Assembly (NCBI GenBank): GCA_031841125.1
Contig: CM063108.1
Coordinates: 43,732,122 to 43,796,121 of the forward strand
Length of the DNA: 64,000 bases
Direction of reading: 5' to 3'
Source of the DNA: Acanthococcus lagerstroemiae
Lineage: Eukaryota; Arthropoda; Insecta; Hemiptera; Eriococcidae
The notes beneath the pieces are model-generated. The model was not told the origin of the DNA. It ran no database searches and saw nothing but the letters and a program-made list of their open reading frames with translations. Position numbers and translations under genes: made by a program. Below are positions 1-64,000 of this stretch, one piece after another (position 1 is the first letter of the stretch; the number at the start of each line of letters is the position of its first letter).

Positions 1-1
1 C

Positions 2-229
2 TTAATCTCGCTCAACATTCTTAAACTACTAAACAATAAACGCTGTGGACCAACACCTGCAAAACTGTTGAGCATCTACAAAACTCTCATTCGTTCTAAA
101 CTGGACTGTGGTTCCTCTATCTACAACTCTGCTGCAGACCACCTACTCCAAGCCCTAGAACCAGTCCAAAACGCTGGCTTACGACTCGCTCTCAGGACTT
201 TACCTACCTTTCCGATCCACAGTCTTTAA
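2..229 (+). pseudogene. LINE reverse transcriptase C-terminal fragment (Jockey-like)
   Basis: An open frame from the left edge to a stop at 227-229 reads as the region just after the RT palm/thumb of Jockey-like non-LTR retrotransposons. Visible are LLSIYKTLIRSKLDCGSSIY and, downstream, LEPVQNAGLRLALRTLP, which match the conserved IYK-LIRSKLDYGS and QN-GLRL pattern of the family. The frame breaks after PIHSL, and the sequence after 230 is frameshifted. The element runs off the left edge, so its length is unknown. The subfamily assignment is an inference. Confidence 0.75.
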
Positions 230-1560
230 TCACTTACCGGCACTCCACCACTTACCTAACGCAGAAGGATCGTCACCGCTAATCATACAATTCATTCCCT
301 CTCCAAACTCCATAACTCCCCTCACACAAAACGCAGCCAAGAAATCCTTCCTTGCGCTTCATGAGTGGAACCGGGAAAAGGGGCTGGAGAAGAACGAGAG
401 AAAGGTGAAATTGAAGAAGTTATACACGAGAGAGGATAGCGGGAGGAGAATAAGGAGGGTGGCGATAATGAGGAAACAGAAGTGGAGACGGTAGACGATG
501 AGAATTAGACGGGTGAGGGTGTGAGTGAAGGGAGATTGATGATAGGGAAGCAAAAAAAGAAGAGGAAGCAGATGGAGGGGAAACTGAAGCAACGATCCTT
601 ATCCCTATTCACGGTGTCCTTTTCCCTTTATAGTCGAAACAAAACTCCACCCCCCCCCCTGTGAAACATACGCTGGGCATGTGGTCTTATACTCATCTGC
701 CTCCGCTTGTTCCTTCGGACGAAGACGGAGACGTGAGAGTAGGTAAGGATGAAAGGGCAGTAGGGTGGAGACGCCATGTGAGAAAATTGGAGGAGAGGGG
801 CGAGGTTGTGGAGATGGTAGGAGAGGAGTTTTTCGTGGGCGTGGGTATCTATAGACATGTGAAGACCAGGAGTGGGGGTGTAGGTGGATAAGATTGACGA
901 AGGAGAGAAATCATGGATCAGATGAGTGCGAGAAGGAGAGAAATAGTGACATAAATCTAGAAGGACGATGTAGACGATTGATAGTGTGAAAGAGAGAGTT
1001 AATGACATAAATCTGAACACAGAGAAATATTTTGATAGTTGCAGATAAATCGCGCATGTGTTTTTATTTTAATTTGCCAGTGCTTTTACTTCGTGCCTTT
1101 TTAATCATGCAATGGAATTCATGATCCTGATATTAAATTTGGAAGGTATAAGTGTAACATTCTGAGCGCAATTAACTCGATATGAGAGTGGTACACGTAT
1201 AATATGCGAATATGTCGTTTAAATTCGAATACTTACACAGACACTCAGTCTTTCAGCTTTACATAATACTCGCTCTCTTTATGAAATCGCAATTTGTTAA
1301 TACTCTTTAATGCATTTTTCTATGTATTGATGAATCGGCCTGTATCTACGCGTACTATCAACGAAGCAGGTAAGTTTATACATTTCTACTACCATTCGTT
1401 GAATAGCTGTCTGCTTTAAAAGTTCTAGAAATGTTTAAATGTAGTCCACTCGGCGAATCGACTTCATGCCGACGTCGATTCGCGGTCAACATGGTGTAAC
1501 AGGCCGGCATCAGTTTTCTTTGGTGTCTCTGGCGATGCGGATTCAGTTAGCCACACTTAT
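230..1560. other. No gene recognised; degenerate LINE tail and purine-rich stretch
   Basis: The first part continues the broken LINE fragment in shifted frames. About 360-560 and 700-960 are purine-rich, which produces long antisense open frames rich in Leu, Ser and His. These have no recognisable motif and are best treated as compositional artefacts. Confidence 0.4.
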
Positions 1561-1659
1561 TTATGGAAAACCCTATAAAGACAGGGAATAAACAAAAAAT
1601 AATCAAAATTTTGAAATATTTTTATGAGGTTTCGTTGGCGTATATTAAGTTGCATAGAG

Positions 1660-2240
1660 TGGCTCCCACATTCACGTTACAGAGAGGAGTAAAGCAGGGT
1701 GTGTCCCTTTTCCCAACCCTTTCAATGCACTGCTAGAAGGGGTGTTTAGGGAAATGAATTGGGAAAACTATGGAATACAAATAGATGGGAAACCCCTGAC
1801 TCATCCACAGTTCGTGGACAACATATAGTCCTAACAAGTGAGAGAGAAGAAGAGATTCAAAAAATGTTGGACGATTTGATCGTTGCAAGCGACAAGGCGG
1901 GCTTGGAAATAAATTGAACAAAAACTAAATATATGAGTAACAGGGAGGAGAGAAATCTACTTTGGTAATCTTATTTTGGAAATACAGGAAGACTTTACGC
2001 ATTTGGGACAAATTATATCGTTTAAAAATAAAATGAAAAAGGAGTTGGAGGTCAGAAAGGATATGGCGTGGAGGGGGTACTGGGTACTCCGACCTATCTT
2101 CAAAGGAAAACTGAGACTTCAGGTCAAAGTGAGGATGCTAGAGGCTCGCGTACATATCCTATCCTACTGGACAGCGCCCAAACCTAGTCTTCTACAATGG
2201 CAGAAGCTGGGAAATTATTGATGACTCAGTACAGCATGCT
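1660..2240 (+). pseudogene. LINE reverse transcriptase remnant (RTE/CR1-like palm)
   Basis: Three frames together show the palm of a non-LTR RT: TLQRGVKQGVS, then LFNALLEGVFREMNWENYGI, then a catalytic box that reads FVDN where active enzymes have F/YADD, then GLEIN and KTKYM. Near the end, DFTHLGQIISFKN corresponds to the usual YLG region after the palm. A frameshift near 1710, in-frame stops, and loss of the catalytic Asp pair make it dead. It is truncated at both ends. Confidence 0.75.
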
Positions 2241-2397
2241 TAGGAGTATTACTAGGGACTAAGGATGAGCAACAAAATTAAAACAAAAACGATTAGATGA
2301 AGAGCGATAACGAGCTGTAACTTATCTAGCTGAAAATCTAAAAATAAAAAATTGAAAATAAGGTGCACTAATTTATTATTATTGATGATGATGTACC

Positions 2398-3211
2398 TGT
2401 TACGCCGAATACATCAAATTGCCGATTACATCAAATCGGCAACATTTGCCGAATTTGTAAAATCGGCAGGTTCTGCTGATTTTATGAAATAAACAATACA
2501 TTTTTACCGAATTTATAAAATCGGCAGATATATTATCTCGAGCGAGCTAGAATTAATTGCTAGATAGGTATAGACTTATTATAATTAAACTACGAGTACT
2601 GGATTCTAATTGTATGGAAAAAGAATTCGCACGCGGTTAAATGAACTAAAAATTTAAAAGAAATAATTAGTCGTAATATTCAATTAAAAATAATACACTT
2701 AAAGTAAAAAAATTAACATTTATTATTATTTTCACATGTCCGCACAGCTTCCACCTCTTTTTCACAGGTCCATTTATCTTGATCCATAACTCAAAATCAC
2801 AGTTATAAGAAATAATAACTTCACTGGCACTGTTTGCAAACAAGTACTGAAGAGCATTTTTGACACGTACAGATGAAGTTTATGTCTCACTTTATCAGTT
2901 AAGACGGTATGATTTAACAAGTCAATGGCATTATTCGAATCACGAATAGAACTCGTCTTCATTTTATCTTATCATAAATTTTGCTTTTTGTAAACACGTG
3001 AAAATTCTGACCTCATCCGTCGGGTACACTCATCAGCAACAATCACTTACTACCGATTTTGTAAAATCGGCAGACACTCGCCTATTTTATAAAAATTCTG
3101 CTGATTTTATCAATTCGGCAACAACATTGCTCGTGCGTTACTGATTTTATAAAATCAACAAAATATCTGCCGATTTTATGAAATCGGCAATTTGATGAAT
3201 TCGGCGTAACA
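2398..3211. mobile_element. MITE with TGTTACGCCGAAT termini
   Basis: The ends are inverted repeats: TGTTACGCCGAATACATC at the left and the complement of TGTTACGCCGAATTCATC at the right. Many internal copies of a TGCCGATTT-type motif in both orientations lie next to the ends (AAATCGGCA and the reverse). TACC flanks both sides and may be a 4-bp target duplication. There is no coding potential; the superfamily is not identified. Confidence 0.7.
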
Positions 3212-3229
3212 TACCTACCTATTCCTTAG

Positions 3230-3600
3230 TATTTCGATTAGTTAAGTTGCGTCTCTCCACTTTCCTCTCTCCTGTGCTAATATTTTCATTTCCAAGAAGG
3301 ATTCACGGTTTATAACCTTCATTATCTGCACTTTGTAGCTCATTTTGTGCCTTCCTTTCCAATTCTTTTGCTCAAACATTCCCTCTGACAGTGATAACAA
3401 TATCCCTGGATGTCTTATATTAGGACATATGTATCATTTTAACTCTTTTCTCTGTGTAATTACGTAAATTCAAAATTTCTCTTTCCCTTCCTATTCGCCT
3501 AAATATTTCCTCATCGAGGATCTTTTCGATTAGTTTTCCTATAAATAAGTTGAACAGTATCAGTGACAAACAGCAACTTCGTCTTACTTCTTTTTGAATT
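3230..3600 (-). pseudogene. LINE reverse transcriptase remnant
   Basis: On the minus strand a stretch reads LSLILFNLFIGKLIEKIL, preceded by KKEVRRSC. This resembles the RGVRQGC-LSP-LFN-YI segment of RTE/CR1-type RTs. The rest is degenerate and contains stops. The call rests on one motif region only. Confidence 0.45.
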
Positions 3601-5329
3601 TTCGCTTCCTATCCATTTTCGTTTTGCGTCTCTATTGTCCAGGTCTCACATTCGTAAATTACTAACTTCAAATATACGTTCGGAAAAATCTCATTTCAAT
3701 CGATTTTCCTTCATGCATAACGTTGAAAATCGAAGTAAACAATCTGGAAAAAAAAACAACTAGTAGGTACTCTTTTTTCTGTTCCTTTTTTTTTCAGCTT
3801 AGAACAAGTATTTAATTTTACTTCTCTTTTGAAAATAATGCAAATTGCGAATGCGATGTTTCATATCGCCATTTCCCATCGTCCAGAACTAGTTTGTAAG
3901 AAGAACATGATCTGGGCTAGGAAAAATAATATGTTTTGGCTTTCTTTTTTTATTGCGCCATAGTGGGTTATATTATTAGATACTGGACAAATAAGAAAAT
4001 TTCGAGTACACTGAGCTGAGCATATTTTTCAAAAATCGGAATATTTTGATTCTCTGAGCATAAAATTATTTTAGGATAGTTTAGTGAAATTTTCAGCATA
4101 TTAGGGAATATTTTATTGAAATTCACGATTTTGAAGAATATTTGCTGATTTTTTTCACTCTAAATGATCAACACTATCAAATATTGATGATAATAATAAT
4201 AATAATAATAAAATCGTTGCAGCCTTTGTGCTTACATGTTCTTATCATTACATTGTTCTCGCACTTAATTACTTATTTCTATCTCTTTTTCAGGGTTGGC
4301 TCAAGATTCTTATAAGAATCTTGGGGTTGGCTACTGGTAGCCGAGCCTATTGCAATCACTTTTTTTCTTCATCTTCTTCATCTTCTCTAGTTGTCGCGGA
4401 CTCTGCGAGAGGGCGCAATGTAACAGTTCAGTTCAGTAGCGCGTCATTTCAGATGCGTTTTTTTCGGCCTTGTTTTCTGTTCCAGTATTTTTAGTTTCCG
4501 CACAAGTCACCAAAAGCGCTGTGCGTAATTTTTAGGATCGGCTACTAGCGGGCTACTAGTAGCTAACGTTGTAGGGTGTCAGCGTTGTTACATTTTATAT
4601 TTTGGATTTTACTTTACGACGGAATTATTTCCTCAAAGAGGTAAAGCTTGTCTATGCAATGAGGAGCGATATGCGAGAATTGTCAGCTACAAGTAGAGTT
4701 CTAGTGTTCAGTATTCGTGTTTAGTATTATCCTTCAAGCATACAGTAATATGGTCAAAAATGTATGTTCATAGCCAGTTCAACTAGTAGCGTAGTAGCGA
4801 GAAGCGAACGGGTATTTATTGATGTATCATGTAAAGACGTTATAAGTAAATCAGTATGTTGAAGTGAACATTGTTTGTAGTTTGTACCGATATCGTTGTA
4901 ACCTATAAACTTATAAGCTGATAACATTATTTAGACGAATCAGTCATGCGAACTACAGAGAACAGAGAATGTAAGCGTGAATATTACATTTTGTACATTG
5001 TTTTCATTTGGTTAGTAATGGATACTTGCTGATCATTTTTGATGTTATTAACGCGACACAGTCAAACTGTCAATTGTCAGCATTAGTGTTCTGTTTGATT
5101 ACTGCGTAGAACACATTAAATTGAAAAATGAATTCTAAACGCAATAAACGGAATAATATGGAAAAGAGTGTAATTATTATCAAGCGAACAGAGAATCTGC
5201 TAGCATGAATATTACGTTGTTTTCATTCCCTCAGAAGTGGATAATTGTTGGCTATAATCATTTGATGATTTTAGGGTCGGCTGGGAGTAGTGTTGGTGTT
5301 TTATCTAGTGTTTGTGACCAAAATAACTT
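3601..5329. other. No gene recognised
   Basis: AT-rich sequence with short microsatellites (AAT repeats near 4190-4212, TCTTCA near 4366-4386). A fold-back of about 18 nt around CAAGATTC-TTATAA-GAATCTTG lies near 4303-4324, next to CAGGGTTGGC, which could be a hAT-type terminus. No reading frame with a recognisable domain was found. Confidence 0.35.
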
Positions 5330-5658
5330 GAAATGGTTAACAGTTATCGGTAAAATTTCCTTCAGCAATTTGAACGGTTATTGGTTATTGGTCAGAACAT
5401 CCTTATACCCTGTTGAATTGGTCATAACTGTTATGACGGTTTATGACCGTTTCAAAATCATAACTCTCCATTTATAACCGTTTCATAACCGATTAAAAAG
5501 AAAGAAAAAAAAAGATTATAACGGTCCAAACAGTTATTGGTCAACAACTAATTTTTTTAAACGGTTAACAGTTTTTGGTCAACAAAATTTTTTTGTTTTG
5601 GTTAACGGTTATATATACGGTTATAACAGTTATAATAACTGTTATTTCGCAAACCCTA
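5330..5658. mobile_element. hAT-like element end with dense subterminal repeats
   Basis: The motif GGTTATTGGTCA and its variants (AACGGTTA, TAACCGTT) occur many times in both orientations over 330 bp. The stretch stops at a terminal AAACCCTAG near 5658. Clustered short subterminal motifs ending in CTAGGGTTT-like termini are typical of non-autonomous hAT elements. The other end was not located with confidence. Confidence 0.45.
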
Positions 5659-5993
5659 GTTTTATCTATGGATCAATTGCTCTTCAGAAATTAGAAATAC
5701 GATGAAATCTTCGGCCAGACAGTCGAAGTGCGAATCTTGCGGAGCCTGCAGCTTCGCAGTCTGAAGCCTTTTGAACCCATGTGCTGTTCGTGTGTGTGTA
5801 GTGTCATCCCAATTACCTTTCATCTATCAGCTCTTATATTCTGGAACAAAAAACCTTAAACATAATTACCAATAGGTCTTTTTCCTAATATCTTTTCCAC
5901 GGACCGCCAATAAGAGATAGGCTAGTCTCTAATTTTTCAGTCAAGAGCCGACCCTCTTCCAGCAGCTAGCTGCTTATTATTTTTTTTCTCTCT

Positions 5994-6051
5994 AAATATT
6001 ACTATTAGCACGTGTTTCCATTAAATATTACTATTAGCACGTGTTTCCATT
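5994..6051. repeat. Tandem pair of a 29-bp unit
   Basis: Two identical consecutive copies (5994-6022 and 6023-6051) of a unit beginning AAATATTACTATTAGCACG. No further copies follow. Confidence 0.9.
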
Positions 6052-7157
6052 GAATAATACTATAATAATCCGCCGCCCAATAGCGCGCGTCATTCCTGCT
6101 TATTTAAATAATTCTAATTATAAGAGTTATTAAGTTATTATTATTATTCTCGCGCCCCGCTCGGGTCTTAGGCGCATAGGGGCGTTACCTGTATTTGAAC
6201 TACGTTGTAGACAGATCATGAACTATGTCACAGATTTTCGACACACATTTCCATCACGTTATCAAAATCACAGCTACTAATCGATAGATCTGAAACTTTT
6301 TCTGCAGTAGTGTTAACTTACTGGATGTGACGAATATGTGATGCAGTGTTGCCTGTACTTTGCATGCCTAATGAATTTTATTCAATTAAAATTATTTAAA
6401 AAAATAATTATAATAATAATTCTTGACCATTATTCGAGAAACACGACATCTACTGGCTTGTGTAAGAAATATTATTCGAATATTTACCTGCCACTGGACC
6501 AAGATTCTTCCTTAACAATCCTCAAACCGGGGTCTTTTTAGAGCAATGAAAGCACAACGTTGCAGAGTTTGTACGCGTGTGGAGTCGATAACATTTTATA
6601 TTTACAGAGGAAAGAAGTAGCTTTAAAAAGCTATGATTTGATACCCATATTGGAAAAAAACATATTTCGGCATATTTTCAGTTTTTGGAGAATATTTTTA
6701 GTATATTTTTATCAGTAATGCTACAAATTTTATGCGCATATTTTACTTTTTTTTTTTTTTTTTTTTTTAAAGCATACTTTTCCTATAGCCCTAATGATCA
6801 GTATTTCAACTCCGATTTTTCGTGCATACTTGACTCCTGTTTACAATACCGAATCACCAGGCTGCAGGAGTGCAGGCTACAGGCTACAGTGAAAAGAAAT
6901 GGGCCGTGCCGGTTTTACCATACACCTGACTAGGCTGCAGCCCAGAGCGACAAAATTTTGGGACGGCAAATTTCCAATCAAAAAAAAATTGCGGGAGGGG
7001 ATCTAAAAAAATGAGGCGGCAAAAATACTGCAGCCCAGAGCGGCAAAGTACTTAAAACCAGCCCTGGAAATGGGGACTCTATAGAACGTAGCTGGAAAAA
7101 TTATTGAATTAGCGATTTAAATCGATTTAGATCGATAAGGAAGGACAACAAATCGAT
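6052..7157. other. No gene recognised; degenerate hAT-type repeats at the end
   Basis: AT-rich filler with a poly-T run near 6749-6768. From 6930 to 7065 two copies of a CAGCCCAGAGCG(A/G)CAAA motif appear, typical of decayed hAT-type MITEs. From 7080 to 7195 ATCGATTTAAATCGAT motifs precede ACAGCCCTAG, resembling another hAT terminus. Confidence 0.35.
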
Positions 7158-7607
7158 TTAAATCGATAAGAATAATTCTCGATTTTTGACAGCCCTAGTT
7201 TTATTTTTATTTATCTTCATTTTATGCTTTACTAGCAGCCCCCTTAGACCCATCACACAGGCAGAAGACCCCGAAGAACACAGACCAACCCTATCAGCAA
7301 CCTCAGCTTCTCTACATAGCAGGAAGAGAGGGGGACCCCGGGCAGAGTTGTGTATAATTTTAAATTTAGAGTCGGTGATGGCCAGATAGGGTGGATCCCA
7401 TATTTCTAACACCCCTGGATCCGGCAAAAGGGGTAGAGACAACAAATACTTTTCTCTGTATATACTAAAAAAGTAAAATCCGAAGCTTTTTCTTAATCTG
7501 CAAATGCTACATCTTCTTTCCAATAAAAACCTCAAACATAGAATGGCTTTCCTACTTCTTCTACCTTTTCTGAATCCAAGCTGATTTTTTCCCGTCCTTT
7601 CTTCCAT
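7158..7607 (-). pseudogene. LINE reverse transcriptase remnant with internal insertion
   Basis: The minus-strand frame starts with TGKNQLGFRKGRRSRKAILC and then LRFLLERR, matching the Q-GFR-GR-T-AI--LR--ER segment of the RT fingers. Near the other end KHKMKINKNKT resembles the GLKIN--KTK motif after the palm. The middle (about 7200-7450) has no RT similarity, so the FADD box is absent. That middle segment resembles sequence at 35040-35150 on the other strand and may be an unrelated repeat. Confidence 0.55.
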
Positions 7608-8800
7608 TGTATTTTACATTCTCTTATTTATTATCCTTCCTGGAATCTTTAATGCGTATATGCGAAAGTAAACTTAAAGTAGGTATGATTTCGATAATCT
7701 TCTCATTGACTTGAAATAACATGCAAAAACTATTGTGTGATGTTTAGTTGAAATCTTACGGCGAGCTTTTTTTATCGAGCTTTTGCTTCGCGTTCAAACA
7801 TGGTTTTTCCTTGTGCTATTTAATATTTCTTTTTTGCACAACGGTATACTCATCGTGGCGAATCCAGGAGACCATAAGAACTTTAACCCTCCCTTCCACT
7901 GAGTCATCAAAATTTTCAGCGCACAACAGGGAAATAACTTTTTAAATACAATTCGATTTTGGTTTAAAATTCAAAAATATTTTGCTCTCTATGTACACGA
8001 CTACTCAATTTTTTATTTCTACGCGGTGACTCTATCTATCTTCGGAAAATTCTGGTAGGTTTTCGACTCATGTGAAGTAGCTCTCCAATCAAATCACCCA
8101 CAAAACATCCACGTGACCACAATTTATTTGCATTTACATCACAGCATATTAGAACAATATCATTTCTCAAAATATGACGTACAAGGCATTTTAAATGGTA
8201 GGTACTGAGAAACATTTTCAAATAATGTTAATAATCGTTGATGCTGAAACTTTAATTAGTTATAGAAATTCTAAATGTTTTTTGAAGTACAAGTTCTATG
8301 AAAGATACAAAATGTGACAATCAGTTGTACAAGCGGTGTTGATTATTTTTATATCTAATAAGAACATGCGACAAAGAGACTTTCTGTAAGAAATTCTTGA
8401 AGTGGAATACGGATAGTAAGACTATATCACAGAAGTGATACCCAGAATCATAAATTTCGAGGAATACTGCTAACACCTCAAACCTGAGTAATTTATGTAG
8501 ATCAAGTAATTTTAATGTATTACGCAAATAGAATGGAAATTACTCATAACTCAACATTGTAAATAAATCTAGCCATGGCGTATACACTATACATAATGCG
8601 CTCCTAATCAAATACGTTCTTATCACAGAATCATGCCTAAAAAAGCTAATCTGAGATCATTGACCCATAATTAGTTTCAGTTGCCATTTTCCGATGATAT
8701 CGATCAATAAGATTCTTTTTTAATCCAGATGCATGGAAAACGCTTTTGCGGGTCTATTTACCATTCCGAAAGTCTTACTTTATAGCTCCAAGTTTGGTAC
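7608..8800. other. No gene recognised
   Basis: AT-rich sequence downstream of gene 1's last exon. Short open frames here have no recognisable motif and no splice or codon-use support. Confidence 0.35.
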
Positions 8801-8855
8801 AGGACTGTAATTTACTTTATAGAATACTGTTCTGTAAAGTAAAAATTACAGTCCT
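8801..8855. repeat. Short fold-back repeat
   Basis: AGGACTGTAATTTACTTTA is followed after a short loop by TAAAGTAAAAATTACAGTCCT-type sequence (written here only in part), forming a near-perfect hairpin with about 19-bp arms. It may be a remnant of a tiny MITE. Confidence 0.7.
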
Positions 8856-8914
8856 TTCCTGTATCAACTTACGCATACCACCGCCGCGAGCGCTAATGTG
8901 CTACTCATTTCATT

Positions 8915-9002
8915 ATGAAGCGCTGCGTGGAAGAAGGATTTTCGATCAACGAATTTCTTTTTTCTTATCAGTCGAAAGCCCTTTTTCTACGCAGCGCTTC
9001 AT
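8915..9002. mobile_element. 88-bp fold-back MITE-like element
   Basis: The ends are perfect inverted repeats, ATGAAGCGCTGCGT and ACGCAGCGCTTCAT, with a loosely complementary interior (GAAGAAGGATTTTCGA against TCGAAAGCCCTTTTT). There is no coding content. Confidence 0.6.
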
Positions 9003-9467
9003 TTGACTTTAGAGTTCTGACCGTGATGTACACAGTTTCGACTTTTGTTTTACCGGCACTATCGATATTTTCCACGAAATTATCGATAGTTATCAATAAC
9101 GAAAATGTCCGATAGTTTACATCTCTAATTCGCTATTACCTGATCCATTCTCCAAAAACAAATAAAATTTTTTTTTTCCGTACACCTGTATTAAAAAATA
9201 TCTTGCACAGCCAGGCTGGAAGTGAGTGTGCAGGACGCGCACTTGCGGCACTCGCCTACGGCTCGCTCCGCAAACTCACGCGCTCGACCTGCAAACACTC
9301 ATTTTCGAGCCTTGGCGTGCAATATACTATTTTCTACTTTAAATCACCGCGCATCAACAATCTGAAATCGACTTCTTAATCTTCTTTCAAATTTTATAGT
9401 ACAAAGAAGGAATGCAGAAGAACAAATTGATTACAGTTTCTTGAAATTGATACCGGTACAGCCAATA

Positions 9468-9619
9468 TTAGTCAACAGTTAGCTTTCTGAACGATCCATC
9501 CATGCCGTGCAGCGAGTCTTCTTTTCCAGTTTTTCCAGGTTTTTTACTCAAATCGGCGACCATCTTCTCCAGCTGCTTCAGCTTCGAGCCATTTCGTATA
9601 TGAAATTCAAGGAATCGGT
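9468..9619 (-). CDS. CRAL-TRIO gene 1, terminal exon 6
   Basis: 152 bp with acceptor GCTTTACAG and stop TAA at 9470-9468. It ends in SLHGMDGSFRKLTVD, the usual insect CRAL-TRIO C-terminus, after EKMVADLSKK. Another minus-strand frame through the same bases is open for longer but lacks these motifs and is a shadow. Confidence 0.9.
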
Positions 9620-11176
9620 CTGTAAAGCAAAAAAATCATGTACCAATGGAGGGATAAACTCTTCGACCTTAACATCCATACATTGGTCGTCATGGTTCTG
9701 AATTATTCCAGTTTTTGGAGGAATCGAATCCAAGGAACGTACTGCGTGAGAAGCCGAATTTACTGGTGTTACGATGAACATTAGTAAAGATGTACAGTAA
9801 AAGTGAGATGTTGTCGGGGTCGTAACCAATATTACTTGTATCAAAAAAGGGCCGCTAAATCTCTTATTTGACAAATTTTGTCGAGGCAAGGTGCTACATT
9901 GGATTTTCTCTCTTATCAGGTGGAGGTATCACTGTGTCTATCCCCGGTCACTGCTATCTTAATCATAAGACCACGTGACTAAGTAAAATATCACAGTGAA
10001 TGGCTTCCAGAAGTCTCCAGAATAGGATTTACAAGTATTTTGTGGAACATGATGGTGCTTGAATACATACTCTTAAGTTGTACATTTCAGGGGTTCTCAG
10101 CTAAAAAAAATCGTCTTTTATATTTCTCTATAGATTCAAGCCATCAAATTCTGCTAGGTTGAAACGCGCTTCAAAACTTCTGAAATACTGTCCTGCGTTA
10201 GAATATATGGCGTAGCCTAGAAAAAGGTACTCGGAGAGTAATTTCCTGTCTTAATGCAAAAAGAAAACCGTAGCATCTGGAACCATTCTACCTTATGAGT
10301 GAGTTTTCAGTTTGATGAGGATAGACGTTCCCCTTTGCAGGGGCGTAGCTATGGGGGAGGGGTGTATGACCCCCCATCCCCCTTGGCATCGGCTGACAAT
10401 GTGAAAAATTAAAACTTATTCTGGTAAGAGTAAGTATTACACCTGTTATGTTGTGAAAGTGAAACGACCCCCCCCCCCCTTTATACCAAGTCTGGCTACG
10501 CCACTGCCCTTTTGTGATTATTTTTTCGCTAATTTTGTTGAGCCATCATTACTAATTATTTTCATTAGTATAGTTTCATTGTATTTTATAATATCTTGAC
10601 GTATTTTCTTCCTAGCCAGTTTTTTTATTTCACTGAGTTCAATTCTTTCTACGGCGATTTTTTGTGCTTTTCTGTTTAGTTCATTTCTTGTTTCAAGGAG
10701 CTTTTTTGTGCCTTCGGAAAGTTTTTCGTCAGTTTTTATCTTGATTCTGTTTATCCATACTTTTTTGACTGTGTATAGTATAGCCTCCTCCAAGGCATTA
10801 TACATGTCTTGCAGTAGGTTGATTTTTACAACTTTTTTCCTTTTAGTTCCTTTGCCAGAATTCCATTTGCTGTTTGGTATTTATGGACCGGTATAACCAT
10901 TTTGCGATATAGGCTATGTAATAACGAGGAATAAACTCAAATATGCGGGGCATATAGCTAGGCGAAATAACACATGGAGCAAAAAGCGACGATTTGGGTG
11001 CCATATGATCAGAAGAGGAACAGGGGACGACCACCGGTACGTTGGCGCGATATGCTGGAAAAACCGGTAGGCACGGGATAGATAGGGGTAGCGCAAGACC
11101 GTAACAAATGGAGGGGAGTGGTGGAGGCGGTTGCCCAAAAATGGGCGGATTGCTAAGCAGTCCAACGCGGCAATAC

Positions 11177-11207
<31 letters not shown>

Positions 11208-14200
11208 CATTTTGCTCTTCCTATTGCTCTATTGTTTGTTTTTATATTGCTGGTTAACTGGGATTTGGAGGTTTCCCCTCCCCACCCTGTGGTCCGAGGA
11301 GAAGCCAAGGTTGTTCAAAATTTCTATGTTTTTGACAATGTTAATTTTGTTAACCAGAAGGTGGCCTATTTCATTTTTTATACTGCTATCTGGAGACTCC
11401 CACGTCTATTTCCTAGAAAATTTTTTATCAAAGAAAAATGAAGCTACTTCCATATTATTTTGTTCATCATTTTCGTTTGTTAGACCCATCGTGAATTGAC
11501 CTACACTAGCGCTATTTAAATAGTCGGTACCAACTTTCGCGTTTATCCGCTTTCGTTTTGTATCGCTTCGTTAAGTTGGTTGTAGAACCGATCAATTTCG
11601 TCTTGGTCAGAACCCAATGTGGGAACATAAACTTGAATAATCGTAATTTTTGTCTTTTGATTTATTTTCAACTTCAACAAGACAATTCTCTCCGAGATAC
11701 CCTCAAGTTCACATATTCTTCCAGAGATGTTTCTGTTTATGTAGAACCCTACCTACCCCTCTATAGCCCATTGTTTCACCAAATAAATAAAATATGTTAT
11801 CATTCTTTCGCTTTTGAAGGAATTCGCATTTCCGCTTTACCTCACTAAGGCCTATTACATCGTATTTTATTTTCCCTATTACGTTTTCCAAGTCTATAGT
11901 CTTTCCTCATTGGCTAGACCCTGGCAGTGAAAGAAGAGAGTATATTTACGTAATTTCCAACTTCCTTTTATTTTCTTATTTTTCTTATGTGTGGATTGCC
12001 ATTTTGCGACGGATTTTTGTGGACATTATGCCCCACAGTGTCCACAAGCCGGGTTGGGGCATGTCGGTATGATACTGTTCCTAAATTGAAAATTAAATTT
12101 TTCTGCTGAAACCTTAGCTAGCAGTTTGATCAGTGTTTTCAAAGGTGGAAAGACTTAATGTTAACTTTACTTATCAAGTTCATCCGTTTTAGGTGAAAAT
12201 TTTAGCTTTAATGAAAAGCTAACACTTTATGACATTTACTCACGTATCAAAGGAAGAAAAATAAGACAAATCCGTAATATATCAATTTTTCTTTATCATA
12301 TTTTCTCATCACTCGGTGCATCAAAATTAGGGTGCAGGGGGGATAGGTTCAAATACAATGGGTCGTAAATGTAGGCCTTTGTTTGTGACGAAGTAATAAA
12401 ATAATATTAATAATTTGAACGAATAATTACTTCTCAATTCCTTCAATGAACAGTCAGTACCGCCGTATTCTTCGGGTAGGCATTCAACAGGTAATTCTTC
12501 ACTTAGTGCTGAAGATTCTTTTTTCCATACTACAACCTAAACAACACATAAATTGAAAAATTAGTTTAGCTGTTCAGTATAAAAGCTCCGCATCTTTCTT
12601 TAGGTTCGTGATCAAAAATGATAAATTACCCTTTCGGTTTCTTTCTTAATGATTGAGCATGCAGCAGAGATCAAGGGACTTAAATACGATGGAAGATTTA
12701 ATAGGTATATTCTGTTGTATCTGAGAGGATTAATTTTCTGCAACAAAGTAATTTTACACATGTTTTTAGATGCACAAAAGAAGTTTGAGGTAACTATGTA
12801 CACTATGAGACCAAGATGGTCCTTACATTTATTTAACTACAATTTCGTGAATCTAGTTTGTTCAGAAAATGAGGCGCACTCAGTAAAACCGTAAATTAAT
12901 ATATGTCAGAAAACAAAACGTTTACACCCAGAAAAGGAAGGTAATTAAAAAGTAGTATCTTTTTTTTAACTTATTCTAACAGTATTTTTCACGCTCTTTT
13001 TCAGTGTTGCTAGGTTTGGTACTACCAGATTTGGTACATTTCAAAACTTTCTTGGTACAATACCTATCTAGTGATTTCATCATTTTAATATATTTAACGA
13101 ATTTTGATAGCTGTTCACCGAAAATATTTCTTCTACATTTTGGTAAAATTTCAACGATTACACATTTTATTTGGTCCATTTCATTTGAAATCTCGAACAA
13201 TCTTGAAAATTTTCTTATTGGTACATTTTTAAACTTCCCAACACTGCTTTCCAATGAGCTCGCTCTCGCTGCATGAAAAAGCGTCCTTCATGTAGAATGG
13301 GCCAGACGAAAACTGCACATGAATAAAACAGACCTTACTCGTGTTAATAATTATTATATTGATTTGGATGTTATGCAATAAACCAGTTGATATTTGAGTT
13401 AAAATCTAGTACACAATCTAATAGAAAATAAAACTGAAAACACTTTCTGCCTCTAGATTCTCTCTTTTTTTTTCTTTTCAGAAAAGCCTTGTGAACTGTC
13501 TACGCGCATTTTAAATTTTTTACTTCTTTAAACGCGTTTTTCTCGAAAACCTGATTTTCAGTTTTGCTTATTTCCCGAGTCTTCCGACTCTTCTACAGCA
13601 GCGAAGCTTAATCTTAATGACCTCTAATATATTTTTTTTTTTGTTTCGAAGCTCATGATTTCCTTTAGAACATGTCTCTCCCCCTCTCCCGAACAAAAAA
13701 ATAACAAAGCAAAATTTCGACATAAATGGATTTGCTGAGCGCGCCTCAAATGATTTCCTACAAATGAATTGTTGCGGCATTCGCGGATCAGTTACGCGGT
13801 AACGAGGTGACTTTACCGCGTAGTGAATCGACGTTTGACGGGAACATTGAATGTGAAATTACTGGGAAAGTTGAAAGTGGAATTATCGGGAAACTGTTGC
13901 AACATTTGCCGATCAATTTACGCGGCAATGATGCGATTTTATCGCATATTAGCGAATCGACGTTTAACGGACAAGTGGAACTGGAATTACTGGAAATAAA
14001 GTTCAAGGTAGAATTATCAGAAAAATTGACTTTAGGTACCGTTGAATCGAGGTTTAACGGAAAAGTTGAAGGTGGAATTACCGGAAAAGATGAAAGTGGA
14101 ATAATCGGTAAAGTATTGCGACATTCGACGATCAGTTACGCGGTAACGATATTACTTTTTACCGCGTAGTGAATCGACTGTTGGCAGAAGAGTTGAAGAA

Positions 14201-17200
14201 GGTGAGATTACCAAAAATATTGAAAATGGATAAATTGATCGTAGAATCCCCCGGAAATGCTGACATTGAGATGAATCACTAGTAAAGTTGAGAACTTTAG
14301 CTTCAAGGGCTGAGATTCTTTTGTCGATTTCGGTGTTTGACGCCTCAATCCTTTTGAGGATAGCTAAGATTTCATTGGAGTCTGTATGTTGTGGAGGAAT
14401 GGGCTGAGTACTGGGCGTTAGTGAAGGACTGGCAGCTGCTCTGGCATAAGAGCTAGGTTGTTCACTTGATCGTGAGGTCGCAGGCTTTGATGTAGTTTTT
14501 ATTCGTTCTACAGCAGTGGTATTTCTCATAGGCTTGGCTGATGTAACCTTAGCTTGGTAAACGGTGCAACCTTTATAGTTTGCCGTGTGGCCTTCGCCAC
14601 AGTTGGCACACTTCGGTGGAGCAGTTTTAGTAGTTTTACACTCCTTGACATGATGGCGATCACCGCAGCGCACACATCTAGGTGGCTTCGAGCAGTAATT
14701 TGCCGAGTGCCCGATTTCTTGGCATTTTTTGCACTGTGGCACTGAGCTGGCACGTCGAGGAGGTTCCACGGAAATGCGGCAGTAAGAAAGCGTTTGGAGC
14801 TGATAGACCTCACGGTTATTGTCAGCTATTTTAAGGTCTTCTCGGAAGAGCGGCAGTTTGATTAGTCGAGATTTGCTGTTATCGGCTCTTGATCGTAGAA
14901 TCCCCCGGAAATGCTGACATTGAGATGAATCACTAGTAAAGTTGAAAGTGAAATAATGAGAAAAGTTCAAACCCTTGAAATACTGATGATGCAAAAACCA
15001 ACTCTCTCGTCGATATTCAAAATTCGACACTTTTCCGACGCGCGACATTGTAGTTGAATCTGATACAAAAGTCGAATAACCATTCCAACACCTACTTTTG
15101 AATAGAATTTTACTTACATTAAAGTCGATGCACAATTCGATACGAAAGTCGATATCGACATTGTAATTCGACTTCTGTATCGTGTGATGTATCAAATTCA
15201 ATCGATCACAGTATCATGTCAAAAAAAAAAACAAAAAACGACGGATTTGGGCTGTCGACATTTGTTTTGAGGACAGTCCTGGAATCACAGGAAAAGTTGA
15301 AAGTGGAATCACCGGAGAAGCTGAAAAATTGAATCATCGGTAAAGTTAAAAGGAAATTACTGCGCGTGTAACAGCCTCTTGATCGACATTCTTCAATTCG
15401 GATATACACCAAAAGGATTTCGGATTACATTTTACAGACTATTGTTATTTGGTACAGTGTAACTATGGCGATGCACGCATGCCAAAGGGACCTCGCAATA
15501 TCGCACTTCAGGCCTGAAATTTACCCTTTCGGGCATCACGTCTGAGGGCGCACATTTTACATAATAACCACAACTTACGTTTTGCACCAGGACGAATTTG
15601 TTCAATGCGTTTAACATAGAGGCCATTAAGGGCATTGAAACATTCTTGCAATCGTAAACCAAAGTTAATCCTCGAACTCGATCAGTCACTAAACTGAAGT
15701 CAAACACCGTTTGCATGCCTTTAATTATGGTATCACCGGATGGTAATTCGTTACTGTTGTGCTCCAGGATAGTACAGATCATTATCCTATGCCCACTAGG
15801 AGTCAACTTTGGCACTGGAATGAATACGCTATTTAAAACAAAACAAACAGATTTGAACATGAAGTACAATTCGTAACAAAATAATAATATGACTTATGGT
15901 TCACTCCTTATATAATTTACATGTTGGCCAAAAGAGAAATGCCCTTTGTGCTTAATTGACGGAATTTTTTGAGGCGGCCAATGAGGGGGCTTGTATGCTG
16001 AAGGACGCGTTTTGTCTAAATTCTGTACTAGATGAAACAAGTACCGTAACGAAAACTCTCAAATTTCTAACACTCTTGATGTAAAGATGTTGAAGTTCCG
16101 GGTGAGGGGATGGGGCTTAGCTTCTTATGGAACTTCTATGTGATTTCTTTACAAAATGAAAAGGTAACATTTTAGGATGATATAAAAAGACTAAAAGTGG
16201 GTTTTTCGTTCAAACAGTATATTAATTACTTCCAGAAAGACCATAAAAGTATTTCTGATGACGGAGGTGACCACTCAGAATTCTACCTCATCCAAGCCCC
16301 TGATTGCTATTTATACTTACAACATTGGCAATTCTTGAGCCAACTTCCTAAGGTCGATATCTTGGAAAATCTGAGGATATATGGCTCTGGTCGTGCAATA
16401 AGAATCAAGTTGCTTTTTCATTTTCTCAATGCTGTTCTTGCAACGCAATAAGAAATTTGCGAGAAACTCCTCATCTGCAACAAAAAGAGCATGAAAATTA
16501 GTTTACCTTACTCGTTAGCATATTAGAGGCACATCAAAGTTTACTGTTCTTGATTATGAGACTGATTTATGTTTTCAAGAAAACTGTGTAAAATAGAGGC
16601 ATTAAATAAGCTAGTCAAAATATTTTATCCACACAATGACGGGGGCCAAAGCACAGGGTAGCTAAATTGCAGAAACCGCGGTATTAGAATTCTTATTCAG
16701 AATTCAGTGAAAAGTCTTCTAAAATAAGTGGCAGCTACTACACATAGGGTGTAACACAAAACTACTTTGTATGTATCTTTTTGAATCTACAAGAATTACG
16801 ATACAGTTTGATTAGGACTGAAAAAATTGCCCCTCTCCCAAAAGAAGGTTAGGCGTTTTCACTGAATGAACATTTTTTAAAGGAATCATAATTATTTGAA
16901 GAAAAAAAAAAAAAAAATCAAAATATGGATTTTGGTCTCTGATTTTGAAAATCTAAGTAGACTTTGATACGACTCCAATCTAAGCCTCAAATTTTACTTG
17001 TTTCCCTTCCAAGGGATTAAATTTACTTTTAAAAAAAAAAAAGTAAAAGCGTTGATATAGGATTTTTGGATCACTGATTTCTAAATCTTCGCTTCTTAAA
17101 ACAGGGAAAAAAATCAAACCTTCAAAATCGAACGAAATATTGACTTAGAGATTTGTGGGTCACTGATCTCAGAAACGCAGTCAAGTATCTGATGCAATCC

Positions 17201-20200
17201 AAATTTGAGCTCTCATTCCTAAATTTAACCCCTAAAAATGGGAAAATCATCACGACGTCAAAACCGAAACAAGTAAGGATTGTTTGGGGCGCTGATTCCA
17301 AAAATCTAATCTATATCTAATTTTTGATCGAATTTCAGTTTAGGCTTCCAGATCAAAATTTCACCCCGTACAAGAAAAATGGCCTGCCTCCAGAAATCGA
17401 ACGAAGTATTGGATTGGGGATATTTTTGGGTTACTGACCTCAAAAATTCAATAATATTTCTGATCCGACCCAGATTCAGATTTCCGCGCCCAAATTTAAC
17501 TCCTTCAAATTGCATCGGCGTCAAAACCCGGAGTATTGCAATAAGATTAGTTTGGGGTGCTGAACTGGATTGAAATTCGATCAAAGTTTTGATCTAATCC
17601 ACCAAATTCGACTTCATCTTCCTCTAAAGGGCACAAATAAATATTGTTGAAAGATAAAACAAAATACCTATATCGGAAAGATAGGCAGATTCCTGATCAG
17701 ATGTCAGTTTACCCTTCTGTATTCAAATTAGATCCTGCTGTATGAGTCAAAAGCTAACCCGACTCGGAAAATCAGACGAAGTATCGCGGAACAAGAGTTT
17801 TTGGGTTACCGATTTCGAAAATACGCTCAAATTTTGGGCGCCGATACCGATTAGACCATCATAAATTCAAAATTTACCCTTGAAAATGCCACACTGACCC
17901 GACTGAGACGTTTTTTTGGTCACTAATTATGAAAATCTAATCAGATTTTCTAATCTGATTCCAACTTGAGTTCAAAATAAAGTGAAACTTCATTCTTCCA
18001 ATGGGCAACATCGACTCAACTTGTAACATTTAATAATATGGTATTATTGAAGCCTCTCTTTTTAGGTTGCTGAGTTGGAATTGTTATACTAGAGTTCTGA
18101 ATCTGTTCCAATTTTTGTCCCTGAATTGTAAATTTCACACTTGATATCAATGACGCTGACTTTTCTAGTTTTTCATGGGCGTTATTTCTTGATAATCGGT
18201 CATCTTTACTCAACCTGGTAGCATAGAATTTCGACGTACGTGGAATTGGACATTTCTTCTAAAACGAAAGGCCGTTTCTCGCGAACATCTTTCATTGCAC
18301 ATCTGGGTGTTCTCTGTTTGAAAATTTTTGAAATTTGATCGGACACCACCGGATGGTTTGCCTTATTACAAGCGAGTAACTGCAAAATGTTTGGAATTTG
18401 TTGAATAATATTAACTCGTAGCCTGAGGCCTTGAAGTTTACGTGGGATTTAAAATATGAGGATTTTCTATTAAATAATTCATCACCGAAAAGTTCATTGA
18501 AGTTAATTATCCTAACGTATCCCAAAAGAAAATCAAATTCTGAATATTTTCATCTGAAAAGAAAATTGAGATTTTAGAAAATTTCTGAAATCGAGGCATA
18601 AAAACCTCTAGTATCGAAAATTTCTATTTCACGGAAAAAATTTTATTGTTTCTGAATACGAATTGTTTCGGCTTCGTTTATAGGTACTGAATTCAAATTT
18701 GTTTTTTATCTATAGTCGATGGCAATTCCCTCGTAGCTACTATTGTCTTTTATAATTAGCTTATGAAATAACGAGAATTTATCAAAATGCTGTTCTATGA
18801 AAGAAAAAAGAAAACTAGCATCGCAATTTCAAGGCCAAATTCATAATTAACGTGTAAAACTTATCCGGGTACCTAATGTATAAATTTTGAAATTTTTTCA
18901 AAGAAAAAAGAATTTACGTCAACTTTTTGCCGTGAAATGTCAGAATTTAAAGTAAGTACTGGTTCAGGTTCAGCGCACAAAATCAATTTAAAAGAAAATA
19001 GTCGACTTGTAAAAGTAATGTTTTCTTTCGTATACAACAAAACTTTTTTTTTTAAATCAAGTTTTATCTGATGCTTACCTCAGTTTTGAAAATGTTCCCT
19101 AAAATAAATTTCTAATTGGGCGTTGACTTGGTTACCAGGATTTTATTTTCAGGAGGTTTTAGTGGTAACCGTTCCACCTTCTTTGATGAAGGCACTTTTA
19201 AAGAATTGAAGTGTTTTGTGAAGAAACTGATAAAATTCAAGGCCCCGAAACGCCACAAAATTTGCTAGGAGAATTTTTGTGGATGTCTCGATTAAAGTTT
19301 GAAAAGTTTTAACATGAGGGACATCATAATGTACATCAATATCAATGGCCTAATGGTCTCAATAACATTTAATAGTAGATGCGGAGTTTGAAGGGGAGCT
19401 AAAGGGGATAGAATCATGGAAGTAGAAAAGCTTATACTTCCTCGAAATGAATTACTCGAATTCTGAAACTTAGCTCTGACTACCCAAAAATATTATTTTT
19501 ATTTATTTGTATTACAGAGGCCATTTATCAACAATCATGACCATGGTGGTGTTTCTGCTGACAACTTGTAATACCTATTTTAAAAATTCAGCATGTGCAT
19601 TTTCCCAACTGAAAGGAAAAACCTGCAGTTCGGACAACGAATAATATCAAAAAGCAACAATTTCAATGATAACATTGAAATAATAACATTCTCGGCATTA
19701 GTCGGCCAGTCTCGGCATTCTTGGTGTCGCTCTGTCGTGTGGGTTGGTAAACGTGCCTGCATATGTAGAAATGTGACTCATGTTTTTACATTGAGGCACG
19801 TTTACTTTACATTAGGTCGCTTGTATCTGATTCGTCAATGGAAAGTACTGCTTTCCACTTGCCAAATATTAAAGTAAACATCGTCTTTCTAATCATGTAT
19901 TGTGAAATAGTACATTACTGTACAGAGGTGGAAAGTAAGCGATTAATGACGAGCGCGAGAATTGGCGGAACAAGCGTAGCAAGTGGAGCTAACGCGCGAG
20001 GCATTAAAGGCTTACCTACCAACTCTGTACAGTGCACAGTACGCTATTTTATTGTATACAGGTTCGGTAATCTCGAACTACAGCTGATTTTCCACCTCTA
20101 CCAGCTCACTTACACCTCTAGAGTGGTAAAATGTTGTTATTGCTAGCCAATCACAGCGTTTTTACAGCGCTGCGTCAGTGTTCACGAGAACAGGACGTTT

Positions 20201-23200
20201 AAAGGTCATTTACCTTCGTGAAATACAGTGCTGTTATGTCGTACTTACCGGACCTGTATACTGTAATAGTATATTACACATTAAGAGTCAAAAGTGAGTG
20301 TTTACATAGCGAGGGAAAGTTTTCAAACAAGCGTAGCGAGTGAGCAATTCCCGAGTCATGTAAACTCACTTTTGGCTCTTGTTGTGTAAGATATTTTTCA
20401 TACTACTTGATCAGAAGCGGACATGTTTTTCGCTGGCATGGTCTGTATTTATTTATTTATTTATTTATTTAAATTATGGAGAGGTGATTTTTGTGTCCGT
20501 AATTAATTCAAAAATTTAATTTGCTCAGTTAATTACTACAAAGTACAGTATCGCAGTCTTGTCTTCAGTTTGTTCAGGTGCACAAACAGCATACGCAGGT
20601 AGTGGCCAGCGAAAACGTAACAACGGTTAACAACAAACGGTAACAGCTGTACTACATTGTGAATATTTAAATGCGTTCTTAAGTCGCTATTTTGTAATTC
20701 GCTCTGGCCGAGTGGTTAGAGATGATTGCTACATTTCAGTCCAATGTTTCAATGAACGCAGGTTCGATTCCCTAGTACAAAATTACTGGCCAGCAATTTT
20801 TTCATGTAGAAACGCTTTACATTGAGAGTTGTTAGCTTTAAATGCAGGTTTCGTGAGCACTCGATGCATGAATGATAGCTGCTTCTTGTCGTCCGTAAAC
20901 ACCAACGTAAACATTGCCTTTCTGATCAAGTAGTGTAAAAAATATCTTCCACAACAAGAGCCAAAAGTGAATTTACATGACTCGGGAACTGGCCACTCGC
21001 TACGCTCGTTCGCACTCACTTTTGACTCTTGGTGTGTAATATACTTTATCCACTCGTCAAAAATACGTTTTATTTATGTTCTGATGGCTAATAAAACGCA
21101 CGCGAATGACTCGAATTGAGGATATAACATTATCATACTGTTTTTCTATGTATATCTGTTCCGTGGAACACTCAGCCATATAGAAAATTAGGAAAAAAAT
21201 GAAATTCCCTAAAGTAGAGAAAAATCGACATATCACATGCATGCTGCTACGCTGTTCAACATAGACAAAAATTCGTTTACACTTACATTCAGCAGTTTGT
21301 TCACGCTGATTAGGCTGCATTTGAAATAGGTCCATTTCGCCCCCCCCCCCACAAGTTGGATATACAAGGTGAAACTAGTGTCATTATTTTGTGCCTATTT
21401 TGTGCAATTTTGTACACCCTGGATGTCCAAAAACACTGCACAAAATAGGCACAACATTTTGACACTATAGTTTCACCTTGGATGTCCAACTTCTCGGGGG
21501 AGGAGGGAGGCTGGCAAAATGGACCTTTTGGAAATATTCGCCTTAGTTTGTATTCGACTGAAAGAATTAAAAATCTTTAAATACATAATGTTTATTTCGT
21601 CGGAAATTTCTGCGCAAATTGTTGCACTTGTTAACCAGGGTAGAAGTCGTCGTTCTGTTGATTTACAGTATGATCTGGCGCATGGTATACTGTGGATCAC
21701 ATTTACCGACAATACCTAGCGACAAGATCATTCAGCCATAGACCGCAATCGGGCCGTCTAAGAGCTACAGATGTCCGAGAGGATAGAAATATTGCGAGAA
21801 TAGCGATGGGAGATCCTTATTTAACATCGAATAGAATAGCTGGGGAAGTAAATTTCTCTCGTAACACGTCTATGAATTCTCGAACAGTCCGTCGCCGACT
21901 TCTCGAATATGGTTCATGTAACAGTGAACTGATACAAGTCCCGATACTCACTATGGAACACCGACGACGACGCTTTGTCTCTTGGTCACAATCACGTGCA
22001 TTGACGGGAAGGTGATTAGAGGTGGATTTTCTTCACGGATGAGTCCAGATTTTCTCCCGCAGAACCGGATGGATATGTACGAGTATGTAGATGTCCTGGT
22101 CAACGATATGCTCAACGTATATTTACACGGAGGTCGAATTTCTTTGGTAGTTCCGTTATGGTCTGGGGTCGTATTTCGGGTGATGCTAGGACGGATCTCC
22201 ATTCTTGTGACTCCAGAACTGTGAACGCTTCAGGGTATATTGAGGACATTCTCCTAAATTAAGTTGTGCCTTATATGCCATTTGTGGGTGCGGGCTCCTT
22301 GTTCATGCAAGGTAACGCCCGACCCCATGTAGCACAACAGAGGCTCAAATTCTTGGAAGAAGTCGAAATTGCATACAACTTCAATGGCCAGCTTGCAGCC
22401 TGGACTTGAACCTAATTTAACACGTCTGGGACAAACTGGGTAGACGCATACGAGCTCGTAATCCCCCTTAAATTCCCTTAATTTATTGATAATTGCCCTG
22501 CGAGAAGAATGGGAAGCGATACCACAGGAGGAGATCCGTGCGTTAATTGATAGCATGCCGAGCCAGTTACGAACCGTGATTCGGGCTCGTGGTGGCAACG
22601 CGTGTTACTAGGTTCAACTTCTGGTTAGTTTTATTAACATTTAGTAAACCATTGCGGTCTTCTATCTGTTTTTTACAAATACAAAATATTATGAGGTGCT
22701 TTACTACTTTTTTTTTTTTTGGTCTGTCTGTATGGAGTAGGTATGTCTGAATGCCTCCACAGCACCCGCGTTAAAGGAGAAATGTTCTAGAAATATTATA
22801 TCTGAATTTCTGAATTTCCAGTCATTTGCTGATTCCCTTTTGCTATCTAATAGAAGGAGAATCATGATTTTTCTAGGGGGTGGGCAAAGACTTTTGTCTA
22901 GCAGTGTACGTATGCACACGAACAATATTATTACTACATGACTGTACATGAGAAGGAAATTACAGTGCCTGTTACACAATTATTAGTGTTTTCTTAGCCT
23001 TCGCCGGACGCCCTCTCTTCCTGTTCTGTCCGAGATGGATACTTTTGGCCTCCGGCGGTACGCTCACTTCACATCTTTCTGTCTCATTTGAATCCCTAGT
23101 GCATGTTTAGATGTCTACACCTGTACACTGTCCATTTTTTAACATAGAATGTGTACATTTAACGCCTGAACGTGATACTGCTGTGGTCCAAAGCTCCATT

Positions 23201-26200
23201 CGCCAAAACTCAAAATCGTCGAAATCAGACCATTTACCAGAACGTTTCTGATACATTTTCAAAATTTTCGGCGTAAATTGCCGCGTTCATCCTGGACAAG
23301 GTGGTGAAATACTGCGTGCAGCTGTCTTCGTCGTGACGTAACATGAAGGAATTTGAGAGTGCCCAGTGGTAGGCATTTGTCCACTTTTTAATGGGGATGG
23401 TTGAAGTCTCCACAAACAGTACACAATTGCACGATGACTGGTCCCGGCGTCGTCCAGCGGCTCCCTCATACCAATTTGAATACTTCCGGAACCATACTTC
23501 ATCAAAGTATTCAACGAGATCGAGAACACAACTTTCCTTCTTCTTCCGCCATTTCTTCCAGAAGAGTGTGCTGGCTTTGGTAAATATTGCTTCATCTAGA
23601 GATATCTGAAAGCTGGCCAGCAACTTCACCTTTTGTGAACGGCCGCTTCCCCTCTTAAAATGATTTCATGCATGATCACACATCAACTACCTACTTCCCG
23701 CTGTATTTCTTGGGGAAACCTGTCAATGTCTCGTGCGTGAGTAGTCTCAGGTAATCTCTTTTAAAACTCGTTCATTTACTTTATTTTCTCGCGCAAACCT
23801 TTTATTTTCTTGTGCAGTTTAATATTTCCCATTAGGAATTAGTAAACAATAAGTAAGGGGACCCTTACTCCGCTTTCCCGAAATATTAATGGAATTTTGT
23901 ACTTATTTTTGTAAACGATAATCCGAACTATTCTAGGAGAGAGTATAAGTAATTTTTATTTTTATTTTGAAACATACTCTGCAGTTTAGAAGTCGGAGTA
24001 GGTGAAACTCGATGTTGCAATGGGTTCTGTATTCTCTCTGACAGTAACTTTCTGTAGCAGTATAGGTACGTAAAGTAAGCTTTACTTTATAAGTTAAAAT
24101 TATCACTTATTAATTATGAAATATTGACACTGGAATCTCAAATAAAATTGTATCGAAACTCCGATGAGATAATTTTTGAAGTCAGCTTTTAAACAGAATT
24201 CTTATTCTAATATTTTCCCGATTTTCCTGGACGAGTCAAGTTAGCCACCTCTCAAGTGTAAGATTTTGAGTACATTAGTTGAAATTTGAGCCGAACTGTA
24301 TCTATAAGGTGTAGAGTATTTCAAAACTGGGATCTCTTTTTTTGAAATAAGCAAACATTTCGAGGAGTTCAATTTTTCAAATGATGTCAATTTGATGAAC
24401 CCTTCATCCCAAATAAAATGTTATTTATTTTTATTTGCTGAAGTCACAACCGAGTCAGATTTGAGCTCAACTGATCTCTAAAGCAACTATTTCGATTTCT
24501 TAAATTGTTAAAATCGAGTCAATTGAGTCCTATATTTCTAGCTCACATATGCTGAGTTCCTTAAGTGTGCGCGATCAGAGTATCCATACACAGAACATTC
24601 ACATAAATTAAAATCAAAGAAAAAAAATGATATTTTTCCTTAAAATGTGCAAACCCAAATTTGCTAAGGACTATGTAATGGTCCAATGATTGTACATCAC
24701 TTATGTTTAAATAATGGGTAATTTGAAATCTTTCAATATCTTGTGACTGATCATATTTAATATTCAGAAATTCTTCGAATACATTTTCCCCTTATACATT
24801 GCTTCGTTTCTGTCCATACACTGCCGCACACAAGTCTTTATCCACCCCCAAAAAAATCATGATTCTCCTTCTATTAGTAAAAGGGAACCAGAGCAGATGA
24901 CTGTAAATTCAGATATAATATTTCTAAAACACTTCTCTTTTCACACATGTGCTGTGGAGACATTCATACATACTCGATATAGAAAAAAAAAAAAAAAAAG
25001 TCCCTGATATAGCAGAAAATCGCATATTTCATACTTGTAAGAAACAGATGTAAGACGACAAAGGTTTACTAATTATGTTGATAAAAGCAACCAGAAGTTG
25101 CCGCCACGGGCCCAAATCATGGCTCGTAATCGGCTCGGCATGCTATCAATAAATTAACGTACGGATCTCTCCTGTGTTATCGCTTTGCATTCTTCTCGCA
25201 GGGTAGTTCTCAATGACGTGAGGGAATTTATGGAGGATCGTCTACCCAGTCTGTCCCAAACGTGTTCAATTAAGTTCAAGTCTGGGCTGCAAGCTGGTCA
25301 TTCAAGTTGTATGCAATTTCGACTTCTTCCAAGAATTTGAGCCTCTGTTGTGCTACATGGGGTCGGGCGTTACCTTGCATGAACAAGGAGCCCGCACCCA
25401 CAAATGGCATATAAGGCACGACTTAATTTAGGAGAATGTCCTCAATATACACTGAAGCGTTCACGGTTTTGGAGTCACAAGAATGGAAATCCGTCCTAGT
25501 ACCACGCGAAATACCGCATCCCAGACCATATATAATGGAACCACAGTAGAAATTCGACCTACATGTAAACGTACGTTGAGCATATCGTTGACCAGGGCGT
25601 CTCCATTTGCATATTATGTCCATCTGGTCCTGCGGGAGAAAATCTGGACTCATCCGTGAAGGAAACTCACCTCCAATCCCTTTCTTGTCTTTGCACGTGA
25701 TTGCGAGCAAAAGACAAGCGTAGTCGTCGGTGTTCCATGGTGAGTATCGGGACTTGTCCCGGTTCACAGTTACATAAATCCACAGACATCTCACTAAGAT
25801 GTCTGTGCATAAATCATGTTCACAAAGTCGGCGACGGATTGTTCGAGACTTCACAGGCGTGTTACGAGAGAAATTCGCTTACCCTTCTATTCGATGTTAA
25901 ATACGGATCTCGCATCGTTGTTCTCACAATGTCTCTATCCTCTCGGACATCTGTAGCTTTTGGACGGCCAGATCGCCGTCTGTGGACGAATGATCCTCTG
26001 TCGCAACGTATTGTCGGTAAATGTGATTCACGGTATCATACGCCAAATTATACTGTAGAGCGATAGGACGACGACTTCTATCTCGTTGAGTGCAACAATT
26101 TGCGCAGAAATTTCCGGCGAAATAGACATACGAGTACAAGGTGCGGCAGAAGTCAGGTCCCCGATTTGTATAACGTTGCGCAGTGCGCTTGCGCTGGAAT

Positions 26201-29200
26201 CTCGACAGCGGGAACTGACTTTATTTTAAAATTTAAAATTCTTTCAATCGAATACAAACTGACACGAATATTTCCAATGTTACCCAATCAACGTGTACGA
26301 ACAGCTGAATCTAATTTTGTAAATGAATCTTTGTCTACGTTGAACAGCGTAGTCCAGTGGCGGAACCAAGGGCGGGCCTGGGTGGGCCAGGCCCTTCCAA
26401 AATTTTTTTTGGCCCGCCCAATTTTTTTTGAATGTGAAATTTTTTTACGAAAAATAACTCATTTATAATAGACGAAAAGAATTCAAAAATAAAATACTTA
26501 TAATCGATTTGCCAAAAGTTTAAATTTAGATAATGTTGTAGAGAATTTTGCTTTTCATCATAAAAATAGTCGTATTCTTTTATATTAATTGTTAATATCA
26601 TGTAAGTACATACATATACAAATTTTTATAACAAGTACATAGTTTTATTCAAGCTGGCGTTTTATTCAAAAAATCCCCGTCCTTAACAATCCGGCCCTTC
26701 CGTGCCCACCCGAAAAAAATCGTAGTTCCGCCACTGGCGTAGTCGCATGTAGGTATGTGATATTAAGTCGATTTTTCTCTACATTCGGGAACGTAATTTT
26801 CCCCAATTTTCTGTATGGCTGGGTGTTCTACGGAACAGATGTAAATAGAAAACAGAATGCGAATATGATATCCTCAATTCGAGCCATTCGAGTGCGTTTA
26901 TTAGCCATCAGAACATGAATAAAGTATTTTTGGCGAATAAATAACGACTGTAGTTGTCCCGCAGTGTATTTTGTTCAGTGTAACAATGGAATTCTTGTGC
27001 ATTAGAATAGATAATAACATAGTTCGAAATTTTTCATTTCCCATCATTATAGTCATTATTTCTCATTAAATATTTCTTCTGTCGTTCATCTCTTTATAGA
27101 TTAAAAACCAAAACTCCCCTCTCCTCCTCCTGGAAAAAACGCACTGCGGATTGCCTACTTAAAAATTGAAAAATTGCAGGGGCAGATCAGCTACTTATTT
27201 CAAGGACATAATCTGTTCTAACATTAAAGATCTCAAAGTCTTAAGACATAACCGACATAATAAGTCAGAAACCAAAATCCCTCCTCCTCCCCTTCTAAAA
27301 AAACGCACTGCGGGTTGCCTACCTAAAAATTGAGAAATTGCAGGGGCAGATCAGCTACTTTCAAGGACATAATCTGTTTTAACATAAAAGATCTCCATGT
27401 TTTAAGACATAACCGACATAATAAGACACAAAAAGACATAAAATGACATAATTACCCATAATCTTCAAGATCACAAGTCGCTGCAGGTTGCCTACCCTGT
27501 TCCTTAATTGTTCAATTTTCCAGGAGTAGCCTACCCTAAGGAGGGGGTTCATGGCTGAAAAGAGAGCTCCTGAAGGGAGAGGTGGGCCCCTGTGGGAGCG
27601 TGGGTTGTGGGCGGAGATGAAGGCCCTGGGTGGGGTGGGAGTAAGAGGACCTGGTGTAGGAGAAAGTCCTTGGTGAGAGAGGGGACCAAGGAGAAAAATT
27701 GCCGTGGAGCGGGAGGGGCTGGTGCCTGGTGGCGGGGTGGGGTTTTGAGGGGGGAAGGGCTCTCGGGGGGAGGGGTGGTCATGGTTGTGAGAGCTCCTGG
27801 GTGGACGGCCATGGGATCTTAAAGGGGGTTGGAGGGCCATAGTGAGGACAGGGCTCTGAAGGGAGATAAAGCCCAGGGGGTAGTGGTGGGTGAGAGATCC
27901 TCGTGGTGGAGGAAATCCTTGTTAGGAGAGGGTGGCCATTGAGGAAGGACGAAGGAGGAGGTAGTGGTGGGTGAGGATCCTAGAGGAGCTGTAAAATTTT
28001 GGTAGATAGAGGCCCGGGGGTGTAAGAGGTACTCATGGTGGAGGAGGGAGCTCCTGAAGGGGAGGAAAACCACATGGTGGCGGGGACTGTAGAGGGAGGT
28101 AAAGGCCCTGGGTGGGTAGGGGTAATAGTGAAGAACGAGTCCTGGTGGAGGAGGAAGTCCTTGGTGAGAGAGGCGGCCGGGAAGGCAAATGAAGGCCATG
28201 TTGCGGAAGGTTCTGGTCCCAGGGAAGGGTGAAATAGCCGTGGAGGGGGAGGGGCTGGTGCCTGGTGGCGGGGTGGGGTCTTGAGGGGAAGGGTTCTTCT
28301 GCGGGAGGGGTGGTCATGGTGGTGGAAGCTCCAGAGTAGAGGACCAGGGGATCTTCGAAGGAGTTAGGACAAGGAGGTCGTAGAGGAGGAGCAGTGAAAG
28401 GGAAAGGCTGTAGCGAAGGATGAAGGCCTTAATTGGGGAGGGCGTAGAGATGCGTGAAGAGGTCTTGGTGGAGGTGTGGTACGTGAACAGAAATGAAGGC
28501 CATAGTGGTGTGAGGGTGGTCGGGGGACGTGGTCCTAATGGAGGGGGTACTTGGGGTGGATGAGGGAGATCGGGGCTCCTAGGTGGAGAACTGGGTGATG
28601 ATTGGAGGTATGAACGGAAGGTGCCACGTGGGGGAGAAGCTGTGGACGGAGAAGGTCATGGAGAGAAGGTGAGGGTAATGTGAAGATATTAAGGCCCAGA
28701 TGGTGGAGCTTGGTTGTGGTGATTGATGACTGTAGAGGTGAGGAGGAAGTCCAAGGGAGAGGGCCCACCCGGATGTGCAGAAGGAAAGGGTTCGCAGGGG
28801 AGATACTGCGGAGATAAAAGACCATGAAGTGGGCATTGAAGCCTCTGGTAGGAGATTATGACTGTTGTGGGGAAAGAGTTTATGGCTGAGGAGGGCTGCG
28901 ACTGTTGAAGTGTGACCATGGAAGCAGAGAGCGACCGTGGCGAATGAGGGGGTCGTGGTGAAAGAGGAGGAGGCTCGTGATGAAGAAAGGATGGAAGGGG
29001 GTTCATGGTGGAAGATTGAGGACCGCTGATAGAGGGGGAGCAAGAAAAGCGCAAAGCAAACCTCAACTCAGGAACAAAAGTTTTAGACCAAACACCGAGG
29101 ACTGTGATAGTCGGACGAGGCACGAAGCGCCGAGCATGGCCGGCACGAGCGAAGCGAGTGACGGCAGGGGGTTGGGCCGCGAAGCGGCCAGGGGTGAAGC

Positions 29201-32200
29201 CCCCTAGTAATTTTTTTAATTCTGCTCTATCTCTTTATTTGTCTCGTGCTTTCTATTATTTTCCTCGGGCCGGTAAATGGGTCCCATTCTCAGTAAAACA
29301 TCCCGTTCTTCTCAGAGGCGTTTTTACTGCGGAACAACCTAGACAGCTGCCTAGGGCGGCAAAATTTTGAATTTTCAGACCAAAAAAAGCAAAAAACAAA
29401 ACCAAAAAAATGAAGAAACAAAGGAATGAGAAAAGTAGAAAAATGGAGAAGGAATGAAATAGAAGTAACTACGCCATTTGAAAGATTTCTGTCGCATACG
29501 GAATGACCGAAAAGTCCGTTCCTATTGAAAAATGCTTCGCAAAAATTTCCTAGTCAACTTATCGAGAAAATTTCTCCTGCAGCGGCATTCTTGGTCCATT
29601 TACTATGGAAACAATAGGCATCCTTCGAATTATAAAAGCGTACGAAATTTCTAGTACCGGGATAACCGAGAACTGATCCTACGAAAACGCACTGTGTAAA
29701 TCTATAATAATTACGATTGTACTTTTGGTTTCATGATTTATTTCAGTCATTTTTCCATTTTTTTTTCTCTGTAGTTTGTTACACAAAATTTATTACCAAT
29801 CAATATACGAGTACAAGTAAATTGAAACTAAGGATTATTTTCTTGACAGCGAAGTGAACTTGGGTCCGCAATTTGGTCTAAAGGGTGTTAGCACTTTAGC
29901 AGCCTATAGTTCACAGTCACCTTGCCATTATAAATTGGGTGCACTTATGATTCCACGTGCTTACAGTGTATCTCCAATCGAATGGGGCGGTAGATTTTAT
30001 ATTGCTCAGAGCTGCTTTTTTCCTTAATACGCCTCTGTTCTTTATTCAGCTTCGAATGGAAATTCAAAATTAAATTTCATAACCAATTAAGACTTGTTTT
30101 CTTCCTCATTTTGATTCTCAGCGAATAATGAAGAAATTCCTACGAAGAATGCTCCCTCTGTGAAAGTTTAAATTTTGATTCCTCAGAAAACCAAATTTTC
30201 AGAATTTGCGACCCAAAAAATTCTCGTTCCACCGCATTTTACGATTTTCTCTAGTCAAAACCATGTGGTCATGTTAAAGTGTAAAATTTTCACTTTAAGG
30301 GATAAAATCGGAATCAAATCGGAAATCTATAATTAGATGTTCAAACTCAGTGGCCTCGAAAGTACTTCATTTCAGTCATTAACTGGTTCAGTTTTTTGGG
30401 CTCGGTTATTTTAGAAAATTTGATAGGTATTTAAATTTTAGAGTTCAAATAGGGATCGCATCAGAACTCTGATCGAATTTCCGGACTTAGCAACCCAAGA
30501 AACCTGTATACATTGTTCAGTTTTAATCCTCGCGCCAATGTTGCCTTATTTAAGAGGTTTTCAAATTCGGTTTGCGGAGCCAAATGTTGCTCCAGATTCG
30601 AAACTCTTACTGGATTACTAACTAAGCGATCCAAGAAACCAGCATTTCGATAGTTTTTTGTAGTTTTGTTTTGGCGGGTGGGAAAGAACACAAGTCGAAA
30701 TCGGGGCCCAAACCGGAGTCGGATCACAAATCTGATTAAATTATCCAAATCAGTGACCCAAGAAACATATGTTTCAGTACTTTGTTCGGTTTTTAAATTT
30801 GGGTCAGTTTTTCTCGTTTTACGAGATGAAATTTCAATTTGGGAGCAAAAACTGAAGTCGGATCAGAACTCTTCAAATTTTTGTAATCAGCGACCAAGAA
30901 AACCCCATCTAGGTACCTTGTTCAGTAAGGAGAACGCTGAATTGGGGCTCAAATTTCGAGGTAATTTTTGCTTGTTTTTAGGGACAATGTTTGAATTTGG
31001 GAGCTCAAATGGGAGTCGCATCAGAACTCTGATTGGATTCCCGAAATTAGCGACTCGAGAAACCTGCATTCCGATACATTATTCAATTTTAATCGTCGGG
31101 TCAATTTCTCCTAATCTGAAAGAATCAAATTTCGTTTTCGGAGCCCAAAGTTATGTCAGATCGAGATTCTTACTGGATTTCAAAATGAGCCAGCCAATAA
31201 ATTCCTATTTCGAAACTATTTTCAGTTTTTTCAACAAAATCAGTTTGGCGGGCGGGAAGGATGAGAAGTCGAATTTAGGACCCAAATCGGAGTCGGATCA
31301 AATCTGATTGAATTTTGCCAATCAGGGTACCAAAAAACGCCTATTTTTATACTTTGTTCTAGTTTTCAATTCGGATGAAATTTTAATTTGTGAGCCAAAA
31401 TCGAAGTCGGATCACAATTTCTCAAATATCCGTGATCAGTGAGTGAAAAATCCCCAACTCCGTCTAGGTGCTTTTTTTTCAGCAAAGTAGAGCCCTTGGA
31501 GAGGAGAAAACCTGAATTGTGCTCAAATTTCGAGGTCATTTTCGCTTATTTTTAGAAACGAAGTTTGAATAGTAGCTTAAGATCGCATTAGAACTGTGAT
31601 CGAATTTTCAGAATTAGTAACCCAAGCAACCTTTATTCCGATACATTGCTCAATTTTAGTCGTCGGGTCAATTTTATCTAATTTGAAAGGATCAAATTCG
31701 GATTTCGGAGCCCAGTATTGTGTCAGATCAAAATTCTTACTAGATATCAAAATCTGCGATCCAAAAAATTCCTATTCCTATCTTTTTTTTCAATTTTTCA
31801 ACAAAGTCAGTTTCTCGAATGAGAAGAAAGAAAAATCGAATTCGGGGCCATAATTGGAGTCAGATCAATTCTGATTGAATTTTGCAAATAAGCGACCCAA
31901 AAAGCGCTAATTTCTGTACTATGTTTAATTTTCCAATTCGGGTCAGTGTTTTTCTCGTTTTAAGAGATGAAATTTTTATCTGTGAGACAAAATCGAAGTC
32001 GGATCACAACTTTCCAAATTTCCGGAATCAGTGAGTGAAAAAAAACCGCATGGGTACTTTTTTTTTCAGCAAATCAACTGGGCCCTTCAGTGAAAACAAA
32101 AAAAAAAAAGGAAGATAGAAAATTAGATGGAAGGACAAAATAGATACGTTAAGAAATAAAATGTTTCATAGAATAGCAACTGACAGACGGGAGTGGGACA

Positions 32201-33518
32201 GGCTGAGGGAGGCCTTTGCCTGATCTGGCTAATGTTGTACACAAGGTTAATGAACTGCAAGAGAAACACTGAATTAGAGCACGAGTTTTGGGGCCAAGTT
32301 TGCCCATTTTTAGAAACAAAGCCTGAATTTGGTAGCCTCAGTTGGGGCCACATCAGAACACTAATCGAATTTTCGGAATTAGTGATCCAAGAAGCTTGTA
32401 TACCAATATATTGTTCAGTTTTAATCGTCGGGTCAGTTCAGTTTGACCCAAAGTGTGTTAATCGAAATTCTTACTGGATTTCAAGATCCGCGATCTAAGA
32501 AATTCCTATTCCGATATTTTTTTCAGCAAAGTCAGTTTGGCGGATGGGACGGAATAAAAGTCGAATTTAACGCCCAAATCGGAGTCGGATCACACATTTG
32601 ACTGAATTATTCAGATCAACGATAGAAGAAACACCTATCCGTATTTTGTTCGATTCTTAAATTCTGGTTAGTTCTTCTCGTTTTTAGAGATGAAGTTTGA
32701 ATTCGGACGTCAAAATTGAGGTCGGAGCAGAACTGTTCAAATTTGTGGAATCAGAGACTAAAAAACCTGATCCGAGTTTCTTGTTCATTTTTTCAGCAAA
32801 TTTAATTTATCCCTCCAGAACGGAGAAAAACTACACTGAGGTTCAAATCTCGGGGTTAGTTTGGTTTGTCTATCGGGACGAAGTTTGAATTTAGGAGCTT
32901 ACATTGAGATCGAATCAGGACTCTCATCAAATTTCTGGAATTAGCAACCCAAAAAATCTCATCCACACACCTTATTCAATTTTTTCAGAAAAGTCAATTT
33001 GACCCCCTAAAAGGGTAAGAAAAGTCGATTAGGGGATTCAGATATAGACAGTTTTTGGCGCCACCATTATTGTCTCTATACCAGTTAATTTGTTACTGTG
33101 AATTATTTTAATGCCTCGTTCATTATTTTGGAAGAAATTGTGAAAATAAGAATTAGTTGCGGCAAGTTTACGTTCCAGAGGGATGAGCTCCACTGTCTCA
33201 GAAATCTGGCGTGGATTCCTTGAGCGGCCAGCTGAAATGCGATCATGACAGACTCATCGACATTTCATCTCTTTTCCATAGGAGTACTCTCAGAGCTTTT
33301 TAACTTGTTGTGTTTCAATGGTACGTAACTAATTTTATCGTTTTATTAGCCTGTTTCTGACAAAAGCATTTACCTGTTATTTTAGGCAGATGCGGCTGTT
33401 TTTCAATCCAGTCGATCAGATATTGCACATCTCGTCGCACTGTCTCCTTGGTGGCGCCAAATTCGGCGTAAAATTCGTTAAGCTGCTCTTCGGAGCACAA
33501 TTCCAAATAGCTGCTCAT
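9468..33518 (-). CDS. CRAL-TRIO domain protein, gene 1 (six exons, intact)
   Basis: Encodes a predicted 304-residue protein of the SEC14/CRAL-TRIO family (alpha-tocopherol transfer protein, clavesin and retinaldehyde-binding protein relatives). The family consists of cytosolic carriers of small lipids; the ligand here cannot be told from sequence. Exons (minus strand): 33518-33374, 16474-16321, 15828-15579, 12737-12630, 12536-12431 and 9619-9468. Every junction is GT-AG, the phases (1, 2, 0, 0, 1) agree, and no stop interrupts. The CRAL-TRIO-N helix set spans residues 25-100 (WIEKQPHLPKIT joined to FLLRCKNSIEKMKK). The lipid-binding lobe spans about 115-265 (PVPKLTPSGHRIMI, VYDCKNVSM, NPLRYNRIYLLNLPS, LPEEYGG). 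The C-terminus GSFRKLTVD is typical of insect members. Length matches the family (about 290-310). Intron 1 is 16.9 kb of mobile DNA, which leaves a small chance that exon 1 belongs to another transcript. A TCAGT initiator-like motif lies at 33586-33591, minus strand. Confidence 0.88.
10338..10506. mobile_element. hAT-type MITE, 169 bp
   Basis: Starts CAGGGGCGTAGC and ends GGCTACGCCACTG, so the termini are inverted copies of a CAG(T/G)GGCGTAGC sequence common in hAT MITEs. Flanks are CCCCTTTG (10330-10337) and CCCTTTTG (10507-10514), an 8-bp target duplication with one mismatch. It contains a G-run and a C-run. It sits in intron 5 of gene 1. Confidence 0.75.
10518..11895 (-). pseudogene. LINE endonuclease/linker remnant (RTE/CR1-like)
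   Basis: Read on the minus strand, 11891-11709 holds YDVIGLSEVKRKCEF and GYRGVGRVLHKQ, the start of an apurinic-type endonuclease domain (D--GL-E-RR, G-RGVG--V). Degenerate frames to 11240 retain a WTW-SP-like and GSDHR-like region. From 10805 to 10518 comes a Lys-rich linker (KLSEGTKKLLETRNELNRKA) of the type found between the endonuclease and RT of these LINEs. Several frameshifts and a nested LINE at 10906-11202 interrupt it. It lies in intron 5 of gene 1. Confidence 0.65.
10906..11202 (+). mobile_element. 5'-truncated LINE copy with 13-bp target duplication
   Basis: The sequence ATAACCATTTTGC occurs exactly at 10893-10905 and 11203-11215, flanking 297 bp that ends in an (AAT)n tail (about 11176-11202). 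The body encodes a frameshifted KYAGHIARRNNTWSKK and then a basic GRPP-RW-D-like segment, the conserved 3' end of LINE ORF2 after the RT. Tail, 5' truncation and perfect duplication are the marks of target-primed insertion. It is inserted in the older antisense LINE. Confidence 0.88.
12431..12536 (-). CDS. CRAL-TRIO gene 1, exon 5
   Basis: 106 bp after a 93-bp intron. It encodes VVVWKKESSALSEELPVECL followed by PEEYGGTDCSLKELR; the LP-EYGG box is a hallmark of the family. The donor is A/GTAATT, phase 1. The paralogous exon is 61829-61934. Confidence 0.92.
12630..12737 (-). CDS. CRAL-TRIO gene 1, exon 4
   Basis: 108 bp, phase 0 on both sides, with acceptor TTTGTTGCAG and donor GTAATT. It encodes KINPLRYNRIYLLNLPSYLS and a following helix ending KKETER. 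The YPVR-K-IH-IN-P motif of the family is recognisable. A paralogous exon of the same length lies at 63166-63273. Confidence 0.92.
12738..13739. other. Intron 3 of gene 1: no gene recognised
   Basis: AT-rich intron sequence with short open frames on both strands and no recognisable domains. GGTACATTTTxAAA-like motifs recur around 13010-13245. Confidence 0.4.
13740..14234. repeat. Diverged tandem repeats, left half of a split array
   Basis: Units combine TACCGCGTAGTGAATCGACG with runs of (GGAAAAGTTGAAAGTGGAATTA)-like sequence. Unit heads occur near 13790, 13920 and 14130. The run continues after the LINE ORF1 insertion at 14946-15360. Long open frames here follow from the period of the repeat and are not genes. 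Confidence 0.6.
14235..14291. repeat. 57-bp direct repeat, left copy
   Basis: Begins TTGATCGTAGAATCCCCCGG and ends CTAGTAAAGTTGA. Identical to 14889-14945; together they bracket the LINE ORF1 fragment. Confidence 0.92.
14292..14888 (-). pseudogene. LINE ORF1 (gag-like) zinc-knuckle fragment
   Basis: A minus-strand open frame contains three CCHC knuckles: CKKCQEIGHSANYC, CVRCGDRHHVKEC and CANCGEGHTANYKGC. They are preceded by LSYCRISVEPPRR and followed by a Ser/Pro-rich tail and a short heptad-like segment (ILAILKRIEASNTEIDKRIS). This is the layout of the nucleic-acid-binding ORF1 protein of Jockey/X-element LINEs. The fragment has no RT, no poly-A and no start of its own; the longer frame runs into flanking repeat. 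It is bounded by two identical 57-bp direct repeats. Confidence 0.75.
14889..14945. repeat. 57-bp direct repeat, right copy
   Basis: Identical to 14235-14291 over all 57 positions by eye. The surrounding array continues on both sides, so this is a duplicated target sequence and not a terminal repeat of the LINE. Confidence 0.92.
14946..15420. repeat. Diverged tandem repeats, right half of the split array
   Basis: Continues the GTTGAAAGTG(G/A)AAT motif of 13740-14234, mixed with ATTCGACxTT motifs. Part of it (near 15000-15055) resembles sequence at 62730-62785, so the unit is dispersed. Confidence 0.5.
15579..15828 (-). CDS. CRAL-TRIO gene 1, exon 3
   Basis: 250 bp between acceptor TTTTAAATAG and donor GTAAGT. 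It encodes FIPVPKLTPSGHRIMICTIL, then FDFSLVTDRVRGLTLVYDCK and FVLVQN, the first half of the lipid-binding lobe. The sequence just 3' (15463-15545) is a dispersed repeat also found at 46712-46796, so it is not part of the exon. Confidence 0.92.
16321..16474 (-). CDS. CRAL-TRIO gene 1, exon 2
   Basis: The acceptor is TTTTTGTTGCAG and the donor GTAAGT. The exon codes for DEEFLANFLLRCKNSIEKMK and then the TTRAIYPQIF segment, the conserved CRAL-TRIO-N stretch (FLR-CK-SIE--K, T-RA--PEIF). Confidence 0.9.
16800..17970. repeat. Satellite-like diverged array, inverse orientation
   Basis: Blocks of roughly 130-150 bp repeat motifs such as TTTTTGGGT(C/T)ACTGA, AAATCTAATC and GATC(C/T)GA(C/T)TCC. They correspond to the complement of motifs in the 30430-33040 array (GGA(A/G)TCAGATC, AGTGACCCAAAAA). 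Both arrays lie in or next to intron 1 of gene 1. Confidence 0.55.
17971..19560. other. Intron 1 of gene 1: no gene recognised
   Basis: AT-rich sequence with scattered short open frames. No domain, clear repeat or terminal inverted repeat was found by eye. Confidence 0.4.
20262..21055. mobile_element. Composite inverted-repeat element with a SINE inside
   Basis: 20262-20415 and 20925-21050 are inverted copies. Both contain a TATTACACA-type end, AGAGTCAAAAGTGAGTG, a CGTAGCGAGTG-type core, and the sequence TACTTGATCAGAA or its complement at the inner edge. Each arm is itself a hairpin (AAAAGTGAGTGTTTACAT against ATGTAAACTCACTTTT). A related single copy lies at 9170-9345, and a more distant one around 19770-20060. 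The right edge abuts, and seems to have truncated, Tc1 copy A. Confidence 0.6.
20701..20790 (+). repeat. tRNA-derived SINE-like sequence
   Basis: Has an RNA polymerase III A box (TGGCCGAGTGG, 20705-20715) and B box (GGTTCGATTCC, 20761-20771) at tRNA-like spacing. The acceptor and T stems do not pair, so it is not a functional tRNA. A Ser/Leu-type tRNA ancestor is suggested by the GGCCGAGTGGTTAGAG arm. Confidence 0.6.
21329..21527. mobile_element. Fold-back MITE nested in Tc1 copy A
   Basis: GGTCCATTTCGCC at the left pairs with GGCAAAATGGACC at the right, and the interior pairs further (AAGTTGGATATACAAGGTG with CACCTTGGATGTCCAACTT). The same locus in copy B lacks it, giving an empty site. The flanks TTGAAATA and TTGGAAATA suggest an 8-9-bp target duplication. 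Confidence 0.75.
21588..22612 (+). pseudogene. Tc1-like transposase, copy A (inactive)
   Basis: Shifting frames show the paired helix-turn-helix N-terminus (SSEISAQIVALVNQGRSRRS, then SGRLRATDVRED) and the catalytic domain: FTDESRF (first Asp present), VMVWGRISGDARTD, SGYIEDILLN, then MQGNARPH where active Tc1 enzymes have MQDNARPH. The last motif reads LDLNLI-stop-HVWD. Frameshifts, stops and the Asp-to-Gly change make it dead. Confidence 0.85.
22909..23233. other. Spacer between Tc1 copies: no gene recognised
   Basis: Unremarkable intron sequence. A possible decayed continuation of the MULE remnant's flank cannot be told apart from background. Confidence 0.3.
23234..23640 (-). pseudogene. 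Possible MULE-type transposase remnant
   Basis: The minus-strand frame holds LVEYFDEVWFRKYSNWYEGA, which resembles the YF---W----NWYEG box that precedes the TPSTNNALESFN motif in MULE-like transposases of arthropods. The following motif is not intact; the frame changes there. No zinc finger or DDE residues are visible. Confidence 0.4.
23641..24816. other. No gene recognised
   Basis: AT-rich intron sequence between the two Tc1 copies, with no open frame or repeat that could be supported. Confidence 0.35.
25110..26139 (-). pseudogene. Tc1-like transposase, copy B (inactive)
   Basis: The minus-strand frames show SRRPIALQYNLAYDTVNHIY (N-terminal helices), RTIRRRLCEHDL, TDESRF-like sequence near 25650, SVYIEDILLN, and MQGNARPH near 25375. 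The third motif, SPDLNLIEHVWD, is intact here. Copy B thus has the same Gly in place of the second catalytic Asp as copy A, plus its own frameshifts. Confidence 0.85.
26355..26736. mobile_element. hAT-type MITE, 382 bp, perfect 8-bp target duplication
   Basis: Starts CAGTGGCGGAACCA and ends TAGTTCCGCCACTG. GCGTAGTC is repeated exactly at 26347-26354 and 26737-26744. Near each end lies a GGCCCGCCC / GGGCAC-type segment. Copy A of the surrounding Tc1 lacks this insertion, which gives an empty site. Confidence 0.92.
27100..27480. repeat. Repeated unit shared with 36470-36720
   Basis: Two copies in tandem (starting near 27105 and 27268) share CGCACTGCGG(A/G)TTGCCTAC, AAATTGCAGGGGC(A/C)GAT and GACATAACCGACATAATAAG. 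Further copies lie at 36500-36600 and 36632-36725. At both loci they lie close to a Helitron-type 3' end, so they may be Helitron internal sequence. Confidence 0.65.
27540..29060. repeat. G-rich degenerate repeat block
   Basis: About 1.5 kb in which the plus strand is strongly G- and purine-rich, unlike the AT-rich surroundings. Imperfect long repeats exist: the segment around GGCTGGTGCCTGGTGGCGGG occurs near 27718 and again near 28250, about 533 bp apart. Many G-runs give quadruplex potential. Long minus-strand Ser/Pro/His-rich open frames are a by-product of composition. Confidence 0.8.
29075..29207 (+). mobile_element. Helitron 3' terminus
   Basis: The sequence ends in a GC hairpin (AGGGGTGAAGCCCCCTAG) with CTAG followed by T, the CTRR-T rule of Helitron 3' ends. 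A second hairpin, GGCCGCGAAGCGGCC, lies just upstream. A near-identical terminus is at 36349-36449. The 5' end was not fixed; the preceding G-rich block may be cargo. Confidence 0.7.
29313..30037. mobile_element. hAT-like non-autonomous element
   Basis: The left end CAGAGGCGTTTTTACTG and the right end AATACGCCTCTG are inverted. The left subterminal GCCTAGGGCGGCAAAATTTT is typical of hAT MITEs. The flanks (GTTCTTCT and TTCTTTAT) agree only partly, so the target duplication is uncertain. No transposase frame is present. Confidence 0.55.
30430..33040. repeat. Satellite with ~140-bp subunits in a ~567-bp higher-order unit
   Basis: Each subunit carries GTCGGATCA(G/C)AA, AATTTxC(G/C)GAATTAG and GACCCAAGAAAC. 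The subunit box occurs near 30718, 30855, 31013, 31153, 31290, 31404 and 31580. One subunit type, marked by TTTTAATCGTCGGGTCA, recurs near 30510, 31085, 31650 and 32420, so four subunits form a higher-order unit of about 567 bp. The array lies in intron 1 of gene 1. A 213-residue open frame at 30666-31307 only reflects the repeat. Confidence 0.75.
33374..33518 (-). CDS. CRAL-TRIO gene 1, exon 1
   Basis: Start codon at 33518, then 48 codons plus one base. The exon encodes MSSYLELCSEEQLNEFYAEF at the N-terminus and ends in EKQPHLPKIT, the classic segment before the CRAL-TRIO-N domain. The donor is ACAG/GTAAAT. The leftover G joins AT of exon 2 to give Asp, as expected for the family. Confidence 0.88.
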
Positions 33519-33959
33519 GGTGAAAATCGCGAATAGAAACACGAAACTGGTCCACAAGTCAACACTTCCACACTCGAGTACGGATAACTGACGATTGGAA
33601 CGACTGCGTCCTTTTCGACCACTTTCGATGATCACGGAGCGCCTAGGGCGGTACGCAATTTTTTTTTTGTCTTTACGTCAACCGTGATACTCGCCCACTG
33701 CGGGAAAGATAAATGGAGGTAGGTATATTTTTTGTATCATACCACTGTCATTCTAAAACTCAAAATAGTTGAACTTGCTTTGATTATCAAGCGAATTTAT
33801 GAACTGGCCTATAGTTCCAGTTTTTTTAATCTCGATGCGAGTAGTCACGGAAGGTTGAGCACTTAATTAGGTGATCGTAACGATAAAAATCATGTATACA
33901 TGAATGAAATAAACGGAAATATACATACTTGTTATTATTTTTGTTAACAGGGCGGTTGC

Positions 33960-34200
33960 AAAAGTCAAAGTCGAAATTGAAATCATTAACGTAATACCGT
34001 GTCCGAAGCTGAAGCACGAGTCGACGCCAATTCTGAAGTCGAAATTGAAGCTGCACCGAAGACAAAGTCGAAGTGAAATTTGAAGCCGCATCCAGAATCG
34101 AAGCCCAAGCTGAGATAGGCTGAAACTGTAGCCCGAATGGGAGCCAGTCAGAGCGGCTGTCAAGGGTGAAGTTGCAGTCGGAGTTGAAGCCGGAGTCATA
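33960..34200. repeat. Degenerate (GAAGTC/GAAGCT) hexamer array
   Basis: A run of AAGTCGAA, GAAGCTGAAG and GAAGCCG motifs with six-base periodicity. The same type of array is larger at 43770-44460. It gives Lys/Glu or Phe/Ser-rich frames without domain content. Confidence 0.6.
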
Positions 34201-36340
34201 GTTTTCTGTCCGCAGCATCAAAATCAAGCCTAAACAGGAAATAATTAAATCTTTCCAAACTTCCAGCTCTTGCACGAAACGTACATTTCTCGATGAAACT
34301 CAATAAGTATTAAATGTACCTACCAAAATCCATCCTTTGGCGAAAGTTCATTAGCAAATTCTAAAATTCTTTCCGTTCATTCCACATTGATGATATACTT
34401 ACAGTAAAATCCACTTACTAAAATTATGTTTGTCCCGTGTCATTTTGATTGGATTAACCGGTTAAACGGAATAGGCGACAAGAAAAATTAGAAATTTTTT
34501 TTTTAAATTTGAAAATTGTATTAGGTGTAACAGCAAGTGTTCTGTGTGCTCTACTGTACTCACAATGTTGAAATTATTGGAGGTATTTAGTCATTCTGCA
34601 CTAGTACTAGGGTGGTCGTTATTTTAAAAATGGAGTTTGGGGGTGCAGGACCCCTTCATTCCGTTCATTTTTATTTTTAAACTAAGCAAGAAAAATTTGA
34701 AGTCGAAAAAAAATTAACCCGTGCCGCAACTCGATCAAAGTTTACTGAGATTTACCTTCCATGAAAAAAAAAAAAGGTTAAATTAATTTTCGCTATTAAT
34801 GTATATTAATTAGGTATTAAATAATATTATTTTTTACTCGATTTACTGTGAAACACCGTTTTCGGATGCTCCTTAGTCCATAGTAGGTCCAGTAGTCCCG
34901 TACAGAAAATGTACGCGAATAAATATATTTGTCCAAAACAACATACAAACTGGAAAAGGCAATATTCGCCAATTTTATTATTTTAATACGCATAAGTGCC
35001 CAGGCTCCCTCTTTCTTCTTGTTCTGGAGATACTGAGGATGCTGATGGGAGACGCCAGGCTTGGCGTTCACCGGTCTTCGGGGGTGGATCTACGTTCTCC
35101 GGGGTCTTATGCCTATAGTGGGTTCAGCGGGGGAGCTGCTAATCTTCACATAAAGAATGTAAAAAATATTGTATTGCAATCTTGTGTCTTATATCAATTG
35201 CTAAAAAATATACGCATTTCATTTTACCGGCCAATTTTTTGGATTAAGACGGTTAAAATGACTTCTAGTAACGCGTTTTACCAATAGAGCGGGCTAGTTG
35301 ATTTTCCTTTTCGTTATAAAACTAATGGCGCGATTTCGGAGGCGTACGATTTAGGCTACCTTACCTTACGAATTAATTTTTTTTTTCTTTTATTTATCTA
35401 TTTACTGGTTGAATTTCTCGCGACTTCGTCGATGGTACATAGTAATTTTGTTTAAAATCGTAACTTTTTTTTTAGAGTAGTAATTGGTGTGCGTCAACGC
35501 TCAGACCATATTCTACTTTAAAAAGAAAAGAAACTTCGTACATGGGCAGAAGGGTAAAAGCATGACTAAGAATTACCAGAATTTTCACTATTTGTATCAG
35601 ATAACATTTACAAGATTTCTTTGTCAAAATTGATTCAATTTATTTGAAATTTTGTGTTATTTACAGTCTTGAAGTTACCGACTTTTAAATCTTGGATCAT
35701 CCATTTACGGTGTGCATCAAGGTTAGCTGAATGACTGGTACTTTTTTGAAAGGGGGAGGGGGAATTACGAACATCAAACCAACTAACTCAATTTGGTTTC
35801 AACCAGAAAAACGCTATAAAATTTGAAGAAAATTTGAAAACAAGATGGTGTCATATACCTTTGAAAATGTTGCTTCTCTTATCTCCTATCTACAGGTAAT
35901 AATTGAGTGCTGGATCGCTCTTGTGTTTTACTTTTATTATTTTTAATTCCAAATATTTAATATGCATTGGAAAGGTAGTATCTGGCCTGGCAACAACATA
36001 TTGAAATACTGCCTCCCATACTGTTTTCCATTTCTCTCCTCACTCCTCTCCATACCATAAGAAGGATATTATGTCTGTTTTCCCTATTTCGGATTCCTAT
36101 TAGACATTATCAGAATGGCGGCGCGTCTTCTCCAATTTTACCACTGTATTTCCGGCAAAAAACTGGCGGCAGCCGTCAAACTCAGATAGATCTAACCTAC
36201 TTAGCTTCCTCTATCAAATTGAGGGGTGTGACTTATTCTTGAAGGTATAGAAACCTATATCAGTTATTTGTACAACCGGTGTTGTCACAGCAAGCCGCGA
36301 TAAAGGAAAAAAAGGATCTCTGACTGGAAGAGTGAGAAAC
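34201..36340. other. No gene recognised
   Basis: AT-rich intergenic sequence upstream of gene 1. A segment at 35040-35150 (GGGTCTTATGCCTATAGTGG and neighbours) resembles 7200-7330 on the opposite strand and is probably a dispersed repeat. Nothing else was identified. Confidence 0.35.
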
Positions 36341-36348
36341 TTGTGAAC

Positions 36349-36449
36349 CCGCGAGGCGCGAAGCGCCGAGGTAGGCCGGGGCCGGCATGAGCGAAGCGAG
36401 TGACAGAGGGGGTTGGGCTGCGAAGCGGCCAGGGGGCGAAGCCCCCTAG
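36349..36449 (+). mobile_element. Second Helitron 3' terminus
   Basis: Near-copy of the terminus at 29207. It includes GCGAAGCGAG, the hairpin AGGGGGCGAAGCCCCCTAG, and T immediately after. It is followed directly by TATACTAAAAAAGTAAAAT, which also occurs at 7457-7476, and then by the repeated unit of 27100-27480. Confidence 0.7.
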
Positions 36450-36724
36450 TATACTAAAAAAGTAAAATTCGCCGCCGCCACCACCTCCGGGAGAGAAAAA
36501 TGCACAGCGAGTTGCCTACCTAAAAATCAGAAAAATTGCAGGGGCCGATCGGCTGCTTTCAAGGACATAAGTTTTAAGATATAACAGACATAATAAGGCA
36601 TAAAAAGACATATAATGACATAATTACCCATACTGCGGGTTGCCTACCTAAAAATCAGAAAAATTGCAGGGGCAGATCAGCTACTTCTCCAAGTTTTAAG
36701 ACATAACCGACATAATAAGACATA

Positions 36725-36812
36725 ATAATAACGTCTATAACGCCCAACTCTGGTAAGAACTCGGCTTCATACCTGAAAGCACCGGGTTCAATTCCCAACG
36801 CCGGCATCGTTA
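36725..36812 (+). repeat. tRNA-derived SINE-like sequence
   Basis: GGTAAGAACTCGGCTTCATA followed by CCGGGTTCAATTCCCAACGC gives a good B box (36785-36795) in a tRNA-like context with an anticodon-arm-like stretch between. The A box is degraded, so it is a SINE or tRNA relic and not a working tRNA gene. Confidence 0.5.
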
Positions 36813-36888
36813 TCAGTAATGCCAGAAAGAACTCGTCGCATTCTAACACCGCATTCTGATACTGTATACAGAGTCACAACCACCAAGG

Positions 36889-37338
36889 ACGTTTATACTA
36901 CTACACTAGATACCTAACTTCCTATTCTGCCGTAGTAAAATAAAGCGTATCCAGAATTTGTTCAAATGTTGCATAAGCGTTTGCCAGTCACCGGTATAGT
37001 CATTTTCCCCATTTAAAATACATGGTGAATTTCGCGTGGAGGTGTCGTCGTTCAAATTTAAAAAAAAAAATTGAAGTGTAACATATTGTTTTTTTTAATA
37101 TTTTTCTGCTCCCAAGATATAAATACATGGTCTGTCAAATTTTCAGATCGTTTTACCCAGGCAAAATGTAATAAGCGCGATTTAAAAATGACCAATTTCC
37201 CATTTAAAATGCATTGGAGCCGATTTTCTATACCGGTGACGCTAGCAGATGGGATACTAAAACGCGGGGTGGGGGAGAAGGGTTTATACTATAGTAGCAG
37301 GCTGAAGTTAGGTATCTAGTGTATAGTAGCATAAACGT
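36889..37338. mobile_element. 450-bp MITE, copy 1 of a head-to-head pair
   Basis: The termini are ACGTTTATACTACTACACTA (left) and its imperfect complement ending GTAGCATAAACGT (right), each continuing into GATACCTAACTT or its complement. The interior matches copy 2 (37376 onward) in reverse orientation over nearly its full length. About 37 bp separates the copies. Confidence 0.85.
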
Positions 37339-37375
37339 TTTTGACAACCACTTACAGCAGGGCTTCCGAGCAAAG

Positions 37376-38316
37376 ACGTTTATACTACTACACTAGATAC
37401 CTAACTTCAGCCTGCTACTAGTATAAACCCTTCTCACCCACCCCGCGTTTTAGTATCCCATCTGCTAGCATAACCGGTATAGAAAATCGGCTCCAATGCA
37501 TTTTAAATGGGAAATTGGTCATTTTTAAATCGCGCTTATTACATTTTGCCTGGGTAAAACGATCTGAAATTTTGACAGACCATGTATAATTTATATCTTG
37601 GGAGCAGGAAAATATAAAAAAAACACAATATGTTACACTTCAATTTTTTTTATTTTATTTTTTTATTTGAACGACACCTCCACGCGAAATTCACTATGTA
37701 TTTTAAATGGGGAAAATGACTATACTGGTGACTGGCAAACGCTTATGCAACATTCGAACAAATTCTGGATACGCTTTATTTTACTACGGCAGAATAGGAA
37801 GTTAGGTATATCTCAAAGTCATATAGATACACCAAGTTAGACGACTAGCGCGTTTCCGCGTTCTGCCATCATGCCAGCGCGCTGCTATCGCTGAACTCCT
37901 TTGTTTGCATTGCGCTTATATGGACATTTTTACGTTTTTGCGGATTAGCTCAAAAACTATCAATTTTGATGAAAAATTGGAAAGAGCTGAATTTGTTCAC
38001 CTTGGAATTTTCCATCGAATGCGAGTAAATTCGAAATTTTTATGGGTAAAATTTTGAAACTGATCTTACCTGATAGAAAATAACAGGTAGAATAAATTTT
38101 GTTCTTTTCACTTTTTCATAAAACTCGATCGTTATTGAGATAAACGCAAAACCTTGTTAGGGCTCCCAACGTTTACATTGATTTCACGGCAGTCGAACGC
38201 TGCCAGCGCTGCTATCGGGATAAATTATCGTAACATACGAAGTTTAACATTGGTTAAATGGAGAGTCGAACGACTTGGTGTATCTATATGACTTTGGTAT
38301 ATCTAGTGTAGTAGGT
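37376..38316. mobile_element. MITE copy 2, inverted, split by a nested element
   Basis: Inverse copy of 36889-37338, running from ACGTTTATACTACTACACTA at 37376 to the GTTAGGTATA region at 37801. It resumes at 38304 with TAGTGTAGTA and then fades. The gap is a 485-bp nested element (37813-38297). Confidence 0.8.
37813..38297. mobile_element. 485-bp TIR element nested in MITE copy 2
   Basis: The termini are inverted: CAAAGTCATATAGATACACC at the left and its complement at the right. The direct repeat TATATC flanks it at 37807-37812 and 38298-38303. There is no coding potential. Confidence 0.82.
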
Positions 38317-39219
38317 CGTCAGTATCTGAAAGCTGTAAATGGGTAAGGCGCTACCTACCGGTGCTTGTTGAACTCACCGTCGTAGACCGCGAGGCTAGTG
38401 ATACGGGCATTCGACAGGAAGATAGCGCAGTCGTTTGACCTCTCACTTCGCACGGCTGGTCACCGAGTGAAGAAGAGCTGCAGACTCACCTATAATGGGG
38501 ATTTACTCCCCGCAGACGGGCCACTCGGCCCACTCGAAGAAAGGAGACGACGACGACTCTACAGAAAGAAAATAACAGAATGAAAAGTTGTTGTTCTTTT
38601 CAATTTTTCATGAAAAGTAATATTTCGGATGATATTTCTCATTTTCTTTGTTCATATTGTCAGGGTAAAACAACTATGATCACCTTTTCAATATGTGCAC
38701 TAGCGCTCCTGCAATGTGCTTTATATGCGAATACAAATATAAATGTATGAGGATTGCCGAACGCCGAACAGTGTGTATTGTGTATCTCCAGTGAATTTAT
38801 CATGTACTTAAGCGTAAGCGTTAATACGGTCGCTCTCTTGCCCAATATTTTATTATCTTTTATTTCTTACAAGTTGAAGTTGATATTGTATGTGAAAACT
38901 TATTTTCTCTGGAATCTTCAGGGTAAGCGGGGCTTACCTTGCTTGTCTAGAATGCACGCCACTGGTTAAAAGTCCCTAACCACATTTGACCATCATGACA
39001 CGAAGACCACAAAAATTGAGTTTCCTTAATATATAGACCATAGATCATCATCATCAGAATAACCGATTCAAAATTGCAAAAACGCGCGAGCTAACTCACG
39101 TATGAAGCGTAAACTCATATGCAAAACTTCTTAATGATTGATGGACAGGAATGCTAGTTCATCGCTTAATAAACTGAATTCATCATGAATCACAATTAAT
39201 TAATCTGAAACTTCAAATT
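38317..39219. other. No gene recognised
   Basis: A 61-residue plus-strand frame (38398-38583) ends in a basic GPLGPLEERRRRRLYRKK tail, in GC-richer sequence than its surroundings. It could be a LINE or retroelement leftover. No homology is claimed. Confidence 0.3.
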
Positions 39220-39896
39220 TTTGTACAAAACTATGATATCTGAATTATTTGAGGAATTTTCCCACATTTTCACCTATCAGTGCAGTATTGTCAGCGAACC
39301 TTAAATTATTGATTTGCCGACCGTTCGTTTTTAAACTCATCCTATCCTAGTAAATTTTACGGAAAATCTCCCCAAGAATGCAATTAAATAAGTTTGGAGA
39401 GAGTGCATCCTCCGCTTTCACCCCCTTTGTATTTAAAATGTACCCCCTTTTCAATCAAGTCTAACATATGCCTTGGGTTTTTCGTAGATCTTTGAAGATC
39501 GGTGTCATATAATACTGCGCGTTATCAAATCAAAAGATTTACTGAAGTCTGTAAAAAGGAACCTGACTTGAAATCATATTCTTTAGATTTTTTAATTATT
39601 TGGTTTATCGTGCATAAGTGGTCAATGATGTAGTTATATTTTCTTGGGAACCCCGCCTCTTCAGTTGGCTGGTTGAAGTTCAGGACATGGTAAATTCTTT
39701 CCTTCATTACTTTCATGAAAAGTTTATAAATATTAGAGGACAAACTTACGGGTCGATAATTATTTCTGTCAGCTTGATTGCTTTTTTTGAATAAAAGTAT
39801 GATTTCTGATAAACTCCACTGTTCTGGAATGTCTCCTCCCCCTTCTAAGATTTGGTTGAATAATTTGGTGAATGTTGGAGCTACGTATTCCGCCAA
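39220..39896 (-). pseudogene. LINE reverse transcriptase fragment
   Basis: The minus-strand frame 39896-39525 contains IPEQWSLSEIILLFKKSNQ, NNYRPVSLSSNIYKLFMKVM and EEAGFPRKYNYIIDHL, the fingers of a non-LTR RT (W----I-L-KK, NYRP-SL-S--YK, GFR---ST-DHL). Below 39525 shifted frames retain a KGV--G-TLS-LFN box and a NLRFADN catalytic box with Asn for the second Asp. It is truncated on both sides and dead. Confidence 0.8.
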
Positions 39897-40097
39897 AACG
39901 TTGAGTGGAAATGATATTAAGACTAATTTTTCGATTTCCTTTAATAATTAACTTCCATTGAAATAATAGTCAATTAGTTATCATTTCAATAAATGCTTAG
40001 TTTTATTTCAATTAATTTAACACCCCTACATATTTTTTAGGATTAAATGAAACATCTCGAAATTATATCATTTTTTCAGATTATTTTATATTATTAA

Positions 40098-42502
40098 GGC
40101 GGCTATACACTTAGCGTATTTCGTATTTCGTGACTTTTCACGAACTATTTCACGAAAAAAATGATGAGACGCGAACCAATCACTATACACTTCTCCCAAT
40201 ATCAGCTGTTTCGTGTTTCGTCTGTTCATCTCATCCTGTTCGCGAGAATCTGAAAATCTCGGCGCGAAAAGACGCGAAAATGAAAAAATATTCAATCTAG
40301 CTCCTCTCACCAGTGTAAAAATTTTTTTGAGAAAGTCGTAATGAAACGAAAATTTGAAAACCAACGAATTCATTTTCTGGAACATCCTGCCATCGGGTTG
40401 TTCTTCGGCTCCTCTCTCCCTCACAAATGCAGATAAGGGTGAATGAATGAGATTTCCGAGGTTTTGGGGACAGAGTAACTAATCCACAAAATTTGAAACA
40501 AATCTAAAGACCGCATAGTAATTATTATCGCGTTCGAAAGAGACTATTATTTTCAGATGTATGAACTTATATTGTATCTATCGATACTCTTAAATTGAAG
40601 CCTCCTCCGCCTCCCCTGATACCATAATTTTCCAGCTCCTAACCCCCTTTGTACTTTCATAACATTTGGCGTTAGATATGCTGCAGATTTCTCACCTGGG
40701 TTCCAGAATTCATTTTAATAGTTATTTTCCCTCTCTCCAAACCATTCAGGCTCCACGAAAGAGGGGCTAATTCCAGTTACTCTAATTTTCCTCAAGTTCC
40801 AAATTCTTTACGAGATTCTAAAGTAAATTTTTTGGACAGGATAGTCAACAAGCTCTGAGACGCTGATTTCGAATATCGCCTCTGATTTTTATCCGACCCT
40901 TTCCAGAGCCCTGTCGTAATACGAATTAAGCTTCTCCGAAAACAAATTGCACGAAGTATCGAAACAGGGGTAATTTTGTATCGCTGATTTCGAATATCGC
41001 TTCTGATTTTTAATCTGGACCAAATTCAAGCGCCTGTGCTTATTTCAATTGAGAAATTTTTACGACGTTATTTTCTATGAGCAAAACTTTGATAAATAAA
41101 ACTGCATTTTTACCCCATTCCGTGGCTTTAATTTAAAAGAGGGTGAATTCCGAGTCTATTATTGTTTGTCCTACGCTCTTGCTACCACATTGGTCGCACC
41201 AGGAGGGATAGGATTCAAAAATTACCCCTAAAGTCGAATACAGCGACCTCAAAAACCTGTAAACCAATTTTCGAATTTTCGAATTCTATTCTTTCGGCAT
41301 TAAGTCACACGAAAAGGAAAATAAAAAAATAAAAAAGTAAAAATCTATGAAGTTGTTAATTCATTGATATCGCACCATGCTGCACCCCATAGAACGCGTT
41401 TTCATATTTCCATCTTTAAATTTTTTTTTTCGTTTTCATTTTTGATATTCGAGAATTTTGAAAATTTCTCCATACGATAGGACATCAGGCACTTTTTTCG
41501 GCGAAACATGTCGCGAGACTGTCGAAGGGTGAAGCTTGTTCATCATTTCGAAGGAAGAGCCGTGTGAAGGCTGTTTTCTTCTCCTTTTCCTCAGAATTCT
41601 GTGATACGTGAAGATCTTTTGAAAATCCTGGAATATACGCCATAGCTCTTTCAAGTTATAATTTGCTGATTTTTAAATTTGTAAATTACCATGATTGAAA
41701 ATAAATGACTTTAAATGACTTAAATGACCTTCCTTCAAAATAAATGACTTTAAATGACTTAAATGACCTTCCTTCGAAATAAATGACTTTAAATGACCAT
41801 TAGACACCCTGAAAATGTGTCACAGTTTTTGTTTTTGTTTTTATTTCTTTTTTACAATTTTTTTTTCGTGTTCTTTAATTAATATCAAATGAAAAAACTG
41901 TAATACACTGTACTTTGTTCTCTCCTAATCTGGTTAGTTTTGCCGTAGGAGGAGCCATTAATATTGAATTAAAAAAAAATAAATAAATATTTAGGTTTAA
42001 AAAATAATCCGAACTTCGAAACTGGTTCAGTCAACACACCGTGTGGGCGCTTGTTCTTACCCAAAGTGGGCATGTGAAAGTATACATATTATACTAAATA
42101 ATGTTCGGTGCTCTATGAAAAGGAATCATAGGTCGCAAAATTGAATTTTGCCCAACGGAGGGTCAGCGCTAAATTTGGACAACGAATTCGAAATCAGCGA
42201 GAAAAATTGAGCCAAGCCTCTTCAGTAATTAAAAACCGACTGCCGACTGAAATGCAGATGAACTGAAAAATTCGCCAGATCGACACATGCATGTTACGAT
42301 AAGTGTATAGCCGTCATGTTTGTCTAGACAGTATAGTACGAAAACCCTTTGACATTTCGTCAAAATGCCGACCACTTGGCGAGAACACGAAACGCGAAAC
42401 ACGAACTTAAAAATGACGAGATGCATCACACTTTTCGCTTCTCGTGTTTCGCCTGATTTTTCTCGCGTATCGTCTGTTTTCACGCTAAGTGTATAGCCGC
42501 CT
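40098..42502. mobile_element. 2.4-kb element with 20-bp terminal inverted repeats
   Basis: AGGCGGCTATACACTTAGCG at the left is matched by its exact complement at 42482-42501. Subterminal regions on both sides are dense in CGTGTTTCG-type motifs and complements, as in non-autonomous DNA transposons. The interior has satellite-like sequence related to 30430-33040 (40600-41300) and no transposase frame. Confidence 0.75.
41697..41797. repeat. 39-bp tandem repeat, about 2.5 copies
   Basis: The unit AAATAAATGACTTTAAATGA followed by CTTAAATGACCTTCCTTC repeats inside the 2.4-kb element. Confidence 0.85.
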
Positions 42503-42779
42503 AGAAACACATTGTTTCCCTTATCTTGCATAAATTTCCATTTATTTGGCGAAATAAGAGAGAGAGAAAAAAAAGTGACACTGGGCCTCTGTGACTCTCC
42601 CCTTTGGGCCAAGGTATCGTATTTGGTATTATTTTCTGGAAATTATGAAGAACCTATTTTCAACCCGAAGAACCATTCCTATATTTCACACGTTTTGAGT
42701 TAACTGGAAGAAATTGACAAAAGGGGTAAATTTGCCTTCGTAGGGGAAAACGTCCAAGGGTTGAGGGATGGGTCTTATA

Positions 42780-43735
42780 TGGGTCATTCAGTGGGCCAGT
42801 TCGCACAATTATCCGCAAATTTTTGAAAAATGTGGTAACGCCTTCAACGCGTTGGATATGCAAAACAAAATACACCAATTAACATTTTCGAAATTTCTCA
42901 TTTTCTGGGAGGAAGTGGAAAACGCAAAGAATTATGGACTGGAGACAGCTGAAGCAAAACGGTTTGAAATATAGGTGCAGGAGATAAGTTTTTTGACAAA
43001 ATAAGGTAAGGAAAATTTGGAACTTCTCTTGGAGAAGCAAAATTTTCTCCGGTTCGCTCTGTTACTAAGGGTTCTTGAGAGAAATGAGTTTTCTTAGGTG
43101 AACTGACAGACTTGTCAAAAATGAGCTACTCTCACAAAAATGTCAAACCGTTCTGCTCTAGAGCTGTTTTCAGTCCACATTTATTCGCGTTTTTCCACTT
43201 TCCCACAGAAAATGAGAAATTTTGAAAATGTACGTTGGTGCGTTTTTTGTTGCATATTCAACTTGTTGAAAGCTTTACCACTTCGAAGTTCCACACTATT
43301 GCAAAAATTCTTGGAAAATGTGGTAACGCGTTCAACACGTTACGTATGCAATTCATAATCCATCAATTAACAAGTTTCGACATTTTTCATTTTCTAGGGG
43401 GAAGTGGGAAAACGAATAACTTTGGAACGGTTTGAAATTATGGTGAGAGGAGATAATTTCTGACAAAATGAAAATAAAGAAAATTTGGAACTTCTCTCGC
43501 GAGAAGCAAAATGTTCTCCAGTTTTCTCTGTCACTAAAAGTTCTTGAGAGAAATGAGTTTTTTTAGGTGAACTGACAGACTTGCCAGAAATGAGCTGCTT
43601 TCGCCCAAATTTCAAATCATTCTGTTCTAGAGCTGTTTCCAGTCTAAATTTATTCGTGTTTTTCCACTTCCGCCCAAGAAATGAGAAATTTTAAAAATGT
43701 ATATTAGTGCGTTTTGTGTTGCATATTCAGCAATT
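42780..43735. repeat. Diverged tandem duplication, period about 480 bp
   Basis: GTGGTAACGC(C/G)TTCAAC(G/A)CGTT occurs near 42831 and 43320. AGAGCTGTTT(T/C)CAGTC occurs near 43160 and 43633. GAGAAATGAGTTTT(C/T)TTAGG occurs near 43078 and 43550. The two units are about 80-85 percent alike by eye. The open frames inside have no domain. Confidence 0.7.
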
Positions 43736-43769
43736 TTTTCCAGTTCAAATGCTAATTTGACTGGACTAT

Positions 43770-44460
43770 CAGAACTGAAGCTGCAGTCAAGGCTGAAGCC
43801 AAAGCCAAAGACGGAGGGTCAAGTATACCACCACAGCAAAACCTAACGTCAAAGTTACGATCCTAGTTATGGGAGAGAAGTTGAGGGTGAGACCTCTTCC
43901 AAAGATAACAAAATGCGTTTTCCGCTCAAGTTTGCCAAAAATTCAAAAAATGCCTAATTTAAAACGCCATTTCCGGCGATTTAGTGGTTAAAGCTATACA
44001 CTACAAGTCAAAGTTGTGGCTGAAGGCAAAGTCAAACTTGAAGCCGAAAAAATCAATAACCAAGTTAAAAAAGATGTCAAAGCCAAGGCCGAAGATGAAG
44101 TTGAAGCTAAAATGAAAGTGAAAGTTATATAGCCAACATCTAAATCGAATCTAAGATCTCTGCCGAAACTGAAGCTGAAGTAAACGACGTAGACAAAGTT
44201 GAAGCAATCTAAATTAGAAATCGAAGTTGAAATTGAAGCCACAGTCGAAGCCAAAGCTGACGACAGAGATGTAGATAAAGCTGACGCTAAGACGAATCAG
44301 AAGTCAGAATTCATGTTGGAGCGAACCACAGTAAAGGCCAAAACAAAAGCGACGCTAAAGTCGAACCTGAAGAAAAATTAAAGCCAAAATCAAAATATGA
44401 GCTGAAGCTGATATCAATAATTTTGCTCGAAGTCAAAGAAGTCGAAGCTGAAGTCGAATA
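43770..44460. repeat. Degenerate (GAAGCC/AAAGTC/GAAGTT) hexamer array
   Basis: Six-base periodic motifs such as AAAGTTGAAGC, GAAGCCAAAGC and GAAGTTGAAATTGAAGCC run for about 700 bp and imply Lys-Val-Glu-Ala-type dipeptide repeats in one frame. The frame is broken by stops, so a coding role is not supported. Same repeat class as 33960-34200. Confidence 0.65.
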
Positions 44461-44985
44461 ATTTTTCTTAAAGGAGAGAAGTTCAGAAATGTCGGTTCGT
44501 TTGTTTTGATTTTTTCTTCTGTTTTTTATTTTTATTTTTCTTCTTCTTTTTCTTCCTGTTCTCTTCTTCTTTTTATTCGCTTTCTTCTCTTCATTTTCCC
44601 TTTCCTCCACTCTACAAATTCCCTGTACCCAACAATCAATTAATTGAAATATATTTTGCTAAGAATTAGAAAATGACCTTTGTTTCTTCTTCTGTTACAA
44701 ACGAACTAGTTTTCTTCATTCGCACACTCGAGAGAAAACGAAATGAAATACGTAATTTCCAATTCAAAATTCCAAGAATATGAATGAAAAACAGAATTTT
44801 CCACTACACATTCTCATACGTTTGATAATGGAATTGGCACCACCTTTGTAAAACAAAGATAACGAGTTAATTAACAGGAAAGTTTTCCAATTTTCAAAGC
44901 CTTAAAGTGGAAATCAAGGAAAAATATTTGGATTTATCGTTGTTCTAGTACTCTCAGTTGGGGGTAAAAGCGAAAGCAGTACCGA
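44461..44985. other. No gene recognised
   Basis: A pyrimidine-rich TTCTTC/TTTTTATT stretch at 44500-44610 is followed by AT-rich sequence. Confidence 0.35.
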
Positions 44986-44987
44986 CT

Positions 44988-45108
44988 TTTCGGCCTTCGG
45001 CCGAAAAGCACTCCGAACGAGCTTGGCTCGTTCCTCGCAAAATCAAGACACTGTCGACATGTTTTAAGTCGTTAACGTTTTAAGTCGTTAACGTTTTAAG
45101 TAGTTAAC
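44988..45108. repeat. Two perfect hairpins and a 16-bp tandem repeat
   Basis: TTTTCGGCCTTCGGCCGAAAA and GAACGAGCTTGGCTCGTTC (about 44990-45035) are adjacent perfect stem-loops with 3-nt loops. Three copies of GTTTTAAGTCGTTAAC follow at 45061-45108. Such hairpins often mark ends of non-autonomous elements. Confidence 0.75.
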
Positions 45109-45410
45109 GTTTTAAAAAACGCAAATGTCGACAAGGACTAGTGGTATTCGGCCGAAATGTTTAAGGCCATTCACGTTTAAAAAATCGCAACTCTCTACTC
45201 TCGACAAGGAATAGTATTATAAAAATAGAAAACTACCCGGCTATCAAAATTAGAGTTCGTATAAATTTGAAATCGATACGTTTAAAGCGGAACATTTGTA
45301 TGATACAACAGAACTACGCGGCTATCAAAATTAGATTTCGAACAAATCCCAAAAAAACATTGACTACGTAAGTCGCCTCGCGCTTCTTATGCTGAACTTA
45401 AATTGAGGAA

Positions 45411-45645
45411 ACTCGTGAACGACTCAACCGATTGTCATCAAACTTTCACCTGCAAAACTTCGAGTACTTCTCTATAATCTACTAAAATTTGGAATCAAAT
45501 GATTCAATAGTTCCTGAGATTTTCGTACCACAAATTTTGTCCTTAAATTGAGGAAAACTCACGAACGGCTCAACCGATTGCCTTCAAACTCTTCACTGCA
45601 CAATTTCAAGTACTGCCCCATAATATATCAAAATTTGGAATCTGA
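45411..45645. repeat. Direct repeat pair, period about 135 bp
   Basis: ATTGAGGAAACTCGTGAACG at 45411 and ATTGAGGAAAACTCACGAAC at 45549 start two copies. Each includes CTCAACCGATTG and ends AAAATTTGGAATC. Confidence 0.75.
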
Positions 45646-45649
45646 AACG

Positions 45650-47090
45650 CAAAAAAAAACATTGCCCCCGCCCCCATCTTCACAACTGTGACGAGTGTAA
45701 TACCTCCCTTTTCTCCGAAAAGTCGGTAAAAGCTCAGAGAATATAATAAAGCGTAATTATTAAGACGTTTTGCATTCGGATACGCACTTCTGTTGTGTCT
45801 AGAGCAAGAAAACGGAAAGTACGACTCCGCCTCATATTTTTTTTCTTTATTATATTCTCTTGGTGCAATAGCCGCGTCTTCCGACAAATAATCGAATTCA
45901 CTTGTTTAATAATTTTACAACATGTTTCCCTTCCAACAATATTTCGACCGCTTCTCAATTAAATTCAGCTAGCTCACGGTATATATTTTTACTTGCCATA
46001 AAACAAAAACCAAATTCAAATTAGTAATATTCTAAACCTGTTTAGTGTTAAAATGTTTCGGTGTAACGCAGTCTCAAATGGGCGGAAGACGAAGAAGAAG
46101 ATGATGAAAAAACCGAATTAAACGCAATTTCTGAAGCAGCAAAATTGGCCGACTCATTTTTCATCAAGATGGCATTACTAATTTTCCTTGATCAAACAAA
46201 CTTTGGTTTCAACATGTATACAGTCATCGTCAAAAGAAGATGGGAATAATGTCAGTCAAAAAGACGTCACTATCCGATCATCGAGCAGCGTATTTCTCTT
46301 TATTCCAAACGAAAATGTAGGTATCTACTTCAAGAAATGTTGGCGCCGAATATCAAGTTTCAACGTTCGTACTTGGAATGAAAATGTTAATTACCTATAT
46401 TTACCAGAGAGCGCTCTCATTGTGGAAATAAGAGACACCCGATCAATAATCATATCATGAAGATATACTATAGATCGCAATTTTCTTACCCCCTAACGAA
46501 CATATTGAGTCATGTTTGTGTTTAGCATGACAATCAATAATAATCTCATATATCAACTGACCAACCGTTTCATGCCCATTCATTCTCCCAGCACTGCTCC
46601 AAACTTACCACGCATATTAAAGCATTGAAGTTATTATTTAAACTCCTTAAGAATGAATTAGAATTCAGTTCATGATCGAAAAAGTCAAAATAATGTACTG
46701 ATGGTGTGGTGGGACGTACGGCGATGCACGCATGCCAAAGTGGCCCCTGAGACACCGCACCCCCGGCACCGGAAACTACCTTTTCGGGCATCGCATCGGT
46801 ACCGAGGGGCGTATGTCTGTGTATAACAGTAGGTATTTCTTTCTTCCATACGTCTGTGTACTACCGTTTATGAAATGTTTACATTTTGATATGTCCGGTA
46901 TCTGCTAATTTTGATAAAACTGTAGTTTGAACCGTTGTACCAAGAGATTTTTGGATCAATTATTCAGAAAATTCTGGATTTTTCCTAGCTAAACGATTAC
47001 ATGGTTAAAATAATTTCTAGATTCTTCAGGTTTTAATACTTTCAGGCGGTAATAACACCAAAATGTAGCCAAGGGTTGTATCTCTCAGGT
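45650..47090. other. No gene recognised; one dispersed repeat
   Basis: AT-rich sequence. At 46712-46796 the segment GGCGATGCACGCATGCCAAA and what follows, to CGGGCATCGCATC, resembles 15463-15545, just 3' of exon 3 of gene 1. This shows a dispersed repeat; its nature is unknown. Confidence 0.4.
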
Positions 47091-47139
47091 GAGCTGTTAA
47101 AGTCTGAATCCAAAATTAATTTTTAGTCCAAAGATCAAA

Positions 47140-47700
47140 ATGGACGAAAAGTGTTACACTATTCCCCGATCCCCCCTACGTGATGTTAAGAAAGCCAAAG
47201 AGAATTTGCAAAATGCGACCTATAAAAAAGAGCCTACACATTATTCATTAGTGAAGAAGTACGACGCAGTGAACATTGCTGGACGGGAGAAATTAATCAA
47301 ACGAATTACAGATGAAACAAAACCTATGCTCTACTAGGGCGGTTGCTGTACATGAAATTTTGCACTCCGTTCACACAGCCATTGGCCATAGCGGACAAAA
47401 TAGAATGGTAGAAGAATTACACTGAAAATACAGCAATATAACATGAGAACTTGTCCTGTTATACCTTAATACACTAGAACAGGAATAAATCCCTGCAAGG
47501 AGGAATTATTGAACCTGGCAATCGTAACAGCCGCTGGCCAATACCACTCAATCTCTCTTCAACAAGCAGCAGCGCTTAATAGCATTTCAGGATCAAAAGG
47601 GTATCGACGATTCTTGCAAAACAAACTGCAAGACAAAAAAATGTGCTTGCAAGACAGCTGGTTGTCTATGCACTTCCAAGTGCCACTCTAACTCTAGTTG
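47140..47700 (+). pseudogene. KRBA2/SCAN3-like integrase-domain remnant, internally deleted
   Basis: The first frame includes YSLVKKYDAVNIAGREKLIK. In shifted frame, EILHSVHTAIGHSGQNRMVE is an HH-CC integrase zinc-binding motif (H---H--IGH-G--RM). After a gap the frame gives CKTNCKTKKCACKTAGCLC and a SKCHSNSS tail, the Cys-rich C-terminus of KRAB-A domain 2/SCAN 3-like, Ginger-related proteins. The integrase core (DDE) between these is missing. The first Met at 47140 lies in a good context but is not proof of a start. Confidence 0.62.
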
Positions 47701-47736
47701 GAGCTGTGCTAATAAGCAGTAGTGTACGTAGTAGAC

Positions 47737-48597
47737 TAGTGATGTGTAGTTGTTGATAGTTTCGAAACTATCAATTGTTTTGATAGTAACTTAAAATACT
47801 ATCAATACTATCAAAAAGTGGTTTGATAGTTCTTTACATACTATCAATACTATCAAAGTTTATTTGATAGTTTTAACATTAATTATTAAAAATTTTAGGA
47901 TCGATGAATAATTCATTTATTATCAGTTCTAACATGATTTAATCACTATTTTGTTATTAATTATTATTAATTAGAAACTAGATTGCGAATTTTTTCGAAT
48001 GAAATAATAAACACACTTAATCATAATCCGACAAATAACTTATTGATAAGAAATAACAATAACTTTTGATGGTTTCAAGTTTCAGTAGGTGTAGGTATTC
48101 AGTTTTCAGTAATATACATTACACAAGCATAAGCCATAACATTAACTACCAAATCCAGAACCAGAAGAGTTTAATTAATAATCAAATCATGGAATGAAAA
48201 ATGAAACTGTCAAATACACATTGAGGATCGAGAAACGACTGGGAGAACAAACCTAAATCTAACGAGCTTATGGTCTCTTTCCCAGCTTCCAAGATTCATC
48301 TGAATGGATGAAATCACAGTTCACAAAATCAGTAAATACTAAATAGTAAATACTAAATATTTAGTATTATTTACTATTTAGGTAACTATAATTAAATAAA
48401 TTTAAAACAGTGTTGACAAATGACAAATTCATAATTATTCATTTTGATGATTTGATAGTTTTTATTAATTTGATAGTTTTTAAGAACTATCAATAGTGTT
48501 GATAGTCAATGAAGTGACTATCGATAGTTTGATAGTACTAAATTTACTAAAAACTATCAATACTATCAAAAATACTATCAATTACTACACATCACTA
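47737..48597. mobile_element. 861-bp hAT-like MITE abutting the palindrome
   Basis: The termini TAGTGATGTGTAG and CTACACATCACTA are inverted repeats. Both subterminal regions are packed with ACTATCAA / TTGATAGT motifs in both orientations, typical of hAT-type non-autonomous elements. There is no transposase. It lies between a TAGTAGACT copy (47729-47737) and the left palindrome terminus, so it apparently inserted into the extreme end of the palindromic element. Confidence 0.75.
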
Positions 48598-48603
48598 TAA
48601 GTA

Positions 48604-48612
48604 GGTATAAAA
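48604..48612 (+). promoter_or_regulatory. TATA-like motif at the left terminus
   Basis: TATAAAAGG lies within 17 bp of the palindrome's left end, pointing inward. The mirror copy is at the right end (about 58581-58589, minus strand). A promoter role is inferred from the motif only. Another TATATA box lies near 50278, closer to the polymerase gene. Confidence 0.4.
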
Positions 48613-48843
48613 GGCCAGTCCTGCAACACACAACAGACTATGCTAAGCGCCATAGTCATTGACCTCTCGAGGCGCGTGGTTAGATTCGCGCGCTTTTGAA
48701 TCATATGCTCGATGATGACATGTTTCGCATGTGAATATTTCTAATCACGTGTTCGCGAATTAAAGGCGGGAAGCATTAAGTGGGAGATATTTTCGTCGTA
48801 TATTTTTAATTGAATATTTAAAATTTGATTGATTAACCTACCT

Positions 48844-48902
48844 GAGACTGGAGAGTCCCTCGTTAGACGCGTTAGCGTCAACGATGGACCTCTCTATGTC
48901 TC
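48844..48902. repeat. 59-nt hairpin, left arm copy 1
   Basis: GAGAC, GAGAGTCC and CGTTAGACGC on the left pair with GCGTCAACG, GGACCTCTC and GTCTC on the right, around a GTTA loop. Four copies exist in the element: here, 48977-49035, 58156-58214 and 58289-58347. Confidence 0.85.
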
Positions 48903-48976
48903 TCAATTAAATTTAGAACAGTATCAACCTATCAATTCTGAATTCATTTTCGAATTTGATAGTCATCTACCAAGCT

Positions 48977-49035
48977 GAGACAAGAGAGTCCCTCGTTAGA
49001 CGCGGTAGCGTCAACGATGGACCTCTCTGTGTCTC
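48977..49035. repeat. 59-nt hairpin, left arm copy 2
   Basis: Same stem as copy 1, with loop GGTA in place of GTTA and changes confined to the outer spacer (CAAGAGAG against CTGGAGAG, CTGTGTCTC against CTATGTCTC). Placed 133 bp from copy 1. The stem is kept although bases around it vary. Confidence 0.85.
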
Positions 49036-49059
49036 GCAATTAAATTTGAGTATATCCAA

Positions 49060-49063
<4 letters not shown>

Positions 49064-49107
<44 letters not shown>
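49064..49107. repeat. (TTA)n microsatellite, left arm, about 15 units
   Basis: The mirror tract in the right arm (58057-58131) has about 25 units. The length difference is one of the markers that the arms have diverged. Confidence 0.9.
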
Positions 49108-49109
<2 letters not shown>

Positions 49110-50256
49110 TTTGCAAATCTCCGAATCGAATCGAAAAATATCAGATACATGGACATGTATGCTATTTTCACTCGACGCAGTCGACGGACGAGTCAATTTC
49201 ACATTTTTACCGTTAAAAGCAGCGTTAGATTCGATAAACTACCCCATCTTGAACATGTATGCTATTTTCATACGAAGCAGTCAACAGGCGAAACAATTTT
49301 CGCTTGTGCTGTTAAAAGATCCGTTATATACCTAAATTCCATTCTCATCGGCAACTTTTTACATGAAACAATTTTGTACAGGGGAAAGTATTCAACAATC
49401 ATCTAGCCCTTGCGGTAAAAACAATTAGTTTAAACCTTTCTTCGAAAGAGCAGCTGATACTCTGGCATGCGAGAATCTATTCATAGTGTCTTTAGACTTT
49501 TTCGCAAAAGTAGACTCGACCTGCAACAATTAGCGAGCGTGACACTTGACGCTTCGAGTGTATGCGGTTCCAAGCCCAAGGCAATTAGTATCAATCGACT
49601 TCTATTGTGCATATTGTATCCCTATTTCCCCCGCGGATACAGGTGTCAGCCACTGGTTTACTTGCTGTTAATAAACATGTTTTCTGCTACCTGCAGTAGC
49701 GATTCCGAGTGTAAAGCGATTAGCATGGCATTTGCTTAAGCCTTTTTCTAATGTCTTCTCGACTTTCTCTCTGAAGGAAGGATAGCTAGATCCTTCTATC
49801 GGTTTTGAGGTAAATTAGCGAGTCTGGACTACGCTTAACACATACTTGCGACCTTCGTCGAACGGTGAAATGTCAATCAAATATAAAGTCCCATTATCAG
49901 GAAACTTGTCCAGCTAGATGATACTTAGTCCACAGGTGAAAATATCGTTTTCGCGACAAGTTTCTCAGAGGGAGGAGAATAATTTTCCCACCAATCACAT
50001 GGCTTTTTGAACAATTTTTCCATCCAATAGCAAGGCGTTAACATAATTAGGAAATATGAACAACCCTCCGAGTTATGAATATAACATTCAAATTTCCGAG
50101 TGTTCAAATCACTCTACAATTTACTGTCTACACGATCAGAGCTCATCTTTTTGCTTTCGTTGACATCGTCGTCGTCGCTATTGTTGTTCTTCTTCAGCAA
50201 ATTCAAGTCGTTGACTTTTTTGATTTTTTGCATCGCATCAATCTACGTCTAATCCG
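49108..50256. other. Left arm leader without a recognised gene
   Basis: A pair of direct repeats starts ACATGTATGCTATTTTCA (about 49153 and 49255) with related sequence after each. Short open frames (for example 49467-49739) are mirrored in the right arm, but since the arms are nearly identical this is no evidence of selection. No domain was recognised. Confidence 0.4.
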
Positions 50257-51244
50257 AGTAAGTACCTAACCAATCTTTATATATGTATTCATCGCCTCGA
50301 TTTTTTAATTTCGTCGACATTAACGTAATTTCCGTTGATTTCTATCTTTTTGCACTGTCTATCCTCGAACGAATTAACGTAATTTCCATCAATTTTCTCG
50401 TTTATATGATCGCTTACGTGAATATTTATCGAAAATTTATTTTTCTGTCTAATAGAAAAATGGCTTTATCAAAATTCCCGTCGAATTTCACCGTCTCTTC
50501 CGACAACGAGCAGGCTGTAGCTGGACCCAGCTGGCGTGAGGTCAATTCAGACAGAGTCGCCAACAGGGTGAGATATTTTTGTCAAATTTCTGTACTAGAA
50601 CAAGGAAAATTGCGAATATATTCTAACACTTGAATTAATTAACCCTCAGGTCAATCGAAAACGTGCTGCCCCATCGGCCTCATCCGCTAGTGAATTCGTT
50701 CGACAGTTGAACGCCCATCAATCCCATCAGGCTCACAGAAACGAGGAAGAAGGAACGATCCTCTGCTCAACGTGCCAAACTCAGCATAAAAAAGCATTCT
50801 GGTATCGCCATATTATCTCCCAGACTCATAAGGATGCTGTTCACCGTGCTAGCTTACAAGATGCGAGCGCAGCCAGGGGAATAATTCTTCACCAGACATC
50901 GAACATGTTGGTATATGATATTTTATTTAAGCCCGACGAAACTATTATTAATTCCGAGGAAAATAGAGACGAAGATGTAAATTTAAATTTTAGCCGGCCC
51001 GAGCTGGACTCAATCGATCAGGCTTCGTTGGAGGAAACTAATCAAGCTGCTAAAGATACAATCGAAATTTTTTTTGCTTACCCGATCTGAGAATTTTTCA
51101 GAAAAAGTGCTCAAATGTGACATGATAATTTCAGCACTTTTTTGTACAATTTGTGACAATTAATTCCACCAATCAGAGACGAGAACGGGTTTTTGTCAGT
51201 CTGCTGCCACCAGTGTCACAACTGGGCAGTTTTTAATACCATTT

Positions 51245-51328
51245 GTGACAGAAATGTGCTCATTTGTGACAGAAATGTGCTCATTTGTGACAGAAATGTG
51301 CTCATTTGTGACAGAAATGTGCTCATTT
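51245..51328. repeat. Four tandem copies of a 21-bp unit
   Basis: The unit GTGACAGAAATGTGCTCATT(T) repeats four times exactly. A diverged copy lies near 51396. The GTGACA motif in it is the same as the element's subterminal motif. Confidence 0.92.
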
Positions 51329-52193
51329 GTGTCAATTAAAAAAATGTCACGTTTAAGCAGTTTTTTGCTTACTGGGCAGTTTTTAATGCCACTTGTGACA
51401 GAAATGTACTCATTTGTGCCATTTTAATAAGTGTCACATTTACGCAGTTTTTTGCTCGCCTCTGCAGGCGCTGGTTATAGCCCCCGCTGCACCCTCAATT
51501 GTGAGCATCGCATAGGTATATTACATATATTATAGAAATATATTTCTGCCATAAGAATAAATAAATACACGATACCGCAAAGCAAGTGTGGTAGGAGCGC
51601 GATAACAATGTAAATAATGTAGTCAATATTTACAAAAAGCACGTAGAAAATGTATATTTTACATACATACAACAAAATAATAATTATAGATAGGTACTAA
51701 AAATAAAGTACAGGACTAAAAACAACCCCTGACTAAGTTGTTCAACTTAATTGGATGCTATATTCAGCGTCAAGGAACCAACCAACATTTGTAAACAAAA
51801 TGAGTTATTAGTATATATGTTTGGAAAGAGCGTAAAAAGTAGAATTTTTCAAAATTGGGCTGCCGATTCAAAAATGTGTACTCACATTGAAAAATGCTTA
51901 TCAGTAAACGCTATGTCATATAGTTTCTACCAAAATATTGAGTTCTTATTTATATGCACTTTTGGTTTTGGTTGATGTTGGAGCGCTCCTTCTCAGAATA
52001 CAAACTGCCAGCAATTCCAAAATGCACGGATATTATTCTCTCAGCGCAGTGCAATCACAAAATACAGGTATCATGCAGCTATGTTGATTCCAGCTTATCT
52101 ATCAGGTGAACAAGCGTAGATACTTATAAAGGATGTTATTCTACAGAAAAATTCCGCCAGCAAAGATCATCCGGAGGAAGATTATTATATACT

Positions 52194-52403
52194 TATCCTG
52201 TGTATTTTTTCCTCTTTCAGCCTGTTCTGTTATTTGGAGAGCTTCATCGTCTATATACGATCGAGTATATTTTGAAATCACTGGTGAACAGCGTGAGGAA
52301 CATACACGCGCTGTTTACCAGTGATTTTGAAATATATACTCGTATATATACTAAGAAGCTCCAAATAACAGAACAGACTGAAAGAGGAAAAATACACAGG
52401 ATA
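52194..52403. mobile_element. 210-bp fold-back nested inside the inserted element
   Basis: TATCCTGTGTATTTTT at the left pairs with AAAAATACACAGGATA at the right, and pairing continues inward through CTGTTCTGTTATTTGGAG and TTTGAAATCACTGGT(G/A)AACAGCG to a small loop near 52303. Almost the whole length is self-complementary. Confidence 0.85.
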
Positions 52404-54309
52404 ATAATTATAATTATAGGTAACTTACTCGTTTTCATTGTAGCCATGTATTTCATTAGCACACGTGGTGGTCAAGGAGCACAGCAACACACGAACGAAA
52501 TATATTTAAATATAAAATCATAAATTATAAGTAGTCGTCAAATTTCAAATTAAAACACAGAAATGAGAGCACAATCACAATCCCAGTTAGTACAAGACAA
52601 TATATGTTCAAAGTTGAATTTAAGTATAACGATTAATTATTTAATTTCTAGATTCTCTCAAATTGCCACAAATAAGCAGTTTTCTGCTTAAATATGACAA
52701 CATAAACTGTCACACATAAGCATATTTGTGACACTTTAATGTCACGGAGGCCGTGTGACATATTTCCAGTGATAAAAGGGGCGGATCTAAATATTTACCA
52801 CACTTTTACCACAAATTTGCGAAATTTACAGACTTGAGCACTTTTTTTTGCCACAGATAGTGTCACAAGCTTAAAAACGCAGATCGGGTACTTCTACGAT
52901 GGTATTATATTTAGATTGGAGGAAGGGCTCACCATTCACGGTTCTATAAAGGTCCACTGCTCGCTCGGCATACAAATGCAAAAGTTTACTACCGATGGGC
53001 AGTTAATTTATGAAAATATCTCGTTAAGAACCTCAGCGGAGGAAATATTAATCAGTACCGACTTAAGAGAATGGCTTACTCTATTAATTGTTGAAATGTT
53101 GATAAAATATGAAGAGAATTCTCATCGAGGCTCGAATTGGACGCTTTCTAAGGTTAACGATTTCGAGATACATGTTAGCAAATTTAGTCCCCTGCGCGCA
53201 ACATCGTATATCCCACTTCCTTCCGAGATAGTACGAAAAAAAGCCGTTATCAATGTCGATAATACTACAGATGAATTTTGCTTCAAATACGCCATTTTAG
53301 GCAAAGCAGTGCATGCGAAAACCCCTAAAGTCATAAATCCAAATCGTGTTAGCAATTATAAGAGAGCCGAATATGAAAATATGTACAATTTCGACAGTAT
53401 CAGATTTCCAACTCCCATATCTGACATTATCATTTTTGAAAAAAATAATTCAGCCTCAGTTAATGTGTATGGATTAAGTAAGGAGGGTGCAAAAGAGACA
53501 TTTGTCTACCCTATCCGAATTTCTAAGAATTATGTTCGAAATAATCACTTTAATCTACTCTATATCCAGGATGAGGCTTCCTTAGGCGCCGAGGATAAGC
53601 CCATCAACGGACATTTTTGCTATATTACAAATTTAAGTCGATTGGTGAGTGCACAAAATAATAATAATGGTCACGCTCTCCACATCTGCCACAGATGTTT
53701 GATGAGTTTTAAGAGCGAATCAAGGCTAGTTGAGCATGAGAAATTCTGCATGAATCACGAGCCCATTCGTGTGGAAATGCCCAACGATGAAAAGAGAATT
53801 CAAACATTTAAAAATCACAAGTTTCAACAACGAATCCCTTATGTAATCTATGCAGATTTCGAGTGCGCACTCGTCCCATTTTCAACAGCTACCCGTAACG
53901 TGAATATCGAAGAGGCTTTTACCGATAAAACACATATCCATCTACCTACTTCATATTGTTACTACATTGTATCTTGCAACGAGGCTGACCCTACTGAATA
54001 TAAGCCTCAGTTGTACAGGGGTCCCAATGCAGTTCAGCATTTCTGGAAGAGTATTCGCACAGAACTTATGAAAATTGCCGAGATTTATAAACATATTGTT
54101 CCTATAAACATCACCCCTGAAGACGAAATACGAATAAATGAGGTGGTTAAATGTCACATCTGTGGGGCTTTGCCTCGAACCTCCCCCCACGATTTTGTAC
54201 TCGATCACGATCATTTAACTGGTCGACCCCGCGGATTTGCATGTAACAGTTGTAATTTAGCCTATCAACTGCCGGCGTTTGTCCCCATAGTTCTTCACAA
54301 TGGAAGTTC

Positions 54310-56704
54310 TTACGATTTTAAAATGCTAATTCGCGACATATACAGCGAAATTTCTTCTAATGATGATGAGGTAAATGATAATACATCAGTCAATAGGAGC
54401 AGGCCTGCTCGTAGGAGAGGTAGGGCACCAAAAAGAGCTCGTTGTAATTTTATTTTAGACGAGGCTAGCGTTGATGGTGATGATGATAATTCTGATGATG
54501 ATGATGACGAATCTAAAATAAAATTACAACGAGCTCTTTTTGGTGCCCTACCTCTCCTACGAGCAGGCCTGCTCCTATTGACTGATGTATTATCATTTAC
54601 CTCATCATCATTAGAAGAAATTTCGCTGTATATGTCGCGAATTAGCATTTTAAAATCGTAAGAACTTCCATTGTGAAGAACTATGGGGACAAACGCCGGC
54701 AGTTGATAGGCTAAATTACAACTGTTACATGCAAATCCGCGGGGTCGACCAGTTAAATGATCGTGATCGAGTACAAAATCGTGGGGGGAGGTTCGAGGCA
54801 AAGCCCCACAGATGTGACATTTAACCACCTCATTTATTCGTATTTCGTCTTCAGGGGTGATGTTTATAGGAACAATATGTTTATAAATCTCGGCAATTTT
54901 CATAAGTTCTGTGCGAATACTCTTCCAGAAATGCTGAACTGCATTGGGACCCCTGTACAACTGAGGCTTATATTCAGTAGGGTCAGCCTCGTTGCAAGAT
55001 ACAATGTAGTAACAATATGAAGTAGGTAGATGGATATGTGTTTTATCGGTAAAAGCCTCTTCGATATTCACGTTACAGGTAGCTGTTGAAAATGGGACGA
55101 GTGCGCACTCGAAATCTGCATAGATTACATAAGGGATTCGTTGTTGAAACTTGTGATTTTTAAATGTTTGAATTCTCTTTTCATCGTTGGGCATTTCCAC
55201 ACGAATGGGCTCGTGATTCATGCAGAATTTCTCATGCTCAACTAGCCTTGATTCGCTCTTAAAACTCATCAAACATCTGTGGCAGATGTGGAGAGCGTGA
55301 CCATTATTATTATTTTGTGCACTCACCAATCGACTTAAATTTGTAATACAGCAAAAATGTCCGTTGATGGGCTTATCCTCGGCGCCTAAGGAAGCCTCAT
55401 CCTGGATATAGAGTAGATTAAAGTGATTATTTCGAACATAATTCTTAGAAATTCGGATAGGGTAGACAAATGTCTCTTTTGCACCCTCCTTACTTAATCC
55501 ATACACATTAACTGAGGCTGAATTATTTTTTTCAAAAATGATAATGTCAGATATGGGAGTTGGAAATCTGATACTGTCGAAATTGTACATATTTTCATAT
55601 TCGGCTCTCTTATAATTGCTAACACGATTTGGATTTATGACTTTAGGGGTTTTCGCATGCACTGCTTTGCCTAAAATGGCGTATTTGAAGCAAAATTCAT
55701 CTGTAGTATTATCGACATTGATAACGGCTTTTTTTCGTACTATCTCGGAAGGAAGTGGGATATACGATGTTGCGCGCAGGGGACTAAATTTGCTAACATG
55801 TATCTCGAAATCGTTAACCTTAGAAAGCGTCCAATTCGAGCCTCGATGAGAATTCTCTTCATATTTTATCAACATTTCAACAATTAATAGAGTAAGCCAT
55901 TCTCTTAAGTCGGTACCGATTAATATTTCCTCCGCTGAGGTTCTTAACGAGATATTTTCATAAATTAACTGCCCATCGGTAGTAAACTTTTGCATTTGTA
56001 TGCCGAGCGAGCAGTGGACCTTTATAGAACCGTGAATGGTGAGCCCTTCCTCCAATCTAAATATAATACCATCGTAGAAGTAAGCAAAAAAAATTTCGAT
56101 TGTATCTTTAGCAGCTTGATTAGTTTCCTCCAACGAAGCCTGATCGATTGAGTCCAGCTCGGGCCGGCTAAAATTTAAATTTACATCTTCGTCTCTATTT
56201 TCCTCGGAATTAATAATAGTTTCGTCGGGCTTAAATAAAATATCATATACCAACATGTTCGATGTCTGGTGAAGAATTATTCCCCTGGCTGCGCTCGCAT
56301 CTTGCAAGCTAGCACGGTGAACAGCATCCTTATGAATCTGGGAGATAATATGGCGATACCAGAATGCTTTTTTATGCTGAGTTTGGCACGTTGAGCAGAG
56401 GATCGTTCCTTCTTCCTCGTTTCTGTGAGCCTGATGGGATTGATGGGCGTTCAACTGTCGAACGAATTCACTATTAGCGGATGAGGCCGATGGGGCAGCA
56501 CGTTTTCGATTGACCTGAGGGTTAATTAATTCAAGTGTTAGAATATATTCGCAATTTTCCTTGTTCTAGTACAGAAATTTGACAAAAATATCTCACCCTG
56601 TTGGCGACTCTGTCTGAATTGACCTCACGCCAGCTGGGTCCAGCTACAGCCTGCTCGTTGTCGGAAGAGACGGTGAAATTCGACGGGAATTTTGATAAAG
56701 CCAT
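54310..56704 (-). CDS. Family-B DNA polymerase N-terminal part, right-arm copy, open but truncated
   Basis: Exons (minus strand) 56704-56597 and 56514 onward, split by the 82-bp intron 56596-56515. About 700 residues come from the arm itself, followed by loop and antisense codons to a stop at 54310 (770 in all). An N-terminal C2H2-like finger (CSTCQTQHKKAFWYRHIISQ, then HKDAVH) and a second CHRC...HEKFC finger precede Exo I (YVIYADFECAL). An HNH/endonuclease-VII-like insert follows (CHICG, DHDHLTG, CNSCN), then Exo II (HNGSSYDFKMLI). This order is known from polymerases of Maverick/Polinton elements and related DNA viruses. The palm (SLYPS, DTDS) lies beyond the truncation, so it cannot polymerise. 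It differs from the left copy at several residues and by one extra Asn codon. Confidence 0.85.
54460..54511. other. 52-bp central loop of the palindrome
   Basis: Non-palindromic junction between the arms. In the plus-strand polymerase frame it encodes an Asp-rich run from GAT-GAT codons, which may be native polymerase sequence. The GAT microsatellite is a plausible place for the strand switch that made the palindrome. Frames reading on past it (to 54661 on plus, 54310 on minus) are antisense of the opposite arm. Confidence 0.85.
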
Positions 56705-58054
56705 TTTTCTATTAGACAGAAAAATAAATTTTCGATAAATATTCACGTAAGCGATCATATAAACGAGAAAATTGATGGAAATTACGTTAATTCGTTCGAG
56801 GATAGACAGTGCAAAAAGATAGAAATCAACGGAAATTACGTTAATGTCGACGAAATTAAAAAATCGAGGCGATGAATACATATATAAAGATTGGTTAGGT
56901 ACTTACTCGGATTAGACGTAGATTGATGCGATGCAAAAAATCAAAAAAGTCAACGACTTGAATTTTCTGAAGAAGAACAACAATAGCGACGACGACGATG
57001 TCAACGAAAGCAAAAAGATGAGCTCTGATCGTGTAGACAGTAAATTGTAGAGTGATTTGAACACTCGGAAATTTGAATGTTATATTCATAACTCGGAGGG
57101 TTGTTCATATTTCCTAATTATGTTAACGCCTTGCTATTGGATGGAAAAATTGTTCAAAAAGCCATGTGATTGGTGGGAAAATTATTCTCCTCCCTCTGAG
57201 AAACTTGTCGCGAAAACGATATTTTCACCTGTGGACTAAGTATCATCTAGCTGGACAAGTTTCCTGATAATGGGACTTTATATTTGATTGACATTTCACC
57301 GTTCGACGAAGGTCGCAAGTATGTGTTAAGCGTAGTCCAGACTCGCTAATTTACCTCAAAACCGATAGAAGGATCTAGCTATCCTTCCTTCAGAGAGAAA
57401 GTCGAGAAGACATTAGAAAAAGGCTTAAGCAAATGCCATGCTAATCGCTTTACACTCGGAATCGCTACTGCAGGTAGCAGAAAACATGTTTATTAACAGC
57501 AAGTAAACCAGTGGCTGACACCTGTATCCGCGGGGGAAATAGGGATACAATATGCACAATAGAAGTCGATTGATACTAATTGCCCTGGGCTTGGAACCGC
57601 ATACACTCGAAGCGTCAAGTGTCACGCTCGCTAATTGTTGCAGGTCGAGTCTACTTTTGCGAAAAAGTCTAAAGACACTATGAATAGATTCTCGCATGCC
57701 AGAGTATCAGCTGCTCTTTCGAAGAAAGGTTTAAACTAATTGTTTTTACCGCAAGGGCTAGATGATTGTTGAATACTTTCCCCTGTACAAAATTGTTTCA
57801 TGTAAAAAGTTGCCGATGAGAATGGAATTTAGGTATATAACGGATCTTTTAACAGCACAAGCGAAAATTGTTTCGCCTGTTGACTGCTTCGTATGAAAAT
57901 AGCATACATGTTCAAGATGGGGTAGTTTATCGAATCTAACGCTGCTTTTAACGGTAAAAATGTGAAATTGACTCGTCCGTCGACTGCGTCGAGTGAAAAT
58001 AGCATACATGTCCATGTATCTGATATTTTTCGATTCGATTCGGAGATTTGCAAA

Positions 58055-58056
<2 letters not shown>

Positions 58057-58131
<75 letters not shown>
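58057..58131. repeat. (AAT)n microsatellite, right arm, about 25 units
   Basis: Mirror of the tract at 49064-49107, ten units longer. Asn-repeat frames crossing it are artefacts. Confidence 0.9.
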
Positions 58132-58132
<1 letters not shown>

Positions 58133-58155
58133 TGGATATACTCACATTTAATTGC

Positions 58156-58214
58156 GAGACACAGAGAGGTCCATCGTTGACGCTACCGCGTCTAACGAGG
58201 GACTCTCTTGTCTC
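58156..58214. repeat. 59-nt hairpin, right arm (mirror of left copy 2)
   Basis: Reverse complement of 48977-49035, keeping the full stem and the GGTA/TACC loop. Confidence 0.85.
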
Positions 58215-58288
58215 AGCTTGGTAGATGACTATCAAATTCGAAAATGAATTCAGAATTGATAGGTTGATACTGTTCTAAATTTAATTGG

Positions 58289-58347
58289 GAGACATAGAGA
58301 GGTCCATCGTTGACGCTAACGCGTCTAACGAGGGACTCTCCAGTCTC
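58289..58347. repeat. 59-nt hairpin, right arm (mirror of left copy 1)
   Basis: Reverse complement of 48844-48902, with the GTTA/TAAC loop. Confidence 0.85.
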
Positions 58348-58604
58348 AGGTAGGTTAATCAATCAAATTTTAAACATTCAATTAAAAATATACGATGAAA
58401 ATATCTCCCACTTAATGCTTCCCGCCTTTAATTCGCGAACACGTGATTAGAAATATTCACATGCGAAACATGTCATCATCGAGCATATGATTCAAAAGCG
58501 CGCGAATCTAACCACGCGCCTCGAGAGGTCAATGACTATGGCGCTTAGCATAGTCTGTTGTGTGTTGCAGGACTGGCCTTTTATACCTACTACTATAGTA
58601 GACT

Positions 58605-59870
58605 TACTTGATTTTCTGTTTTAGTTTTGTACATCAATGTTTTCTGATTTTAATTTCATTCAATTTTTACGTGTACATTGACCAATTTTTACTGGACGTT
58701 CTATAAAATGACCTGTCATTGTGTAGATTGACAAAGGCATTCTACACAACGTCAATTTCTCCTAGACATTATACAGAATGGCCGGGCAATATGTAAAATG
58801 ACAGATTATTTACTTTGACCGTAACATATATAGGGTGTACATCTCTGGTGGTGCGTTTACGCGTTGTTATGACTACCCCGTTTCGGATTCTTGTTCTCTG
58901 TCATTCCCCTAGGCCCGTTTCACACGACGCCATGTAAACGGGTGTTTTCCCGTAGGTCCGTTTCACACAATGCCATGTAAATGAATGTTTTTAAACTTTT
59001 GACCGAATTTCTAGATGCAATTTGTGGAAAAAATAATGAAGATAGGAAGCTGTGATTTGTTTCATTCAAAAGAACGTGATTTTTTCTATAAGAATTGTCA
59101 AGAAAGTGAAAAATGATTTTTTGACACCAGAGCCCCGTACTCGTATATGGAGACAGTTTTTGATATTTATATGATAATTTGAATTTCCTGTAATGAAATA
59201 AGCCCACGATTGCATTAAAAAACAAGTGCAGGGCGAGCTGGGGGAAATTAAAAAAAATTGTCGAATAGGAATTTTGCTCCATACCTCGGGGTAAAAGTAC
59301 GCAGATGGTGGGGCAGAAGTCTTATAAATAATTTTGAGCTTGATTGCTAAGAAATTAAATATTTTTAGTAAAGAAAACTAAAATATTATGATGAAATGAA
59401 ATTTAAAAAAGAAAATCTATTATAGTAGAACGTCGATTATCCGGAAGTCAATCATCCGAAACATCAATTAACCGGAATGCCCCCCCCCCTAAAAAAAATG
59501 ATAATCAGAGCCCGGATTTTTAGGCAAATACCCTCTTTTTCTTCTCTTTTTAGTCTAGCCTATTCAGTCTATTAAGGTTTTCTGGACAAAGGTGGAGAAG
59601 AAAAATTTGCCGATAAGTATTTCTTGAAAACTAAAAATTTCCCGGCAACATTTTTGAAAAATTAATAATTTGCTGATTTTTTCAATCAAAATATTTTGTA
59701 ATTGAAAAAATAAAATGAATACACAAACAATCAATCGTTCTTAAAAAAAGAAACATTCAAATAAATAAGTCAAAATTTGCCGACTGCCAAATTATGGGGG
59801 GGTCAACCCCCACGCCACCTATCGTTTCATCCCTGAATAAATTACCTAGACTTGACCATACAGATGAATA
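58605..59870. other. No gene recognised
   Basis: AT-rich sequence. GACCTGTCATTGTGTAGATTGA / TCTACACAACGTCAATTT-like motifs around 58710-58760 are weakly inverted (quoted in part). At 59428-59475 AGTAGAACGTCGATTATCCG resembles the terminus of pogo/Tigger-type MITEs, but no partner end was found. Confidence 0.35.
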
Positions 59871-59889
59871 ACAATCCAATACAGGATGA

Positions 59890-60130
59890 CATATTCAGAA
59901 AACCAACGTATACAGATACAGACACGATTAATACCCAATGACTCATATCACCACCATAAATACAAAATGACAGCCATTCAAACTACACAACTACTGTCAC
60001 AAAGCAATCACAGTACTAGAAAACAACAATGACAAGAAAAAAAGAGACCAACATAATAGAACAATCTGTCATCAACGACACCAACCAAAAATTGTTGACA
60101 ATGAACAGAATAGCGAACAAAAAAATGACC
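59890..60130 (+). pseudogene. Possible Penelope-like element fragment
   Basis: A frame reads QDDIFRKPTYTDTDT, and after a +1 shift LIPNDSYHHHKYKMTAIQ. The (I/V)-RKPT-TD--IP--S-HP--HK pattern is characteristic of the RT C-terminal region of Penelope-like retroelements. Downstream A-rich sequence to about 60640 may be more of the element but is too decayed to read. No GIY-YIG domain was seen. Confidence 0.5.
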
Positions 60131-60699
60131 AAGACAACAGAGGAAACTGCATTAAGGAACAGCCAACCAATGATCAATATATGCGAGTAAATTACAACAA
60201 AATAGCGGGAAAATACAGAAGTAACTATATATAGTATTGTCTACAGACTAGACTACGAAGAATACAACGTGATTTACATAGAGGAGAAAGAAAACAGAAA
60301 TTCATAGCAAAGAATGAAAGAAAAATGACATATTAGGTACAAAAATCAAGGATGACAAATTACCAACTTTTCGGAAGATAATTAATGGACCATAAACATG
60401 ACAATAAACGAAATTACTATCCCAAAATACTAAAAATATGGAACAACATACAAGAAAGGTAACTGCAATGATGAACGAAAATCATATAAATACAGACATA
60501 ACAAAAATAACTTGATTTAACAGGGAAACACTGACAAAAGTAACAGACCAAACAATACTCAACAACAGGGGATTGGCCTACCAGACCATTACCAACATCC
60601 AGTCAATATACAGGAAATGACAAAGACGGTTCACCATACGGTACTACACCTTAAAGAATATAGAGAATATTAGCCAGGCCTGAGTTTCAGTAGTTCAGT

Positions 60700-61590
60700 C
60701 ACTGATAATGAAGTATAATACCCAAAATCGTTCTCACAGAAGATACGCTGCTTTCAAAAGGCATTTGTACAAACCTGAAGAACTGTAGGTAATATAGGCA
60801 TTTGACTATTAATTAGCATTTCAGATTTATTATTTATACCGTGCTCGAGATCGAGAAAAGATTATAGGCTACAACGATTCGAATCCCTGCTATCTCATTA
60901 GAACAATATAGAAACATTCGTTGATCATTTAATATCAATGAGGTACTTACAAAAACGGTTCTCAACTTTAAAAAAGTAAAACTGAGTTCTCTGTAAAAAT
61001 GATCTGTCTAACCTAGCAAAAGATATGTATGCAGGATTTGGCTTTCAATTTGAAATCAGAATCAACCCGTTGAAGATTTTCCCACTAAAAACATGAAAAT
61101 CTAGTTGCGCTGCGTACACGTATTAGAGTGGAAATGCCACTACGACCTTTTGTCTTTTCAAAGAAAACGCACGCGCATGGAATGCAAATGTCAGTGGCGC
61201 TACGCCGACGACGTATCTTTACTACTACTCTTGCATCTAACCCCGTTTTATATACAGAGCTCATCAATGTAGTAGTGGATGTGGTTTTCCGAATGCGTTC
61301 CACTTGGATACGCACATCAAAATCTTCAACGGGAACAATCCACTGGGAGACTTCGAAAAACTTCCTAAGACACCGTGACTAAATAATCTATTTAACCAAC
61401 AATGAAATCGTGTCGGAAAACTTTTCCGTCTATGACTCCGTTTGAACAGGAAATACATCAGTGTCATTCTCAAAGACGAACTCTTCCTGCAGGATTTTGA
61501 AAGCCGAGATAAACAACCAATATCCGATCTACACTATATTTACATGGTCTAAAGGAAGAACGAGTATTTGAGATAGGCGCTGACAAGCTC
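60700..61590. other. No gene firmly recognised
   Basis: A plus-strand frame near 61180-61215 reads CQWRYADDVSLLL, which looks like an RT catalytic box, but no neighbouring RT motif supports it. The rest is unassigned and lies just 3' of gene 2. Confidence 0.3.
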
Positions 61591-61597
61591 ATAATAA

Positions 61598-63273
61598 TCA
61601 GTCTACGCATAATTTTCTGAACGACCCTTCTAGTCCGTACAACGAATTATCTGCTACATGATGTCCTGCTTTCTTGCTCAGATCTGCCACCATTTCATCT
61701 TGCTCCTTAAACCAGGTCGAATAAGTTTGCATAGTATCGTGCATTTGGCCTGCAACATAAAAAAGCACACCGTTAAGAGGTCTCATTAAGAATATGAGTA
61801 AATGATTGGATATGGTCGTACTGCTTACTTCTCAATTCTCTCATTGAAGGCTCAGTACCACCGTATTCCTCGGGTAAGCACTCTTTAGGTATTTCTTCGC
61901 TCAGTTTGGAAGCTTCTTTCTTCCATAGCACAATCTGAAATGCGTATTTAAATGGTAACTAAATTTGTAAGCCCCACTGAACTTGCACAGCAATTATACA
62001 TGTGGAAATAAATAGGTACAAAATAATATCAGAAAATGAATTCAGCAATTGTATAAACCTATAAATCGAATAGCATGCACTGATATAACTAGTATTTATT
62101 GGACTGAACGTCTTTTTGTAGGATCCTAAGACGTCAGATCCGAAAATTATCTTTAACATCAGAATCAGTAACCTGGAATACCTATAAAACGAATCCAATA
62201 TTTCAAATTTTATTTTTTCTCCCATTCCCCCATTTTGGAGAGTCAATGCGACGGCGAGGAGAGTCCGGGTGAGGTCTTTGATGCACCAACTCAATAAATT
62301 GAACTCTTCGGAATAGATTCCAGAAAAATTTGTAATATGAGTAATTTTTATTTTCACTGCATTCTATTTTTACTGATAGACCCAAAACCTGTGCATGTGA
62401 GTTGCACGCTACAACTGATCCCTTTTGAGTTTGGGATCAAATTTTCCGGTGACCTTGAAATGTGGCACACTTTTTATCCATGGTATGGCATAATTCTAGG
62501 AGGTGTCCCAGAGAAAATTCTTTCTTTTCCAAAATGAGGGCCACCATAAGGCGCCTCAAATACATTTTGTCAAAAGATATGACATTCTCTACTTAAAACC
62601 ATTATTTTGATATCTAAAGATTTGATTATGCCAAAAAAAAAAAAAAAAAAAGGAGAGAGATAATACAAAAGGTTTTGCAGGGAATAACTTTTCCATGAAA
62701 AGAAAACAGCTCTTGAAACCCAGGTGGTACAGAAATCGACTCTTCGTCGATATTCAAGACCCAACATTTTCCTGACACGACATTGTGGTCATATCTCATG
62801 AATCTTTACCCCCCCCCCCCCAGGAAAAACTCTTCGGTACGTCCCTGTATGAAGAAGTTAAAGAGCGCAACACTGATGTTCGGTAATCCAACTTCCGAAT
62901 CATACTCTAACACTTCCTCGTTTCACATCAGAATGGCTCTGCAATCGACACTGACATCTCCAACATTAAGGGAATATGAATATAGTACATTTGTGGCGGT
63001 TCACTCCAAAGGCGAGACACCTAAATACTCTTACACTTACTAAGAACCGAGTAAGTCCTTGAGAGCGCAAATTTTCTTTGATCACACTACTGAAACACAC
63101 CCTATTGCTCGTGTTACACCTCGAGAGCTTTTCGTCTCTTCTGGACTACAAGCAATCCGAATTACCTTATTTGCCTCTTTTTTCACTAATGTGCAGGCAA
63201 GGTTGACAGCCGGCTGAGCAAACGATGGAACATTTAGCAAGTACACTTTGTTGTATCTGATGGGATTTGTTTT
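61598..63273 (-). CDS. CRAL-TRIO domain protein, gene 2, last three exons (partial)
   Basis: Exons (minus strand): 63273-63166, 61934-61829 and 61749-61598, of 108, 106 and 152 bp. These equal gene 1's exons 4-6 in both length and phase (0, 0, 1). They encode KTNPIRYNKVYLLNVPSFAQ, then LSEEIPKECLPEEYGGTEPS, then WFKEQDEMVADLSKKAG and the C-terminal GLEGSFRKLCVD before TGA at 61600-61598. Junctions are TTTTCAG/AAAACA, AAG/GTAATT, CAG/ATTGTG, A/GTAAGC and GCAG/GCC. A gene-1 exon-3 counterpart was not found up to 64000, so the 5' part lies outside. It is a tandem paralogue in the same orientation; residue identity to gene 1 is roughly 60 percent by eye in these exons. Confidence 0.88.
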
Positions 63274-64000
63274 CTGAAACAATGAAGATATGGGGTTGTT
63301 CGCTTAGCAATAAGCAAAATAAAAGTATGCATAATGTGAGGAGTGCTTTTCCAAAATGCATCGTAATTTTAACATAGATATATGTCTACTGGCACAGTAC
63401 GCGAAAGGAAAAAATCCGCAGAAAAACATTACAATTGCGATGTAGTTGCACGTTCCTTTTTACGCTGTCATTCGTTCTATCAAATTTCGACCGGCCGACA
63501 CAAAGAATGCCGAGCGACGCCGAGAATGGACTCAGAGAAAGCATTGGAATGTGGATATACATGTAAACACCGTCCTCTGGACGACATCTTTTTTTTTTTT
63601 TTTTTTTTTTTTTGGAAATTGGATAACGAACCTTTTTTCTTTCAAATTATCAATATTTCTCTGTTGAATTGCAAAATAATAATAATAATAAGTTCCATCA
63701 TATTATCACAGTATTTTCAAAATCGAACTCTTCAATATCCCTTTGTGAATTGTGAAATGAAAAAATCTTCATGTAATCACAATATTTGTTAACGAAAAAG
63801 CTCATTTATAAAACCTAGATTTGCTGTAGGTATGCATTCTAGTTCCAAATAAAGGACAAGTATGAACAATCTTCGGAGTTTTTTCTCTTTTTTTTCTTCT
63901 TTTTTCCCCCTTTCTTTTCTTTCTGTTTATAATTTCGTGGAAAATGAAATTTCTTGGCCGAGATCCGTTGAGGCTGAGGTTAGCTCTAGGCAATAACTGG
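63274..64000. other. Upstream intron of gene 2: no exon recognised
   Basis: Contains a poly-T run (63590-63613) and pyrimidine-rich tracts near 63880-63920. A frame at 63382-63792 has no recognisable domain. Confidence 0.4.

Follow-up and report, generated by a model that had tools for sequence, protein, structure and literature searches.

A palindromic Polinton/Maverick insertion in Acanthococcus lagerstroemiae, a probable defective inverted dimer

Polinton/Maverick elements carry terminal inverted repeats that begin with 5'-AG and are flanked by target-site duplications of 6 bp, and Foldback (FB) elements have inverted repeats that are internally repetitive. For linear protein-primed plasmids, Kikuchi et al. 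in 1985 reportedly described hairpin and inverted-dimer derivatives in which one end of the replicon is doubled into an inverted repeat. The Polinton/Maverick gene set includes a cysteine protease (PMC4028283), and, according to two abstracts, neither viral particles (PMC8097293) nor an extracellular form (PMC7805220) of these elements have been observed. In the ODIRA model, as set out in PMC4689423, junctions form at short interrupted inverted repeats and an extrachromosomal inverted dimer integrates; the same text counts, in yeast DNA, one 7-bp repeat with a spacing below 70 bp for every 240 bp, which makes such fold-back sites common. No palindromic Polinton was found in the literature searched.

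The locus described here (P1) lies in a window of 64,000 nt from contig CM063108.1 of A. lagerstroemiae. With Polinton/Maverick (adintovirus-like) elements its family shares the AG..CT ends, the terminal inverted repeat of about 1.15 kb and the 6-bp duplication, but P1 has kept the polB-side part alone, twice and inverted, with an incomplete polB. As in Foldback (FB) and Galileo elements, most of P1 consists of inverted repeats, but its arms come from a Polinton end and are unique sequence rather than internally repetitive TIRs. The linear-plasmid hairpin derivatives are free yeast plasmids, whereas palindromic Polintons are inserted in a chromosome and flanked by target duplications. Palindromic Polintons and ODIRA both have their junctions at short interrupted inverted repeats, but ODIRA involves a chromosomal segment with an origin, a circular intermediate and integration by homology, whereas the palindromic Polintons have element termini and a target duplication.

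P1 (48600-58591) is a real palindrome, with a left arm (48600-54459, plus strand) and a reverse-complementary right arm (54512-58591, minus strand) around a 52-nt, GAT-rich loop (54460-54511), in which the plus strand carries on from the left arm just as it does in relatives. The first-pass annotation, which had described two reverse-complement arms of about 4.06 kb and a 52-bp loop, was thus borne out (4,050 nt on the left once a 1,808-bp insertion and one TA are subtracted, 4,080 nt on the right), although its outer boundaries, 48598 and 58595, were off by 2-4 nt. Chance is no issue, since there are perfect arm-to-arm stretches of 1,631 and 1,571 nt. The element starts with AGTAGGTATAAAAGG at 48600 and is flanked by the duplication ACTATA at 48594-48599 and 58592-58597. 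The left copy shares its first four bases with the end of a high-copy repeat, and because this repeat forms the left flank and ends within the duplication, no clean empty site was demonstrable from the left flank. The insertion is confined to the left arm (51081-52888, ends CCCGATCTG and CAGATCGGG), with TA at 51079-51080 and 52889-52890. Repeats inside the arms are limited to a two-copy repeat of about 95 bp (87%) and an ATT array, which has 15.3 units on the left ((ATT)n, 49062-49107) and 25.3 units on the right ((TAA)n, 58057-58132).

The genome also contains full-length relatives. These are Polinton/Maverick elements that have polB at one end, ends AG..CT as in P1, and terminal repeats of about 1.15 kb, a value taken from relatives of P1 and P2 (see below). 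The corresponding repeats of P1, delimited by matches to both ends of these relatives and therefore approximate at their inner edges, span 48600-49724 (plus strand) and 57440-58591 (minus strand), so that the P1 arms extend far beyond a normal terminal repeat. Five 6-bp duplications were read around relatives (CATACA, TTCGAT, TGCGAT, TCCACT and AGCAAA), and three other copies (C1:29.44, C8:1.69 and C6:55.6 Mb) had no clear duplication at their ends. The proposed Polinton/Maverick identity is supported by a relative with ends matching P1 (C5:64710577-64729533), which encodes PolB, a double-jelly-roll (DJR) capsid protein (PF21738, 2.8e-57), an integrase (C5:64721250-64722200; rve, 4.2e-14, and Chromo, 1.1e-5) and, weakly, an A32-like ATPase (Pox_A32, 7.4e-4, below the cut-off). 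Its PolB shows 44% identity over 70% of the query to that of 'Ladona dragonfly adintovirus'.

In line with the truncated family-B polymerase gene predicted in each arm, P1 encodes the N-terminal part of PolB twice: in the left arm at 50599-54459 (plus strand), split by the insertion into open pieces at 50599-51087 and 52838-54658, and in the right arm at 54512-56505 (minus strand), where a match reaching into the loop aligns with residues 5-666 of the 1,363-aa PolB of a relative (82%). Each arm has an Endonuclease_7 domain (54140-54262, plus strand; 54709-54831, minus strand), and the translation contains YADFE and N..YD, which we take to be exonuclease motifs. The relatives' PolB has YADFE and also YTDTDS, the latter downstream of the P1 break point; the polB of P1 ends ahead of the palm motif. 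DNA_pol_B_2 (PF03175) was matched in Pfam neither by P1's nor by the relatives' own proteins; it is present in protein-database homologs of the relatives' PolB. A PDB search gave no match, and IMG/VR yielded two PolB contigs. P1 lacks the complete gene set of an autonomous Polinton/Maverick, with no integrase or capsid match inside it among the matches listed.

A parent element naturally carrying polB at both ends was not found: polB was detected at one end only in all four long relatives for which both ends were fetched (C1:29.44, C2:53.39, C5:64.71 and C6:43.23 Mb), and the apparent exceptions, those scored matches that have polB at each end, are the palindromes P2 and P3. Simple internal deletion was rejected: internally deleted copies exist (C6:21413402-21420389 and C3:18013755-18015697), yet their inverted parts stop inside the terminal repeat. 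A search with the terminal repeat returned many inverted end pairs, as expected for ordinary elements (40 of 319 candidates scored). At C6:55616358-55621141, inverted arms reach about 790 bp past the Polinton terminus with no target duplication, and this locus was excluded from the palindrome count.

Palindromes with other loop points, as the first-pass annotation had anticipated, were found in the same genome. Two are fully bounded, P2 (C3:29990016-30006960) and P3 (C10:1193318-1209547), and two more, P4 (C1:8.13 Mb) and P5 (C1:46.74 Mb), are known from their centres only. The ends of P1, P2 and P3 coincide with element termini, and all three, the palindromes with ends read, have target duplications (ACTATA, CGCACG and ACCGGA, respectively). 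Their arms measure 4.1, 8.4 and 8.0 kb; P2 contains capsid pieces (3.6e-92), and no integrase match fell within any of the three among the 125 of 1,389 candidates scored. A second copy of P1, P2 or P3 was not seen. Inverted pairs were drawn from scored candidates only (40/362, 34/659, 126/356, 125/1,389 and 40/65 in separate searches), so further palindromes may have been missed. In all three complete palindromes the doubled end is the polB end, and an integrase-side query gave 46 matches, 24 of them covering more than 60% of the query, without an inverted pair among the 40 of 65 candidates scored; this preference is weak evidence, because P2 and P3 were found via polB and capsid and integrase-end arms shorter than about 2.5 kb would be missed. 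Separately, inverted gene pairs with a near-constant spacing of 13.2-13.6 kb were observed at eight loci and inverted integrase pairs at two. The additional palindromes point to a replication error that recurs.

At all five centres, relatives have a short interrupted inverted repeat (4, 8, about 11, 4 and 5 bp for P1-P5, with spacers of 52, 59, 257, 13 and 6 nt), three of them read directly and two (P4 and P5) deduced from match ranges; such repeats are predicted by snap-back priming of a strand's 3' end. Random fold-back junctions reach at least 4 bp in 2.1%, at least 5 bp in 0.7% and at least 8 bp in 0.02% of cases. The P1 junction reads TAGA[GAT-rich spacer]TCTA in relatives, with TAGA at 54456-54459 and TCTA at 54512-54515 (both plus strand), and divergence of the relatives starts just past TCTA. 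All nine places read, two of which are the arms of P2, run straight through this point, in agreement with the proposed strand switch inside polB. The P2 junction is present in the three relatives read. Of 25 other places, 24 match across the P2 centre without a break; the exception is P3, where the match stops at the centre of P3 itself. For P3 the imperfect repeat (11-12 bp) occurs in the four loci compared, one of which is P2. By match ranges, 17 of 17 other places (two being arms of P5) span the P4 junction, and nine of nine places at 96% or more span that of P5 (40 of 53 candidates scored), while further places at 79-92% match less far. Stepwise extension of an ordinary element's terminal repeat by gene conversion until the arms meet would fit some copies with inverted arms beyond the family terminus, such as C8:1689576/1706913, but it predicts neither a loop flanked by the relatives' inverted repeat, as at five centres, nor near-identical arms over 8 kb, and we consider it very improbable. 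The loops of P4 and P5, tiny and read at the centres only, resemble fold-back chimeric reads; an assembly or library artefact is nevertheless highly implausible, and for P1 in particular, because it has a one-arm insertion, private arm mutations and ends that are element termini with a duplication, as P2 and P3 also have.

We favour the view that P1 is probably a defective inverted-dimer Polinton: a strand initiated at the polB-side terminus would have folded back on itself, and an integrase would then have inserted the product. A full-length linear Polinton would be copied from its polB-side end, and the growing or displaced strand, its 5' end being the polB-side terminus, would stop inside polB about 4.1 kb in, where its 3' end ...TCTA may pair with the TAGA that precedes it by 52 nt in that strand, and DNA synthesis would turn back toward the polB-side terminus. 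The hairpin, copied through its loop, would become a linear duplex whose two ends are both copies of the polB-side end, and an element integrase presumably inserted this duplex like an ordinary copy, leaving the 6-bp ACTATA. The arms would then have mutated independently, with one (ATT)n array shifting in length and the 1.8-kb TA-target transposon entering the left arm. On this reading, it happened on at least two further occasions that left complete structures (P2 and P3), and probably in the two cases read at the centre (P4 and P5).

P1 probably became palindromic ahead of its integration rather than through repair of a copy already in the chromosome. The arm alignment of P1 has 12 mismatches in 4,050 columns (6/1,125 in the terminal repeat and 6/2,925 in the interior) and two true length differences, 27 bp in the (ATT)n array and a 3-bp TAA indel; a third gap consists of three bases left at the insertion site when the insertion was trimmed from the sequence for alignment. 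Compared with relatives, eight of nine comparable differences are private to one arm and one is mixed, and three had no comparison. For P1 and P2 together, P3 being left out, mismatches number 8/2,281 in terminal repeats versus 7/~10,209 columns elsewhere (Fisher p=0.0023, post hoc, mismatches only; p=0.007 without the site beside the ATT array). P3 has one mismatch mid-arm and two at the junction, and P2 differs from its sister by 0.61% versus 0.57%, with no terminal-repeat bias. The excess in P1 and P2 counts against snap-back before integration, because differences between arms that started out identical should be spread evenly, and favours the main alternative, fold-back in place. There, a break inside an integrated full-length Polinton would be resected on the polB side to give a 3' end that folds at a short inverted repeat; the arm would be copied to the terminal repeat, and the new repeat would recombine with its older counterpart at the opposite end. 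The remainder of the element would thereby be replaced, with ends and duplication left intact. The terminal repeats would then be the older pair, which accounts for the excess, and for chromosomal DNA, ODIRA and related models already propose that strands fold back at short inverted repeats, an idea that has been tested in part (PMC4689423). This course is conceivable though rather doubtful, as it requires each of the three loci to have undergone two events that are coupled and predicts no polB-end preference, whereas the three complete palindromes all double the polB end and none was found among the 46 integrase-side matches (small numbers, with search bias). Five of the six terminal-repeat differences of P1 are private and unseen in the relatives compared, an observation compatible with both models.

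It is quite unlikely, in our judgement, that palindromic Polintons are a class of self-propagating defective parasites, with two polB-side termini, dependent on a helper's polymerase and integrase and multiplying as a lineage, although the inverted gene pairs at eight loci and the integrase pairs at two could represent such self-propagating palindromic lineages. The palindromes account for elements with polB at both ends, which might otherwise pass for a new family. If the snap-back reading is right, palindromes with intact termini and duplications would preserve in the chromosome, as fossils, a replication intermediate that was free, linear and initiated at an end. The replication mode of Polintons would become testable from genomes, as every long-read assembly allows a count of junction repeats, of the end that is doubled and of the differences between arms.

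The palindrome with a 52-bp loop described in the first-pass annotation was recovered as P1, a Polinton/Maverick element occupying positions 48600-58591 of the window, with a left arm at 48600-54459, a loop at 54460-54511, a right arm at 54512-58591 and 12 mismatches between the arms in 4,050 aligned columns. The arms also differ by 27 bp in (ATT)n length and by a 3-bp indel, and the left arm carries one 1,808-bp insertion (51081-52888) with inverted ends of its own and a duplicated TA; this insertion contains a hairpin (52181-52417) and a 21-bp array of CATTTGTGACAGAAATGTGCT. Both ends of P1 are bordered by the 6-bp sequence ACTATA (chance of one 6-bp match from the base composition of the window, 3.4e-4). 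The left flank (48100-48597) is a high-copy interspersed repeat that, with 40 of 171 candidates scored, matches at nearly full length in at least 39 other places, and its end falls together with the target duplication. Elsewhere in the window, a 0.9-kb near-palindrome (36910-37809, 91% self-complementary) is perhaps a fold-back MITE, and 21588-22908, encoding a Tc3-like transposase HTH, is 79% alike to 24817-26129 in inverted orientation.

In the source assembly (658 Mb, chromosome-size contigs), where the window lies at C3:43732122-43796121, the right arm of P1 gave at least 87 matches (40 of 362 candidates scored), and its outer 1.15 kb (query 2928-4080) was found again at both ends of relatives. 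In one of these, C6:43229812-43248077, the terminal repeats are 1,156 bp long and 100% identical, the target duplication reads AGCAAA, and polB lies at a single end. Another, C5:64710577-64729533, encodes a PolB of 1,363 aa with the motifs YADFE and YTDTDS, a DJR capsid, an rve+chromo integrase, a phospholipase-A2-like protein and an A32-like ATPase scoring below the curated cut-off. The Polinton gene set of PMC4028283, whose title names capsid proteins, includes PolB, integrase, ATPase and protease, and PMC6431247 agrees. A Pfam search of the PolB proteins from this genome matched Endonuclease_7 and gave no match to DNA_pol_B_2; their database homologs contain PF03175. Most homologs are nameless, and those with names come mainly from insects and other arthropods, with some from Mytilus, one being 'PolB [Ladona dragonfly adintovirus]' (44% identity).

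The strand switch proposed to lie inside polB is supported at the P1 junction, since polB runs on beyond the break point in all nine relatives read (two of them arms of P2, a second palindrome). At this point the relatives have TTTTAGA, a GAT-rich spacer of variable length and then AATCTATTGATATTG, and the window has TTTTAGA, 52 nt and TCTAAAATAAAA; the copy switches immediately after TCTA, complementary to TAGA across the loop. Complementarity of at least 4 bp occurred at random fold-back junctions in 2.1% of trials. Palindromes with other loop points, which the annotation had suggested looking for, were found, two complete (P2 and P3) and two read at their centres (P4 and P5). P2 (C3:29990016-30006960; arms 8,443 nt, loop 59 nt, duplication CGCACG) has three mismatches and a few one-base indels between its arms, a complete 1,403-aa polB frame in one arm and its centre inside a frame containing the capsid domain. 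Three of three relatives read have TCGACTAG, 59 nt and CTAGTCGA there, and the P2 centre matched without interruption in 24 of 25 other places (all 26 candidates scored; 21 at ≥98%, three at 74-75%), the 25th being P3, where the match stops at P3's own centre. The closest P2 relative among those fetched is the C6:43229812-43248077 element (99.2% identity over 6,984 nt). P3 (C10:1193318-1209547; arms 7,986 and 7,987 nt, loop 257 nt, duplication ACCGGA), whose polB DNA is ~65% identical to that of P2, has one mismatch and two one-base indels off centre, and two further mismatches and a gap fall within the five bases that end at the junction; both sides of this junction were found in the four loci compared (one being P2) as ATCCGAGGCAAA (ATTCGAGGCAAA in two) and TTTGCTCGGAT.

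In the 381 nt read at the P4 centre (C1:8131582/8131596), perfect arms of 183 nt enclose a 13-nt loop, and the 351 nt read at the P5 centre (C1:46738819/46738826) hold perfect arms of 170 nt around a 6-nt loop; inverted pairs of capsid genes show that the arms of both are longer. In all 17 other places, among them the two arms of P5, the match covers the P4 arm, the loop and four more bases, and these ranges imply a 4-bp repeat, CAAC/GTTG; those of P5 (nine of nine places at ≥96%) imply a 5-bp repeat, AGATT/AATCT. Relatives of the P5 centre (79-80%) also form outward-facing inverted pairs whose members lie a near-constant 13.2-13.6 kb apart at eight loci (C8:30398919/30412073, C6:4614614/4628190, C3:64142904/64156238, C8:51528330/51541678, C6:10098026/10111603, C5:45082994/45096592, C1:82487258/82500605 and C2:47036489/47050062) and two more pairs spaced by 17.3 and 19.8 kb; these are a multi-copy element with one gene piece at both ends. 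Other arrangements of Polinton sequences were direct (head-to-tail) arrays of six capsid genes 3.5-3.9 kb apart (C6:37039622-37059588) and of four (C54:28487-68615), and a small Polinton-ended copy (C6:55616358-55621141) whose inverted arms reach ~790 bp past the terminus into flanking DNA, whose ends on reading gave no target duplication and which looks like a chromosomal inverted duplication.

For palindromes with the junctions, termini and target duplications observed here, snap-back of a free molecule followed by integration is the probable origin. A strand begun at the polB-side terminus (its 5' end) would stall, and its 3' end would anneal to a short upstream complement and prime synthesis along its own strand as far as the terminus; replication of the hairpin would yield a linear duplex with the polB-side end at both sides, which an integrase could insert because both ends would be proper termini. 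Protein priming, the free hairpin and use of an element integrase are postulated from knowledge of linear protein-primed replicons. The snap-back itself is common to this reading and to fold-back during repair of an integrated element, an unlikely alternative in which the terminal repeats would already be older. This alternative fits the arm mismatches, which are more frequent per site in the terminal repeats than in the inner arms: 6/1,125 versus 6/2,925 in P1 (alone p = 0.11) and 2/1,156 versus 1/about 7,284 in P2 (alone p = 0.05), or p = 0.0023 for P1 and P2 together (0.007 without one site beside the ATT array) in a post hoc test of mismatches only that left P3 out. Of the six terminal-repeat differences in P1, five are changes carried by one arm and by none of the relatives compared, and mismatches between P2 and its sister element lack terminal-repeat bias. 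Against repair in place, the polB end is doubled in all three complete palindromes, a small number in which P2 and P3 were discovered via polB and capsid, which bears on this preference, and an integrase-side query, with 40 of 65 candidates scored, gave at least 46 matches (24 of the 46 listed cover >60% of the query) with no inverted pair among them. Integrase genes form inverted pairs at C3:46599311/46612046 and C8:22104856/22116703, each around one capsid gene among the matches listed (46606711 and 22110179, respectively), and these may be inverted dimers of the integrase end in which the spacer is long.

Linear replicons are already known to form snap-back derivatives, and Kikuchi and colleagues are said to have described in 1985 a hairpin plasmid among linear protein-primed replicons in yeast. 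Palindromic Polintons were not found in the Polinton/Maverick/adintovirus or protein-primed snap-back literature, as covered by titles and abstract beginnings among the best matches, mostly outside subscription journals. Integrated snap-back Polintons with target duplications would be new among snap-back derivatives.
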